From an uncultured Polaribacter sp. (GTDB lineage Bacteria > Bacteroidota > Bacteroidia > Flavobacteriales > Flavobacteriaceae), in contig CANMHT010000002.1 of NCBI GenBank assembly GCA_947497755.1, forward strand, positions 496,001-560,000: a stretch of DNA of 64,000 nt. The letters run 5' to 3'. Position 1 is the stretch's first letter. Each line of letters opens with the position of its first letter. Positions 1-64,000 of this stretch are shown here, in pieces. The notes under the pieces were generated by a model. That model searched no databases. It was given only the letters and a program-made list of their open reading frames with translations, and was not told where the DNA came from. A program made the position numbers and the translations under genes.

Positions 1-1023
1 AGAACACGGTATATAAGTGTTCAAGAAGGGATTGGAGGATGGAAACCTATACCTGCAAATGAGGTTGATAAGGTAGGGTATGGTGATTGTAAAGGATTGA
101 CTAACTATACCAAAGCATTATTAGATGCTGTTGGAGTTGAATCTTATTATACAGTTTTATGGGCGGGAAAAGAAAAAAGAAATGTTTACAAAGATTTTTT
201 TTCAATGCAAGGAAATCATGTGATTCTTAATTTACCAAATGAAAATGGAAATGACATTTGGTTGGAATGCACCAGTCAAACTATTCCTTTTGGTTTTTTA
301 GGAGACTTTACTGATGATAGAGATGTTTTAGTTATTACACCAGAAGGAGGAGTGATTAAGCATACTACTTCTTATAAAAATGAACAAAATCTTCAGAAGA
401 TTAAAGCGTCTTTAAAATTGGAAACTACTGGAAATCTTAGTGGAGAAGTAGAAATTAAATCAGAAGGAATTCAGTATGATAATAAATACTTTTTAGATTC
501 ATATTCGCAAAAAGAAAAAGAAGAGTTTTATATTTCTAGATTATGGTCTTATAACAACAATTTATCCGTAAAGAATATTGATATAAAAAATGATAAAGAT
601 AAAGTAGAATATAAAGAAAACTTAAAGATTGCAATTAAAGAATATGCTACTGAATCTTCTGGGAAATTATTGCTTAGGGTAAATGTTTTGAATAGAAATA
701 CAAATGTTCCTAAACGCTATAGAAAACGAAAAATGCCTTTAAAAATTAGTAGAGGTTACAAAGATGTAGATGAATTTGAAATTGAGTTGCCAAAAGGATA
801 TCAAGTAGATGGGGAATTATTTCAAGATATTAATTTAACAAACAAGTTTGGAGCTTACACCGTTTCAATTGAAAAAATATCAGAAAACAAACTGCTATAC
901 AAAAGAAGCTTATTGATAAAAGACGGACAATATCCTAAAGAAGATTACAAAAAGTACCGATCTTTTAGAAGAAAAGTTGCTAAACACGATAATATAAGAA
1001 TTGCTATTACCAAAACTAACTAA
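1..1023 (+). CDS. DUF3857/transglutaminase-like domain protein, C-terminal part (5' end outside window)
   Basis: Frame is open from base 1 upstream of the listed ORF (RTRYISVQEGIGGWKPIPANEVDKVGYGDCKGLTNYTKALL...). GYGDC is the transglutaminase Cys motif and GNHVIL the His region. Confidence 0.85.
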   Translation, partial: RTRYISVQEGIGGWKPIPANEVDKVGYGDCKGLTNYTKALLDAVGVESYYTVLWAGKEKRNVYKDFFSMQGNHVILNLPNENGNDIWLECTSQTIPFGFLGDFTDDRDVLVITPEGGVIKHTTSYKNEQNLQKIKASLKLETTGNLSGEVEIKSEGIQYDNKYFLDSYSQKEKEEFYISRLWSYNNNLSVKNIDIKNDKDKVEYKENLKIAIKEYATESSGKLLLRVNVLNRNTNVPKRYRKRKMPLKISRGYKDVDEFEIELPKGYQVDGELFQDINLTNKFGAYTVSIEKISENKLLYKRSLLIKDGQYPKEDYKKYRSFRRKVAKHDNIRIAITKTN

Positions 1024-1029
1024 ACAAAA

Positions 1030-2982
1030 ATGAAAAAAAGAATGATGGTGTTGTTGATGTGCTTTGCTACATCAATAACATTTGCACAGAACTACAAATT
1101 CGGAAAAGTATCTAAAGAAGAGCTTTTAGAGAAAGTTTATGCTAAAGACTCAACAGCAAATGCTGCTTATTTACACAAAGAAGGACGAATACACTATACT
1201 TATTCAGATAGTGAAGGGTTTATTGTAGTGACAGAAATAAGAGAAAGAATAAAGATTTATAATAAAGAAGGTTTTAAGAAAGCTAATATTAATGTTAGTT
1301 ATTATGCTCCTAATTCTGGCTCTAAAGAAAGAGTAAGTTCAATAAAAGGAATTGTTTTTAATCTTAATGGGGAGAGAATTGAAAAAACTAAACTAGGCAA
1401 AAAAGGAATTTTTACAGAAAAGTTAAGCAAGTACAGAAGAGTTAAGAAAATTACCATGCCTAATATTAAAGAAGGTTCTGTAATCGAATTAAAATATACT
1501 ATTTATTCTCCTTATTCTAACTCAATTGATGATTTACAGTTTCAATATAATGTTCCTGTTAAAAATTTGATTTATAAAGTTGAAATTCCTGAATATTTAG
1601 TATTCAACAAAAGAGTTAAGGGGTATTTAAATATACCAATGAAAGAGAATACTAGAATTGGTAGAATAGGAAGTTTAACCTATACGAATAATATTACTGA
1701 GTTTAAAACTACTGATATCCCTGCTTTGGTAGATAATGAGCCTTATGTAAATAATATAAATAATTATAGAGCTGGTGTTTCTTTTGAGTTGACATCAACT
1801 AGGTATCCAAATTCAATGCTTAAGTTTTTTTCAACTACATGGAAAGATGTGACGAAGACAATTTATAAGTCTTCAAGTTTTGGTACGGAATTAAAGAAAA
1901 GGAGTTACTTTAAAGACGATTTGAAGAAGGTTTTAGTAGCTGCAAAAACAGCCTCAGAAAAGATTGTTGCTATTTTTGATTTTGTAAAATCTAAGGTAGT
2001 TTGGAATGAATATATTGGGATTGGTACAAATAAAGGAGTTAGAAAAGCTTATAAAGAAGGAGCGGGGAATGTAGCAGAGATAAACCTAATGCTAACTGCT
2101 ATGTTAAAAGAAGCAGGTTTGGAAGCTTACCCTGTGATTTTAAGTACTCGTGCTAATGGAGTTGCAATTTTTCCAACTATTGATGGATTTAATTATGTGA
2201 TTTCAGCGGTAAAGATTCAAGATAAATATATCTTATTAGATGCTAGTGATAAATATAGTACACCAAATGTATTGCCATTAAGAGTGATAAACTGGCAAGG
2301 AAGGATAATTAAAGATGACCTTTCTTCAGATTGGATATCACTGCAACCAAGTCTATATTCTGGAGCAACAAATTACTTGTCTGTAACTTTAGACGATGAG
2401 TTAGAGTTAAGCGGTATGTATAGAGGAACTTATAAAAATTTAAGAGCATTAAACTTTAGAAAGTCTGTTAATCATGTTAAAGAAGAAGAGGAGATAAATA
2501 GTTTAGAGGAAAGTTTTGGAATTGAAATTGATGATTATAAGCTTACTAATGAGAAAAATATTTATAAGCCAGTAACTAGAACAATAAAATTTATTGGTGA
2601 GGATTTTGTAGAAACGATTAATGGTAAAGTTTATTTTTCGCCTTTATTCTTCTTAAAATCAACGAAAAATCCGTTTAAATTAAAAGAAAGAAAATTTCCT
2701 GTAGACTATGGAGTGCCGATTAAAAATAAAACAACGGTATCTATAAAAATACCTAAAGGATATAAAGTTGAGTCGTTGCCAGAAATCAAGGCGATGGCAT
2801 TAAGTAATGGCGGAATTATTTTTAAATTTAAAGCTGTAGTACAGGGTTCTAAAATTACTGTAATGTCTCAACTTCAAATTAATTCTCCAATTATCATCCC
2901 TCAGTTTTATCAAGAATTAAAAGAGTTTTACAATCAAATGATAAAGAAACAAAATGAAAAAATAGTATTGGTTAAAGAATAA
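1030..2982 (+). CDS. DUF3857 domain-containing protein (degenerate transglutaminase-like)
   Basis: 650 aa with signal peptide; tandem paralogue of its neighbours; transglutaminase-like fold region with GNVAEINL and FNYVISAV. Confidence 0.8.
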   Translation: MKKRMMVLLMCFATSITFAQNYKFGKVSKEELLEKVYAKDSTANAAYLHKEGRIHYTYSDSEGFIVVTEIRERIKIYNKEGFKKANINVSYYAPNSGSKERVSSIKGIVFNLNGERIEKTKLGKKGIFTEKLSKYRRVKKITMPNIKEGSVIELKYTIYSPYSNSIDDLQFQYNVPVKNLIYKVEIPEYLVFNKRVKGYLNIPMKENTRIGRIGSLTYTNNITEFKTTDIPALVDNEPYVNNINNYRAGVSFELTSTRYPNSMLKFFSTTWKDVTKTIYKSSSFGTELKKRSYFKDDLKKVLVAAKTASEKIVAIFDFVKSKVVWNEYIGIGTNKGVRKAYKEGAGNVAEINLMLTAMLKEAGLEAYPVILSTRANGVAIFPTIDGFNYVISAVKIQDKYILLDASDKYSTPNVLPLRVINWQGRIIKDDLSSDWISLQPSLYSGATNYLSVTLDDELELSGMYRGTYKNLRALNFRKSVNHVKEEEEINSLEESFGIEIDDYKLTNEKNIYKPVTRTIKFIGEDFVETINGKVYFSPLFFLKSTKNPFKLKERKFPVDYGVPIKNKTTVSIKIPKGYKVESLPEIKAMALSNGGIIFKFKAVVQGSKITVMSQLQINSPIIIPQFYQELKEFYNQMIKKQNEKIVLVKE

Positions 2983-2993
2983 AGTCTGTTTGT

Positions 2994-4943
2994 ATGAAAC
3001 AATTATTGGCATTAATTCTTTTGATTTCAACTACTTTTTCTTCAGCTCAAAAGAAGAGATCTACCATTTTAGGGAAAACAAGTTTAGAAGAATTACAAAT
3101 GACTGTCTATGCGAAAGATTCTACTGCAAGTGCAGTAGTTCTTTATGAACATGCCAATTATTATGTAGACGAGCTGAATAAATATGACCTTAGAACCGAT
3201 TATTATTTTAGAATCAAAATTTTAAAAAAGGAAGGTTTAGAGAAAGCTACTGTAAAAATTCCATTATATGGAAAAGAAAGAGTTCTTGCTATAAAAGCAA
3301 AAACTTCAAACCTATCTGAAAATGGAAAGAAGAATGATGTCTTTCTATTAAAAGATAAAATTTTTACTAAGCAAGTAAATCCAAAGTGGAAAGAAGTTTC
3401 TTTTACTATGCCTAATGTAAAAGTGGGAAGTGTTGTTGAGTTTGTATATTCTGTAATATCACCTTATTCAACTATAGATGATTGGTATTTTCAGTCAGAT
3501 ATTCCAAAAATTAAAAGTGATTTTACAGCTGCAATTCTTGGGAATTGGAAGTATCATATTAGAGTTGTTGGCTTTTTTAAATTAGATAGATCTGAAGCAA
3601 GAGTTAAAAAACGATGTGTTTATATTGAAGGAGTTGGATATGGTGATTGCTCTGTGTTAAGTTATGGAGTGGATACTATCCCTGCATTTAAATCAGAAGA
3701 TTATATGCTAAGTAAGGAAAACTATATTTCAAAGTTGTCATTTGAGTTAGAATCGTTCACTAATACTCAAGGAGTTGTAGAAAAGTATACAAAAACTTGG
3801 AAAAATGCTGATAAGAAACTCAAGTATAATTTTTTAGACAATCAAAGTTCTAAAAAAAGATACTTTAAGAAAAATATTATTCCTAGTGATATGCTAACAA
3901 TAGTAGACGATTTGGAAAGAGCTAAAAAAGTCTATGAGTTAGTAAAAGCAAATTTTATTTGGAATGGAAAGCATTGGCCAAATGAAAAAATAAGAGTGAA
4001 AAAAGCCTATGAAAGTAAAACAGGAAATGTCTTTGATATCAATTTATCTCTTTTTAATGCATTACAAGCGGTTAATATTGAAAGTCAATTAGTGTTACTA
4101 GCAACAAGAGATAAAGGTTTGGCTACAAAATTATATCCTGTAATTAATGAGTTTAACTATTTGGCTGTAAAAGCGACTATAAATGGAAAAGAGTATTTTT
4201 TAGATGCTACTCAAAAATTAATGCCTTTTGGTCTGTTGCAGTTTCAGGCTTTAGCGGGTGATGTTAGAATGATGGATTTTAAAGAAGGAAGTTATTGGGG
4301 TAAAATAAAACTGCACAAAAAAAATTCTACTTTAAGGAAGTTAAAGTTAAATTTAACAGAAGAGGGATTAAAAGGAGATTTAAATGTAGTAAGAACGGGC
4401 TATTTTGCTATGAATAGAAGGAATGAAATTCTCGGAAAAGAAGATGAGGTTATATTAGATGATTTTGAGACCAAGTATCCAGATTTTGAAGTAGATAGTT
4501 ATAAAGTAAATAATTTAGAGGAAGCAGATAAAAGATTGGTGGAATCATTTAAAGTTGAAATAGAAACAAATGGTTTAAATACAAATACTATTCGTGTAAA
4601 TCCTTTCTTTTTAGGAAAATTATCTAGTAATCCATTTAAATTAGAAGAACGAAACTACCCAGTGAATTTTGGATATGCGAGAAGTAATACATATATGGTC
4701 TCAATAAATATTCCAGAAAATTATGAGATTATTAAATTACCAGAAACTAAAGCAATTTCTTTACCTAATAGAGGAGGTAATATGATCTTAAATGTGAAAA
4801 AGAAAGCACAAAGAATAGATTTGCATTTACGAATAGCCATAAATAAAAATGAATATTCTAATATAGAATATCAATATTTAAAAGAATTTTACAATCAACT
4901 AATTAAATATCAGAATTCATTTATAGAATTGAAGAAGAGGTAA
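2994..4943 (+). CDS. DUF3857 domain-containing protein (degenerate transglutaminase-like)
   Basis: 649 aa with signal peptide; paralogue of the preceding ORF (GNVFDINL, FNYLAVKA, FLDATQK). Confidence 0.8.
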   Translation: MKQLLALILLISTTFSSAQKKRSTILGKTSLEELQMTVYAKDSTASAVVLYEHANYYVDELNKYDLRTDYYFRIKILKKEGLEKATVKIPLYGKERVLAIKAKTSNLSENGKKNDVFLLKDKIFTKQVNPKWKEVSFTMPNVKVGSVVEFVYSVISPYSTIDDWYFQSDIPKIKSDFTAAILGNWKYHIRVVGFFKLDRSEARVKKRCVYIEGVGYGDCSVLSYGVDTIPAFKSEDYMLSKENYISKLSFELESFTNTQGVVEKYTKTWKNADKKLKYNFLDNQSSKKRYFKKNIIPSDMLTIVDDLERAKKVYELVKANFIWNGKHWPNEKIRVKKAYESKTGNVFDINLSLFNALQAVNIESQLVLLATRDKGLATKLYPVINEFNYLAVKATINGKEYFLDATQKLMPFGLLQFQALAGDVRMMDFKEGSYWGKIKLHKKNSTLRKLKLNLTEEGLKGDLNVVRTGYFAMNRRNEILGKEDEVILDDFETKYPDFEVDSYKVNNLEEADKRLVESFKVEIETNGLNTNTIRVNPFFLGKLSSNPFKLEERNYPVNFGYARSNTYMVSINIPENYEIIKLPETKAISLPNRGGNMILNVKKKAQRIDLHLRIAINKNEYSNIEYQYLKEFYNQLIKYQNSFIELKKR

Positions 4944-5402
4944 TTATAAATCTATCGCTGTAGTGTTCTTTACTTCTCCAATTGTAAAAATACTATGTGT
5001 ACTTCCTATGTGTTTAATTGCGGTTAGTTTTGTAACCATAAAATCTCGATAAGCTGCCATGTCTTTTACATAAATTTTTAAGATATAATCGTAATCTCCA
5101 CTTACATGAAAGCATTCAGAAACTTCGGTTAATTTTGAAATTTCTTTTTCAAATGTTGTTACATATTCTTTGGTGTGTTGAATTAACTTAATATGGCAAA
5201 AAACTAAAAAAGATTTTCCGATTTTATTTTTGTTGATTAAGGCGACATATTGTTTAATAACCTGTTCTTTTTCTAGTTTTTTAATACGTTCGTATACCGC
5301 AGTAACCGATAAGTTTAATTGCAATGAGAGCTGCTTAGTAGTTTGTTTACTGTTGTTTTGAAGTAATTGAATCAGTTTTTTGTCAATTGTATCTAGTGTC
5401 AT
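4944..5402 (-). CDS. Lrp/AsnC family transcriptional regulator
   Basis: 152 aa; LDTIDKKLIQLLQNNSKQTTKQLSLQLNLSVTAVYERIKKLEKEQVI HTH plus RAM domain (HVSGDYDYILKIYVKDMAAYRDF). Confidence 0.93.
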   Translation of the reverse strand: MTLDTIDKKLIQLLQNNSKQTTKQLSLQLNLSVTAVYERIKKLEKEQVIKQYVALINKNKIGKSFLVFCHIKLIQHTKEYVTTFEKEISKLTEVSECFHVSGDYDYILKIYVKDMAAYRDFMVTKLTAIKHIGSTHSIFTIGEVKNTTAIDL

Positions 5403-5505
5403 CCTGAAAATATTTCTGTAAAACCAATAATTAAATATTTGACTTAGATTAATTTATTTTAAATTGATGTAAATATAGAATAATATACTGTATTTATGTT
5501 TTTGT

Positions 5506-5537
5506 GTTGAAATAAAATCTATGTAAAGTTAATTTTG
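5506..5537 (+). promoter_or_regulatory. Putative Bacteroidetes-type promoter of the PLP enzyme gene
   Basis: GTTG at 5506-5509, about 20 nt spacer, TAATTTTG at 5530-5537; matches TTTG-N19-21-TAnnTTTG. Confidence 0.5.
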
Positions 5538-5559
5538 TGTTGTTTTAAATCTATATATC

Positions 5560-6759
5560 ATGAAGTTTAAGCCAGCAAACAATATTCAAGACTTACAATA
5601 TTTTGGGGAATTTGGAGGGGTAAATCCATCAATTTCAGATTCATCTACCTATACTTTTTTAGAAGCAAAAACCATGTTTGATACCTTTGAAGGGAATGCA
5701 GATGGTTGTTATTTATATTCGCGTCATACCTCTCCAAGTAATTTATATTTAGGTGAGGCTTTAGCAGCAATGGAAGGAACAGAAACTGCAAATGTCGCAG
5801 GTTCTGGAATGGGAGCAATTACTCCAACTATTTTACAAATCTGTGGTCAAGGAGATCATTTAGTTTCTAGTAGAACTATTTATGGAGGTACCTATGCATT
5901 CTTAAAGAATTTTACACCAAGAATGGGAATCGAAACTTCTTTTGTAGATATTACAAAATTGGATGTAGTAGAAGCAGCAATAAACGAGCATACTAAAATG
6001 ATTTATTGTGAGTCTGTTAGTAATCCATTATTAGAAGTTGCTGATATTAAAGGTTTGGCTGCTTTAGCAAAGAAATACAATTTAAAACTAGTCGTAGACA
6101 ATACGTTTTCTCCTTTATCAATTTCTCCAGCACAATTAGGAGCTGATGTAGTGATTCATAGTTTGACAAAATTCATCAATGGTTCTTCAGATACAATGGG
6201 TGGAGTTGTTTGTGCAGATGCAGATTTTATCAATTCTCAAAAAAGTGTGATTGATGGAGCTAGTATGTTGTTAGGTGCTTCTATGGATTCATTGCGTTCG
6301 TCTTCGATTTTAAAGAATATGAGAACCTTACATATTAGAATGAAGCAGCATAGTAAAAATGCAGCATATTTAGCTGATAAATTTGAAGCTGACGGATTGA
6401 AAACAGTATATCCAGGGTTAAAATCTCATCCTTCTCACAAAATATTTACGGAGATGATGAATGAAGAATATGGATATGGAGGAATGCTAACTATTGATGC
6501 AGGCTCTTTAGAGAAAGCAAATGCTTTAATGGAGTTGATGCAAGAAAGAAACTTAGGATATTTAGCAGTAAGCTTAGGGTTTTATAAAACACTTTTTTCT
6601 GCCCCAGGAACATCTACTTCGTCAGAAATACCAGAAGAAGAGCAAGTAGAAATGGGATTAACTGATGGTTTAATTCGTTTTTCTATTGGATTAGATAACG
6701 ATATCGAAAGAACTTACGAGATGATGCATGCTTGTATGAAAGAGGTAGGAGTGTTGTAG
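5560..6759 (+). CDS. Cys/Met metabolism PLP-dependent enzyme (methionine gamma-lyase / cystathionine gamma-synthase family)
   Basis: PLP lysine motif HSLTKFINGSSDTMGG, YGGTYAF motif, SIGLDNDIERT C-terminus. Confidence 0.88.
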   Translation: MKFKPANNIQDLQYFGEFGGVNPSISDSSTYTFLEAKTMFDTFEGNADGCYLYSRHTSPSNLYLGEALAAMEGTETANVAGSGMGAITPTILQICGQGDHLVSSRTIYGGTYAFLKNFTPRMGIETSFVDITKLDVVEAAINEHTKMIYCESVSNPLLEVADIKGLAALAKKYNLKLVVDNTFSPLSISPAQLGADVVIHSLTKFINGSSDTMGGVVCADADFINSQKSVIDGASMLLGASMDSLRSSSILKNMRTLHIRMKQHSKNAAYLADKFEADGLKTVYPGLKSHPSHKIFTEMMNEEYGYGGMLTIDAGSLEKANALMELMQERNLGYLAVSLGFYKTLFSAPGTSTSSEIPEEEQVEMGLTDGLIRFSIGLDNDIERTYEMMHACMKEVGVL

Positions 6760-6782
6760 TTTTTCTCGAAAAAAAATATAAA

Positions 6783-6826
6783 AGTGCCATTGGAAAGCTT
6801 ATTTAAGCTAATTTTCAATGGCATTT
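6783..6826. terminator. Long hairpin between convergent genes
   Basis: GTGCCATTGgAAAGCTT ... AAGCTaaTTTtCAATGGCAT inverted repeat between convergent ORFs. Confidence 0.6.
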
Positions 6827-7849
6827 CTATTTTCCATAAAAACGTTCTGTAAACTTTTTAAAATCTTCGCTTGAAGGTCTTCTTCCATCAAAAGGAACCA
6901 TATCCCAGCGATTGTTTTCTTTTTTCAACTCAAATCGAAACAGAGAGGTGTTGATATCTTTAGGGTTTAGCAAAGGATATCTCAAATCGATATACTGTAT
7001 GTTTTTAGAAGAATCTACTGCTTCTAAATTGTAATAACCATTGCTAAACCAAGTAAGTGTTTTTATATCTGGATGATTTACATTTAGTAATTTCCTATTT
7101 TTGGGAATCGTTAAAATAGTATCTACTTCAGAATTGGTGTCAAATAAGGAGTAAAATCCAACTTTATAGTTGTGTTCAGTTTCAGCAATACCATACCATA
7201 AAATATTATTAAAAATTGTTGGCTGAGCAGAAAATCTACTATAATTGATATTGGCTTTGTCAAAAGACTTTTTAAAAACAGTATCAACATATATTTTATT
7301 TCCAATAGTAAACAGTAAATATGCAGAACTAATATATATACCAGCTTTTACCCATGCTGTTCTTCTTGTTCGTTTACGATTAAAAAACATGGCTACAATC
7401 AAGCAAATTAAAAATGGTAAAGTATACAAAGGATCTACTACAGAAATAGTGTTGAATGCAGTTCTATAATTTGTAAATGGAGTAAATAGTTGTGTGCCAT
7501 AAGGAGTAAAACTATCTAAAATTGGATGCGTAAAAATGGATAAAAAGTACAGCCAAACCCAATTTTTTACATTAGTTGTTCCTTTCCGTTTACCAGTATC
7601 GTATAGTTTATGAGTAACCCATCCAAAGAGAAAGGAGCCAAGAATAGCAAAAACAATAGAATGCATAAACCCACGATGAAAAGCCATGGCATCAATTTCA
7701 TTGCCATAAATCCATCCGCCAATAAAAACATCTAAGTCTGGAATTGTACCTCCAATAGCGCCAAAAAGCAATGCTTTATTACCAATTTTTTTTCCCAATG
7801 CAGCTTCTCCACAAGCGGCACCCAAAACAACTTGAGTTAATGAATCCAT
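6827..7849 (-). CDS. Membrane-bound metal-dependent hydrolase (YdjM/DUF457 family)
   Basis: Likely start MDSLTQVVLGAACGEAALGKK at 7849; HRGFMHSIVFA, FTHPILDSFTPYGTQL motifs. The longer ORF start at 7963 looks spurious. Confidence 0.85.
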   Translation of the reverse strand: MDSLTQVVLGAACGEAALGKKIGNKALLFGAIGGTIPDLDVFIGGWIYGNEIDAMAFHRGFMHSIVFAILGSFLFGWVTHKLYDTGKRKGTTNVKNWVWLYFLSIFTHPILDSFTPYGTQLFTPFTNYRTAFNTISVVDPLYTLPFLICLIVAMFFNRKRTRRTAWVKAGIYISSAYLLFTIGNKIYVDTVFKKSFDKANINYSRFSAQPTIFNNILWYGIAETEHNYKVGFYSLFDTNSEVDTILTIPKNRKLLNVNHPDIKTLTWFSNGYYNLEAVDSSKNIQYIDLRYPLLNPKDINTSLFRFELKKENNRWDMVPFDGRRPSSEDFKKFTERFYGK

Positions 7850-7928
7850 AGCGGCAAATATACCAAAGAATTTGATTTGCATAACTATGGCTAAAATCGT
7901 AACATTACACAACCTAAAAAAAGATACA

Positions 7929-9395
7929 ATGCAAGACGACAAAAATATCTCTGAAATTAACATAGAAGATCAAAAAATTATAGATAATAAAGAACTAAAT
8001 TTCTTAGAAGCTATGATTCCTGTTTTAATTTTAATGGGGTTATTAGCATATAATATTTTTTATGCTGATGGGGCTTGGTTAGGTGATTATTCTAATCAAT
8101 ATATCTTGTTAATGGGAGGAGTTATAGCTGCAATTGTTGGTTTTTTTAATAAGGTCTCATTGAAAAAAATGTTTGCAGAAGTAATCGAAAATTGGAAAAG
8201 TGTTTTAATTCCTATAATGATTTTATTATTGGTTGGAGCATTGGCAGGAACTTGGTTAGTGAGTGGTATCATTCCAGCAATGGTTTATTATGGATTACAA
8301 GTGTTGAGTCCAGAAATATTTTTACCAGCTTCTGTTATAATTGCAGCAATAATATCTATTGCAACAGGAAGCTCATGGACTACGTCAGCTACAGTTGGAA
8401 TTGCTTTAGTCGGAATAGGTAGTGCGCTAGGAATCCCTACAGGGATGATTGCAGGTGCAGTATTATCTGGAGCCTATTTTGGTGATAAAATGTCTCCTCT
8501 TTCAGATACTACAAATTTAGCGCCAGCAATGGCAGGTACAGATTTGTTTACACATATTAAGTATATGGCTTACACAACAGTACCAACAATTTTAGTGACA
8601 TTGGTTGTTTTTGCCATTTTAAGTGGTACAATAGATACAAGCGGAAGTGCTGATGTAAGTAATTTATTGGCGTCAATTAATAATACTTTTCATATTTCTC
8701 CATGGTTGTTTTTAGTGCCAGGAATAGTAATTGTTATGATATTAATGAAAGCAAAACCATTAATAGCCTTAGGAACAGGGGTAATATTGGCAGCAATTTT
8801 TGCTTTTGTTTTTCAACCAGATATTTTAACGGGAGTGTCAGATTCTAAATTTGGAGCCATTTTGAATGCAGTTTGGACCGATACACAAATAACAACAGAT
8901 AATGAAAAGTTGACAGAATTATTTAGTTCTGGAGGGATTGTTGGTATGTTTTGGACTATTTTATTAATTGTTTGTGCGATGGTTTTTGGAGGAATCATGG
9001 ATGCAATTGGAGCTTTGGCAAAAATTACAAAAGCATTATTGTCTATTGCAACTTCAATTTTTGGATTGTTTGCCAGTACTGTAGTAAGTTGTTTAGGATT
9101 AAATGTGATTGCATCAGATCAATATTTAGCATTAGTGATTCCAGGGAAAATGTTTAAAAATGCTTATGAGGATAGAGGTTTAGCACCAGAAAACCTAAGT
9201 AGAACTTTAGAAGATTCTGGTACAGTAACTTCTGTGTTAATTCCTTGGAATACTTGTGGTGCTTATCAATCTGGGGTCTTAGGAGTTGGCGTGGGAGAGT
9301 ATTTTATGTATGCTATTTTTAATTGGTTGTCGCCATTTACAACATTGTTATTTGCCGCATTTAACATAAAGATTAGACAATTAGTCTCAAAATAA
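7929..9395 (+). CDS. nhaC: Na+/H+ antiporter NhaC
   Basis: Multi-TM; GSSWTTSATVGIALVGIG, GAYFGDKMSPLSDTTNLAPAMAG, SVLIPWNTCGAYQ motifs. Start MQDDKN at 7929 (ORF open from 7872). Confidence 0.9.
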   Translation: MQDDKNISEINIEDQKIIDNKELNFLEAMIPVLILMGLLAYNIFYADGAWLGDYSNQYILLMGGVIAAIVGFFNKVSLKKMFAEVIENWKSVLIPIMILLLVGALAGTWLVSGIIPAMVYYGLQVLSPEIFLPASVIIAAIISIATGSSWTTSATVGIALVGIGSALGIPTGMIAGAVLSGAYFGDKMSPLSDTTNLAPAMAGTDLFTHIKYMAYTTVPTILVTLVVFAILSGTIDTSGSADVSNLLASINNTFHISPWLFLVPGIVIVMILMKAKPLIALGTGVILAAIFAFVFQPDILTGVSDSKFGAILNAVWTDTQITTDNEKLTELFSSGGIVGMFWTILLIVCAMVFGGIMDAIGALAKITKALLSIATSIFGLFASTVVSCLGLNVIASDQYLALVIPGKMFKNAYEDRGLAPENLSRTLEDSGTVTSVLIPWNTCGAYQSGVLGVGVGEYFMYAIFNWLSPFTTLLFAAFNIKIRQLVSK

Positions 9396-9396
9396 A

Positions 9397-9855
9397 ATGA
9401 TAGTTAAAGCGTTAGCTTCTGATGCTGAAAAGCTCACTGAAATTGCACTTAAATCCAAGGCATATTGGGGCTATACCCAAGAGCAAATTGACAGTTGGAA
9501 AGAAGATTTAATTATTTTGCCTTCACATTTTAAAGAATGGAATGGTTGTAAATACCTTATCAATGATGAAATTGTTGGGTTTTATTTGCTAAATAGAGTA
9601 AATGCTAGAACCTGTTTTTTAGAGTTTTTGTTTATTGATCCTGCTTTTATTGGAAAAGGAATTGGCAAAAAACTTATAGAGCACGCTATAAAAAGTTGCC
9701 GAAAAAATAACTGTGAGGTTTTAAATGTGCTCTCAGATCCCAATGCTGAACGTTTTTATGCCAAATATGGCTTTAAAACCTTGTATCAAAGAGAGAGTTC
9801 AATTCCTGGTAGGTTTTTACCAGAAATGGAACTAGAATTTGAAGAAAATAACTAG
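9397..9855 (+). CDS. GNAT family N-acetyltransferase
   Basis: FLEFLFIDPAFIGKGIGKKLIEHAI acetyl-CoA binding motif. Confidence 0.9.
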   Translation: MIVKALASDAEKLTEIALKSKAYWGYTQEQIDSWKEDLIILPSHFKEWNGCKYLINDEIVGFYLLNRVNARTCFLEFLFIDPAFIGKGIGKKLIEHAIKSCRKNNCEVLNVLSDPNAERFYAKYGFKTLYQRESSIPGRFLPEMELEFEENN

Positions 9856-10091
9856 TTCTTTTTTTGTGTAAGAATTAAAATTGAAGAGATTAGAAGTAAT
9901 ATCCAAGGAGATCCGTGTAAAAAAACATCAAACCAATCCATGGCTTTCATGGCATCTTTACCACTAAAAGCATTTCCTCCTAAAATCCATTGAATTTTAC
10001 CCCAAATATGTGGTGGGTTAAAAGGCGCTAAACCCAAAGTTAAACTAGCTAATAAAAAGAGTTTCCAGTTTTTTTGTAATGTATTTTTCAT
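9852..10091 (-). CDS. Small membrane protein, hypothetical
   Basis: MKNTLQKNWKLFLLASLTLGLAPFNPPHIWGKIQWILGG...; two hydrophobic segments. Confidence 0.65.
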   Translation of the reverse strand: MKNTLQKNWKLFLLASLTLGLAPFNPPHIWGKIQWILGGNAFSGKDAMKAMDWFDVFLHGSPWILLLISSILILTQKKN

Positions 10092-10096
10092 TGTAT

Positions 10097-12034
10097 TTAT
10101 ATAAACCAGTTCCAAACCAATCCAAAACGAATTACAAAATCTCTGTAAGGGTAATTAGGCGCTGAGAAATAATTCTTCTTTAAAAACATCGAGCTTAAAT
10201 TATCGGCTTTAAAGTAAATACGAGTTCTTCTAATTTGAGCATTAAAGAAAACATCAAAAGTTGGATAACCAATTTCTGTGGTATTCTGAATGTTAAACTC
10301 ATTTAACAACGGGTTAAAAGCGTTGGCTTTGTACTTAGAAAAATACTTAAAAGTTACTCCTGTTTGAAAGTATAAAGGTTTGCCTTCAAAAAGGAAATCT
10401 GAATAGTATAAGGTATTTCTAGTTACAAAATTAGGAACTCTAAATACACCTTGTCCGCTACTAACTTGTTGTATTAAAATAGTATTGTTTAATGCAAATT
10501 TCCCGAATTTAAATTCGTTGTTACCCTTTATTTTTAAGTAAGTTACATTTTCTCCAGATTGTTGTGGTTTAGAAGATTCATCAAAATACGTGTAGTTTTC
10601 AATATTGGTTAATGAGGCACTGGCATTGATCCATTTGGTGTTTAAACCAACATAAATATTTCGGGTATTTATCTTTTTAAAAGTATCGTTTTGCCAATTG
10701 TAATCATCATAAGCACTTTGGAATAATACGGTATTAAAATTTGGTGATTTTGCATTGATAGAAATGCTTCCTTTTACACTAAAAAGACTGTCCTTTTTAT
10801 AAATGGCTTCACTATAAATCGAGTTTCCAGAAATTCTTCCAGAACCAGGAGTAATATTTACTCTAGAATTCAGTTGAAAGTTTTTGATACTTGCATTCCA
10901 ATTTCCTCCAAAAGAAAAAGCAGAGCCTTTAATTTTATGGTTGTTTATTATGGCAACATTTTTATTAAGAATAGAATCGTTTCCATAGTTATAGTTTGTT
11001 AAGCCAGCATCTACTCTAAATCTACCCAAGATGTGTTTAGAATTAAACTCTAAGAAAAATTGATTGTTAATGATTTTATTATTTACTCTTTCATTAATTG
11101 TAGTTGCTGTTGTGTTCCCAAAAAATGTACTACTAGCGGTTTGTGTAAACTTATAAAACTTTGATTCATGAGAAAATGTATGCCCGAGTTTTAAGTTAGA
11201 AAAGTCTTTTTTGACACTATCTTTACTAGAAAACAATTTGTAATCTTGCTCAATAAAAACTCTTCTTCCGTCTAAAAGAGATTCGGCATTTTCTAAGTTT
11301 ACATCAATTCTTCCTCTATCGGTAAAGTTAGGGTCATCATTGGTAAAAACTGCAATCATGTCATTGGTAATACCACCACTTTCTTGATTGGTTAAATCTT
11401 GCGCTGTTAAATGACCTCTAATTCTATATTTTTCAGACGTATTTCTGTAGCTAAAAAAAGAAGTAAAATTACCATGCGAGGCTAGTGAGTTTCTGTAGTT
11501 TCCTAAAGAACGTAAGCCTTTGTATTGTATACCAACATTAAAGCGTTTAGAAAAATTTAAAGTAAATAAAGTTTCTAAAACTTGTCCTTGTTGTAATCCT
11601 GTTCTGTATAAAATTTCTGTGGTAGGAGTAGGAACTTCATAATAATTAATGGCATCAACATCTAAATAATTAAAATGCTTTGCTTGCATTCCCATAGTTG
11701 GAAACCTACTCAAATTATTAAAGTCATAACCTAGTCTATTAAAAGTTTGTCCTTGATTATGAAAGGCTAATAATTCAAAATTATCTTTACGTAAAAAGTT
11801 GTACTTATATTCTTTAAGAATGGTTAATGTAGTATCTATATAGGTAGTATCATTTTTTAAAGAAATAATTTTGTAATCGGTATATTTTGTTTTACCACTT
11901 AACAGAACTTTGGTTCTTTTTTTATTGATAAAAGTAGAATCTAGTTGATTTATCCCGTTGCCTTGATTAATTGGGATAACTTGTGAAACTAATTTAGTAC
12001 AGCAAAAAAGTAAAAGAAAAAACGTTTTTTTCAT
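10097..12034 (-). CDS. Putative porin (Porin_10 family)
   Basis: 645 aa, signal peptide, beta-strand-rich, terminal aromatic strand RFGLVWNWFI. Confidence 0.75.
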   Translation of the reverse strand: MKKTFFLLLFCCTKLVSQVIPINQGNGINQLDSTFINKKRTKVLLSGKTKYTDYKIISLKNDTTYIDTTLTILKEYKYNFLRKDNFELLAFHNQGQTFNRLGYDFNNLSRFPTMGMQAKHFNYLDVDAINYYEVPTPTTEILYRTGLQQGQVLETLFTLNFSKRFNVGIQYKGLRSLGNYRNSLASHGNFTSFFSYRNTSEKYRIRGHLTAQDLTNQESGGITNDMIAVFTNDDPNFTDRGRIDVNLENAESLLDGRRVFIEQDYKLFSSKDSVKKDFSNLKLGHTFSHESKFYKFTQTASSTFFGNTTATTINERVNNKIINNQFFLEFNSKHILGRFRVDAGLTNYNYGNDSILNKNVAIINNHKIKGSAFSFGGNWNASIKNFQLNSRVNITPGSGRISGNSIYSEAIYKKDSLFSVKGSISINAKSPNFNTVLFQSAYDDYNWQNDTFKKINTRNIYVGLNTKWINASASLTNIENYTYFDESSKPQQSGENVTYLKIKGNNEFKFGKFALNNTILIQQVSSGQGVFRVPNFVTRNTLYYSDFLFEGKPLYFQTGVTFKYFSKYKANAFNPLLNEFNIQNTTEIGYPTFDVFFNAQIRRTRIYFKADNLSSMFLKKNYFSAPNYPYRDFVIRFGLVWNWFI

Positions 12035-12115
12035 CTAAAATGATTAATAGCACAAATGTAAAATATTTAAACGTAAAATAATGTGATTAATTTCCCCTAA
12101 AGCTGTTAATTTGTA

Positions 12116-12718
12116 ATGATGTTAGAAAATAATTATAGCGGACAAATTTTAGAAGCAGGAACCGATGAAGCCGGTAGAGGTTGTTTGTCTGGGCCTGTTG
12201 TTGCGGCAGCAGTAATTTTACCAGAAACATTTGAGCATCCTTTTTTAAATGATTCGAAGCAATTAACAGAAAAGCAACGTAAAGAATTGCGTCCTTTTAT
12301 AGAAGAAAATGCACTTTGTTATGGTGTTTCTTTTATAGATCAGGAAGAGGTAGATAAAATTAATGTTTTACAAGCTTCAATTACTGGGATGCATCGTTCA
12401 ATTGCGCAGTTAAATCCGCAACCAGAATTTATTATTGTTGATGGAAATAAGTTTAAGCCTTATCAAAAGATTCCACATCAAACGATTGTAAAAGGAGATG
12501 CAAAATACTTAAGTATCGCAGCAGCTTCAGTATTAGCCAAAACATATCGAGATGAATTTATGGAGAAAATACATCAAGAGTTTCCAATGTACAATTGGAA
12601 AAAAAACAAAGGATATCCGACCAAAGAGCATCGAGAAGCTATTCGTGAATTTGGAATTACAAAGTACCACAGAAAGTCATTCAAATTGTTGCCAGAACAA
12701 TTAAAATTGGCATTGTAA
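12116..12718 (+). CDS. rnhB: Ribonuclease HII
   Basis: [47 protein letters not shown]. Confidence 0.97.
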
Positions 12719-12822
12719 TTATTGTTAATAATCCGCAGTAAAAAAGAGCCGAATTTTTAAAAACTTCAATTATTTTAGCGGCGAAAACTTTCGCAGTTAT
12801 ACTATTGCGATTTAATTTTTAG

Positions 12823-13875
12823 ATGATGATTAAAAGAACTCGAGCAGAAATTACAAAATGTATTATTCATAAGGTTGCTAATAAATATAATAGTGGGCAA
12901 AATTCTTTTTCAGAAGCTACCATTCGTTTTGATGAAGAAAGCTACAATTTAATGGTGCCTTTTTTATTAAAACCTTTTGCGAATTTATCACAAAGCTATC
13001 GCTTTAGTCATCATGCAGATGTTCGTTTGAATGAAATTAATAATTATGCTGCAGAAATTTTTAAGGATGAAGATAGCTTTATCGAACAGTCAAAAAACAT
13101 TGTAAACCATTTATACGAGCAGTCTAATTCTGCTCAAATTAAAAAAGGAGATGTTATTGTTGCATTGATTGAGGGAATCGAATATCAAGATGTGTTAACT
13201 GAAGCTGTAGGGATTTTTAAGGTTGAAAATAAAATTGACTTTTTTCAAACTTATTTAGATGATGATAGTTTTGATGTAGCTGTACAGCAAGGAATAAGTA
13301 CAAAGAGAATTGATAAAGGGTGTTTGGTTTTAAATAGTTCTGATGTTGAAGGGACTGTAGTTTTAAGTGTAGATAACAATCAGTACGATGCACAATATTG
13401 GATTAAAAACTTTTTGTCAGTAAAATATGCAGACGATAGAAATCAACATACACAAAGCTATTTAGAATTGTGTAAAGAATTTTCTGAAGAGGTCATTAAA
13501 CCTGAGTTTGGAAAGCAAGAGCAGAGTCAGTTTTTAGCAAATACAGTAGATTATTTTAAAGAAAATGAATCTGTAGATTATCATGCTTTTAAAGATGAAT
13601 TGTTTGAAGAAGATAAGCAAAAAGACATGTTTGAAGATTATAAAAAACACTTCGAAACATTAAACGATGTCTTAATAAGAAATAACTTTGAAGTATCTGA
13701 TGTTGTGCTAAAGAAAGAAAAGCAAAAGATAAAAAACATCATAAAATTAGATACAAATATAGAAATCAAGTTAGATGTTGATGCGCCAGATGCAGCTTCT
13801 GAATATTTAGAAAGAGGCTATGACGAAGAAAAGAAAATGAAATATTATAAAGTATATTTTAACGAAGAGAAATAA
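12823..13875 (+). CDS. Nucleoid-associated protein (NdpA/37 kDa family)
   Basis: KRTRAEITKCIIHKVANKYNSGQNSFSEATIRFDEES... typical of the Bacteroidetes family. Confidence 0.8.
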   Translation: MMIKRTRAEITKCIIHKVANKYNSGQNSFSEATIRFDEESYNLMVPFLLKPFANLSQSYRFSHHADVRLNEINNYAAEIFKDEDSFIEQSKNIVNHLYEQSNSAQIKKGDVIVALIEGIEYQDVLTEAVGIFKVENKIDFFQTYLDDDSFDVAVQQGISTKRIDKGCLVLNSSDVEGTVVLSVDNNQYDAQYWIKNFLSVKYADDRNQHTQSYLELCKEFSEEVIKPEFGKQEQSQFLANTVDYFKENESVDYHAFKDELFEEDKQKDMFEDYKKHFETLNDVLIRNNFEVSDVVLKKEKQKIKNIIKLDTNIEIKLDVDAPDAASEYLERGYDEEKKMKYYKVYFNEEK

Positions 13876-13878
13876 TTG

Positions 13879-14580
13879 TTATTTAACAAATTTTTCGATT
13901 TCAAATAAGTCTTTAAAGTGTTTTAGAATTTTTTCTTGTACTTCTTCTAACGGAATTTTTTTACCCAATTCTGCTTCCATAGATGCTACAGCTTTTCCTC
14001 TAATTCCGCAGGGAATGATATTGTCAAAATATCCAAGATTGGCATTTACATTTAAAGCGAAACCATGCATGGTAACCCATCTACTGGTTCTAATTCCCAT
14101 GGCGCAAATTTTTCGAGCAAATGGAGTGCCAACATCAAGCCAAACTCCAGTTTCGCCATCACTTCGTTCTCCTTTTAATCCATATTCAGCTAAAGTTAAA
14201 ATGATAACTTCCTCTAAAAAACGTAAGTACTTATGAATATCTGTAAAGAAATTTTCTAAATCTAAAATAGGATACCCAACAATTTGACCGGGACCGTGAT
14301 AAGTAATATCTCCCCCTCGATTAATTTTATAAAAAGTAGCACCCTTTTCTTCAAGTTGTTTTTCATTTAAGAGCAAGTTACTCAAATCACCACTTTTTCC
14401 TAAAGTATACACATGTGGATGCTCAACAAAAATAAAATGATTTTTTGTTTCTATAAACTCGTTGTTTTTTCGATTACTTACCTTGATATCAACAATTTCT
14501 TGTAATAATTCGGTTTGGTAATCCCAAGTTTCTTTATAGTCTTTAACTCCTAAGTTTTTGAGTAGTATGTTTTTATTCAT
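13879..14580 (-). CDS. lipB: Lipoyl(octanoyl) transferase LipB
   Basis: HVYTLGKSGDLSNLL, INRGGDITYHGPGQIVGYPIL, GVWLDVG..KICAMGIR. Confidence 0.97.
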   Translation of the reverse strand: MNKNILLKNLGVKDYKETWDYQTELLQEIVDIKVSNRKNNEFIETKNHFIFVEHPHVYTLGKSGDLSNLLLNEKQLEEKGATFYKINRGGDITYHGPGQIVGYPILDLENFFTDIHKYLRFLEEVIILTLAEYGLKGERSDGETGVWLDVGTPFARKICAMGIRTSRWVTMHGFALNVNANLGYFDNIIPCGIRGKAVASMEAELGKKIPLEEVQEKILKHFKDLFEIEKFVK

Positions 14581-14649
14581 AATTGTAGGGTACAAAGATA
14601 AATATTTAATTACATTTGTTAGAGTTATTTATAGTTAGCCCCCATAATT

Positions 14650-16896
14650 TTGAATACGTATGCCATGAAGAAAAATAGAATAATAGCATTTTTACTGATT
14701 TTATTTGTTTCTACTTCAGTAGTTTCTCAACAACTGTGGAATCAAGTTTCGCAAAAGAACAATAAGATAGCAAGTGAGTTGGAGTCTCGAGAGAATATGC
14801 CAACTACGTATAAATTATATGCTTTAAATAAAGAGCAGATTTCTGTTAAACTTGCTGCAAAGAATACTCAAAATAATATTATTGAATTGCCAACACCTAA
14901 TGGAATTCAGAGGTTTAGAATACAAGAGACTTCTGTATTTTCAGATGGTTTAGCAGCAAAATATCCGAAAATTAAATCTTATGTTGGTGTTGGATTGGAC
15001 GATGCATCTGCAAGAGTCAGATTAAGTTCTTCACAGCTAGGAGTGCATGCCATGATTTCTTCTGGAAACTATCCAATCTATTTGATTGATCCTTATACAA
15101 AAGATAAAAAAACAGCTATTGCTTACTTTAAAAGTAATAAATCTTCTAAAGGAAAATTTGAATGTTTAGTAGAGAACAAAGCCTCTTATACCCTTAGGAA
15201 TAAAGCTCAGAAAACAACTAATGCAAATGATGCTAAATTAAGAACTTACAGAATGGCATTAATTGGGACAGCAGAATATTCGCAATTTCATTTAACAGAT
15301 CAAGGAATTGCAGCTGGGGCTTCTGAGGCAACTAAGAAAGCAGCGGTGTTAGCAGCTATGAATACCTCGATGACACGTATTAATGGTATTTTTGAAAGGG
15401 ATTTAGCAGTTACTATGAAATTGGTTACTAATAACGATGATTTAATTTTCTTTGATGCTGCAACAGACGGACTTACCAATTCTAATATTAGTACTTTAAT
15501 TAATGATAGTCAAACAAAATGTGATGCAGTTATTGGATCTACAAATTATGATATTGGACATGTGCTGGGTTGGGTAAATGATGAAAGCGGTAATGGATTA
15601 GCTGGAGGAGGAGTTGTATGTAAATCTGGTGAAAAAGCTCAGGGAGCAACTATGAGAAAAACACCAAAAGGAGATCTATTTGATATTGATTTAGTTTCTC
15701 ATGAAATTGGACATCAGTTTGGTGCTAATCATACACAAAACGGAGATTGTAATAGGCATAATGCTACAGCTGTTGAAACAGGAAGTGGAACAACAATTAT
15801 GGGGTATGCAGGATTTTGTGCTCCAGATGTACAGAATAATAGCGATGCTTATTTTCATGCAGTTAGTATTGCAGAAATGTGGAGTTATGTAACTACTCAT
15901 GCAACTTGTGGGGTAGAAACAGCAACAGGAAATACTGCGCCAACAGCGAATGCTGGTAATGATTTTTCGATTCCGAAATCAACACCATTTGTTTTAAAAG
16001 GTATGTCTTCTGATGTTGATGCAGGGAATGCATTAACTCATACTTGGGAACAAATTGACAATCAGGTTGGAGTGCCAATTCCGCCTCAAGATACAAGTAC
16101 TGCAGGACCAATGTTTAGATCTATTGCTCCTTCTAGTAGTGCTGATAGATATATGCCAGCTTTATCTACTGTGTTGGCAGGGAATACTGCATCTACTTGG
16201 GAAGTACTACCTTCAGTATCTAGAACTATGAATTTTGCTTTTACTGTTAGAGATAATGTTTCAAATGGAGCGGCAACTGCAAGAGATGATAAAATTGTTA
16301 TCATTGATGGTGATGCGGGGCCTTTTACGGTTACATCGCAATCTACAGCAAGCACCTTAAATGGTAATTCAACTCAAACAATTAATTGGAATGTAGCAAA
16401 TACGAATGCTTCTTTGGTAAAATGTTCTCATGTTAACATACTTTTATCAACAGATGGAGGGCAGACTTTTCCTAATGTATTGATATCAAATACGCCAAAC
16501 GATGGAACGCAAGATGTAGTTTTAACGAATATTACTACAACACAAGCTAGAATAAAAGTAGAAGCTGTTAACAACATATTTTATGCGGTAAATGCAACCA
16601 ATTTTTCAATTGATAAAACAACAGGTGTGATTGATGAAGCATTTTCTAATTTTAAATTATATCCAAATCCTTCAAAAGGAAATATTTCTATACGTTTTGA
16701 TTTAAAATCTTCAACTAATAGTGTGGTGGTGCAATTATTTGATATAAGAGGAAGAAAGGTAAACGAAAAGGTTTTTGAAGCAGTTTCTGGTAAGTTTGAG
16801 GAAGATTTGAATTATCAAAAAATAGCGAAAGGATTGTATGTCTTAAAAGTGGCTAATGGAATGCATAAAATTTCTAAGAAGATCCTTGTAGAATAA
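14650..16896 (+). CDS. Reprolysin-like metallopeptidase (metzincin) with T9SS C-terminal sorting domain
   Basis: HEIGHQFGANHTQNGDC zinc site, IMGYAG Met-turn, C-terminal FKLYPNPSKGNISIRF...GLYVLKVANGMHKISKKILVE. Confidence 0.92.
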   Translation: MNTYAMKKNRIIAFLLILFVSTSVVSQQLWNQVSQKNNKIASELESRENMPTTYKLYALNKEQISVKLAAKNTQNNIIELPTPNGIQRFRIQETSVFSDGLAAKYPKIKSYVGVGLDDASARVRLSSSQLGVHAMISSGNYPIYLIDPYTKDKKTAIAYFKSNKSSKGKFECLVENKASYTLRNKAQKTTNANDAKLRTYRMALIGTAEYSQFHLTDQGIAAGASEATKKAAVLAAMNTSMTRINGIFERDLAVTMKLVTNNDDLIFFDAATDGLTNSNISTLINDSQTKCDAVIGSTNYDIGHVLGWVNDESGNGLAGGGVVCKSGEKAQGATMRKTPKGDLFDIDLVSHEIGHQFGANHTQNGDCNRHNATAVETGSGTTIMGYAGFCAPDVQNNSDAYFHAVSIAEMWSYVTTHATCGVETATGNTAPTANAGNDFSIPKSTPFVLKGMSSDVDAGNALTHTWEQIDNQVGVPIPPQDTSTAGPMFRSIAPSSSADRYMPALSTVLAGNTASTWEVLPSVSRTMNFAFTVRDNVSNGAATARDDKIVIIDGDAGPFTVTSQSTASTLNGNSTQTINWNVANTNASLVKCSHVNILLSTDGGQTFPNVLISNTPNDGTQDVVLTNITTTQARIKVEAVNNIFYAVNATNFSIDKTTGVIDEAFSNFKLYPNPSKGNISIRFDLKSSTNSVVVQLFDIRGRKVNEKVFEAVSGKFEEDLNYQKIAKGLYVLKVANGMHKISKKILVE

Positions 16897-16961
16897 TCCA
16901 GTTAATTGCAAACTAAAAGATATATTTGCTCGTTCTAAGTTTACAGTATTCTAAATAAATT

Positions 16962-17855
16962 ATGTCGATAGCAGTTTCTTCAGTTACAAAAACCTACGGT
17001 TCACAAAAAGCATTAAATCAACTTAGTTTTACAATAGAAAAAGGTTCTGTTGTTGGTTTTTTGGGTCCTAATGGAGCTGGGAAATCTACAATGATGAAAA
17101 TTCTTACAGGGTATATTTTTCCTACAGAAGGAGAGGTGTCTGTTTGTGGAATTGATGTATTAAATAATGCAATTGAAGCTCAAAAAAGAATAGGATATTT
17201 ACCAGAGCACAACCCTTTGTATGCAGATATGTATGTAAAAGAATATTTGCAATTTCAGGCAGCAATTTATAAAATTGATAAAAAGGAAGTATTTGCTGTT
17301 ATCGAACGTGTTGGATTGGTTCCAGAAGCTCATAAAAAAGTAAAGCAATTATCTAAAGGGTATCAACAAAGAGTAGGATTGGCTGCGGCTTTATTACATA
17401 ATCCTGATGTGTTAATCTTAGATGAACCTACAACAGGCTTAGATCCAAATCAATTAATAGAAATTAGAGCATTAATCAAGGAATTAGGTAAGGATAAAAC
17501 TGTGTTATTTTCTACGCATATTATGCAAGAGGTTGAAGCGGTTTGTGATCGAGTAATTATTATAAAAAAAGGAGAGATTGTTGTTGATAAATTATTGAGT
17601 GAAATTAGAAGTGAAGACAGTCAGCAAATAGAAGTTACTTTTGATTATAAAATTGAAGAACAGTTTATTAAACGACTACCTCATTTAAAATCCTATAAGA
17701 ATAATTACGATACAACATGGTTTTTAAACTTCGATACCAACGAAGATATGAGAGCTGTTGTATTTGATTTTGCACAAGAAAATGGATTGAAAATCTTAGG
17801 TTTAAATACTCACAATCAGAATTTAGAGAATTTGTTTAGAGAGCGAACAAATTAA
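16962..17855 (+). CDS. gldA: Gliding-motility ABC transporter ATPase GldA
   Basis: Walker A GPNGAGKST, signature LSKGYQQRVGLAAALLHNPDVLILDEPTTGLDPNQ; overall GldA-like 297 aa. Confidence 0.88.
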   Translation: MSIAVSSVTKTYGSQKALNQLSFTIEKGSVVGFLGPNGAGKSTMMKILTGYIFPTEGEVSVCGIDVLNNAIEAQKRIGYLPEHNPLYADMYVKEYLQFQAAIYKIDKKEVFAVIERVGLVPEAHKKVKQLSKGYQQRVGLAAALLHNPDVLILDEPTTGLDPNQLIEIRALIKELGKDKTVLFSTHIMQEVEAVCDRVIIIKKGEIVVDKLLSEIRSEDSQQIEVTFDYKIEEQFIKRLPHLKSYKNNYDTTWFLNFDTNEDMRAVVFDFAQENGLKILGLNTHNQNLENLFRERTN

Positions 17856-17878
17856 CATTAAAAAGCTAAAACATATTT

Positions 17879-18277
17879 TTATTCTTTGTGATGTACATCT
17901 TTGCTAAAGATTGTTTTTCGAAATTCTTTTGGCTTTTTATGATTTAATAATTTAAGTTTTCCTTTTAATTTAATGAGTTCTTGAAAGTGTTTCTCTCTTT
18001 TGTCAAATTGTGCTTTATCTTTATAAGTAGTAATTAACATAAAGCTAAATGGCGCTTCTTTTGTAGGTTTTGTTTCAAGTAATTGATAAGAGTTTATATA
18101 AGATTTTTTGATGGCCATTTTACGTAATACCTCCCAATTATTTTCATAATAAAAAACTACTTCTTTTTTGTTTTGATTCAGCACTTGAACAAAGTCTATC
18201 GTAGAGATTTTTGTGTTTTTTTGAGCAAAAGAGCTTACGCAAATAAAGTATAAAAGTAGTAGTGCTTTTTTCATCAA
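17879..18277 (-). CDS. Hypothetical secreted protein
   Basis: 132 aa with signal peptide; no family recognised. Confidence 0.6.
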   Translation of the reverse strand: MMKKALLLLYFICVSSFAQKNTKISTIDFVQVLNQNKKEVVFYYENNWEVLRKMAIKKSYINSYQLLETKPTKEAPFSFMLITTYKDKAQFDKREKHFQELIKLKGKLKLLNHKKPKEFRKTIFSKDVHHKE

Positions 18278-18299
18278 TTTAAGTTTATGGTTATAACTT

Positions 18300-21200
18300 C
18301 TAATTTAATTTAAAAGCAATTTGTTCTTTGTCTAAAGTGCTTAATAGTTCGTTGGTAATATTTACTTTGGTATTTCTACTAGTAATGTTCAATTCAATTT
18401 TTTCTGCACCATCCCAAACGGTAAAAATTACCTGTTGCTTACCAGAATTAGTAACGAATAAATGTTGTAAATCTTTTACTTTGTCTTCAGTTACTTCATG
18501 TAAAGGAAGCTGAATGGTAATTTTTTTACACATTTCATCCATAATGTCATGAAGTAATTTAAAGTCTATAAATTGCATTCTAGGTTCTCCAGTAATACCA
18601 TCTTTATTTGTCCACCCAGGTTTAACTACTGTTTTTACAAATAAGAAAGAACTAGGCATTAAGAAATGTCGGTATTTCATATATTCTTCACCAAAGATTC
18701 TAAATTCATGACTATCATTATAGTCCTCTATTATAAATGTAGCCCAGCCTTTTCCGGCTTTTGATACTCTATGTTGAACATCAGTAACAATTCCTGCAAA
18801 AGACAAGTTCATCCCTACGAACTTTGCTAAATCTTCTTTAAAATATGAAAGATTGGCATTACAGAACTTAAGCTCATTTTTAAAGTCATCTAAAGGATGC
18901 GCAGAAATATAAATTCCAACAACTTCTTTTTCTTTACCTAATAATTCCATAGTTCCCCAAGTGTCACATTCAGGAATAATTGGTTCAGGAAGTTGAATAT
19001 CAGAAGCTTCTCCAAATAAAGAAACTTGAGAGGAGTTTTGGCTTTCTTGATATTTGTTTCCAAATTTTAAAGTCTTTTCTATAAACGTTGCTCCTTTTTC
19101 ATCAGTAACATAATATTGAGCTCTATGAGTTTCTTTAAAAGAATCAAACCCGCCTGCTAAAATTAAGCCTTCAAAAGCTTTTTTATTTGCAACTCTTAAA
19201 TCTACACGTTTAGCGATATCAAAAACAGAAGAGAAATTTCCGTTCTTTTTTCTTTCATCGATAATTGCCTTAACAGCAGATCCTCCTACACCTTTAATAG
19301 CGGCCATTCCAAAACGAATATTCCCTTCATTATTTACAGAGAATTTAGAATAAGATTCATTAACATCTGGGCCCAATACGGTAATTCCAGAACGTTTACA
19401 TTCTTCCATAAAGAAAGAGACCGCTTTGATGTCATTCATATTATTAGATAATACAGAAGCCATATATTCTGCTGGGTAGTGCGCCTTTAAATAAGCTGTT
19501 TGGTAGGCGATCCAAGCATAACATGTAGAGTGAGATTTATTAAATGCATAACTTGCAAATGCTTCCCAATCCTTCCAGATTTTTTCTAATTTTTTTGGAT
19601 CGTGTCCATTTTTACTAGCTTGATCAATGAACTTAGGTTTCATTTTAGCAAGTACAGCAATTTGTTTTTTACCCATGGCTTTACGTAAAACGTCTGCTTC
19701 ACCTTTGGTGAAATCTGCCAGTTTTTGAGAAAGTAACATTACCTGCTCTTGGTATACCGTAATTCCGTATGTTTCTGCTAAATACTCTTCCATTGCAGGT
19801 AAATCATACTCAATTTCTTCAGTACCGTGTTTACGATTAATAAAAGAAGGAATGTACTCCATTGGTCCTGGGCGATACAAAGCATTCATGGCAATCAAAT
19901 CTGCAAAAACAGTAGGTTTTAAAGAACGCATGTGTTTTTGCATACCGGGCGATTCATATTGGAAAATACCAACCGTTTCACCGCGTTGAAAAAGCTCGTA
20001 TGTTTTTTGATCGTCTAAAGGAAAATTTTCCGGGTCCAACTCAATTCCGTGTCTTGCTTTTACAATCTTTACGGTATGTTTGATTAGAGTTAGAGTCTTT
20101 AGTCCTAAGAAATCCATTTTTAACAAACCAGCACTTTCTACAACTGAGTTGTCGAATTGAGTAACATACATGTCAGAATCTTTGGCTAAAGAGACTGGAA
20201 CATAATTCGTAATATCTGAAGGAGTAATAATAACTCCACAAGCATGAATCCCGGTATTTCTTACAGAGCCTTCTAGTACTCTTGCTTTATTAATGGTTTC
20301 TGCACTAAGATCACTACCGTCAGATAAGTTTTTTAATTCATTAACCAGTTCGATTTCTTCTGCACGTAACTTTTCTTTTAGTCCTTTTTCATCTAAAGAA
20401 AAGATTTTGGCAAGTTTCATTCCAGGAATTAACTTGGCAATTCTATCAGCTTCAAATAATGGTAAATCTAATACTCTGGCGGTATCTCTAATAGAAGATT
20501 TAGCAGCCATTGTACCGTAAGTAATAATTTGGGCAACTTGATTTGCTCCGTATTTATCAATTACATAATCCATTACTTTTCCACGTCCTTCATCATCAAA
20601 ATCAATATCAATATCGGGCATAGAAACACGCTCTGGATTTAAAAACCTCTCAAAAAGTAAGTCGTATTTTATAGGGTCTAAATTGGTAATCCATAAACAA
20701 TAAGCAACTACAGAACCAGCAGCAGAACCACGTCCTGGACCTACAGAAACGCCCATGTTTCTTGCTTCCCTAATAAAATCTTCTACAATTAAGAAATAAC
20801 CAGGGTATCCAGTTTTTTCGATTACTTCTAATTCAAAGTCTAATCGTTCTTCAATCTTTTCAGTAATCTCTCCATAGCGCTTTTTTGCACCTTCATAAGT
20901 TAAATGACGTAGATAATTGTTTTCTCCACGTTTACCACCATCCTCTAAATCTTTTTCATCTTGAAATTGCTCAGGAATATCAAAAGCAGGTAATAATACA
21001 TCTCTAGCTAATGTATAAGGTTCTATTTTATCTACAATTTCTTGAATGTTTAAAATAGCATCAGGAATATCTGTAAACAATTCCTTCATCTCATCAGAAG
21101 ATTTAAAGTAATATTCATCATTAGGTAGTCCATAACGATATCCTCTTCCTCTTCCTTTTGGAGTTGCTTGTTTTTCGCCATCTTTTACACATAATAAAAT

Positions 21201-22676
21201 ATCATGTGCATTGGCATCTTCTTTATTTAAATAAAAGGTGTTATTGGTAGCAATGGTTTTAATATTGTGTTTTTCAGAAAACTTCAATAAGGTTTCATTT
21301 ACAATATTTTCATCATCTTGACCATGGCGCATTAATTCAATGTAGAAATCTTCTTGGAATTCTTCTTTCCACCAAAGCAAGGCTTCTTCTGCTTGATGTT
21401 CACCAATGTTTAATATTTTACTAGGAACTTCTCCATAAAGATTTCCAGTTAAAACAATAATATCTTCTTTGTATTGTTTTACAATTTCTTTGTCAATTCT
21501 TGGTACATAATAAAATCCATCAACAAAAGCGATAGAAGACATTTTTGCTAAGTTATGGTAGCCTTTTTTATTTTTAGCTAATAAAACTACTTGATAACCA
21601 TTGTCTTTTTTTGTTTTATCTGTATGATTTTCACAAATGTTAAACTCACATCCAACTATGGGTTTTAATATGGTTTCTGTTGGAGTTTCTCCTTGAGCTT
21701 CTAGTTCTTCGTTTTTCGCTTTAGCTCCTTTGTTATGATTTAGAACTGCGCTTACAAAGTGAAAAGCAGCCATCATATTACCAGTATCTGTAAGTGCTAC
21801 CGCAGACATGTTATCTTTGGCTGCTGTTTTTACAATATTACCAATTTGGATAGTAGATTGTAATACCGAATATTGTGTATGATTGTGTAAATGTGCAAAT
21901 TGCGCTTCTTTTAAAGCTTCGATACTTTCCTTTGAAGCTGTTGCTGCTCCATCATCTTTTAAAGCTTCTAAGCGTTTTCTAATTTTGTCGCTTTCCTTTT
22001 TTAAGTTGATGTGTTGTAAACCAATAACCTGAATTGGCTTTGGATTGGCTTCAGAAAAGTTTCTAAAATAATCCTCATCAACATCTAATTCTTCTTTGGT
22101 AAATTCTCGTAAACGAATGAGCTCTAAAAAACAACGAGTAGTAGCTTCAACATCGGCAGTTGCATTATGAGCTTCAGCAAAATCTACTCCAAATAAATGT
22201 TTGTGTAATTCTGTTAATGTAGGGAGTTTAAATTTACCACCACGACCACCAGGAATCTGACACATTAATGCTGTCTTTTCAGTACAAGTATCTAATAATG
22301 GTAAATCGGTTAAATTATTTTCTACACCTAATCTGTGAAATTCACAGCCCATAATATTGATATCGAATCCTACATTTTGTCCAACAATAAATGTTGTTTT
22401 TTTTAGTGCAGCATTAAATAAATCCAAGCCTTCTGCTAAAGAGATTCCTTGTTCTTGTGCTAAATCTGTAGAAATACCATGAATACGTTCTGCATCATAC
22501 GGAATGTTAAATCCGTCTGGTTGTACTAAAAAATTGTTGTGCTCAATAACATTTCCAAGAGCATCGTGCAATTGCCAAGCAATTTGTATACACCTAGGCC
22601 AATTGTCTGTGTCTGTAATTGGGGCGTTCCAACTCTTTGGTAATCCGGTAGTTTCGGTATCAAAAATTAAATACAT
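18300..22676 (-). CDS. dnaE: DNA polymerase III subunit alpha with N-terminal DnaQ-like 3'-5' exonuclease
   Basis: 1458 aa. Exonuclease IFDTETTGLP / VGQNVGFDIN / AHNATADVEAT; polymerase PDIDIDFDDEGR, GPGRGSAAGS. Confidence 0.97.
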   Translation of the reverse strand: MYLIFDTETTGLPKSWNAPITDTDNWPRCIQIAWQLHDALGNVIEHNNFLVQPDGFNIPYDAERIHGISTDLAQEQGISLAEGLDLFNAALKKTTFIVGQNVGFDINIMGCEFHRLGVENNLTDLPLLDTCTEKTALMCQIPGGRGGKFKLPTLTELHKHLFGVDFAEAHNATADVEATTRCFLELIRLREFTKEELDVDEDYFRNFSEANPKPIQVIGLQHINLKKESDKIRKRLEALKDDGAATASKESIEALKEAQFAHLHNHTQYSVLQSTIQIGNIVKTAAKDNMSAVALTDTGNMMAAFHFVSAVLNHNKGAKAKNEELEAQGETPTETILKPIVGCEFNICENHTDKTKKDNGYQVVLLAKNKKGYHNLAKMSSIAFVDGFYYVPRIDKEIVKQYKEDIIVLTGNLYGEVPSKILNIGEHQAEEALLWWKEEFQEDFYIELMRHGQDDENIVNETLLKFSEKHNIKTIATNNTFYLNKEDANAHDILLCVKDGEKQATPKGRGRGYRYGLPNDEYYFKSSDEMKELFTDIPDAILNIQEIVDKIEPYTLARDVLLPAFDIPEQFQDEKDLEDGGKRGENNYLRHLTYEGAKKRYGEITEKIEERLDFELEVIEKTGYPGYFLIVEDFIREARNMGVSVGPGRGSAAGSVVAYCLWITNLDPIKYDLLFERFLNPERVSMPDIDIDFDDEGRGKVMDYVIDKYGANQVAQIITYGTMAAKSSIRDTARVLDLPLFEADRIAKLIPGMKLAKIFSLDEKGLKEKLRAEEIELVNELKNLSDGSDLSAETINKARVLEGSVRNTGIHACGVIITPSDITNYVPVSLAKDSDMYVTQFDNSVVESAGLLKMDFLGLKTLTLIKHTVKIVKARHGIELDPENFPLDDQKTYELFQRGETVGIFQYESPGMQKHMRSLKPTVFADLIAMNALYRPGPMEYIPSFINRKHGTEEIEYDLPAMEEYLAETYGITVYQEQVMLLSQKLADFTKGEADVLRKAMGKKQIAVLAKMKPKFIDQASKNGHDPKKLEKIWKDWEAFASYAFNKSHSTCYAWIAYQTAYLKAHYPAEYMASVLSNNMNDIKAVSFFMEECKRSGITVLGPDVNESYSKFSVNNEGNIRFGMAAIKGVGGSAVKAIIDERKKNGNFSSVFDIAKRVDLRVANKKAFEGLILAGGFDSFKETHRAQYYVTDEKGATFIEKTLKFGNKYQESQNSSQVSLFGEASDIQLPEPIIPECDTWGTMELLGKEKEVVGIYISAHPLDDFKNELKFCNANLSYFKEDLAKFVGMNLSFAGIVTDVQHRVSKAGKGWATFIIEDYNDSHEFRIFGEEYMKYRHFLMPSSFLFVKTVVKPGWTNKDGITGEPRMQFIDFKLLHDIMDEMCKKITIQLPLHEVTEDKVKDLQHLFVTNSGKQQVIFTVWDGAEKIELNITSRNTKVNITNELLSTLDKEQIAFKLN

Positions 22677-22843
22677 AAAAGGCGTATTGAGCTAAAAATT
22701 AAGAAAGGTAAAAATACATATTTATCCTTTAAAATAGTTGAAAGAGTTGTGTTGAATTATTAACAATTGACAAAGGATTTACTCCTTTTTTAACTCTTTG
22801 ATTTTTAATTTGTTTTGATGTAAGTAATTCAAAGAAAAAGTCG

Positions 22844-22919
22844 TACATTTGCGCCCACTTAGCACGAGATGCTAGGATTTTTAATAATCGAGGTCGAGTA
22901 CCTCAAAAAATTAACAAAG
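22844..22919 (+). promoter_or_regulatory. rpsP promoter (-7 TACATTTG) and structured 5' leader with two hairpins
   Basis: TACATTTG at 22844-22851; hairpin CTTAGCA-CGAGA-TGCTAGG (22858-22876); hairpin GAGGT-CGAGT-ACCTC (22890-22904); then the rpsP start. Confidence 0.6.
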
Positions 22920-23468
22920 ATGCCTGTAAAAATTAGATTACAAAGACACGGTAAAAAAGGAAAGCCATTTTATTCAATCGTAGCAGCTGATGCTAGAGCA
23001 AAAAGAGATGGTAAATTTTTAGAAAAATTAGGAACTTATAATCCTAATACAAACCCAGCAACTATTGAATTAAATGTTGATGGAGCTGTAAAATGGTTAC
23101 AAAACGGAGCGCAACCTACGGATACTGCAAGAGCAATTTTATCTTATAAAGGAGCAATGTTAAAGAATCACTTAGCAGGAGGAGTTCGTAAAGGAGCTTT
23201 GACTGAAGAGCAAGCTGAAGCTAAGTTTACTGCTTGGTTAGAAGAAAAAGCAGGAAAAGTTACTGCTAAAGAAGAAGGATTAGCTAAAGCTAGTGCAGAT
23301 GCTAAAGCAAAAGCGTTAGAAGCTGAAAAAGCTGTAAACGAAGCACGTGCAAATGCTGCAAAAGAAGCTCAAGCAGCTTTAGAAGCAGAAAAAGCAGCAG
23401 CTGAGGCGGAAGCAGCAGCAACTGAAGAAGGTGCTGAAGAAACTACAGAAGAGAATACTGCAGAGTAA
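22920..23468 (+). CDS. rpsP: 30S ribosomal protein S16 with long Ala/Glu/Lys-rich C-terminal tail
   Basis: [44 protein letters not shown]; true start at 22920. Confidence 0.97.
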
Positions 23469-23486
23469 TTCTAAAATTTCTACGTG

Positions 23487-24017
23487 ATGCGTAAAGAAGA
23501 TTGTTTTTATTTAGGCAAAATCGTTAGAAAGCATAGTTTTAAGGGAGAAGTTGTTATCAAGTTAGATACAGACGAACCCGAATTATATCAAGAAATGGAA
23601 TCAATTTTTGTCGATTTAGGCAATAATCTGATTCCATTTTTTATTGAAAAAAGTTTGCTACAAAAGGGAAATCAACTTCGTGTACAATTTGAAGATGTAT
23701 ATTCTGAAGAGGAAGCCGAAGCTATTTTAAAATCTGATGTATACTTGCCTTTAGATTTGTTGCCAAAATTAACTGGTAATAAATTCTACTTTCACGAAGT
23801 TATTGGTTTTAAAATTGTTGACGCTAATTACGGAATGGTAGGGACTATTGATGGAATTAACGATAAAACGGCACAGCCATTATTCGAAGTGTCAAATGGC
23901 GATAAAGAAATTTTTATTCCGATGATTGATGAGTTTATTAAAAAAGTAGACCGAGAAAATTCTATTATTGAAGTAGAAACGCCATCAGGATTGATCGAAT
24001 TGTATTTAAAAAACTAA
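23487..24017 (+). CDS. rimM: Ribosome maturation factor RimM
   Basis: FYLGKIVRKHSFKGEVVIKLDTDEPELY; PRC-barrel part GTIDGINDKTAQPLFEV...IPMIDEFI. Confidence 0.95.
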   Translation: MRKEDCFYLGKIVRKHSFKGEVVIKLDTDEPELYQEMESIFVDLGNNLIPFFIEKSLLQKGNQLRVQFEDVYSEEEAEAILKSDVYLPLDLLPKLTGNKFYFHEVIGFKIVDANYGMVGTIDGINDKTAQPLFEVSNGDKEIFIPMIDEFIKKVDRENSIIEVETPSGLIELYLKN

Positions 24018-24089
24018 TTAAAAAGAATAGGTATCAAATCTAAACCTTTCCAATTTAAAGAATTTGTAGTACATCAAGATAAGGCAGCA

Positions 24090-24758
24090 ATGAAAGTGGG
24101 GACTGATGCTGTGTTATTAGGAGCTTGGGCAACGATAAAAAATCATCCAGATTCAATTTTAGATATTGGAGCAGGAACAGGAATTGTTTCTTTGATGCTT
24201 GCTCAGCGTTCAGAAGCTTTTACTATTGATGGTGTAGAAATTGATGAATTGGCCTATGAGCAATGTGTAGATAATTTTGAACTAAGTGATTGGGGAGATC
24301 GACTATTTTGTTACTATGCTTCTTTTGAGGAGTTTGCAGAAGAAATCAGAGAAGAAGAAGAAACGTATGATTTAATTGTTAGCAATCCTCCATTTTATTC
24401 TGATTCTTTTGAATCTGATGATTTGGCTAGAAATAAGGCAAGATTTACTTCTTCGTTATCTTTTGAAAATTTAATAAGTAATGTAACTGCAATTTTATCA
24501 GAATCGGGTGTTTTTGCTCTAGTAATTCCTTATAAAGAGGAGCAAAAGTTAGTGAAATTAGCCAACGAGAATAATCTGTTTTTGAATAGAGTTTGTCGAG
24601 TAAGAGGTAATGTTACTACAGAAATTAAAAGATCTTTATTAGAGTTTTCTTTTGTAAAAAAGGAGTTGATAGAAGAAGAGTTGGCTATAGAAATCGCTAG
24701 ACATCAGTATACAAAAGAGTATATTGATTTAACCAAAGACTTTTATTTAAAGATGTAA
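24090..24758 (+). CDS. trmN6: tRNA1(Val) (adenine(37)-N6)-methyltransferase; conserved coding likely begins upstream (about 24027-24045)
   Basis: MKVGTDAVLLGAW, LDIGAGTGIVSLML, IVSNPPFYSDS. The upstream in-frame codons encode KPFQFKEFVVHQDKAA, typical of the family N-terminus. Confidence 0.9.
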   Translation: MKVGTDAVLLGAWATIKNHPDSILDIGAGTGIVSLMLAQRSEAFTIDGVEIDELAYEQCVDNFELSDWGDRLFCYYASFEEFAEEIREEEETYDLIVSNPPFYSDSFESDDLARNKARFTSSLSFENLISNVTAILSESGVFALVIPYKEEQKLVKLANENNLFLNRVCRVRGNVTTEIKRSLLEFSFVKKELIEEELAIEIARHQYTKEYIDLTKDFYLKM

Positions 24759-24763
24759 ATAAA

Positions 24764-24799
24764 AAAATGCGATTTCAAATTTCTTTGAAAACGCATTTT
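24764..24799. terminator. Hairpin between convergent trmN6 and saccharopine dehydrogenase-like gene
   Basis: AAAATGCGaTTTCAAA-TTTC-TTTGAAAaCGCATTTT. Confidence 0.8.
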
Positions 24800-24824
24800 G
24801 CGATCTATTCCCTAAATCTATTTT

Positions 24825-26195
24825 TTATCCATTTACATTATCTGGGTTATACCCTAAATAAGGAACATCTTTTTCTTTAAAAGTAATTCCGTAATTTTCC
24901 AATTCGTTAAGTATAGGATTGTATACTTCTTTAGTAATTGGTCTTTGTACACCCGGAGTTTTGATTTCTCCATTTAATATTTTTAATGCTGCAATAGCCA
25001 CAGGTAATCCTACTGTTTTGGCCATAGCTGTATAAGTTTGATTTTCTCCCATAGCTACCATACTACTTTCTATTTGATGTTTTTCTCCATCTAACTCGTA
25101 GCCAAATTTATGATGCATTACAATCATGTCTTTATCATCTTCGCTTAATGTCCATTTGTCTGATAAGATTTTTTGTAATACTTGAGCAGGTGTAGCATTT
25201 TTTAAACCTACTTTTTTAGTTGGATTAAAAATGTCTAATTCAACCAATTTCCCCCACATTATATCATCTTGGTCAATCTTTAAATAGGAACGAAGTTTTA
25301 ATTCAACAGAATCTGTTGGACTATAAGCTAAAAATAAATTGGTGAAATCTCTATAACTCATGTTTTCTGAGTTCTCAATTGTGTATGTATCGTCTGTCAT
25401 ACCTAATTGAATAAAAGTATTCCATGCTCTAGAAAAACCGATTCGTCTAATGGTTCCTCTATACATTGTTTTAATATCGTCCAACCCGTAAATACTTCTG
25501 TATTTTAAAGAATCTCTATTGGCATAAGCTTCAAAATTCCCGCTACCATTAATTTGTAAGAATTCAGTTCTTCTAAATAGTTTGTGATATGGAATGTATT
25601 TGTAAGTTCCTTCTTGAATAAACATGGCGGCACCACCTTGTCCAGCAGTAACTACATTTCTTGGATTCCATGTGAATTTATAATTCCATAAGTTGTTATC
25701 ACTTTCTGGAGCAACTAAACCACCAGTAAAGGATTCAAACAATAGCATTTTACCCCCTTTTTTATGAATATCATCAATTACTTTCATGGCACTCATATGA
25801 TCAATTCCAGGGTCAACACCAATTTCATTCATAAAAATTAATCCTTTTGCTTCTACATCTGCAGATAAAGCTTCCATTTCTTTAGAAATATATGAGGCAG
25901 TAACCATATTCTTATTGTGAGTAATACAATCTTTTGCAACCTCAATGTGGAATCTAGCAGGAAGCATAGAAATTACAATGTCTGCATTTTTAATAGCTTG
26001 TACTCTCTCGTTAGCATTAAAAACGTCTAGTTTTATTGCAGTAGCATTTGGGTGACCATTTAATTTTTTATTAGCATCTTCTACAGAAATATCTCCAACA
26101 GTAATATGAAGTTTTTCAGATTCAGATTTTTCTAATAAGTATTTTATAAGAGAAGAGCTAGATCTTCCAGCCCCTATGATTAATATATTTCGCAT
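24825..26195 (-). CDS. Saccharopine dehydrogenase family protein
   Basis: NILIIGAGRSSSSLIKYLL Rossmann start; MNEIGVDPGIDHMSAMKVID; C-terminal domain KTPGVQRPITKEVYNPIL. Confidence 0.88.
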   Translation of the reverse strand: MRNILIIGAGRSSSSLIKYLLEKSESEKLHITVGDISVEDANKKLNGHPNATAIKLDVFNANERVQAIKNADIVISMLPARFHIEVAKDCITHNKNMVTASYISKEMEALSADVEAKGLIFMNEIGVDPGIDHMSAMKVIDDIHKKGGKMLLFESFTGGLVAPESDNNLWNYKFTWNPRNVVTAGQGGAAMFIQEGTYKYIPYHKLFRRTEFLQINGSGNFEAYANRDSLKYRSIYGLDDIKTMYRGTIRRIGFSRAWNTFIQLGMTDDTYTIENSENMSYRDFTNLFLAYSPTDSVELKLRSYLKIDQDDIMWGKLVELDIFNPTKKVGLKNATPAQVLQKILSDKWTLSEDDKDMIVMHHKFGYELDGEKHQIESSMVAMGENQTYTAMAKTVGLPVAIAALKILNGEIKTPGVQRPITKEVYNPILNELENYGITFKEKDVPYLGYNPDNVNG

Positions 26196-26300
26196 TTAAA
26201 TTTGATTACTAATTTTATTTTTGACCTTTGTGTAAAATTAACTTGTGCTAAGTTACACAAATCATTTAAAAAAGTTTAAAATAAAACAAAAATTGAAAAT

Positions 26301-26687
26301 ATGTATAAAAATTTAACAATTGCTTCAGTCTTAGGTATGTTAGCAATTATTTTAGGAGCATTTGGAGCTCATGCATTAAAAAAAATATTAAGTGTAGAGC
26401 AACTGGAGAGTTTTGAAACAGCAGTTAGATACCAAATGTATCATGTAATAGTATTGCTATTTGTTAATATGTTTACAGGATTCACGGTTAAGCAAAAAAA
26501 TACAATTAGTTATTTATTTTTTATAGGTATTTTGTTTTTTTCAGGTTCCATTTACCTCATTCAATTAACAGCAATAAGCGCAAAATCAATTTGGTTTATT
26601 ACACCATTGGGTGGTGTGTTTTTTATTTTTGGATGGATTATGTTGGCAATTCATTTCCTGAAAAAGAAATCAACAATAAATAGTTGA
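26301..26687 (+). CDS. DUF423 family membrane protein
   Basis: LGAFGAHALKK...F.TAVRYQMYH...; TPLGGVFFIFGW. Confidence 0.9.
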   Translation: MYKNLTIASVLGMLAIILGAFGAHALKKILSVEQLESFETAVRYQMYHVIVLLFVNMFTGFTVKQKNTISYLFFIGILFFSGSIYLIQLTAISAKSIWFITPLGGVFFIFGWIMLAIHFLKKKSTINS

Positions 26688-26783
26688 TAAATTAGAAAAT
26701 AAAATATATCTGTGTAAAAATATTCTGTATTTTTGCTGTTTATTATTTAACACAACTAAATAAAAACCACTAAAATTATAATA

Positions 26784-28376
26784 ATGGTAAATCTAGATTC
26801 GAAATCGATTTCGTTAGAAAATTTAGGAATTAAAAATGCAACAGTTCGTTACAATTTAACTTCTGACGAATTACATGCAACAACAATTGAAAAAGGACAA
26901 GGAGTTGAAGCGAAATCAGGAGCTTTAGCAATAAATACAGGTGAGTTTACAGGAAGATCTCCAATGGATAGGTTCATTGTAAAAGATGAAATTACTAAAG
27001 ATGAGATATGGTGGGGAGACATTAATTTACCTTTTGATTCAGATAAATTTGATCAATTATATGATAAAGTAACAAACTACTTATCAGAAAAAGAAGTATT
27101 TGTAAGAGACAGTTATGCTTGTGCAGATGAAAACTATAAATTAAACATTAGAGTTGTAAACGAATATCCTTGGAGTAATATGTTTGCACACAATATGTTT
27201 TTAAGACCAACTGAAGAAGAATTAAAAACTTTTTCAGCAGAATGGACAGTGATTAATGCGCCAGGTTTTATGGCAGATCCCACAGTTGATGGTACTCGTC
27301 AACACAATTTTGCAATTTTAAATTTTGGTAAGAAAATAGCTTTGATTGGTGGTACTGGTTATACTGGTGAAATCAAAAAAGGAATTTTTTCTGCATTAAA
27401 CTTTATTTTACCAGTATTTAAGAATACCTTACCAATGCACTGTTCTGCTAATGTTGGTAAAGAAGGTGATACTGCTATTTTCTTTGGATTATCTGGAACA
27501 GGTAAAACAACGTTATCAGCAGATCCTGCAAGAAAATTAATTGGAGATGATGAGCATGGTTGGACAAATGAAAACACAGTTTTTAACTTCGAAGGTGGTT
27601 GTTACGCTAAAGTAATTGATCTAACTGAAGAGAAAGAACCAGATATTTTCCATGCAATTAAAAAAGGAGCTATCTTAGAAAATGTGGTGATGAATGAAGA
27701 AGGAGAAGTAGATTTTGAAGATGTTTCTATTACTCAGAATACTCGTGTAAGTTACCCAATTTATCATATTGATAATATTCAAGAAGGTTCTATTGGAAGA
27801 AATCCTAAGAATATATTTTTCTTAACTGCAGATGCTTTTGGTGTGTTACCTCCAATTTCTAAATTAACACCAGGTCAAGCTGCTTATCACTTTATTTCTG
27901 GATATACAGCTAAAGTTGCTGGAACTGAAGCAGGAGTAAATGAGCCATTACCAAGTTTCTCAGCTTGTTTTGGTGCACCATTTATGCCATTACATCCAAC
28001 TAGATATGCAGAAATGTTAAGTGCAAAAATGCAAGAAGCTGGAGTAAATGTTTGGTTAGTAAACACTGGATGGACTGGTGGAGCTTACGGAACAGGTAGT
28101 AGAATGAAATTGAAATATACTAGAGCAATGATTACTGAAGCTTTAGAAGGAAGATTGGATAATGTTGAATTTGTACAACATCCAATTTTTGGATTAGCAA
28201 TGCCAACTACTTGTGAAAATGTTCCTGACGAAGTTTTAAATCCAAGAGGAACTTGGGCAGATAAAGAAGCTTATGATGCTAAAGCTATGGAGTTAGCTAC
28301 ATCATTTAGAAAAAACTTCTCTCAGTTTGAAGAATTTGCAAACGAAGAAATTATGGCTGGTGGACCACTAGTCTAA
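26784..28376 (+). CDS. pckA: Phosphoenolpyruvate carboxykinase (ATP)
   Basis: GEFTGRSPMDRFIV, FFGLSGTGKTTLSADP, LIGDDEHGW. Confidence 0.98.
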   Translation: MVNLDSKSISLENLGIKNATVRYNLTSDELHATTIEKGQGVEAKSGALAINTGEFTGRSPMDRFIVKDEITKDEIWWGDINLPFDSDKFDQLYDKVTNYLSEKEVFVRDSYACADENYKLNIRVVNEYPWSNMFAHNMFLRPTEEELKTFSAEWTVINAPGFMADPTVDGTRQHNFAILNFGKKIALIGGTGYTGEIKKGIFSALNFILPVFKNTLPMHCSANVGKEGDTAIFFGLSGTGKTTLSADPARKLIGDDEHGWTNENTVFNFEGGCYAKVIDLTEEKEPDIFHAIKKGAILENVVMNEEGEVDFEDVSITQNTRVSYPIYHIDNIQEGSIGRNPKNIFFLTADAFGVLPPISKLTPGQAAYHFISGYTAKVAGTEAGVNEPLPSFSACFGAPFMPLHPTRYAEMLSAKMQEAGVNVWLVNTGWTGGAYGTGSRMKLKYTRAMITEALEGRLDNVEFVQHPIFGLAMPTTCENVPDEVLNPRGTWADKEAYDAKAMELATSFRKNFSQFEEFANEEIMAGGPLV

Positions 28377-28398
28377 TTTTACAGATATAAATAACGAA

Positions 28399-28427
28399 AA
28401 GCACCTCAATTTGAGGTGCTTTTTTTA
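28399..28427 (+). terminator. Rho-independent terminator after pckA
   Basis: AAGCACCTCA-ATT-TGAGGTGCTTTTTTT. Confidence 0.92.
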
Positions 28428-28470
28428 TGAATTGTTTTTCTTATTTTTATAAAAATCTAACTGCTTAGTA

Positions 28471-29697
28471 ATGATAAAAAAACTATTTAACAATATTGGT
28501 CCAGGTACTTTAGTTGCAGCAGCATTCATTGGTCCAGGAACTGTAACTTTATGTACACTTGCTGGTGTAAATTTTGGATTTAATTTATTATGGGCAATGC
28601 TGTTGTCTATCATTGCAACTATTGTTTTACAAGAAATGGCGGCAAGACTCGGAATTATTTCTCAAAAAGGATTGTCAGAAGTAATTAGAGAAGAAATTAA
28701 ATGGCCTTATTTAAGACAATTTGTTATTGTTTTAATATTGGCTGCAATTGTAGTTGGGAATGCATCGTATGAAGCAGGAAATATTAGTGGAGGTGTATTA
28801 GGGCTAGAAACGATCTTAGGTAATACTTATATAAATATAGTAGGTTATTCTATAAATGGTGCAAGTATTTTAGTTGGTATTATCGCTTTTGTTTTATTAT
28901 ATCTTGGAAATTATAAGGTGTTAGAAAAGGTACTAGTAACTTTAGTAATCATTATGAGTTTATCTTTTGTGATTACAGCCATTATTACCAAACCTAATAT
29001 TACAGCAATTTTTAAAGGTGCATTTGTGCCGAACTTTCCTGATAAAAGTATCTTAACAATTATAGGATTAATAGGAACTACTGTAGTGCCATATAATTTG
29101 TTTTTGCATGCTTCTTTGGTTAAGGAAAAATGGAAAACAAAGGAAGAGTTGTCTTTTGCTAAAAAAGATACAATTGTATCTATTGTTCTTGGAGGTTTGG
29201 TATCTATGGCGATAATTATTTCTGCGGCAGGAGTACAATTAAATACCGTTACCAATGCATCTGACTTAGCCAAAGGATTAGCTCCTTTATATGGCGATTT
29301 TTCTAAATATTTTTTGTCTTTTGGATTGTTTGCTGCTGGGATAACTTCTGCAATTACAGCTCCTTTAGCAGCAGCTTACGTAGCAAAAGGTTGTTTAGGG
29401 TGGAAAGAAGGATTGAAATCTAAGAAGTTTAGATTGGTGTGGATAATAGTATTATTACTCGGAGTTGTCTTTTCTTCATTAGGAATTAAACCAATTGAGA
29501 TTATCAAATTTGCTCAAGTTGCAAACGGAATGTTATTGCCAATTGTGGCTGGAATCTTATTATGGATTATGAATAAAAAATCAGTTTTAGGAAATTATGC
29601 CAACTCTAAAACTCAAAATATTTTAGGTATTATTATTTTATTAGTTACTGTGTTTTTAGGAGTTAAAGGAATACTAAAGGTGTTTAATTTTATTTAG
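28471..29697 (+). CDS. Nramp-family transporter, divergent (5-oxoproline operon-associated)
   Basis: Nramp fold motifs in degenerate form: TM1 GPGTVTLCTLAGVNFG, TM6 GTTVVPYNLFLHASLV; directly upstream of pxpABC. Confidence 0.85.
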   Translation: MIKKLFNNIGPGTLVAAAFIGPGTVTLCTLAGVNFGFNLLWAMLLSIIATIVLQEMAARLGIISQKGLSEVIREEIKWPYLRQFVIVLILAAIVVGNASYEAGNISGGVLGLETILGNTYINIVGYSINGASILVGIIAFVLLYLGNYKVLEKVLVTLVIIMSLSFVITAIITKPNITAIFKGAFVPNFPDKSILTIIGLIGTTVVPYNLFLHASLVKEKWKTKEELSFAKKDTIVSIVLGGLVSMAIIISAAGVQLNTVTNASDLAKGLAPLYGDFSKYFLSFGLFAAGITSAITAPLAAAYVAKGCLGWKEGLKSKKFRLVWIIVLLLGVVFSSLGIKPIEIIKFAQVANGMLLPIVAGILLWIMNKKSVLGNYANSKTQNILGIIILLVTVFLGVKGILKVFNFI

Positions 29698-29700
29698 AAA

Positions 29701-30435
29701 ATGAAAATTATAGATATCAATTGTGATGTTGGAGAAGGAGTAGAAAACGAACATTTGTTGATGCCTTTTCTTTCTTCGTGTAATATTGCTTGTGGAGGAC
29801 ATTTTGGAGATGAACAAACAATAGCTGCAAGTATTCAATTAGCGAAACAAAACCAAATTAAAATTGGTGCTCATCCATCGTTTCCAGATAAAGCAAATTT
29901 TGGAAGAAAAGTGATTAATATTTCTTCTGAAGAATTACAGAAAAATCTTGAACAACAATTAATACTATTCAAAAATATTGCTCAAAAGAATACTGTAAAA
30001 GTACACCATGTAAAACCTCATGGCGCATTGTATAATTTAATAGCCAAAAATAGAGATACAGCAATAATAGTAGTGAGTGCCATTAAAAAATGTTTTGAAG
30101 ATGTGAAATTGTATGTGCCTTATAATTCTGTAATCGAAAAAGTAGCTATAGATAATGGATTGCAAATTGTTTACGAAGCTTTTGCTGATAGAAATTATAA
30201 TGCCGATTTATCTTTGGTTTCTAGAAGTCAGAAAAATGCTGTTATTTCTTCACCTACAGAAGTAGGTAAACATGTACTACAAATGATTCAAAATGAAAAA
30301 GTACTAACAGTTGATAAAACTAATGTAAAGATTAAAGCTGCAACTTTTTGTGTGCATGGAGATACTCCAAATGCATTAGAAATTTTAAAAGAATTAACTC
30401 AATTTTTAAAAAATCAAGAAATAAAAATTGCTTAA
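29701..30435 (+). CDS. pxpA: 5-oxoprolinase subunit PxpA (LamB/YcsF family)
   Basis: IDINCDVGEG, NIACGGHFGDE, KIGAHPSFPDKANFGR, HVKPHGALYN, EAFADRNY. Confidence 0.95.
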   Translation: MKIIDINCDVGEGVENEHLLMPFLSSCNIACGGHFGDEQTIAASIQLAKQNQIKIGAHPSFPDKANFGRKVINISSEELQKNLEQQLILFKNIAQKNTVKVHHVKPHGALYNLIAKNRDTAIIVVSAIKKCFEDVKLYVPYNSVIEKVAIDNGLQIVYEAFADRNYNADLSLVSRSQKNAVISSPTEVGKHVLQMIQNEKVLTVDKTNVKIKAATFCVHGDTPNALEILKELTQFLKNQEIKIA

Positions 30436-31144
30436 TCAACTTACATATAAACCCTATGGGAATTCGGCAATTTTAATAGAATGGAAGCCAGAAATAAGTG
30501 AGGAAATTTTGTTGGATATTTTAAGTTATAAAACTAAGATTAAAGGCAAACTTGAATTACAAGATGTTATTATTGGATACAATTCTTTACTAATTGTATA
30601 CCCTTTTCAATTAAAGGATTATCTATCAAAAGTTGAATTCTTAAAAGAACTTTATAGCAGTTCAGAATATCATATTAAGTTAGAAAGAAATCATTGGAAT
30701 ATTCCTGTGTGCTATGATGAACAATTTGGACTTGATTTAAGGGCTTTGTCAAAAGATAAAAAAATGTCAGTAGAAGAGGTAATTAAATTACATACTACTC
30801 CAACATATATGGTACATTTTATAGGGTTTTTACCAGGATTTTTATACCTAGGAGGAATGGATGCCAAGATTACAACACCAAGAAAAGCAACACCAAGATT
30901 GCAAGTGCCTAAAGGAGCAGTTGGAATAGGTGGTTCACAAACAGGTATTTATCCTAATGAAAGTGCTGGAGGTTGGAATTTGATTGGGAATTCACCTATT
31001 TCATTTTTTGATATAGATAAAACAAAGCCATGTTTTGTTAATATTGGAGACAAAATTTCATTCAAACAGATTTCTTTAGAAGAGCATAGTTATATAAATG
31101 AACAAGTGTTTAAAGGAATTTATCAAATAGAGAAGAAAATATGA
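30428..31144 (+). CDS. pxpB: 5-oxoprolinase subunit PxpB (KipI-like); TTG start overlapping pxpA
   Basis: GFLPGFLYLGGMDAKITTPRKATPRLQVPKGAVGIGGSQTGIYPNESAGGWNLIG. Confidence 0.95.
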   Translation: MLNQLTYKPYGNSAILIEWKPEISEEILLDILSYKTKIKGKLELQDVIIGYNSLLIVYPFQLKDYLSKVEFLKELYSSSEYHIKLERNHWNIPVCYDEQFGLDLRALSKDKKMSVEEVIKLHTTPTYMVHFIGFLPGFLYLGGMDAKITTPRKATPRLQVPKGAVGIGGSQTGIYPNESAGGWNLIGNSPISFFDIDKTKPCFVNIGDKISFKQISLEEHSYINEQVFKGIYQIEKKI

Positions 31145-31986
31145 TGACCGTTTTACAGTCTGGAATTTATACTTCAATCCAAGATTTGGGTAGAGTAGGT
31201 TATGCTCATTACGGAGTGCCAATTTCTGGAGCAATGGATTCATATGCTGTTAAAATTGGAAATCAGCTATTGCAAAACCCTCATAATGCTTCTGTATTAG
31301 AAATTACTTTTGGAGCCTGTGTTTTACAAGTTGATGAAGATGTAACTCTTTGTGTTACTGGTGCAAATTATAATTTTACTGTAAACGGAATGGAAACTGA
31401 AATGTATACTGTTTTTAAAGTACAACGAGGAGCCAAACTTAAGTTTGCTAATAAAAATTATGGAGCCAGAACTTATGTTTGTGTAGCTGGAGGCTTTGCT
31501 TCTGAAAGAGTATTAAATAGTCAGAGTTATTATAAAGGAATTACTAAGACTTCTCGTTTGCAAAAAGGAATGAAGTTATTGTTGAATACTACTCAAGAAA
31601 TAAGAAAACTTACTTATGCTAAGGTAAAGGTGAATAAAGATTATTTTTTTAACGCTACTATTTTGTGTAAAAAAGGCCCCGAGTTTGAGCTATTACCACT
31701 TCAGCAACAAAAAGAATTATTGACTAAAAACTTTAGTGTTTCTAAAGAACATAATAGAATGGGAGTTCGTTTAGAAGAACTTATTGAGAATAATTTACAA
31801 TCAATATTAACCTCTGGAGTTTTGCCAGGAACAGTGCAGTTAACCCCTTCAGGTAAACTGATTGTATTGATGAGAGATTGCCAGATAACCGGAGGTTATC
31901 CAAGAGTTTTACAACTCACAGAAGACGGAATCAATACCTTATCTCAAAAGTCATCTGGAGATAAGATTCGATTTAGTTTGATTTGA
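31141..31986 (+). CDS. pxpC: 5-oxoprolinase subunit PxpC (KipA-like)
   Basis: GIYTSIQDLGRVGYAHYGVPISGAMD; ATGA overlap with pxpB. Confidence 0.95.
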   Translation: MMTVLQSGIYTSIQDLGRVGYAHYGVPISGAMDSYAVKIGNQLLQNPHNASVLEITFGACVLQVDEDVTLCVTGANYNFTVNGMETEMYTVFKVQRGAKLKFANKNYGARTYVCVAGGFASERVLNSQSYYKGITKTSRLQKGMKLLLNTTQEIRKLTYAKVKVNKDYFFNATILCKKGPEFELLPLQQQKELLTKNFSVSKEHNRMGVRLEELIENNLQSILTSGVLPGTVQLTPSGKLIVLMRDCQITGGYPRVLQLTEDGINTLSQKSSGDKIRFSLI

Positions 31987-33370
31987 TAATTTTCTTTTTA
32001 AAAGTTCCTTTTTCAGTAACTACTTGTAGTATATAAGTACCATTAACTAAGTTTTTTGTGTTGATTTTAGTCTTGTTAGATTCAATTATCAGTCTCCCAG
32101 TAATATCAAATAGCGATACTTTTTTGATAGGAGTAATTGATTCTATAGTTAATGCATTACGAGTTGGATTTGGGTAAACTTGTATTTTTGAGGTTAAGTT
32201 TTGATGTATGTCCACAGATAGGGTATTAGTAACATCTCTAATTTTAAATTCGTCAAACCAAAGATCAACAGTTTCTCCAAATGGAATTGCTCCTAGTTCT
32301 GAGTGAATTGCAATTCTGGTTTCTACATCTGTCGTAGGATTAAACTGATAGGTGATTTTTTTAAAATAACTATTTGATTTTTGAGGATCTAGGTTGTGAT
32401 CAGAAGTAATTTTACCTGATGAAACATTAGAAATTGATTGTAGATGTCCTAATAAAGGAGGATCTGGAACATAAACCAAACCTATAAATGCATGTCTGTA
32501 ACCAGATTGGTGAACAGCATGGTGAATTTGTAAACTAACTTCATATTTTCTGTTCGCTAAAAATCGAAACTTTGGAGAAGTTAAATTGTAAAATAGTTGG
32601 CTTTTGACTTGTTTGCCGTAATCAGATGACATTTTTATAGAAGACTGATTGCTATCAGTTTCTGCATAGATTTCATCTGTAACTTTAAAACTTAAAATCC
32701 CTTCTGGGAACAAATCTGTCATTTGCCAACTATCTAAGGCTTCTTTTCCAAATGATTGTGTATATGGGTAGGTTGATATGATTTCTTGTACATTGATTGC
32801 TCCATACAATTTATGAGCGATGTCTATGGTGCTTTCTAGCCATTGATTTCCGTCCCACTGAACGGTTTTGTAATCTAAACGATGTACTGATCTTATTTTC
32901 ACAGTTGGCGATGTTTCGTTTTTAGCAACTGCTACTATTGTAAACCAATAGTTTCCTGTAGTTAGTAAAATTGGGTTTTGTAAAAAAAGGTCAACATTAA
33001 CGGTATTTGCATCAATAATTTCTTGATTGCAATAATAATTATATGGATGAATTTCTTCTTCAAATACTATTGCATCAGGTATATTCGTGTTGTTGTCAGT
33101 TTTGTTAGAATATACTGTAATTTTAAAATGCTTGATATTGCTAACGTCTAGAGTTTCAAAGCTAAGATTGATTCCGTTGATTCTATAATTTTCTGTGCTT
33201 ACCTTTATTGGAGAACCATAATAATTTTCTGTTTTTGCAGAGGTGATAGATGCATCAACATAATCATTAAAAGTATAACTTTCATTAGTCTGAATGGTTT
33301 TAAAAGCATTGCTTTCTTGTGCTTTAGAATAGTAAGATATTAGACAAATAAAGAATAAAAGATAGCGCAT
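31973..33370 (-). CDS. Secreted protein with T9SS sorting domain
   Basis: Signal peptide; C-terminus IQVYPNPTRNALTIES...NGTYILQVVTEKGTFKKKIIK. Confidence 0.88.
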   Translation of the reverse strand: MRYLLFFICLISYYSKAQESNAFKTIQTNESYTFNDYVDASITSAKTENYYGSPIKVSTENYRINGINLSFETLDVSNIKHFKITVYSNKTDNNTNIPDAIVFEEEIHPYNYYCNQEIIDANTVNVDLFLQNPILLTTGNYWFTIVAVAKNETSPTVKIRSVHRLDYKTVQWDGNQWLESTIDIAHKLYGAINVQEIISTYPYTQSFGKEALDSWQMTDLFPEGILSFKVTDEIYAETDSNQSSIKMSSDYGKQVKSQLFYNLTSPKFRFLANRKYEVSLQIHHAVHQSGYRHAFIGLVYVPDPPLLGHLQSISNVSSGKITSDHNLDPQKSNSYFKKITYQFNPTTDVETRIAIHSELGAIPFGETVDLWFDEFKIRDVTNTLSVDIHQNLTSKIQVYPNPTRNALTIESITPIKKVSLFDITGRLIIESNKTKINTKNLVNGTYILQVVTEKGTFKKKIIKSN

Positions 33371-33432
33371 AATTCAGTACTTTTACAGATAAATATAATT
33401 GTAATTTATTAAATTAGCCCTAAAGAGCTAAA

Positions 33433-34017
33433 ATGTTAAAAACAAAGGATAAAATAGTACAACAAGCAATTCAACAATTTAATCAAGAGGGGATTGCATC
33501 TGTATCTTTAAAGGCAATCGCAAAAGAGTTGAATATTAGTGATGGTAATTTGCGTTATCATTATAAAACAAAAGAAGATTTGGTGATAGCAGTGTTAGAA
33601 GCAATGAAGAAAGACTTGTTTTTAATGAAGCAAAGTTTTTCTAGCAAAGAGCAATTGCCCAATAAAGATTTTTTTCATCACTTTTTTAAAGGTTCGTATC
33701 AAATAATTTTTACTTATCGATGTGTGTATTTAGATCAAGTATGGTTGTATCATCACATGAAAAATTATACAAAAATTTTTAGTGCATATGTAAATGAATG
33801 GAGGCAAGATTTTTTAGAAACCTTTAAAATAATGAGAGAAATTGGTGTACTTTCTGCTAACTATTCTGATGAGCAATATAAAATGTTATTTGAGCAGTTG
33901 TATATCTATAGTAATAGTTGGATACTTTATTATGAGCAACAAACAGAAAAGGAAATTGCTTATTATGTAGCAATTTGTATGAGTATTTTAGCACCGTATT
34001 GGAATACTACAAACTAA
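33433..34017 (+). CDS. TetR/AcrR family transcriptional regulator
   Basis: N-terminal HTH IVQQAIQQFNQEGIASVSLKAIAKELNISDGNLRYHYKTKEDLVIAVLEAM. Confidence 0.92.
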   Translation: MLKTKDKIVQQAIQQFNQEGIASVSLKAIAKELNISDGNLRYHYKTKEDLVIAVLEAMKKDLFLMKQSFSSKEQLPNKDFFHHFFKGSYQIIFTYRCVYLDQVWLYHHMKNYTKIFSAYVNEWRQDFLETFKIMREIGVLSANYSDEQYKMLFEQLYIYSNSWILYYEQQTEKEIAYYVAICMSILAPYWNTTN

Positions 34018-34046
34018 AAAAAGCAACTCGAAGAGTTGCTTTTTTT
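34018..34046. terminator. Terminator hairpin between convergent tetR-type gene and hppA
   Basis: AAGCAACTC-GAA-GAGTTGCTTTTTTT, preceded by an A-tract. Confidence 0.9.
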
Positions 34047-34066
34047 AGTTTTAAATTCATAAAGAA

Positions 34067-36544
34067 TTAATTTGTATGCTTAACTTCTTTGCGAATTACT
34101 TTTTTCATTTTTTGTTCAATATGAATACCTTCTTGCTTTTCAGTTAAAGCATTTATTTGAGCTTGAACTTCAGCTTTTGTTCCTTTAAATTCTTTGATAA
34201 TTTCTTTTTTCTCACCATTAATTTCAGAAATTATTTTAACAGCAGCAACTACTTGACCGTTATCTGCATTTTTCATTTCTATTTTCACTTTTTTAGAAAC
34301 TTCTTTGTGGGTAGTAGTATCGTTATCAACTATAACTTCTACAAGAGTGTTTTCTGCATGTTTTTCATCAGAAATATGTCCACCTAAAATAGGAGCTACA
34401 ACTAATCCGATTAAACAAGTTAATTTAATTAAGATATTCATAGAAGGACCAGAAGTATCTTTAAATGGATCTCCAACAGTATCTCCTGTAACGGCAGCCT
34501 TATGTGCATCTGAACCTTTGTAAGTCATTTCTCCATTAATTTCTACACCTGCTTCAAAAGATTTTTTAGCGTTGTCCCAAGCTCCACCAGCATTGTTTTG
34601 GAAGATGGCCCATAATACACCACTAACAGTTACTCCGGCCATATAACCACCAAGCATTTCTGCAATCGCAATATTGCTCATTCCAAATAACATTGGAACA
34701 AAAGCGATGATTAAAGGGAACCCAATTGTTAATAATCCTGGCAACATCATTTCTTTTAAAGATGCTTGAGTAGAGATTGCAACACATTTATCGTATTCTG
34801 GTTTTCCAGTTCCTTCCATAATTCCAGGAATCATTTTAAACTGCCTACGTACTTCATGTACCATTTCCATAGCTGCTTTTCCTACGGCATTCATTGCTAA
34901 AGCAGAAAATACTACAGGAACCATACCTCCAACGAATAACATCGCTAATACAGGAGCTTTAAAAATGTTAATTCCATCAATACCTGTAAAAGTAACATAG
35001 GCAGCAAATAAAGCTAAAGATGTTAATGCAGCAGAAGCAATTGCAAAACCTTTACCAGTTGCTGCAGTTGTATTTCCAACGGAATCTAAAATGTCAGTAC
35101 GTTCTCTAACAATAGGGTCTTGTTCACTCATTTCTGCAATACCTCCAGCATTGTCAGAAATTGGACCAAAAGCATCAATAGCTAATTGCATAGCAGTTGT
35201 AGCCATCATTGCAGAAGCCGCTAATGCAACTCCATAAAAACCAGCAAAAGCATAAGAAGCCCAAATTGCCAAAGCAAATAATAATACAGAAGAAAAAGTA
35301 GAAATCATTCCTGTAGCTAAACCAGCAATAATATTTGTTCCAGCACCAGTACTAGATTGTTGTACAATTTTTAAGATAGGTTTTTTACCTAAACCAGTAT
35401 AATATTCAGTAATTGAAGAGATAAAAGCTCCTACAATTAATCCAACCAAAGTTGCATAAAATACGCTCATTCTAGAAACTTCTTGTAGTCCTTCTCCGAA
35501 GAACTCCATATTCATAGTTTCTGGTAACATATAGTAACACAAACCAAAACAAGATAGCGCTACTAATATAATTGATGTCCAGTTTCCAATATTTAATGCA
35601 CCCATTACTTGGTCTTCTTTGGCATCATTACTTTTAATTTTTACTAACATGGTACCAATTACAGAAATAATAATTCCAGCACCAGCAATTGCCATAGGTA
35701 ATAAGATTGGGCCTATTCCTCCAAAAGCATCATCAATGCTTCCTCCCATATCTTTAATTACATAGTTTCCTAATACCATAGCAGCTAAAACTGTTGCTAC
35801 ATAAGAACCAAATAAGTCGGCTCCCATACCAGCAACATCACCAACATTATCACCAACATTATCTGCAATCGTTGCAGGGTTTCTTGGATCATCTTCTGGA
35901 ATACCAGCTTCTACTTTACCAACTAAATCAGCACCAACATCAGCAGCTTTTGTATAAATACCACCACCAACTCTTGCAAATAAAGCAATAGATTCAGCTC
36001 CTAAAGAGAATCCTGCTAGTGTTTCTAAAACGATGGTCATATCTGCTGTAGAAGTCCAAGCACCGTCCATAAAGAAGTGGAAGAAAATGATAAAGAATGC
36101 TGTTAAACCTAATACGGCTAATCCGGCAACACCTAACCCCATTACTGTACCACCTCCAAAAGATATTTTTAATGCATTTGGTAAACTAGTACGAGCAGCT
36201 TGTGTAGTTCTAACATTTGTTTTTGTAGCGATTTTCATTCCAATATTTCCTGCGAAGGCAGAAAAAATAGCTCCGAAAATAAATGCAATTACAATTAACC
36301 AATGTGTTGTTGGTACAATAAAAGAAACAATGGCCAATAAAATACTTACAATAACAACAAAAATTGCTAAGAGCCTATATTCTGCATTTAAAAAAGCCAG
36401 CGCTCCTTCATAAATGTGGTCAGAAATTTCTTTCATTTTACCATCACCTGCATCTTGTTTCATTACCCAAGATTTTTTTGCTAGCATATATACTAGGCCT
36501 AACACTGCCAAAATTATTGGCATATAAATCATCATTGATTCCAT
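34067..36544 (-). CDS. hppA: Membrane-bound (ion-translocating) pyrophosphatase
   Basis: [51 protein letters not shown] (Ala as in K+-dependent enzymes); C-terminal extension of about 100 aa. Confidence 0.96.
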
Positions 36545-36602
36545 ATTTTATTGTTTAGATTAGTTTTTAAAGATCGTAAATATAACAAAATCAATGAGAA
36601 AG

Positions 36603-36636
36603 AAAAAGCCCTATAATTTGCATTATAAGGCTTTTT
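36603..36636 (-). terminator. Terminator between ppa and hppA
   Basis: AAAAAGCCcTATAAT-TTGC-ATTATAaGGCTTTTT. Confidence 0.8.
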
Positions 36637-36706
36637 AAAAATTAGGTGCTATTTAACAAGATAAATTTAGTTGAACTAACTTATAAAGTAAGTTGGTTTC
36701 GACTAA

Positions 36707-37234
36707 TTAAATTGTAAAATCTCCGTTAGTTTTATGTTCACTATTTTGGTAGCGTTCTATACATTTATCTAAGATTTCGTATGCTTCATCAGCATCTCCC
36801 CAACCACCAACATCAACTTTTTTCTTTTCTAAATCTTTATATACTTGGAAGAAGTGTGTGATTTCTTCTTTACGGTGAGGATTTAAGTCTGTAATATCGT
36901 TGTATTTATTCCAAATAGGATCAGAAACTGGAATACAAACAATTTTTTCATCTGGTCCTTTTTCATCAGCCATATGGAAAACTCCAATTGGTTTTACTTC
37001 CATAACACACATTGGAAATGTAGGTTCTGTACCTAAAACTAATACATCTAATGGGTCTCCATCTAAAGCTAAAGTTTCTGGAATAAAACCATAGTCTCCT
37101 GGGTACATCATTGATGAAAATAACATTCTGTCGAAACGAATTTTACCTAAGTCAAAATCGTATTCATATTTATTTCTGCTTCCTTTTGGTATTTCAATTA
37201 AAACATCTACTGTTTTTCTTTCTTTTGCAGTCAT
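36707..37234 (-). CDS. ppa: Soluble inorganic pyrophosphatase (family I)
   Basis: EIPKGSRNKYEYD, YPGDYGFIPETLALDGDPLDVLVL. Confidence 0.97.
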   Translation of the reverse strand: MTAKERKTVDVLIEIPKGSRNKYEYDFDLGKIRFDRMLFSSMMYPGDYGFIPETLALDGDPLDVLVLGTEPTFPMCVMEVKPIGVFHMADEKGPDEKIVCIPVSDPIWNKYNDITDLNPHRKEEITHFFQVYKDLEKKKVDVGGWGDADEAYEILDKCIERYQNSEHKTNGDFTI

Positions 37235-37311
37235 TTCTTTAATTTTTATTCGGACGACAAAAGTAGTGATATTTTAGGCTTTTGAGCCTATGTTTTTAGG
37301 TTATTTTTTAG

Positions 37312-39825
37312 TTAAAAATTTAAGCCAGTAGTAAATGTTATTCCAGATTTTCTTGCATTAGGAATATTTAGATAATTTCCTCTAAAATTAAAGTCAATTT
37401 GTAGTATTTTAAAAATATTTCCAATTCCAAAACTATACTCGTAATATGGTGTTTTTGAGGGGGTTCTGAAAGTTGTTTGAGATGGATGATTGGTGCTGTT
37501 CAAATCAATATTTCCTTGCGACAAATTTCCAATTACAGATTTGAACCCAACAATCGCTCTTAAATTTAATTTTCTCAGCAACGGAATCCTAGAAAAAATT
37601 CGCCCATTAAAATTATGTTGCATGTGAAATGAGGCATAAGTATCAGTTACAAATTCATAAAAATCCAATTGATTAAATGTGTTGTAATAAGAAAAATAAG
37701 ATTGATTACCTGGTACAGGATTTAGTAATGCTAAAGGAACATTTCCAAATGTTTTTCCTAATTGAATTGAAGTTTTCATTTTTCCAAAACCGCCAATAAA
37801 CCAAGGTTGAGAGTACGAAAAGTGAAGCTTAGAATAATTAAAATCGCTATTTAGAAAACCTTTAATACCTTTTGTATATTGCAAGGTAATATTACGTAGT
37901 CTATCTGCATTGGTATGTGTTTCTACTCCGTGTCCAAGAACTTTTCTACCTGGATAATACGTTGTGGTAAAGATGCTTTCAAATTGATTTATGTTAGATG
38001 AAGTGCCATGAATAGCTTCTGGGTCTTTATAATCTAAACTAAAATTAGGAGAAGCAGAGTGTAAAGACTTGTATGCTTGTGTAAAGTTTATCTCTAAGTT
38101 TTTTAGTGGTTCAGCTTGAAAGTTTACAATGGAGGTTTTTACTTTGGTAAGCTTGTCATTTCCTCCAATTCCAACTAATGATGATGAGCCATTACTTCTA
38201 TTTAGAACAAATAAACTATTCATATTAGAACTCCCAATTTGTTCTATGTCTTCTTTTCTTCCAATAGAAAGAATGAATCTGTTTTTTTGATTAAGTAAAA
38301 ACTTTGCTTGTAAGCCATATTTAAATTTTTGATCTTTAAAACCATAAGCTGTATAGCCTTCTACTCTCCAAGGGTCATTGTATTTAAAGAAGGTTCTTCC
38401 TCCAACTCTTATTCTAGTTCCTTCTACACTATTATGTCCCAATGTAGAAAATAATGGACCATAATCGATATGTAATGGTTTAATTTCGAAGTAACCAGAA
38501 GCTAATGCAGCAGTTATGTTGTATATTTTTTTAAATTTTTTAGTGTTTTTTAAAGTATCTATCATGGTATAGACAGAGGCTTCATCTTTGTTTAGTTTTT
38601 CTAACCGATTTTGTTCCCAAAAAGCAGCATTTTGGTTATAAGCTTGACTATTATCTTTGTATCGATCTTCTTTATAAAACGCTTCCTCTTTTTTAATGTT
38701 AAATTCATAGTTATTATAAAGAGTGGTTCGTTTTCCATATACTCCTTTAGAATTTTTCTTTTTATTTAAAGCAAAATCAGATAAAAAATAATCTCTTTTT
38801 AATAGAAAAACGGAATCATTAACTATGTCATATTCTTGCTCAATATAAATGTCTTTTACCCAATTAATATTTGCATTTTTGGCAACTTTCATATTGATTT
38901 CTTTCACAGCAAAAGTGGTGTCATTTACCCAGAAATCACCAGTAAAGGTTAGTTCATTTTTTCTTCGAGGATAATAAATAATATTGTAACACCATTTATT
39001 GTTGATGTAAGTACTATCAGCTAAATAATAATTGTAATTAGAAACCCCGGTTTCAGATAAAGGGCTGACAAAGCTTTTATAGAACAATTTTATATAGTTA
39101 TCATAAATATTATAATCAGCATATAAGTCATCAATAAAATTTAATACTCCTTGATTGTTATTTAAAGCAGTGTTTTTATTCCCTTTTAAAATTTCTTTTT
39201 CTTTTTTTAGGATGTTATCACCGTATACATCAGAAACAGATTCATTTAAAAAAATAGGTAAATATGTTTTTCCCGTAATGGCAGATGTGTCAACATTGTT
39301 AAAAACAAATTCTACACCTTTAAAAAGTTTTTTCTTTTTAAATTTTTCATCTATCGAATTTAGGTCAAATTCAATCTTTTGATATTTTCTGTATTTATAT
39401 TGCTTAAACTTTTTGAGTCCGTTTACTTTTTTTCGTTTCCATATTTTTTGTAGAATAGCAATTGCAGGATTGTTCTTTTTGGGTTGTTTCCCAGTAACAA
39501 TGATTACTTCTTTTAAAACATTTGAGCTCTCTTTTAAGTTAAAAACTAAATTTGAGTAACTTTTTTTTACAATTTTAAACTCAATAGTTTCGTAACCAAT
39601 AAATGAAATCTCTAAGAATTTAGGATTGGATTTAGTTTCTAATTCAAACTCTCCAAAATCATTAGTTGAAGTACCTATATAAGTATCTTTAAAATATACA
39701 TTAACAAAAGGTAAAGGCTTGTTGTCTTTGTCTACTACTTTCCCTTTAATTTTTACTTGTGCAGTAATTAAGGTTGAAAAAAGCAATAATATCAAAAATC
39801 CAATTTTTCTAAACATATTCGGCAT
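37312..39825 (-). CDS. DUF5686 and carboxypeptidase-regulatory-like domain outer-membrane protein
   Basis: Signal peptide, KGKVVDKDNKPLPFVNVYFKDTYIGTSTNDFGEFEL, C-terminal beta-barrel. Confidence 0.85.
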   Translation of the reverse strand: MPNMFRKIGFLILLLFSTLITAQVKIKGKVVDKDNKPLPFVNVYFKDTYIGTSTNDFGEFELETKSNPKFLEISFIGYETIEFKIVKKSYSNLVFNLKESSNVLKEVIIVTGKQPKKNNPAIAILQKIWKRKKVNGLKKFKQYKYRKYQKIEFDLNSIDEKFKKKKLFKGVEFVFNNVDTSAITGKTYLPIFLNESVSDVYGDNILKKEKEILKGNKNTALNNNQGVLNFIDDLYADYNIYDNYIKLFYKSFVSPLSETGVSNYNYYLADSTYINNKWCYNIIYYPRRKNELTFTGDFWVNDTTFAVKEINMKVAKNANINWVKDIYIEQEYDIVNDSVFLLKRDYFLSDFALNKKKNSKGVYGKRTTLYNNYEFNIKKEEAFYKEDRYKDNSQAYNQNAAFWEQNRLEKLNKDEASVYTMIDTLKNTKKFKKIYNITAALASGYFEIKPLHIDYGPLFSTLGHNSVEGTRIRVGGRTFFKYNDPWRVEGYTAYGFKDQKFKYGLQAKFLLNQKNRFILSIGRKEDIEQIGSSNMNSLFVLNRSNGSSSLVGIGGNDKLTKVKTSIVNFQAEPLKNLEINFTQAYKSLHSASPNFSLDYKDPEAIHGTSSNINQFESIFTTTYYPGRKVLGHGVETHTNADRLRNITLQYTKGIKGFLNSDFNYSKLHFSYSQPWFIGGFGKMKTSIQLGKTFGNVPLALLNPVPGNQSYFSYYNTFNQLDFYEFVTDTYASFHMQHNFNGRIFSRIPLLRKLNLRAIVGFKSVIGNLSQGNIDLNSTNHPSQTTFRTPSKTPYYEYSFGIGNIFKILQIDFNFRGNYLNIPNARKSGITFTTGLNF

Positions 39826-40014
39826 ATATCAGCAAGGGGCAAAAATTAGTATTAATGTTTAGCTATAAAAATCTTATAGATGAACTATGGTTTTTTATAG
39901 ACTAAAACGGTAATTATTTAACGAAGTTTGGTAGGGTTGAATGAAGCAAACGTTATGTATTTGATTCTAGTATTTTGTCTTTAATTTTTTAATTATTAAA
40001 GTTTAGAGCTAAGA

Positions 40015-40048
40015 AAATCCCTTCCAACATTAAGATTGAAAGGGATTT
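40015..40048 (-). terminator. Terminator downstream of pdhB
   Basis: AAATCCCTT...AAGGGATTT inverted repeat immediately 3' of pdhB. Confidence 0.75.
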
Positions 40049-40079
40049 GTATAAATTTATGTAAAATTTCTAATCTAGA

Positions 40080-41057
40080 TTAGATGTACATTACTTCTTT
40101 TACTGCTTTAACAACATCATTATGGTTTGGTAACCAGGCTTCTAATAAAACAGGAGAATAAGGAGCAGGAGTATCTGCAGTAGTAATTCTCTTAATTGGA
40201 GCATCTAAATAATCAAAAGCTTGATCTTGAACTCTAAATGTAATTTCTGAAGCTACACTTGCAAATGGCCAAGCTTCTTCTAAAATTACCAAACGATTTG
40301 TTTTTCTAACAGATTCTAAGATTGTATTATGATCCATTGGACGAACAGTTCTTAAATCGATAATTTCACAAGAAATATTTTCTTTAGCCAATTCGTCTGC
40401 AGCTTTATAGGCTTCTTTAATAATCTTACCAAAAGAAACAATAGTTACATCACTACCTTCTCTTTTAATATCAGCAACTCCAATTGGTAATACATATTCA
40501 CCTTCTGGAATTTCCATTTTGTCACCATACATTTGTTCAGATTCCATAAAAATAACTGGATCATCATCTCTAATTGCTGCTTTTAATAAACCTTTAGCAT
40601 CATATGGATTAGAAGGTACAATTACTTTTAATCCTGGAGTGTTTGCAAACCAGTTTTCAAAAGCTTGTGAGTGTGTTGCAGCTAATTGCCCTGCAGAAGC
40701 TGTTGGACCTCTAAATACAATTGGACAATTAAATTGTCCTCCAGACATTTGTCTTATTTTGGCTGCATTATTTATAATCTGATCAATTCCAACTAAAGAA
40801 AAGTTGAAGGTCATATACTCAACAATAGGTCTGTTTCCATTCATGGCAGAACCAACTGCTATTCCTCCAAATCCTAATTCGGCAATAGGAGCATCAATAA
40901 CTCTCTTAGCACCAAACTCATCTAACATTCCTTTAGATGCTTTATAAGCACCGTTGTATTCTGCTACTTCTTCACCAATTAAATAAATGCTTTCATCTCT
41001 GCGCATTTCTTCGCTCATGGCTTCACAAATAGCTTCTCTAAATTGTACAGTTTTCAT
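40080..41057 (-). CDS. pdhB: Pyruvate dehydrogenase E1 component, beta subunit
   Basis: MKTVQFREAICEAMSEEMRRDESIYLIGEEVAEYNGAYKASKGML; start at 41057 rather than the extended ORF start. Confidence 0.95.
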   Translation of the reverse strand: MKTVQFREAICEAMSEEMRRDESIYLIGEEVAEYNGAYKASKGMLDEFGAKRVIDAPIAELGFGGIAVGSAMNGNRPIVEYMTFNFSLVGIDQIINNAAKIRQMSGGQFNCPIVFRGPTASAGQLAATHSQAFENWFANTPGLKVIVPSNPYDAKGLLKAAIRDDDPVIFMESEQMYGDKMEIPEGEYVLPIGVADIKREGSDVTIVSFGKIIKEAYKAADELAKENISCEIIDLRTVRPMDHNTILESVRKTNRLVILEEAWPFASVASEITFRVQDQAFDYLDAPIKRITTADTPAPYSPVLLEAWLPNHNDVVKAVKEVMYI

Positions 41058-41110
41058 ATTTAAATTTACTCTCTTAAACGAACTGCGAAAGTAAGAAAAA
41101 TTTAAGAAAA

Positions 41111-41920
41111 TTAAAGCGTATTTTTTTGTAAAATCCAAACATCTTGTTGTGGTTTATGGTTTTTAATCGAGCCAGCAATATGTTCTAGCACATCAAAACC
41201 ATAAGTTTTACATAACTGCTTAAAAAAGGTTGGAGGTTGATAAGAAGCATATAATCTATTGCCTTCTTTTTTAAATGTATGCTCTATAAGAAGTCCTGCA
41301 TCGAATTTCTTTTGTTCTTTTTTAGTTAGTTTATTTCGGAAACATTTTCCGTGAGTTGTTAAAATAATAATACCACTTTTTTTAGTTACTCGATGTAATT
41401 CTTTGAACCAAAGCTGATGCATTTTTTCTGATAAATGAGTAAAAATGGAGATGCCGTAAATAGCATCAAAAAAGTTTTCTTCAAATTGTAAAGGTGGAGA
41501 AAGTAGATTTTCTTTAATGGTTACATTTTCAATATGTTGTTTGCACCAATTCGTGTACTCTTTATTGTAGTCTGTTCCAAAAACTTTATTGGTTTTATTG
41601 ATGATATTTGGTAAATGTCTTAAAACTCTTCCTGATCCACATCCCCAATCCAAGATATTTTTATGAGAAAAATCCATATATTTTTGAAAGTGATTGATAA
41701 TCCAGTTTGCAGTTTCTTTTCCTCCGAAGTATACCTTATGATAGTCTAAATTAAATGTTTCATACATAAAATAATCATTAGGCATTTTGATTGTAGGATA
41801 TTTTTTTAAGAAAATAGTATTCTTTTTTTTATTTTTAAATTTAATCCTATAGAAGTTTATTTTTTCAAATAAATTGAGTAGAGATAATTTGGAAATGGCT
41901 TTTTTTATAAGTACTTTCAT
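41111..41920 (-). CDS. Class I SAM-dependent methyltransferase
   Basis: NILDWGCGSGRVLRHL, FDAIYGISIFTHLSEKMHQLWFKELHRVTKKSGIIILTTHG. Confidence 0.9.
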   Translation of the reverse strand: MKVLIKKAISKLSLLNLFEKINFYRIKFKNKKKNTIFLKKYPTIKMPNDYFMYETFNLDYHKVYFGGKETANWIINHFQKYMDFSHKNILDWGCGSGRVLRHLPNIINKTNKVFGTDYNKEYTNWCKQHIENVTIKENLLSPPLQFEENFFDAIYGISIFTHLSEKMHQLWFKELHRVTKKSGIIILTTHGKCFRNKLTKKEQKKFDAGLLIEHTFKKEGNRLYASYQPPTFFKQLCKTYGFDVLEHIAGSIKNHKPQQDVWILQKNTL

Positions 41921-41957
41921 AGGAAAATAATTTTAACGCAATCTAAAGAAAAATGTT

Positions 41958-42725
41958 ATGAAAAAAGAAAATCTACTACTTGTTTTTACAATTATTATTG
42001 TCAATATGGGATTTTCCCAAACTTATTTTAATACTACAGCCAGTAGTGTAAATTCATCTAATAATATTACCCATTTTGGTTCGCTTTCTCTTGGTACAAT
42101 ATATAATGCTTCAGCTGCTGGTGAAGGGAGGTTGATTGAACTGTATAAGCCTTCGGGACATATTTCAATGCGAATAGGTAATGGTTTTGGTAAATTATCT
42201 TTTGCTATTGCTGGGGCAAATGGAGCGTTTTTTCCAACAGCAAGTACAGGGAATATTATTATAAGAAAACAGGCTACCAATAAGGTTATTTTTTCTTTAA
42301 ATAATACAACAGGTGATGGAAATCATTCATTTGTTTTTGGAGATGATGTAAATAGGAACACTTTAACTATTTTAAATAATGGTAGAGTAGGTATTGGAAC
42401 TTCTTCACCTGATAATGAACTAGCAGTTAAAGGAACTATTCATGCACAAAAAGTAAAAGTAGATTTAAATGGATGGTCAGATTTTGTCTTTAATAAAACA
42501 TATAAACTTCCAACGCTACAAGAAGTTGAAAGACATATCAAAGAGAAAGGACATTTAAAAGACATTCCAAGTGAAAAAGAAGTTGTTAAAAATGGAATTG
42601 ATTTAGGAGAAATGAATGCAAAACTTTTACAAAAAATAGAAGAGTTAATGTTGTATACAATTCAACAACAAAAACAAATTGAAAATCTTCAAAAAGAGAT
42701 AAAGAAACTGAGAAAAAGAAATTAA
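41958..42725 (+). CDS. Secreted tail-fibre-like protein with C-terminal coiled coil
   Basis: Signal peptide; GRVGIGTSSPDNELAVKGTIHAQKV; YKLPTLQEVERHIKEKGHLKDIPSEKEV; coiled-coil IEELMLYTIQQQKQIENLQKEIKKL. Confidence 0.75.
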   Translation: MKKENLLLVFTIIIVNMGFSQTYFNTTASSVNSSNNITHFGSLSLGTIYNASAAGEGRLIELYKPSGHISMRIGNGFGKLSFAIAGANGAFFPTASTGNIIIRKQATNKVIFSLNNTTGDGNHSFVFGDDVNRNTLTILNNGRVGIGTSSPDNELAVKGTIHAQKVKVDLNGWSDFVFNKTYKLPTLQEVERHIKEKGHLKDIPSEKEVVKNGIDLGEMNAKLLQKIEELMLYTIQQQKQIENLQKEIKKLRKRN

Positions 42726-42741
42726 AAAAAAGCTATGAATT

Positions 42742-45033
42742 ATGAAAAAAATAATTTTACCATTGTGTCTGTTTTTCTGTATACATGGTTTTTCACAAAA
42801 AAGTATTGAAGAAGATCTAGATGAAAAAAATGAAAATACTACTCAGCAATTTTCTTTTTATGTTAGAATACCTAATATAAATAATTTGCCAAATGTATTG
42901 TCAAAGTCAAATAATAGAGTTTACTTACATCATAAAAATGCTCAAATACAAACTGTTTTTAATAAATATCATATAAGTGAATTTATACAAGCTTTTCCAA
43001 CAGCAAAAACACATTCCTTAAAAGAAACTTATTTGATAAAATCAAATAGCATCCAATTAATGGATGAATTAAGAAATAGATTTCCTCAAGTTTATACTTT
43101 TGCAGAAAGAACATATGAGAATGTAGAGTTATTAGCAGAGCCAATAATTCCAATATTTTTTACACCTAATGATTATGGCTTAGAAGTTGTACAAACTAAT
43201 TTAGATTTAATAAATGGAAAATTAGCATGGGATTATACTACTGGTAGTTCGAGTGTGGTATTAGGTATTGTTGATACTGAATTTAATGTTAATCATATTG
43301 AACTTGCAGGGACGATATCTTTTTCTGGGATAAATAGTACATTTGAACCTCATGGAACTGGAGTTGCTTCTATTATGGCAGGAAATACAAATAATGGTAT
43401 TGGTTTATCTTCAATAGGTTATAATTGTTTTATAAATGCTTATGCTACTCATAGCATTGGAAATTTCACAAATAATTTAAATCAAATGCTTTTAATGTCT
43501 CAATCAAATATTGAGGTAATAAATGGTAGTTGGGGACAATCTAATTATTTTGTTCAAACACATAAGAATCTTGTTGATGAAATTTATAGTAATGGAACAG
43601 TTTTAATTTTTGCAGCAGGTAATACTCCTAATAATACTACAAATTTTTATCCAGCTGCATATGACAATGTCATTTCAGTTACATCAATACACCATAAAGA
43701 TTTTATGCAACCAGCCTATGACAATAGTGGGAATTTTATAGGTAATGTTTTAAGAAAAAAAGATACTCACGACAGTTCATGGGTTTGGCAACAAAAAAAA
43801 GATGGAAGTCATAATCATACTTATAGTGTCGATATTGCAGCACCAGGTTATGATGTGCCAATATTAGGAGCATTTGGAGTTGGTTATGGTACATCTAATG
43901 GAACTTCAAATGCAGCACCTCAAGTAACTGGAACAATTGGTTTAATGAAATCTGTAAATAATAGCTTATCAGTAGAAGAAATCGTAAGCATTTTAAAAAT
44001 TACTTCTGCTAATATTTACCAAATCCCTGAAAATGCTAATTACATTGATAAATTAGGTGCTGGTAGGTTAGATGCAGGAAAAGCAGTTGAAATGGCTTAT
44101 AAAATGGCACAACCCCAAGATTCTATCATTATTAGTGATAGAGATTTTTATAGAGATTGGACTTTTGTACTAAAAAACGCTCCTTATGGAATTAAAATAG
44201 ATAATGAAATATTTAGAGATTCAATAAAAGTAGATTTTACTGCTAGAAATTTTATTGAATTAGAAAATACTGTTTTAGAGCCTAATAGTTTTGGTTATAC
44301 AAGTTTGTCAATTGATCCTTCGGCTCCATTACCTACGGTTTTAAATAACAATTCTACAAATGTTTTAGCAAGTAATCAATCAAATAATAATAATTTACTT
44401 GGTGATAGTGAATTTATATTTAGTCACTATCTAGTTGATAATGAGAAAGAGGAGGTTAATTTATCTTCTAATGAATCTATTCCAACTATAAAAATAAATT
44501 TAAATAAAGAGAAAAAAGTATTAGAGACAGTAGTAAGTGCATTCTGTAATGGTACTTCGGTTGTTTATAAAGACAAAGGAGAATTCTTAGAAGTTATTAG
44601 TAGAGGAACTACAACTTTAAGCCAATGTAGTAATGATGATAACCGTTTTTTTAAAATAGTTTCTGGTAATGTATATATGCAAAACCCTGCACAAAAAGTA
44701 TACTATTCTTTAACATCAGATAACAAGGGGCTTTGGTTATGGGTAGATGTAAATGAGAAGCTATATTTTACAAGAGAAACTTTAAGTTTAGAAGAACAAT
44801 TATTAAGTAATTTAATTACTGTTTACCCCAACCCGTCTTCTAATTTTATTAATATAGATTCAGGTAATATCAGTTTAAAAATGATTTCAATTATTGATGG
44901 AAAAGGGAATGTTTTAATAAAAAGACGGCACAATTTAAATAATATAGACGTATCGAAACTTGCAAAAGGCTTATATTTTCTTAAAATGACTACTTCAAAA
45001 GTTACAATAACAAAAAAAATAGTAGTAGAATAA
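42742..45033 (+). CDS. S8 (subtilisin-like) serine peptidase with T9SS sorting domain
   Basis: GIVDTEF (Asp), PHGTGVASIMAG (His), GTSNAAPQVTG (Ser); C-terminal ITVYPNPSSNFINI...KGLYFLKMTTSKVTITKKIVVE. Confidence 0.92.
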   Translation: MKKIILPLCLFFCIHGFSQKSIEEDLDEKNENTTQQFSFYVRIPNINNLPNVLSKSNNRVYLHHKNAQIQTVFNKYHISEFIQAFPTAKTHSLKETYLIKSNSIQLMDELRNRFPQVYTFAERTYENVELLAEPIIPIFFTPNDYGLEVVQTNLDLINGKLAWDYTTGSSSVVLGIVDTEFNVNHIELAGTISFSGINSTFEPHGTGVASIMAGNTNNGIGLSSIGYNCFINAYATHSIGNFTNNLNQMLLMSQSNIEVINGSWGQSNYFVQTHKNLVDEIYSNGTVLIFAAGNTPNNTTNFYPAAYDNVISVTSIHHKDFMQPAYDNSGNFIGNVLRKKDTHDSSWVWQQKKDGSHNHTYSVDIAAPGYDVPILGAFGVGYGTSNGTSNAAPQVTGTIGLMKSVNNSLSVEEIVSILKITSANIYQIPENANYIDKLGAGRLDAGKAVEMAYKMAQPQDSIIISDRDFYRDWTFVLKNAPYGIKIDNEIFRDSIKVDFTARNFIELENTVLEPNSFGYTSLSIDPSAPLPTVLNNNSTNVLASNQSNNNNLLGDSEFIFSHYLVDNEKEEVNLSSNESIPTIKINLNKEKKVLETVVSAFCNGTSVVYKDKGEFLEVISRGTTTLSQCSNDDNRFFKIVSGNVYMQNPAQKVYYSLTSDNKGLWLWVDVNEKLYFTRETLSLEEQLLSNLITVYPNPSSNFINIDSGNISLKMISIIDGKGNVLIKRRHNLNNIDVSKLAKGLYFLKMTTSKVTITKKIVVE

Positions 45034-45034
45034 A

Positions 45035-45060
45035 AATTTACTATGCATGCATAGTAAATT
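45035..45060. repeat. 26-bp perfect palindrome
   Basis: AATTTACTATGCATGCATAGTAAATT is self-complementary over all 26 bp; intergenic between S8 peptidase and etfB. Confidence 0.95.
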
Positions 45061-45121
45061 GAAAAAAAAACCTTAAATTCGTAGCCATTAAACAATAAAA
45101 AATCTATCTAAATATAGAAAT

Positions 45122-45868
45122 ATGAAAATATTAGTTTGTATCAGTCATGTCCCTGATACCACTTCCAAAATTAATTTTACAGATAATGATGCAAAGTTTG
45201 ATACAAACGGAGTACAATTTGTAATCAATCCTTACGATGAATTTAGTTTAACACGCGCTATGTGGTTTAAAGAAAAACAAGGAGCAACAGTGACTGTTGT
45301 GAATGTTGGTAATGCCACAACAGAACCTACATTACGTAAAGCATTAGCTATTGGAGCAGACAATGCAATTAGAGTAAATGCAGAAGCTACTGATGGGATT
45401 TTTGTTGCAAAACAATTAGCAGAAGTAGTAAAAAATGGTGGTTTTGATTTAGTATTAGCAGGAAGAGAATCTATTGATTATAATGGAGGAATGGTTCCTG
45501 GAATGTTAGCAGGATTATTAGATGCCAATTTTGTAAATGGTTGTACCGGATTAGAAATAGAAGGGTCTACAGCTACAGCAATTAGAGAAATTGACGGAGG
45601 TAACGAAACTGTATCTGCAGAATTGCCATTAGTGATTGCTGGTCAAAAAGGATTGGTAGAAGAAAAAGATTTAAGGATTCCGAATATGAGAGGAATTATG
45701 ATGGCTAGAAAAAAGCCTTTAAATGTTGTTGAACCTGTAGATGCATCAGCAAATACATCAACAGCAACTTTTGAAAAACCTGCAGCAAAAGGAGCAGTAA
45801 AATTAATAGACGCTGATAATGTAGATGAGTTAATTAACTTATTACATAACGAAGCAAAAGTAATCTAA
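45122..45868 (+). CDS. etfB: Electron transfer flavoprotein subunit beta
   Basis: MKILVCISHVPDTTSKI, LVLAGRESIDYNGGMVPGMLAGLL. Confidence 0.97.
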   Translation: MKILVCISHVPDTTSKINFTDNDAKFDTNGVQFVINPYDEFSLTRAMWFKEKQGATVTVVNVGNATTEPTLRKALAIGADNAIRVNAEATDGIFVAKQLAEVVKNGGFDLVLAGRESIDYNGGMVPGMLAGLLDANFVNGCTGLEIEGSTATAIREIDGGNETVSAELPLVIAGQKGLVEEKDLRIPNMRGIMMARKKPLNVVEPVDASANTSTATFEKPAAKGAVKLIDADNVDELINLLHNEAKVI

Positions 45869-45944
45869 TCAAAAAAAATAATACAAAATACGCTAGTTCA
45901 ATATGCTAGTACATTTTTGTTATAAGATAAAAATCTAAAAAAAT

Positions 45945-46907
45945 ATGTCAGTTTTAGTTTTTGCCGATGCGTCGGAAGGAAAATTTAAAAAGTCTGCTTT
46001 TGAACTTGTTTCATATGGGAAAAAAGTAGCAGAACAATTAGGTTCTAATATGGTTGCTGTAACTATTAATGTTGCAGATGTATCAGAATTAAATAATTAC
46101 GGAGCAGAAAAAGTAATTACTGTTTCTAATGATAATCTATCAACTTTTAATGCAAAAGGATATGCGGCTGTAATAGCTCAAGTAGCGAAGGCACAAAATG
46201 CAAGTGTGGTTGTGGTTGATTCTAGTGTTGATGGAATGTATTTAGCGCCATTATTAGCGATAAATTTAGAAGCAGGATACGCTTCTAATGTTGTAGCTTT
46301 GCCAAGTTCTACAAGTCCGTTTACTGTAAAAAGAAAAGCTTTTTCTAATAAAGCATTTAACAATACAGTAATTACAACAGATGTTAAAGTTATTGGTTTG
46401 GCAAAGAACTCATTTGGAGTGTATGAAAATCAAGTTGCTGGTAGTACAGAAAGCTTTGATGCTACTATTGTTGATGGAGATTTAGGAGTAAAATCTGTAA
46501 GTGTAGATAAAGCAACAGGAAAAGTAACTATTGCTGATGCCGATATTGTTGTTTCTGCAGGAAGAGGTTTAAAAGGACCAGAAAACTGGGGAATGGTAGA
46601 AGAATTAGCAGAGGTTTTAGGTGCTGCAACAGCATGTTCTAAACCTGTTTCTGATTTAGGTTGGAGACCTCATGCAGAACATGTTGGACAAACAGGAAAA
46701 CCTGTAGCGTCTAATTTATATATAGCAATTGGTATTTCGGGAGCAATTCAGCATTTAGCAGGAATTAATGCTTCTAAAGTAAAAGTTGTAATTAATACAG
46801 ATGCTGAAGCTCCATTCTTTAAAGCTGCAGATTATGGTATTGTAGGAGATGCTTTTGAGGTAGTTCCACAATTAATCGAAAAGTTAAAAGCATTTAAAGG
46901 AGCATAA
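45945..46907 (+). CDS. etfA: Electron transfer flavoprotein subunit alpha
   Basis: VSAGRGLKGPENWGMVEELAEVLGAATACSKPVSD, GQTGKPVASNLYIAIGISGAIQHLAG. Confidence 0.97.
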   Translation: MSVLVFADASEGKFKKSAFELVSYGKKVAEQLGSNMVAVTINVADVSELNNYGAEKVITVSNDNLSTFNAKGYAAVIAQVAKAQNASVVVVDSSVDGMYLAPLLAINLEAGYASNVVALPSSTSPFTVKRKAFSNKAFNNTVITTDVKVIGLAKNSFGVYENQVAGSTESFDATIVDGDLGVKSVSVDKATGKVTIADADIVVSAGRGLKGPENWGMVEELAEVLGAATACSKPVSDLGWRPHAEHVGQTGKPVASNLYIAIGISGAIQHLAGINASKVKVVINTDAEAPFFKAADYGIVGDAFEVVPQLIEKLKAFKGA

Positions 46908-46942
46908 TTGTTTGCATTTAAAAATGTGGCAATTAGCTAATT

Positions 46943-46997
46943 ATGAGTGATTTCGATTTTCTTTTTTAAAGAAAATAAAAAACGACTCATATTTTTT
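46943..46997 (+). terminator. Terminator-like hairpin after etfA
   Basis: ATGAGT..ATTTTC-TTTTTTAAA-GAAAAT..ACTCAT followed by T6. Confidence 0.65.
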
Positions 46998-47013
46998 AGT
47001 AAATTGTGCCCGT

Positions 47014-47063
47014 AAAAAAGGCTGTCTATTTAGTAGGTGTTTTGCCAAGTAGACAGCTTTTTT
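47014..47063 (+). terminator. Second terminator-like hairpin in the leader of the bifunctional nuclease gene
   Basis: GCTGTCTA (47021-47028) pairs with TAGACAGC (47050-47057), followed by T6. Confidence 0.6.
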
Positions 47064-47086
47064 GTTTTTATGATGATTGAGATACA

Positions 47087-47701
47087 ATGAGTTTAATAAA
47101 ACTAACAATTAAAGGAATTTCTTACAGCCAAACTCAAAGCGGTGCCTATGCACTTGTGCTAAGTGAAATAGAAGGAAATAGAACTTTGCCTATTATTATT
47201 GGTGCCTTTGAAGCGCAGTCTATAGCGATAGCTTTAGAAAAAGAAATTAGACCCCCGAGACCCCTAACTCATGATCTGTTTAAAACCTTTGCAGATAGAT
47301 ATGCAATCCATATCAAACAAGTAATTATTCATAAATTGGTAGATGGTGTCTTTTTTTCTAGCTTAATTTCTGAAAGAAATGGAGTAGAAGAAGTTATTGA
47401 TACGAGAACCTCAGATGCCATTGCCTTGGCAGTGAGATTTAATGCGCCAATTTATACTTACGAAACGATTTTAGATAAAGCCGGAATATATTTAAAAGTT
47501 GAAGAGGAAGAGCTTTCAGAAGAGGAAGAAGAGCTTGAAACGGATGATATTGTAGCAGAATTAATTGCAGATACACCAGAAAATGTATTCGAAGGAAAAT
47601 CACTTAAAGAACTATATCAAGAATTAGATGCTGCTGTCGCAAATGAAAATTATGAATTAGCAGCAAGAATTAGAGACGAAATTAGCAAACGCTCTAAGTA
47701 A
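47087..47701 (+). CDS. Bifunctional nuclease family protein (DUF151) with UVR motif
   Basis: LPIIIGAFEAQSIAIALE, RPLTHDL, SDAIALAVRFNAPIYTYE; C-terminal LKELYQELDAAVANENYELAARIRDEI. Confidence 0.93.
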   Translation: MSLIKLTIKGISYSQTQSGAYALVLSEIEGNRTLPIIIGAFEAQSIAIALEKEIRPPRPLTHDLFKTFADRYAIHIKQVIIHKLVDGVFFSSLISERNGVEEVIDTRTSDAIALAVRFNAPIYTYETILDKAGIYLKVEEEELSEEEEELETDDIVAELIADTPENVFEGKSLKELYQELDAAVANENYELAARIRDEISKRSK

Positions 47702-47717
47702 TAATTAAATCCTAAAC

Positions 47718-49115
47718 ATGAAAAAAATATTAATTATCATTTTCTGTTTTATTTCTGTGTCTATGTTTCCGCAAGGAACAACAGAAGTGGCAACAGAAAT
47801 TATCCCGAGTGGTGGTGTAACTTTTACTAGTATTTGGAAAGGAGTACTAGGAATGATAACGCTTATCGCTTTAGCTTTTCTTTTTTCGAGTAATAAAAAA
47901 GCAATTGATTGGAAAACCGTTGGAATAGGATTGACATTCCAGTTGTTGATAGCAGTTGGAGTTTTAAAAGTAGGGTTTGTACAGAAATCTTTTGAATTTG
48001 TTGGAGGTTTGTTTGTAAAAGTACTAGACTTTACAAGGGCTGGTAGTAAGTTTCTCTTTGAAGGGTTAGTAGTAGACATGGATACTTTTGGATTTATATT
48101 TGCTTTTCAAGTACTGCCAACGATTATCTTTTTCTCTGCCTTAACTTCTGTCTTGTTTTATCTTGGAATTATTCAATGGATTGTAAAAGGATTTGGCCTT
48201 GTACTAACTAAAATATTAAGAATTTCTGGAGCTGAAAGTTTGTCAGTTGCCGGAAATATTTTCTTAGGACAAACCGAAGCACCATTACTGATCAAAGCTT
48301 ATTTAGAAAAGATGAATAAGTCTGAAATGTTGTTGGTAATGATTGGAGGTATGGCTACTGTAGCAGGTGCGGTATTGGCAGCATACATTGGCTTTTTAGG
48401 AGGAGATGACCCTGTATTGAGATTAAAATATGCAAAACATTTATTAGCAGCTTCTGTAATGGCTGCTCCAGGAGCTATTGTGATTTCAAAAATTTTATAT
48501 CCTCAAACCGAAAATGTTAATACAGATGTACATGTTTCTACTGATAAAATTGGATCAAATATTTTAGATGCTATTGCAAACGGTACAACTGAAGGATTGC
48601 GTTTAGCAGTAAATGTAGGAGCAATGTTATTGGTTTTTGTAGCTTTTATTGCCATGGTAAATTATGGTTTCTTAAAAGTAGGTTCTTTAGGAGGAATCAA
48701 CGAATGGATCGCCATGAATACACCTTATAAAAACTTGTCTTTAGAATTTATTTTAGGATATGTTTTTGCACCTTTAATGTGGTTAATTGGAGTTGCTTCA
48801 GAAGATATGGCATTAATGGGACAGCTCTTAGGAATTAAATTAGCAGCTAGTGAATTTGTCGGATATATACAGTTAGCTGAGTTAAAAAATGTAGCAAGTT
48901 CTGTACACTTAACTTATAATAAATCGATTATTATGGCAACGTATATGTTGTGTGGTTTTGCAAATTTTGCTTCTATCGGAATTCAAATTGGAGGTATTGG
49001 TTCTTTAGCTCCAGGGCAGCGTAAAACCTTGTCGGAATTTGGTATGAAAGCACTAATTGGAGGTACAATTGCTTCTTTAATGTCTGCTACTATTGCCGGA
49101 ATGATTATCGGATAA
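47718..49115 (+). CDS. Concentrative nucleoside transporter (NupC family)
   Basis: GAESLSVAGNIFLGQTEAPLLIKAYL, ANGTTEGLRLAVNVGAML, YMLCGFANFASIGIQIGGIGSLAP. Confidence 0.95.
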   Translation: MKKILIIIFCFISVSMFPQGTTEVATEIIPSGGVTFTSIWKGVLGMITLIALAFLFSSNKKAIDWKTVGIGLTFQLLIAVGVLKVGFVQKSFEFVGGLFVKVLDFTRAGSKFLFEGLVVDMDTFGFIFAFQVLPTIIFFSALTSVLFYLGIIQWIVKGFGLVLTKILRISGAESLSVAGNIFLGQTEAPLLIKAYLEKMNKSEMLLVMIGGMATVAGAVLAAYIGFLGGDDPVLRLKYAKHLLAASVMAAPGAIVISKILYPQTENVNTDVHVSTDKIGSNILDAIANGTTEGLRLAVNVGAMLLVFVAFIAMVNYGFLKVGSLGGINEWIAMNTPYKNLSLEFILGYVFAPLMWLIGVASEDMALMGQLLGIKLAASEFVGYIQLAELKNVASSVHLTYNKSIIMATYMLCGFANFASIGIQIGGIGSLAPGQRKTLSEFGMKALIGGTIASLMSATIAGMIIG

Positions 49116-49156
49116 TGAGTTATTAAAAAGAGTTGATAACTTTATAATATTATTAC

Positions 49157-49190
49157 AAGCTTCTGTCTTTTAAGATGGGAGCTTTTTTTT
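49157..49190 (+). terminator. Terminator after the nucleoside transporter gene
   Basis: AAGCTTCTGTCTT-TT-AAGATGGGAGCTT followed by a T-tract. Confidence 0.75.
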
Positions 49191-49220
49191 ATTTTAGTTA
49201 CCCATAATTCTATACATAAA

Positions 49221-50045
49221 ATGAAACAATATTTAGATTTAGTAAAGCACGTAATTGAGAACGGAAACGAAAAAGGAGATCGAACAGGAACGGGAACAAA
49301 AAGTGTTTTTGGACACCAAATGCGATTCGATTTAAGTGAAGGATTTCCTATGGTTACGACTAAAAAATTACATCTTAAATCTATTATTTATGAGCTTTTA
49401 TGGTTTATTAATGGAGATACAAATATTAAATATTTACAAGAGAATGGTGTTAGAATTTGGAATGAATGGGCAGATGAAAATGGAGATTTAGGACCAGTTT
49501 ATGGGCATCAATGGAGGAATTGGAATAGCGATGATATTGATCAATTAAAAGAAGTAATTCATACATTAAAAACGAATCCAAATAGTAGAAGAATGTTGGT
49601 TTCTGCTTGGAATCCAAGTGTGCTTCCAGATACTTCGGTATCATTTTCAGAAAATGTAGCAAACGGCAAAGCAGCATTGCCTCCTTGTCATGCATTTTTT
49701 CAGTTTTATGTAGCCGATGGAAAACTATCTTGTCAATTGTATCAACGTAGCGCAGATATCTTTTTAGGAGTGCCTTTTAATATTGCTTCTTATGCTTTGT
49801 TTACTATGATGATGGCTCAGGTCTGTGGTTATGAAGCAGGAGAGTTTATCCATACTTTTGGAGATGCACATATTTATAACAATCATTTGGAACAATTAGA
49901 GTTGCAATTGTCTAGAGAGCCAAGAGCATTACCAACGATGAAAATAAATCCAAATGTGACTTCAATTTTTGATTTTAAATTCGAAGATTTTGAATTGGTA
50001 AATTACGATCCGCATCCTCATATTAAAGGAAAAGTGGCCATTTAA
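49221..50045 (+). CDS. thyA: Thymidylate synthase
   Basis: [15 protein letters not shown]...[50 protein letters not shown]. Confidence 0.98.
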
Positions 50046-50069
50046 TCGTAATAAAATAACCGTTTATTC

Positions 50070-50567
50070 ATGAGTACAATTACAATTATCGCAGCAATTG
50101 CAGAGAATAATGCTTTAGGAAAAGACAATGATTTAATTTGGCATTTACCAGCCGACTTAAAACGTTTTAAAAAGGTAACATCTGGACATCATATTTTGAT
50201 GGGAAGAAATACGTTTGAATCAATAGGAAAACCTTTGCCAAATAGAACTACGGTTATTATTACTAGAAATAAAAACTATAAAGCAGCTGGTTGTATTGTG
50301 GTTGACAGCATAGAAAAAGCAATTGAAGTGGCAAAAGATGACCCTGAAATTTTTATTATTGGAGGAGCGCAGATTTATAAACAAACCATGACGTCTGATT
50401 TGGTAGATCAGTTAGATATTACAAAAGTGCATCATTCTTTTGAAGCAGACGTTTTTTTTCCTGAAATAGATACTTCTGTATGGGAAGAAACATCAAGAGA
50501 AGATTTTAATGCAGATGAAAAAAATGCCTACAATTATAGTTTTATTAGCTATAAAAAGAAAGCTTAG
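50070..50567 (+). CDS. folA: Dihydrofolate reductase
   Basis: IAAIAENNALGKDNDLIWHLPADLKRFKKVTSGHHILMGRNTFESIGKPLPNRT. Confidence 0.97.
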   Translation: MSTITIIAAIAENNALGKDNDLIWHLPADLKRFKKVTSGHHILMGRNTFESIGKPLPNRTTVIITRNKNYKAAGCIVVDSIEKAIEVAKDDPEIFIIGGAQIYKQTMTSDLVDQLDITKVHHSFEADVFFPEIDTSVWEETSREDFNADEKNAYNYSFISYKKKA

Positions 50568-50974
50568 TAGGTAAGTTTCATTTTATATTTTTGTTCAGCA
50601 AATTTAAAGTACCAGAATAATTTATAATTTACTTCTAATCCATAATCAACATCAGGTCTGTATTCAATAATATTTTCATAAATATCTGGATTGTATTCTT
50701 GAGGATTGTTTACTCTATTGTTCCAAATTGGTACAGAAATTCTATTTCTATTTTGTAGGTAAGAAAGAGAATAATAACTTTTTGGTCTCGCAACAGAGTT
50801 TAAGAAAACCGTAAATCCTGGGTCAATAATAATAATTTCATACTCTAATTTTTCATTAGAAATTACTACAGGTTCTTCTTTAATTTTGGTGTCATTTTTA
50901 CTAGGATATGAACCACAACTAATCAAAATTATAGAAAGAAGATATAAATAAAAAGTGTATTTTAGATGTTTCAT
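50564..50974 (-). CDS. DUF6146-like lipoprotein
   Basis: Lipobox ILISCGSYPS; RPKSYYSLSYLQNRNRISVPIWNNRVNNP. Confidence 0.75.
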   Translation of the reverse strand: MKHLKYTFYLYLLSIILISCGSYPSKNDTKIKEEPVVISNEKLEYEIIIIDPGFTVFLNSVARPKSYYSLSYLQNRNRISVPIWNNRVNNPQEYNPDIYENIIEYRPDVDYGLEVNYKLFWYFKFAEQKYKMKLTY

Positions 50975-51077
50975 AATCAGAAGTTTTGATTAGTAAAGTT
51001 GCAAAAATTATTCCATTAAAGTATGGTACTTGTTAAATTTTAACAAGAATCATGTTTTTAATGAAAATGTTAAATGA

Positions 51078-51629
51078 ATGAAAGTAAGATGTTTTTGGGT
51101 AAATGAAGACCCTTTGTACATAAAGTATCATGATAATGAATGGGGGAAACCTGTATACGATGATGCTACATTGTTTGAGTTTTTATTATTAGAATCTTTT
51201 CAAGCAGGGTTAAGTTGGATAACAATTCTAAAAAAGAGAGAAAACTTTAGAGAAGCATTTGATCAATTTGATTATAAAAAAATTGCTAAATACAATGAGA
51301 ATAAGTTTAACGAATTAATACAAAACTCTGGAATTGTTAGAAATAAGCTTAAAGTAAAGGCTGCAATAACAAACGCTCAGTTGTTTCAAGAAATTCAAAA
51401 AGAATTCGGTTCTTTTTCTGCCTATATTTGGAACTATGTTGATGGGAAACCAATTATTAATAAATTTAAAACCAGAGAAGAAGTACCTGCTACCACAGCA
51501 ATTTCAGATAAAATTTCTAAAGATTTAAAAAAACGAGGATTTAAATTTGTAGGATCTACCATTATTTATGCTTTTATGCAAGCTACAGGAATGGTAAATG
51601 ATCATACTACAGATTGTTTCTGTTATTAA
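51078..51629 (+). CDS. tag: DNA-3-methyladenine glycosylase I
   Basis: YIKYHDNEWGKPVYDD, LFEFLLLESFQAGLSWITILKKRE, TIIYAFMQATGMVNDHTTDCFCY. Confidence 0.96.
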   Translation: MKVRCFWVNEDPLYIKYHDNEWGKPVYDDATLFEFLLLESFQAGLSWITILKKRENFREAFDQFDYKKIAKYNENKFNELIQNSGIVRNKLKVKAAITNAQLFQEIQKEFGSFSAYIWNYVDGKPIINKFKTREEVPATTAISDKISKDLKKRGFKFVGSTIIYAFMQATGMVNDHTTDCFCY

Positions 51630-51631
51630 TA

Positions 51632-52411
51632 ATGATGAATTTTTCTTCAATTCCCAAAGCAGAATTAAAACAGATTATTAAAAGTTTTAATAGAAGAATT
51701 GGACTGCTTTTTCTCTTTGTAGTTGCCTTGTATTTTGATAGCGAAGACTTTGCCAATAAGTTTCAATACAATCAGTATTTTATCAATTTCTTTATGATAG
51801 TGGCTTTTCTTTTGCTCTATTATAGATCTGTAAAAAGAACAAGAGAACTTATGATTTATGGTGTTGTTATTGGTTTTATTGGGGAGTACTTTTTTTCTGT
51901 GTATTTAGGAATGTACACCTATAGATTAGAGAATGTGCCTTTGTATGTTCCTTTTGGACACGCCGCTGTGTACGCAAGAGTTTTTGCTTTTTCTAAAACC
52001 TCTGTGGTTCGAATACATCACCAAAAAATTGAGCGCTTTTTTTACATAATCATATCGCTTTTTGCTTTAGGATATTGGTACTTTTTTAACGATGTTTTTG
52101 GGTTGGTAATGACTTTAGGAGTATTTGCATTACTGTTGAAAAGACCAAAAGATAGAATGTACTTTTTAACCATGTATATTACTGTTGCGGTATTAGAAAT
52201 TGGAGGTACTGCTTACGGAGCTTGGTATTGGCCAGATACAGCATTTGGCGTTTTTGATGTTTTGCCAAGTAACAATCCGCCTAGTGGAATTAGCTTGTTT
52301 TATTTTTTATTAGATATAGGTTGTTTTGTATTGTATACAACAAGACACAGAACTGCTTGGAAAAGAGTTAAAAATATTAGAAGAATTCAAAAAATGAGAT
52401 CCAATGACTAA
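51632..52411 (+). CDS. Multi-TM membrane protein, hypothetical
   Basis: Several TM helices; likely start MMNFSSIPKAELKQ at 51632. Confidence 0.7.
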   Translation: MMNFSSIPKAELKQIIKSFNRRIGLLFLFVVALYFDSEDFANKFQYNQYFINFFMIVAFLLLYYRSVKRTRELMIYGVVIGFIGEYFFSVYLGMYTYRLENVPLYVPFGHAAVYARVFAFSKTSVVRIHHQKIERFFYIIISLFALGYWYFFNDVFGLVMTLGVFALLLKRPKDRMYFLTMYITVAVLEIGGTAYGAWYWPDTAFGVFDVLPSNNPPSGISLFYFLLDIGCFVLYTTRHRTAWKRVKNIRRIQKMRSND

Positions 52412-53312
52412 AAAAATTAAAGATCCAGGTTTTGGTTATAAAGCAAATCAAAATGCGAAAAATATTATTAATAAAGATGGTACTTCTAATGTAGTTCACA
52501 TTAATAAGAAAAGAAGTTTAGATGATTTGTATTCCTATTTTATAGAGATTTCTTGGCCTAAATTTTTTCTGTTAATTTTATTAGTTTACACTTTTATCAA
52601 TATAATTTTTGGGCTAATTTATACTTTAATTGGAATTGAAGAGATTACAAAAAGTACAGGACATTTTTTTTCAGACTTTTTAAATGGATTGTTTTTTAGC
52701 GCACAAACATTAACTACTGTTGGATATGGAGGCATAGCACCTCATGGAATAACCTCTAATATCATAGCAGCCTTAGAAGCGATGATCGGGCTCTTAGGTT
52801 TTTCTTTTATTACAGGACTTTTGTATGGGAGATTTTCTAAGCCCAAAGCAGCAATTAAGTTTAGTGAAAATATAATCCTAAGAGAATTTCAAGACAAAAG
52901 AGCTATCATGTTTCGTTTAATTAATAGTAGAAAAACGATTATGATAGAGCCAGAAATTAAAGTAACCTTATCTATCATAGATGAAAAAGAAGACGAGAGA
53001 AGATTTTATAAGTTAAAACTCCAAAGAAGTTCAATTATGTACTTACCTACAGTTTGGACAATAGTACATATTATTGATGAAGAGAGCCCTCTTTTTTCTC
53101 TTTCTAATGAAGAGATAAAAGCATTAAATGCAGAATTATACATGTTACTTCAATATCATGAAGAATCTTTTGCTCAAGATGTCTATCAAATATATTCGTA
53201 TAGTTTTTCTGATTTAGAAGTTGGCGTAAAGTTTACACCTTCTTATGGGTTTAATGAAGAAGGGTTTACAGTCTTAGATCACGATAAGTTAAGTGAGGTA
53301 GAAAAAATGTAA
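52404..53312 (+). CDS. Inward-rectifier-like potassium channel (KirBac type)
   Basis: Filter TTVGYGG; IAALEAMIGLLGFSFITGLLYGRFSKPKAAIKFSENIIL...RRFYKLKLQRS...WTIVHIIDEESPLF matches the KirBac cytoplasmic domain. Confidence 0.9.
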   Translation: MTKKIKDPGFGYKANQNAKNIINKDGTSNVVHINKKRSLDDLYSYFIEISWPKFFLLILLVYTFINIIFGLIYTLIGIEEITKSTGHFFSDFLNGLFFSAQTLTTVGYGGIAPHGITSNIIAALEAMIGLLGFSFITGLLYGRFSKPKAAIKFSENIILREFQDKRAIMFRLINSRKTIMIEPEIKVTLSIIDEKEDERRFYKLKLQRSSIMYLPTVWTIVHIIDEESPLFSLSNEEIKALNAELYMLLQYHEESFAQDVYQIYSYSFSDLEVGVKFTPSYGFNEEGFTVLDHDKLSEVEKM

Positions 53313-53314
53313 TA

Positions 53315-53533
53315 TTACATTTTACTATAAATACGTATAGCACTAAAGATTGTTACAGCTACGATTAGCCAAATAGCCACTTTTAAAGCTGTATTCTTAT
53401 AATATTTTTTGTGGTTTTTAATGTCTTTTCGATAACTCCAAATCATTAAAGAAACAAATGCGACAACAAAAAATCCAGCAAAAATTAATTGACCTTTGGT
53501 AAACATAAAATTGTATTTTGTGCAAAAATACAA
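53315..53533 (-). CDS. Small membrane protein
   Basis: 72 aa, two hydrophobic helices. Confidence 0.55.
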   Translation of the reverse strand: MYFCTKYNFMFTKGQLIFAGFFVVAFVSLMIWSYRKDIKNHKKYYKNTALKVAIWLIVAVTIFSAIRIYSKM

Positions 53534-53589
53534 ATTAAAATAAAACGATAATTATATATATTTAACCAAGAATTATAAACTCATTATTC

Positions 53590-53976
53590 ATGAAAAAAAG
53601 AATCGCAGCAGTACACGAATTTCATACAGCATTTAAACTCGGAATTAAAGAAAAACCAACAGCAAATATTGGAGAAGATAGAAATATGTTGCGTTTTAAT
53701 TTGATGAAAGAAGAGAACGAAGAGTATTTAGAAGCTGCTCAAAATAATGATCTGGTAGAGGTTGCAGATGCTTTGGGAGATATGTTATATATCTTATGTG
53801 GTACAATTATAGAACACGGAATGCAAGATAAGATTGAAGAAGTGTTTAACGAAATTCAACGTTCTAATATGAGTAAACTTGGAGAAGACGGAAAACCAAT
53901 TTATAGAGAAGATGGTAAAGTTTTAAAAGGGCCAAATTATTTTAAACCAGATATTAAAGCTGTGCTGGAAAAGTAA
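53590..53976 (+). CDS. MazG-like nucleoside triphosphate pyrophosphohydrolase
   Basis: LMKEENEEYLEAAQNNDLVEVADALGDMLYILCGT (EExxE...ExxD). Confidence 0.9.
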   Translation: MKKRIAAVHEFHTAFKLGIKEKPTANIGEDRNMLRFNLMKEENEEYLEAAQNNDLVEVADALGDMLYILCGTIIEHGMQDKIEEVFNEIQRSNMSKLGEDGKPIYREDGKVLKGPNYFKPDIKAVLEK

Positions 53977-54066
53977 AATAGAGGTGATAACTATATAATT
54001 CTCAAAACTTGTAATAATTGTTTTTTTAAGCCACTAATTTTATAGTAATCAAAAAAAATAACAATT

Positions 54067-54174
54067 ATGAACTCTAAAAAATCAACAACAAAAACAAGTT
54101 TTAAAACTAAATTAGTGCAGTTTTATCAGTGCGAAGTAAAAACGTTTTACCGTATTTTAGGAATTAAAAAATAG
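54067..54174 (+). CDS. Candidate small basic protein (35 aa), not in supplied ORF track
   Basis: ATG...TAG encoding MNSKKSTTKTSFKTKLVQFYQCEVKTFYRILGIKK in an otherwise non-coding gap. Confidence 0.45.
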   Translation: MNSKKSTTKTSFKTKLVQFYQCEVKTFYRILGIKK

Positions 54175-54176
54175 TA

Positions 54177-54857
54177 TTACTTATTAATTTTATACAAGTT
54201 GGGTTTAGTAATACCTATTTGAGTATAATATTTCTTGTTCATTTCAAAATGCATTTCTGTCATGGAATTTAGATATTCTTCTAAAGGCTTTAGTCCAATA
54301 GAAGCTCTTCTTTTGTTTACGTGTAAACTATCGGCTAAATTTTTGCAGTAAGCTTGTCCAGTTTTTAAGTTATAGGTTATTTGAGTACCGTAAATTTGTT
54401 TTTCTCCAGAATTAATTTTTACACGATCAACTAAAAGACCATAGTTGCTAGAAAGTGCATTCTTTTGGTCTACTTCAATTTTCATTTTTTTAAGTACTTT
54501 TTTCTGAAAATCTAAGTTGTGATCAGAATGTTGTACCATCACCCAAAAATTATTTGAGCCTTCTTCTCCTGCCAAATCATATCCAACAAAACCATGCATG
54601 TCAAAAATTTCTTTTAAGCGTTTTTGATGAGTGGTAAAAACACTGTCTTTAAAAGCATTCCATTTTTGCTCACTCATTTTTTTATATTCTCCTTGTGGAA
54701 TATAAGCAGCTATCTGGTCAATTTTTGCCATTCTTTTTAGCTCATCAGCAAGACTTTGATTAAAAACAACTTTCTTTTGAATTTCTTTTTTCTCTGAGCT
54801 TGTTGTTTTGCATCCAATAATACATAACAATAGAAGTAATCCAATTAATCTTTCCAT
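54177..54857 (-). CDS. Lipoprotein, DUF6624-like
   Basis: Lipobox LLCIIGCKTT; GLLVDRVKINSGEKQIYGTQ, RRASIGLKPLEEYL. Confidence 0.75.
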   Translation of the reverse strand: MERLIGLLLLLCIIGCKTTSSEKKEIQKKVVFNQSLADELKRMAKIDQIAAYIPQGEYKKMSEQKWNAFKDSVFTTHQKRLKEIFDMHGFVGYDLAGEEGSNNFWVMVQHSDHNLDFQKKVLKKMKIEVDQKNALSSNYGLLVDRVKINSGEKQIYGTQITYNLKTGQAYCKNLADSLHVNKRRASIGLKPLEEYLNSMTEMHFEMNKKYYTQIGITKPNLYKINK

Positions 54858-54866
54858 TTTTATTGA

Positions 54867-55820
54867 TTATAATTCATAATTCTGTCCTTCAGAAGCAAAT
54901 TTAAATCCAAGTTTTTCTACTTCTTTTTTCTCTTTACTATTATCTTGTAAAGCTGGATTTGTATGGTTAAAATGAATAAAAATCACTTTGTTTTTTACTT
55001 CCTCAGATTCATTTTTAAACAATTCAACCGTTTCTTGAATAAACGGATGTGGTACTTCTGTCATCGCTCTTTTTACTTCCTTTTGATTGAAAAAAGTAGC
55101 ATCTAAAAAAGCATAATCTACTTTTTTAACTTCTTCAATAATGCTCTTTTTCCAAGTATGCCATTTGTCGATATCTGGAATAAATAAAGCCGTTTTTTTA
55201 GAACCAGATATGGTATAACCAACAGTTTCAGAAAACTCATCTCGGTGTGGGACTAAAAAAGGAGTCACTTTTAATTGCTTGTTTAAAGTGATAGTAGAAT
55301 CATTTTGTAAAGAAAGTAATTCTATATTTTTAATAGTTACTAATTGGCTCCAAGGTCCATTAGTTTCGATAAAAGATTTCATTTTAGGCATCGCATAAAC
55401 TTTAGTGCCTTGTTTACCTAGTGCTTCTCTACCAAAATACATCAATCCCGTATAATGACCAATATGGGCATGTGTAAGAAATACACCATCAATAATGTTG
55501 TTTGTTTTTAAGTGATGTTGTTCTAAATCTGCTAATTGAGTAGATATGTCTGGCGTAGCTTCAAACAGCCATTTTTGTTTGCTTTGTTGATCTACCAATC
55601 CCAAAGCAACTACTTTTTTCTTCTGATATGTGCCATTATAAAAATTAGTACAGCAAACTTTTTCGCAACCTATATGTGGATAACCACCATCTTGAGCAAT
55701 TCCTAAAATAGTAAGGTATTGATTGTGTTTTTTTGCGGTTGTTTTTTTCTTGTCAGAAACTTTAACGGTACATTGTACACTTATAAAAAGTAAGGTTAAA
55801 ACGAAAAGTCTTAGCTTCAT
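54867..55820 (-). CDS. MBL-fold metallohydrolase, PqqB-like, with lipoprotein-like N-terminus
   Basis: LGIAQDGGYPHIGCEKVCC, FLTHAHIGHYTGLMYFGREALG, VPHRDEFSETVGY, AFLDATFF. Confidence 0.88.
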   Translation of the reverse strand: MKLRLFVLTLLFISVQCTVKVSDKKKTTAKKHNQYLTILGIAQDGGYPHIGCEKVCCTNFYNGTYQKKKVVALGLVDQQSKQKWLFEATPDISTQLADLEQHHLKTNNIIDGVFLTHAHIGHYTGLMYFGREALGKQGTKVYAMPKMKSFIETNGPWSQLVTIKNIELLSLQNDSTITLNKQLKVTPFLVPHRDEFSETVGYTISGSKKTALFIPDIDKWHTWKKSIIEEVKKVDYAFLDATFFNQKEVKRAMTEVPHPFIQETVELFKNESEEVKNKVIFIHFNHTNPALQDNSKEKKEVEKLGFKFASEGQNYEL

Positions 55821-55850
55821 AAAATTGGATTTAAAGTGTTTAAAACTACA

Positions 55851-55884
55851 AAAAAAGCATTAACTATATAGTTAATGCTTTTTT
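55851..55884. terminator. 34-bp perfect palindromic terminator between ilvE and the MBL gene
   Basis: AAAAAAGCATTAACTATATAGTTAATGCTTTTTT. Confidence 0.88.
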
Positions 55885-55905
55885 ATTTTCTTTGTTAAGT
55901 TAAAA

Positions 55906-56961
55906 CTAAACTGTCACACGCCAACCGTATGGGTCATCAGTTTTATTGGTTTGAATATCAGTGATTTTTTTCTTTAAAAATGCTGCAAAAGTTTCTTCTA
56001 ACTCAGGTAAGTCAAAATCTTCATTTTTATAGCCAAAACCAGCGATTGGTGAAATTACTGCCGCTGTACCAGCACCAAACATTTCTTTTAAATTGCCATT
56101 TTTAGCAGCTTCTACTACTTCAGAAACAGTAATTTTTCGTTCTTCAACACTAATATTTGAATCTTTGGCAATTTGTAAAATACTTTTACGAGTAATTCCA
56201 TCTAAGATTCTATCAGAAGTTGGACTGGTAATTAATGTATCATTAATTCTTACAAAGATGTTCATTGCGCCAGCCTCTTCAATATATTCATGTGTATTGT
56301 CATCTGTCCAAATAACTTGCTGATATCCTTTTTCTACAGCCAATTGTGTTGGGTAAAATTGTGCAGCATAATTACCACCAGCTTTAGCAAAACCAACACC
56401 ACCATTAGCAGCACGAGCATACTTTTCTTCAATCAATACTTTTACTTTTCCAGAGAAATATGCTCCAGAAGGTGCTGTAGCAATGATTAATTTGTACTCA
56501 TTTGCTGGAGAAGCATGAAATCCATTACCAGAAGCAAACATAAATGGTCTAATGTATAAAGAACTACCTTCGTTAGTAGGTATCCAAGCTTCATCAACTT
56601 TTAATAATTCTTTCAATCCATCCATGAATAATTCTTCTGGAATTTGCGGAATTACCATTCTTTCTGCAGAAATATTTAAACGTTTACAGTTATCTAAAGG
56701 TCTAAAAAGTAAAGTGTTTCCATCAGTATCTTTGTAGGCTTTCATTCCTTCAAAAATAGATTGCCCATAATGAAAAATCTTTGCCGACGGATCTAACTGA
56801 ATTGGCGCATAAGGCTCAATAGTTGGATTTTGCCATTTTCCATCTTTAAAATCACATACAAACATGTGATCAGAAAAGATGCTTCCAAAAGAAAGATTGT
56901 CAAAATCTACCGTATCTATTCTAGATTTTTCTATGTGTTTTATCGTTATATTCGAATTCAT
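55906..56961 (-). CDS. ilvE: Branched-chain amino acid aminotransferase
   Basis: FHYGQSIFEGMKAYKDTDGNTLLFRPLDNCKRLN, GFAKAGGNYAAQF, YIEEAGAMNIFV. Confidence 0.96.
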   Translation of the reverse strand: MNSNITIKHIEKSRIDTVDFDNLSFGSIFSDHMFVCDFKDGKWQNPTIEPYAPIQLDPSAKIFHYGQSIFEGMKAYKDTDGNTLLFRPLDNCKRLNISAERMVIPQIPEELFMDGLKELLKVDEAWIPTNEGSSLYIRPFMFASGNGFHASPANEYKLIIATAPSGAYFSGKVKVLIEEKYARAANGGVGFAKAGGNYAAQFYPTQLAVEKGYQQVIWTDDNTHEYIEEAGAMNIFVRINDTLITSPTSDRILDGITRKSILQIAKDSNISVEERKITVSEVVEAAKNGNLKEMFGAGTAAVISPIAGFGYKNEDFDLPELEETFAAFLKKKITDIQTNKTDDPYGWRVTV

Positions 56962-57083
56962 CGTCTCAAATAATTTTAATGCTGCAAAGGTACGGATTTT
57001 ATAAGAGGTTTAAGATAGAAAAACAGCCTTATTTGTTGTTTAAATTAGTACATTTGTAAGAAATATGTTAATTATTAAAAACT

Positions 57084-57593
57084 ATGAAATCAATATTCAA
57101 AATTTGCCTAGTATTTTTAATCGCATTTACAGCATGTAAAGAAGGAAATACAGAAAAAAAAGTGGAAAAGAAAACAACAGAAGTAGCTGTTAACTACGAA
57201 TCATTTGGAGCAGAAATTACTGCTGATGATAGTATAGATGCTAAAGCAATGCTTTCTAAATTTAATAACTTGAAAGTAGGAGATACTTTAAATGTAAAGT
57301 TTGCTTCTAAAATTAACGAGGTATGTTCTAAAAAAGGATGTTGGATGAAGTTAGATTTAACTGATGGTCAACAATCAATGGTTCGTTTTAAAGATTACGG
57401 ATTCTTTATGCCTTTAGATTCTAAAAACAGAGAAGTGATTGTAAACGGAAAAGCATATATTAAAGAAACTTCTGTTAAAGAATTACGACATTATGCAGAA
57501 GATGCAGGAAAATCTAAAGAAGAAATTGCTAAAATAACTAAGCCAAAAAGAACATTGGCGTTTGAAGCAGACGGAGTTTTAATGAAAAAATAA
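57084..57593 (+). CDS. DUF4920-like lipoprotein
   Basis: Lipobox FTACKEG; KINEVCSKKGCWMKLDL, MVRFKDYGFFMPLD. Confidence 0.85.
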   Translation: MKSIFKICLVFLIAFTACKEGNTEKKVEKKTTEVAVNYESFGAEITADDSIDAKAMLSKFNNLKVGDTLNVKFASKINEVCSKKGCWMKLDLTDGQQSMVRFKDYGFFMPLDSKNREVIVNGKAYIKETSVKELRHYAEDAGKSKEEIAKITKPKRTLAFEADGVLMKK

Positions 57594-58018
57594 TGAAGAG
57601 AATTATTTTTTTACTTGTAATAATGCTTGTCGCTTCTTGTAAAACAGAAGAGAAAAAAGAAAAAGTAATTATTACCAAAGGAAAAACAGCAAAGCAGTCA
57701 GAAATGGCTGCTTTGATGTTACAGATGTATGATAAAAATGCAGAAAATAAAAAGCTAATTTTAGAAGGGAAAACACCAGAGAATTTTCCTGAAGAGTTTT
57801 TAAAAATACACTCTGCAACACTTACCAATCCTTCTGATAAAAGACCAGAATTTAAAGCGTTTTCGAATTTTTATATCGAAAATTTAAGAAAGGTTTTTGA
57901 GCCATCAGCTGATTCATTAAAACAACGACACAATAATGTAATCAATAGTTGTATTACTTGTCATGAAACTACTTGTGTAGGGCCAATCCCAAAAATTAAA
58001 AAGCTGCTAATTCGTTAG
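57593..58018 (+). CDS. Lipoprotein with single c-type heme motif
   Basis: Lipobox MLVASCKTEE; CITCHETTCVGP near the C-terminus. Confidence 0.78.
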   Translation: MKRIIFLLVIMLVASCKTEEKKEKVIITKGKTAKQSEMAALMLQMYDKNAENKKLILEGKTPENFPEEFLKIHSATLTNPSDKRPEFKAFSNFYIENLRKVFEPSADSLKQRHNNVINSCITCHETTCVGPIPKIKKLLIR

Positions 58019-58019
58019 G

Positions 58020-58688
58020 TTGAAAAGAGAAATCAAAATAACTGCAGATGGTTCTTCTACCATTCATTTACCGGATTGGGGAGAAAGCTATCACTCTACG
58101 CATGGAGCGATTCAAGAAGCGAAACATGTTTTTTTAAAGCAAGGTTTTGATGTTTTTAATAAAGAAAGACTTAGTATTTTAGAAATAGGATTTGGTACAG
58201 GACTGAATTGTTTTTTAACTTATTTACAAGCAACAAAACAAGATGTTGTTGTAAAATATACAGGTGTTGAAGCTTATCCAGTTGAAAAAAAGGAGATTCA
58301 ACAGTTAAATTATATTCAGGAATTAGCTGCATTTGAGGCGAAAGAAATTTTTGAGCAAATGCATGCTTGCCCTTGGGAAGAAAAACAAACGATATCTAAA
58401 CAATTTATTTTAACAAAGAGAAAGCAGTTTTTTAAAGAAATTACAGATACAAATACCTTCGATTTAATTTATTTTGATGCTTTTGGAGCTGAGTATCAGC
58501 CTGAGTTATGGACAGAAATCATTTTTAAAAAAATGTTTGAAGCACTAAAAGTAAACGGAATTTTGGTAACTTACTCGGCCAAAGGAAGTGTAAGAAGAGC
58601 AATGATAGCTGTAGGTTTTGAGGTAGAAAGATTGCAAGGCCCACCGGGAAAAAGAGAAATGTTACGTGCAAGAAAAATACTGAGTTAA
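58020..58688 (+). CDS. mnmD: tRNA 5-methylaminomethyl-2-thiouridine methyltransferase (MnmD-type); TTG start
   Basis: ILEIGFGTGLNCFLTYLQA, FDLIYFDAFGAEYQPELWTE, GPPGKREMLRA. Confidence 0.9.
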   Translation: MKREIKITADGSSTIHLPDWGESYHSTHGAIQEAKHVFLKQGFDVFNKERLSILEIGFGTGLNCFLTYLQATKQDVVVKYTGVEAYPVEKKEIQQLNYIQELAAFEAKEIFEQMHACPWEEKQTISKQFILTKRKQFFKEITDTNTFDLIYFDAFGAEYQPELWTEIIFKKMFEALKVNGILVTYSAKGSVRRAMIAVGFEVERLQGPPGKREMLRARKILS

Positions 58689-58701
58689 CGAAGAATTTAT
58701 A

Positions 58702-58851
58702 ATGGAAGAAAAAAGAATAAAATTTAGAAGAATACGAGAGCGTCGAAGAAGGTCTAATCCTAAAAGAGGGATATTACTTGTGGTATTACTTATCGTTATT
58801 TTGTACTTATTCTTAAATGCAGAATCTATTTTAACGAAGCTATTGCCTTAG
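58702..58851 (+). CDS. Candidate small single-pass membrane protein (49 aa), not in supplied ORF track
   Basis: MEEKRIKFRRIRERRRRSNPKRGILLVVLLIVILYLFLNAESILTKLLP. Confidence 0.55.
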   Translation: MEEKRIKFRRIRERRRRSNPKRGILLVVLLIVILYLFLNAESILTKLLP

Positions 58852-58852
58852 T

Positions 58853-59974
58853 TTATTTTTTAAATGTTCTACCTTTCCATTCATAAGTACTAAACGTAGA
58901 AATTAAAAAAACAAAGACAGTAAAACACGGGTATATAATACTTGAAAGTAAATAGTCTTTAAAGACTATTTTTTTTTGATAAAAGCTACTTATTTTTTGG
59001 AGTAATAAATAATCGAAAAACAATTTTACTATAAAAAAATAACAAGCAGTAGCCAGCGACATTCGATTGAATATGATAAAAAATGGAAATAAAGCAATTA
59101 ATGCATTTCCAAAAAGCACAACAACTCCAATAAATTTTCCAAAGAACAATTTGTAATTAGAAGTTTTAGAAGCCCAACGAACTCGTTGATGTATTAACTC
59201 TTGTAACAAATCTACTGGTTTTGTAGTTACAATTGCATCTTTAGATTTTAAGTAATGTACTTTTTCTTGATCAAATTGAAGAAATTTTTCAAGTATAAAA
59301 ATATCGTCTCCACTTGCAACACTATCGTTATTATCAAATCCTTTTACTTTCCGAAAAATTTCTTTTCTGTAAGCCAAGTTAGCTCCATTACATAAAAATG
59401 GTTTGTTAATTCCAAATCCACTTATGGTAGAAGCTTGTAAGCTTAAAAAATCTAACTGCTGAAATTGATGTAAAAAACTATTATCAACATTATAGTTTAC
59501 TGGGGCAACAACCAGATTGCTATGGTTTTTCTGAATAAAGCTGTCAAAATTTATCAGCCAATTTTGAGGAAGCACACAATCAGCGTCTGTAGTAATAATC
59601 CATTCTTTAGAACTCGCAAGTGAAGCTGTATGTATGGCATCTTTTTTTGGTGAATTAGAGCTTCTAATGTTATTAATTATTTGAAAGTTAATTCTAGAGT
59701 TTTCAAGAGATTTTTGAATACAACGAATAGAATTGTCACTAGAATTATCATCAACAAATAAAATTTCGTACAAATTTGTTGGGTAATTTAATGCTTGAAT
59801 ACTTTGTAAAAGAAACGGTATGTTTTTTTCTTCATTTCTAAACGGAATCAGAATAGAAAAAGATGTTTTTGGTATGGCTTTTCCTGGTTTAAATTCTTTA
59901 ACTTTTGTATAGCCAATAATAAATACAAAGATTGTACTGATGTAGCATAAAAAAATGATACTTGTTAAAATCAT
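58853..59974 (-). CDS. Family 2 glycosyltransferase (membrane)
   Basis: SILIPFRNEEKNIPFLLQSI, FVDDNSSD, TTDADCVLPQNWL, QRVRWASK. Confidence 0.92.
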   Translation of the reverse strand: MILTSIIFLCYISTIFVFIIGYTKVKEFKPGKAIPKTSFSILIPFRNEEKNIPFLLQSIQALNYPTNLYEILFVDDNSSDNSIRCIQKSLENSRINFQIINNIRSSNSPKKDAIHTASLASSKEWIITTDADCVLPQNWLINFDSFIQKNHSNLVVAPVNYNVDNSFLHQFQQLDFLSLQASTISGFGINKPFLCNGANLAYRKEIFRKVKGFDNNDSVASGDDIFILEKFLQFDQEKVHYLKSKDAIVTTKPVDLLQELIHQRVRWASKTSNYKLFFGKFIGVVVLFGNALIALFPFFIIFNRMSLATACYFFIVKLFFDYLLLQKISSFYQKKIVFKDYLLSSIIYPCFTVFVFLISTFSTYEWKGRTFKK

Positions 59975-60945
59975 TCGTTAGCAGCCGAAGGTTTAGCATG
60001 GTTAAAAGTAAGTACAAAATAACTACCAATGATGCTTGGAAGTACAAAATTTAATATCCACATAGAAAGTGTAATGGATAAAATAGGCAATCCGTTTGCA
60101 TTAAAAAATGAAAAGACCCATATGGCAACCGAGCTTTTTAAAACAATATCAAAGATGGATAGCATCGGAATTATTGATGCTAAAAAATACATGCTAAAAA
60201 TAGCAAACATAGCTTCTATATAGCTAACATCAACAGAAAAAAGTAATAATAAGAAGTAAAATTGATGCGAGAAAATAAGATATCTTAAACCAGAGTACAA
60301 ACTTGTTTTTAAAACAAGTTCTCTAGGTGTATTTCTAATAAAGTTTACAAAAGACTTTATAGAGTAGCCTTTAAATGTAAAGTCTCTTTTATAGAGTGTC
60401 CAAAAGATATGAAGAGAAACGATACTTAAAATAAGAATTGGAATGATGGGTTGTACTGGAATATCAATATTGAAAGTAGTAATGAAATATGAGATTCCAA
60501 TGGCACCAAAAACTAATGTAAAAAATAACTGAAATAGATTTCCAATTAGATTTAAAACAACAATTTTTTTGCGCTGATTTTTAGCAAAATATAAAGCTTT
60601 GGCACCGTATTCTCCAATTCTATTTGGCGTAATTAAAGAAGCTGTAAGTGAAGCTAAACATTGTATGGCAGCATTTTTAAAATCTATTTTTTGAATTGAA
60701 GACACCAGAGTTTTCCACTTTAAAATTTCTAAACTCCAATTAAATACACTAAAAAGAAGTAATATACTTAAATGTTGTAAAGAAATAATTGCGTTGTTTT
60801 CTAATGAAGAAAAATAAGTAGAAAAATGAAGTTGCTCATTATCTGTGAGTTTTAAATAAATATAAAAGGAGCAGCCAATAACTATAAAAAGTTTAGTGAC
60901 TAGCGCAAAGAATTGCTTAGATTTGTGTAATGTCGATTGTTGCAT
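59971..60945 (-). CDS. Lysylphosphatidylglycerol synthase-TM/flippase-like membrane protein
   Basis: Multi-TM; LTASLITPNRIGEYGAKALYF. Confidence 0.8.
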   Translation of the reverse strand: MQQSTLHKSKQFFALVTKLFIVIGCSFYIYLKLTDNEQLHFSTYFSSLENNAIISLQHLSILLLFSVFNWSLEILKWKTLVSSIQKIDFKNAAIQCLASLTASLITPNRIGEYGAKALYFAKNQRKKIVVLNLIGNLFQLFFTLVFGAIGISYFITTFNIDIPVQPIIPILILSIVSLHIFWTLYKRDFTFKGYSIKSFVNFIRNTPRELVLKTSLYSGLRYLIFSHQFYFLLLLFSVDVSYIEAMFAIFSMYFLASIIPMLSIFDIVLKSSVAIWVFSFFNANGLPILSITLSMWILNFVLPSIIGSYFVLTFNHAKPSAANE

Positions 60946-60965
60946 TGATACAAAGAACGTAAAAT

Positions 60966-61517
60966 TTGAGGACTGAAAAAATCATATTAGGAATAGATCC
61001 TGGAACTACCATTATGGGTTTTGGAATTATTAAGGTTGTTGGAAAGCAAATGGAGTTCATTCAAATGAATGAATTGCAATTGAAAAAGTATGATGATCAT
61101 TATTTAAAACTAAAACTTATTTTTGAACGTACTGTAGAGTTAATAGATACTTATCATCCAGATGAAATTGCTATTGAAGCTCCTTTTTTTGGGAAAAATG
61201 TACAATCTATGTTAAAGTTAGGAAGAGCTCAAGGTGTTGCAATGGCTGCCGGACTTTCTAGAGAAGTACCAATTACAGAATACTTGCCTAAAAAAATAAA
61301 AATGGCAATTACAGGTAACGGAAATGCTAGTAAAGAGCAGGTAGCACTGATGTTAAAGTCATTATTGAAACTAAAGAGTTTGCCTAAAAACTTAGATGCA
61401 ACTGATGGGTTAGCAGCTGCAGTTTGTCATTTTTACAATTCTGGAAAAGTAATTGGGGGAAAAAATTATACTGGTTGGGCTAGTTTTGTAAAGCAAAACC
61501 CTAAAAAAATAGGATGA
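60966..61517 (+). CDS. ruvC: Crossover junction endodeoxyribonuclease RuvC; TTG start
   Basis: [54 protein letters not shown]. Confidence 0.96.
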
Positions 61518-62248
61518 TAATGAACAAGTCTTCACAATGTAGAAATTGTAATGCTCAATTGAATGGTAATTTTTGTCAGCAATGCGGGCAACGTAGTTCA
61601 GTGCACAAAGTTACATTTAAAGAGACTTTTGAAGATTTGATTAATGGATTATTTACAGTAAATGCTCCGTTTGTTATTACCATGAAATTGCTTTTTCTCA
61701 ATCCAGGAGAATTGTTTCGAAACTTTTTAAATGGTAGAAGAAAGAATTATTACAAACCGGTTTCATTTTTTATTGTAACTACACTGTTGTATATCGTAGT
61801 AAGATCTATTATAAATTATGATCCTTTAACTACTGCAGGTGTAAATGTAAACGGAAAAGTCTTAGAAGATGCAGGTAAATACATGGTAAAAAACATAAAT
61901 AATATTTTGTTTTTGTTTGTTTTTGCTTTGGGATTCTTCTTGAAAATATTCTTTTGGAAAAGAAATAACTTGGCAGAGTTTATTGCCATCTCTTTTTATA
62001 TTGCAGGAATGTATACTTTGGTAAGTTTAGTATCTATGTTTTTTCTAAAACACTTAGGGCAAGAATACAAATCAATTCCGATTTTAGTTTTTTTACTGTA
62101 TGTAATGTATGCATTTGCTTCGTATTTTAAATCGCGTAACTTTTTTGCCATGTTTAAAGTAGTGATTGCTTATTTTCTCGCTTTTTCATTGTATACCGGT
62201 GTAGGGTTTTTAATATCATTTTTAATAGTTTGGTTAAAGTCTAAATAG
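61514..62248 (+). CDS. DUF3667 family membrane protein with N-terminal zinc ribbon
   Basis: [47 protein letters not shown]. Confidence 0.9.
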
Positions 62249-63400
62249 TTGGCAGGAATTTATTTACATATCCCATTTTGCAAGCAAGCTTGTCATTATT
62301 GCGATTTTCATTTTTCAACTTCTCTAAAAAAGAAAACAGCATTGGTTTCTTGTTTAGTAAAAGAACTTGAATTGAGAAAAGAAGAATTGGCAAATGAACG
62401 CATAGAAACGATTTATTTTGGTGGTGGTACTCCGTCTTTATTATCAATTACAGAACTAGACTTACTGTTAAAAACTATTCGTAAGAATTACAATGTTATA
62501 GAAAGCCTAGAAGTGACTTTAGAAGCAAATCCAGATGATTTAATCTCAGCTCAAAACCAAACATCAACTATTTTTGAAGCCTATAAAAAGATCGGAATTA
62601 ATAGACTAAGTATTGGAGTACAATCTTTTTTTGAAGAAGATTTACAGTTAATGAATCGTGCTCATAATGCCGATGAAGCAAAGAAATGTTTGTCAATAGC
62701 AACTCGCTATTTTGATAATATTACGGTAGATTTGATTTATGGGATTCCGAATATGACAAACCAACGTTGGAAAGAAAATTTACAGATACTTTTTGACTTG
62801 GGAATTCACCATATTTCAAGTTATGCTTTAACAGTAGAACCCAAAACAGCATTAGATGCTTTTATCAAACAAGGAAAATATCCTTCTGTAGAAGAACAAG
62901 TAGCTAGAGAGCATTTTGAAATTTTAGTAAACGAAACTCAACAACAAGGTTTTTTGCATTATGAAATTTCGAATTTTGGAAAACCCAATTATTTATCTAA
63001 ACACAATACAAGTTATTGGCAAGGGAAAAAATATATAGGCATTGGTCCTTCTGCGCATTCTTTTAATCAAACACATCGAAGTTGGAATGTCGCAAACAAT
63101 ACCAAATATATTAAATCTATTGAAGGAGGAGAGTTGCCTTGCGAAGTAGAAGAGTTATCTAAAAATGACCGATTTAATGAATACATTATGACAGGTTTAC
63201 GAACCATTTGGGGAGTTTCTTTAGCAAAAATAACAAGCGATTTTGGTAGTTCTTTTCAAAAAGAACTATTGAAAAATGCAACAGTATTTATTCAACAAGG
63301 ATTGCTAGAAATAGAAAACGATGCATTAAAAACAACTCCAAAAGGTAAATTTTTAGCAGATGGTTTGGCCAGTGAATTGTTTGTACTTGATGAGATATAA
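62249..63400 (+). CDS. hemW: Radical SAM family heme chaperone HemW; TTG start
   Basis: GIYLHIPFCKQACHYCDFHFST, IYFGGGTPSLLS, RLSIGVQSF. Confidence 0.95.
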   Translation: MAGIYLHIPFCKQACHYCDFHFSTSLKKKTALVSCLVKELELRKEELANERIETIYFGGGTPSLLSITELDLLLKTIRKNYNVIESLEVTLEANPDDLISAQNQTSTIFEAYKKIGINRLSIGVQSFFEEDLQLMNRAHNADEAKKCLSIATRYFDNITVDLIYGIPNMTNQRWKENLQILFDLGIHHISSYALTVEPKTALDAFIKQGKYPSVEEQVAREHFEILVNETQQQGFLHYEISNFGKPNYLSKHNTSYWQGKKYIGIGPSAHSFNQTHRSWNVANNTKYIKSIEGGELPCEVEELSKNDRFNEYIMTGLRTIWGVSLAKITSDFGSSFQKELLKNATVFIQQGLLEIENDALKTTPKGKFLADGLASELFVLDEI

Positions 63401-63522
63401 GTATTAATTAACCTGATTTTTTTTAAGTAAAAACAATAAAGAAATAGGTTTTACTCCTGCAATTAAAAGTGTATATTTGATGTAGTGGCTTGTCAACAAA
63501 GAGAAGCAAAAAATGAGGGTAT

Positions 63523-64000
63523 ATGCTAGCAACAATCAAACACAATTCTAAAAGATATCAAATAGACTTAACACAACCAATAGACATTTCTATCGCTATT
63601 GATGTTAATGCGCAAAATGTTAATGCTTGGTATATTGGACCTCCAAAGATTTATCCTGAAGATTTTGAAGGTAAAAAGATAAAAGTATCTGAAGGAGCAG
63701 CTGTTAATTTTAATAATATAGAATTTAACCCACATTCACATATTACGCATACAGAATGTGTAGGGCATATTACAGAAGAGGTACATTCTGTAAATCAACA
63801 TTTAAAGCGTTTTTTCTTTTTGGCAGAGGTAGTAACAATTGCACCAACCAAAGTTGAAGATGATTTCGTAATCACTAAAAAGCAATTGCAATTTGCATTA
63901 GGTAATAAAAAAAGAGAAGCTATTGTAATTAGAACCTTGCCAAATTTATCTGATAAGAAATCTGCTCAGTATTCAAATACAAATCCGCCTTATTTATTAG
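63523..64000 (+). CDS. Cyclase family protein (kynurenine formamidase-like), truncated by window end
   Basis: MLATIKHNSKRYQIDLTQPIDISIAIDV...; FNPHSHITHTECVGHI; open to the window edge. Confidence 0.75.
   Translation, partial: MLATIKHNSKRYQIDLTQPIDISIAIDVNAQNVNAWYIGPPKIYPEDFEGKKIKVSEGAAVNFNNIEFNPHSHITHTECVGHITEEVHSVNQHLKRFFFLAEVVTIAPTKVEDDFVITKKQLQFALGNKKREAIVIRTLPNLSDKKSAQYSNTNPPYLL

Follow-up and report, generated by a model that had tools for sequence, protein, structure and literature searches.

An Nramp-related transporter clade with replaced metal ligands accompanies 5-oxoprolinases and probably imports 5-oxoproline

We analysed a 64,000-nucleotide stretch of a contig from an uncultured Polaribacter sp. 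(the window), in which an Nramp-related transporter gene, hereafter pxpT-like, directly precedes the genes of the 5-oxoprolinase PxpABC. The protein belongs to a clade, named GPGT after its TM1 motif, that is without the metal-binding residues of canonical Nramps and is accompanied by a 5-oxoprolinase in every genome checked, and on these two grounds it is probably a carrier of 5-oxoproline. That the pxpT-like protein and its clade bring this compound into the cell is the reading that we consider likely, with both substrate and direction deduced from sequence and genomic context. It bears on a live dispute, namely whether the Nramp proteins linked to pxp genes carry Mn2+ (MntG, MumT) or 5-oxoproline (PxpT).

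The features on which the analysis relies are collected in Table 1. The claim of an earlier note on this DNA that the transporter and the three enzyme genes form one operon is borne out by their spacing, with a gap of 3 bp between pxpT-like and pxpA and overlaps of 8 bp (pxpA/pxpB) and 4 bp (pxpB/pxpC); the upstream gene pckA is set apart from them by a hairpin followed by a T-run. Pfam domains were found with E-values of 2.7e-92 (Nramp), 4.1e-82 (LamB_YcsF), 3.2e-63 (CT_C_D) and 2.1e-66 (CT_A_B), and NCBIfam named enzymes PxpA and PxpB, both above cut-off. The pxpT-like protein passes PF01566 (310 bits, gathering score 29.8) and NF037982, 'Nramp family divalent metal transporter' (109.8 bits against a cut-off of 50), but fails the MntH subfamily model NF001923 (169 bits against a cut-off of 430). 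The name given by the equivalog model NF037982 is probably mistaken, for this protein and throughout the clade: if 5-oxoproline import is true, all of its members annotated in this way are misnamed.

Table 1. Features of the pxp operon, of the transporter's substrate site and of the DUF2891 partner genes; positions are those of the window unless a locus is named.
Feature	Position	Strand	Basis
Hairpin then T-run after pckA, AAAAGCACCTCAATTTGAGGTGCTTTTTTT	28397..28423	.	consensus scan
pxpT-like gene, Nramp-related (PF01566) transporter, 408 aa, GPGT clade	28471..29697	+	ORF, Pfam, NCBIfam
TM1 motif G21-P22-G23-T24, replaces DPGN (DraNramp D56, N59)	28531..28542	+	alignment
N104 on TM3, replaces DraNramp E134; Asn also in YcsG-type proteins and fixed within the clade (49/49)	28780..28782	+	alignment
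TM6 V206-P207-Y208, replaces MPH (DraNramp M230, H232)	29086..29094	+	alignment
TM10 Q349 (= DraNramp Q378, kept) to N352 (Leu in canonical Nramps)	29515..29526	+	alignment
pxpA, 5-oxoprolinase subunit A (LamB/YcsF)	29701..30435	+	ORF, Pfam, NCBIfam
pxpB, 5-oxoprolinase subunit B, TTG start at 30428	30428..31144	+	ORF, Pfam, NCBIfam
pxpC, 5-oxoprolinase subunit C	31141..31986	+	ORF, Pfam, NCBIfam
DUF2891 lipoprotein gene, translationally coupled to GPGT transporter gene	L082 4905-6008; L162 3736-4992; L038 10227-11150		

The earlier note had read GPGT in place of DPGN and VPY in place of MPH. The open reading frames and the alignment to DraNramp agree with both readings, since TM1 AAFIGPGTVTLC aligns to DPGN and TM6 GTTVVPYNLFLHA to MPH. 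Our results show that the replacement extends to the whole clade. Indeed, DraNramp residues D56, N59, A227, M230, H232 and E134 correspond to G, T, T, V, Y and N, respectively, in 49/49 non-redundant relatives, and Q378 is the only direct metal ligand retained. The resulting signature is GxxT-TxxV, while canonical Nramps show DxxN-AxxM and NRMTs DxxG-TxxA. Variation within the clade was seen in TM1, where one member (L098) reads GPGS, and in the middle residue of TM6, which can be P, G, T or L. We also considered whether ligands are provided by neighbouring residues and rejected this idea: at or beside the replaced positions the sole conserved acidic residue is E101 (at the position of DraNramp D131; E or Q), and E134 itself corresponds to N104. 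Apart from this clade, other Nramp-related clades of Bacteroidota and Verrucomicrobiota also carry Gly where the TM1 Asp would be, reading GPGS (L054, L062, L064, L172) or GTGS (L069, L070, L072, L074, L175, L176), for which we know of no function.

The 49 aligned relatives were picked partly by motif, so that a tree built without the motif columns is a more independent test. The GPGT clade was still monophyletic in this tree (SH-aLRT 99), and a second tree, likewise built without these columns, gave bootstrap and SH-aLRT values of 99/98. Fixed in 49/49 relatives of a clade that is recovered without the motif columns, the replacement of the metal ligands is more than chance.

The association with 5-oxoprolinases was assessed in 197 sampled Bacteroidota genomes. 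A GPGT-clade protein was found in 50 of them, at an identity of at least 47% in 32 (one of them truncated where its contig stops) and of about 34-42% in 18; the motif was confirmed in the 37 proteins fetched full length, and the rest were assigned by similarity. All 50 genomes encode a 5-oxoprolinase-type enzyme (PxpA in 38, Hydantoinase_B/OPLAH in 12), compared with 26 of the 147 genomes without a GPGT protein (pxpA or Hydantoinase_B), a difference for which Fisher's test gives p=8e-28 when shared ancestry is ignored. Within the window's own family the enzyme was present in 8/8 genomes with the transporter and 2/11 without it (p=7e-4). It was also present in 12/12 further GPGT genomes or records from Pseudomonadota, Verrucomicrobiota, Flavobacteriia and one haloarchaeal plasmid, in some of which groups pxpA may be common. 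One transporter clade is the partner of both enzyme types, which are non-homologous and fall into different Pfam families. This genome-wide association with two non-homologous 5-oxoprolinases strongly backs an organic-solute role, with 5-oxoproline as the solute, although it points to the pathway and not to the transported molecule.

Physical linkage was surveyed in 140 GPGT-clade loci, 102 of which adjoin pxp genes and 13 Hyu/OPLAH genes. No Nramp locus of another type in this survey lay beside pxp or Hyu/OPLAH genes, the 4 apparent exceptions being clade members that were cut short or had a variant motif. Some GPGT-clade genes are distant from the 5-oxoprolinase gene that their genome encodes, and members of a GPGT subclade with TM6 VTY (L035, L036, L037, L041) also have no adjoining 5-oxoprolinase gene, yet one in each genome. 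The pxpABC genes are the partner in Bacteroidota and in one Pseudomonadota genome (L162). In Haloferax volcanii, H. mediterranei, Haloarcula, Haladaptatus and Halocatena, HyuA-HyuB genes directly follow the transporter gene, and the loci of these haloarchaea are on plasmids. Among the papers searched, none brought hydantoinase, Nramp and operon together. In three haloarchaeal operons with the transporter (L181, L182, L186) a gene of the aspartate/glutamate (hydantoin-type) racemase family comes after HyuA-HyuB, which suggests handling of D/L-5-oxoproline or hydantoin.

These loci bear on the idea that the main substrate is not 5-oxoproline but one or more related organic solutes, such as hydantoins, other lactams or proline- or glutamine-like compounds. 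The HyuA/HyuB families include hydantoinases and, because a racemase can follow them in haloarchaea, hydantoins are possible as substrate there. Furthermore, the hydantoin transporter Mhp1 is among the nearest PDB folds after the Nramps, along with APC amino-acid transporters, as would be the case for any LeuT-fold protein. On the other hand, PxpABC is a dedicated 5-oxoprolinase and is the more common partner in the Bacteroidota sample, and the enzyme genes of two loci, L160 (Pseudomonadota) and L038 (Bacteroidota), show a fused OPLAH layout and share 4 bp with the transporter gene. We therefore consider a main substrate other than 5-oxoproline unlikely.

Ten of the Bacteroidota genomes have pxpA and no GPGT protein. 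The neighbour of pxpA in 6 of these is an Nramp-related protein of a second kind, here YcsG-type (motifs GPGF and GGTVGGY), and in 1 an MFS protein. The YcsG-type protein is the common kind beside or near pxp genes in Bacillus, Moraxella, Rhizobium-type bacteria, Deinococcus and Lactiplantibacillus plasmids. It occurs in 7 of the 197 Bacteroidota genomes, all 7 with a 5-oxoprolinase-type enzyme, and never together with a GPGT-type protein in the same genome, as expected of substitutes. When both types are counted, the enzyme accompanies them in 57/57 genomes, and 0/121 enzyme-less genomes carry either one. The two types form separate clades in the tree, with support of 99/98 for GPGT and 100/100 for YcsG-type, the latter on a very long branch. 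An AU test on a 42-row set could not reject that the two are sisters (p=0.168), so the pxp-linked clades need not have arisen independently. Both share G21, G96, G103, N104, Y208 and N352, and the polar residues among these are hence candidate substrate contacts.

The earlier note had drawn a parallel to B. subtilis ycsG, and of this the link to a pxp operon is indeed shared. Nevertheless, motif, tree and identity rule out that the pxpT-like protein lies in the YcsG-type clade. The PDB integrative model of YcsG is 23% identical to it, and the parallel is most likely with another, very distant clade. A YcsG-type query had no match among PDB sequences. The gene order in Bacillus badius is pxpA-Nramp-hydro-lyase, matching the B. 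subtilis order ycsF-ycsG-ycsI. Based on this order and on the 23% identity, YcsG most likely belongs to the YcsG-type clade. The same is most likely true of C. glutamicum PxpT, judging from the 50% identity to YcsG that has been published for it; growth of C. glutamicum on external 5-oxoproline depends on PxpT (PMC13274462).

This placement matters for the view that the GPGT protein imports divalent metal (Mn2+), for the enzymes of its operon or as a general supply. The protein has the Nramp fold, no canonical MntH was found in the window's genome, and two proteins from comparable operons have been reported to import Mn2+: YcsG/MntG, whose earlier 5-oxoproline phenotype was possibly polar (PMC10448178), and Acinetobacter MumT, which is encoded in a urea carboxylase operon and raises cell Mn (PMC5050338). 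These reports count against the part of the earlier note that judged metal transport by the clade improbable and suggested that it may import 5-oxoproline or a related solute, a claim otherwise supported by the clade-wide ligand replacement and the association with two enzymes. However, both reports most likely concern other clades, and a role in metal transport gives no reason to expect two unrelated 5-oxoprolinases as linked partners. All direct ligands but Q378 are replaced, and the TM1 Asp, described as universally conserved in SLC11 proteins, is a residue whose mutation strongly harms transport (PMC8806188) and abolishes or strongly cuts that of metal in EleNRMT (PMC8806188) and BfraNramp (PMC12873925). 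Finally, two ZIP-family genes were found in the window's genome, and so Mn2+ supply need not depend on the pxpT-like protein even with no canonical MntH. Taken together, Mn2+ import is improbable, somewhat more so than import of a related solute. The same genome encodes a second, very divergent Nramp-family protein with GVSH in TM1 (L002; G000:C1:514013-515038).

Import of 5-oxoproline remains our preferred reading, and its possible mechanism can be outlined. A LeuT-fold, Nramp-related secondary transporter would bring 5-oxoproline (pyroglutamate) into the cell, where the PxpABC 5-oxoprolinase encoded downstream would turn it into glutamate. With the TM1 Asp and the TM6 Met and His gone and Asn at the place of the TM3 Glu, the substrate site would be neutral, and the anionic lactam could thus bind at the unwound parts of TM1 and TM6, with N104, Y208 and N352, plus backbone, as candidate polar contacts. 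The positions of E101 and R321 (DraNramp D131 and R353) are kept, which makes H+ coupling through these two residues possible, and we propose it. The direction of transport is not readable from sequence and 5-oxoproline forms inside cells too (PMC13274462), so that the protein might instead export 5-oxoproline or the product glutamate. Yet export would set the protein in competition with the catabolic enzyme encoded beside it, and the pxp-linked Nramp protein that has been studied was needed for growth on the external compound (PMC13274462). Export is hence very improbable, the least likely of the readings weighed here.

A further partner was observed in more than 50 loci, nearly all from Flavobacteriia, where the transporter gene is directly preceded by a gene for a DUF2891 lipoprotein, in most cases with an overlap. 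The two genes are coupled in most Flavobacteriia loci and also in L162 (Pseudomonadota), and in L038 the DUF2891 gene adjoins the OPLAH gene. None was found in the window's genome. Structure comparison indicates an all-helical fold with a weak likeness to alpha/alpha-barrel enzymes, and the solved relative is C. jejuni Cj0554. This is the DUF2891 protein of the cj0552-4 cluster, a mutant of which cannot use 5-oxoproline (PMC12795558). DUF2891 is therefore a likely member of the 5-oxoproline pathway, and our analysis names it as such.

The earlier note stated that the transporter had lost its metal ligands, which implies descent from a metal binder. This polarity is probably wrong, because the rooted tree of a 2026 preprint by Ray, Berry and Gaudet places Nramp-related proteins outside the canonical, metal-binding Nramps, which they surround as a paraphyletic group (PMC12873925). 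The preprint also recognises 'G-motif' Nramp-related groups, one of them with MntG, and calls all groups other than those with EleNRMT (NRMT-like) and MntG entirely uncharacterised (PMC12873925). The absence of the metal motif as such was thus already known. The novelty here lies in the proposed function of the GPGT clade and in the evidence for it. A broader idea, to which we give even chances, is that two deeply separate Nramp branches without the canonical metal site would each serve as a 5-oxoproline importer, one taking the other's place across bacteria and archaea; organic-solute transport would then be old and widespread, and canonical metal binding derived.

Comparison with known systems places the GPGT clade within the Nramp fold but apart from canonical Nramps, NRMTs and YcsG-type proteins. 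The AlphaFold model of the pxpT-like protein (pLDDT 86.8, pTM 0.88) has this fold, its best matches among solved structures being DraNramp, EleNRMT and BfraNramp (TM-score 0.82-0.87). With canonical Nramp/MntH proteins (DraNramp, ScaDMT, BfraNramp) the clade shares the fold (TM-score 0.82-0.84 for DraNramp and BfraNramp), the TM10 Gln and the TM8 Ser, whereas DPGN, MPH and the TM3 Glu are all replaced. The NRMT magnesium transporters are alike in fold (TM-score 0.87 for EleNRMT), in the TM6 Thr and in TM10, which mostly has Q and N, but they retain the TM1 Asp in their DxxG-TxxA signature (PMC8806188), and the pxpT-like protein has neither this Asp nor this signature. Two other candidates for 5-oxoproline uptake come from unrelated transporter families, namely DUF969/DUF979 of C. 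jejuni, which has a DUF2891 partner as well (PMC12795558), and the TRAP system DctP6/7 of B. pertussis (PMC13274462). The 'G-motif' groups are alike in having Gly for the TM1 Asp, and the GPGT clade is presumably one of them. The YcsG-type proteins, which most likely include C. glutamicum PxpT (cg1142) and B. subtilis YcsG (MntG), share PF01566, Gly for the TM1 Asp, the TM3 Asn, the TM6 Tyr and the pxp operons, but form a separate clade with GPGF and GGTVGGY motifs, no TM10 Gln and about 23% identity to the pxpT-like protein. To the dispute over these proteins our analysis adds a separate clade in which all direct metal ligands but one are replaced, and a list of residues, G21, N104, Y208 and N352, for settling it.
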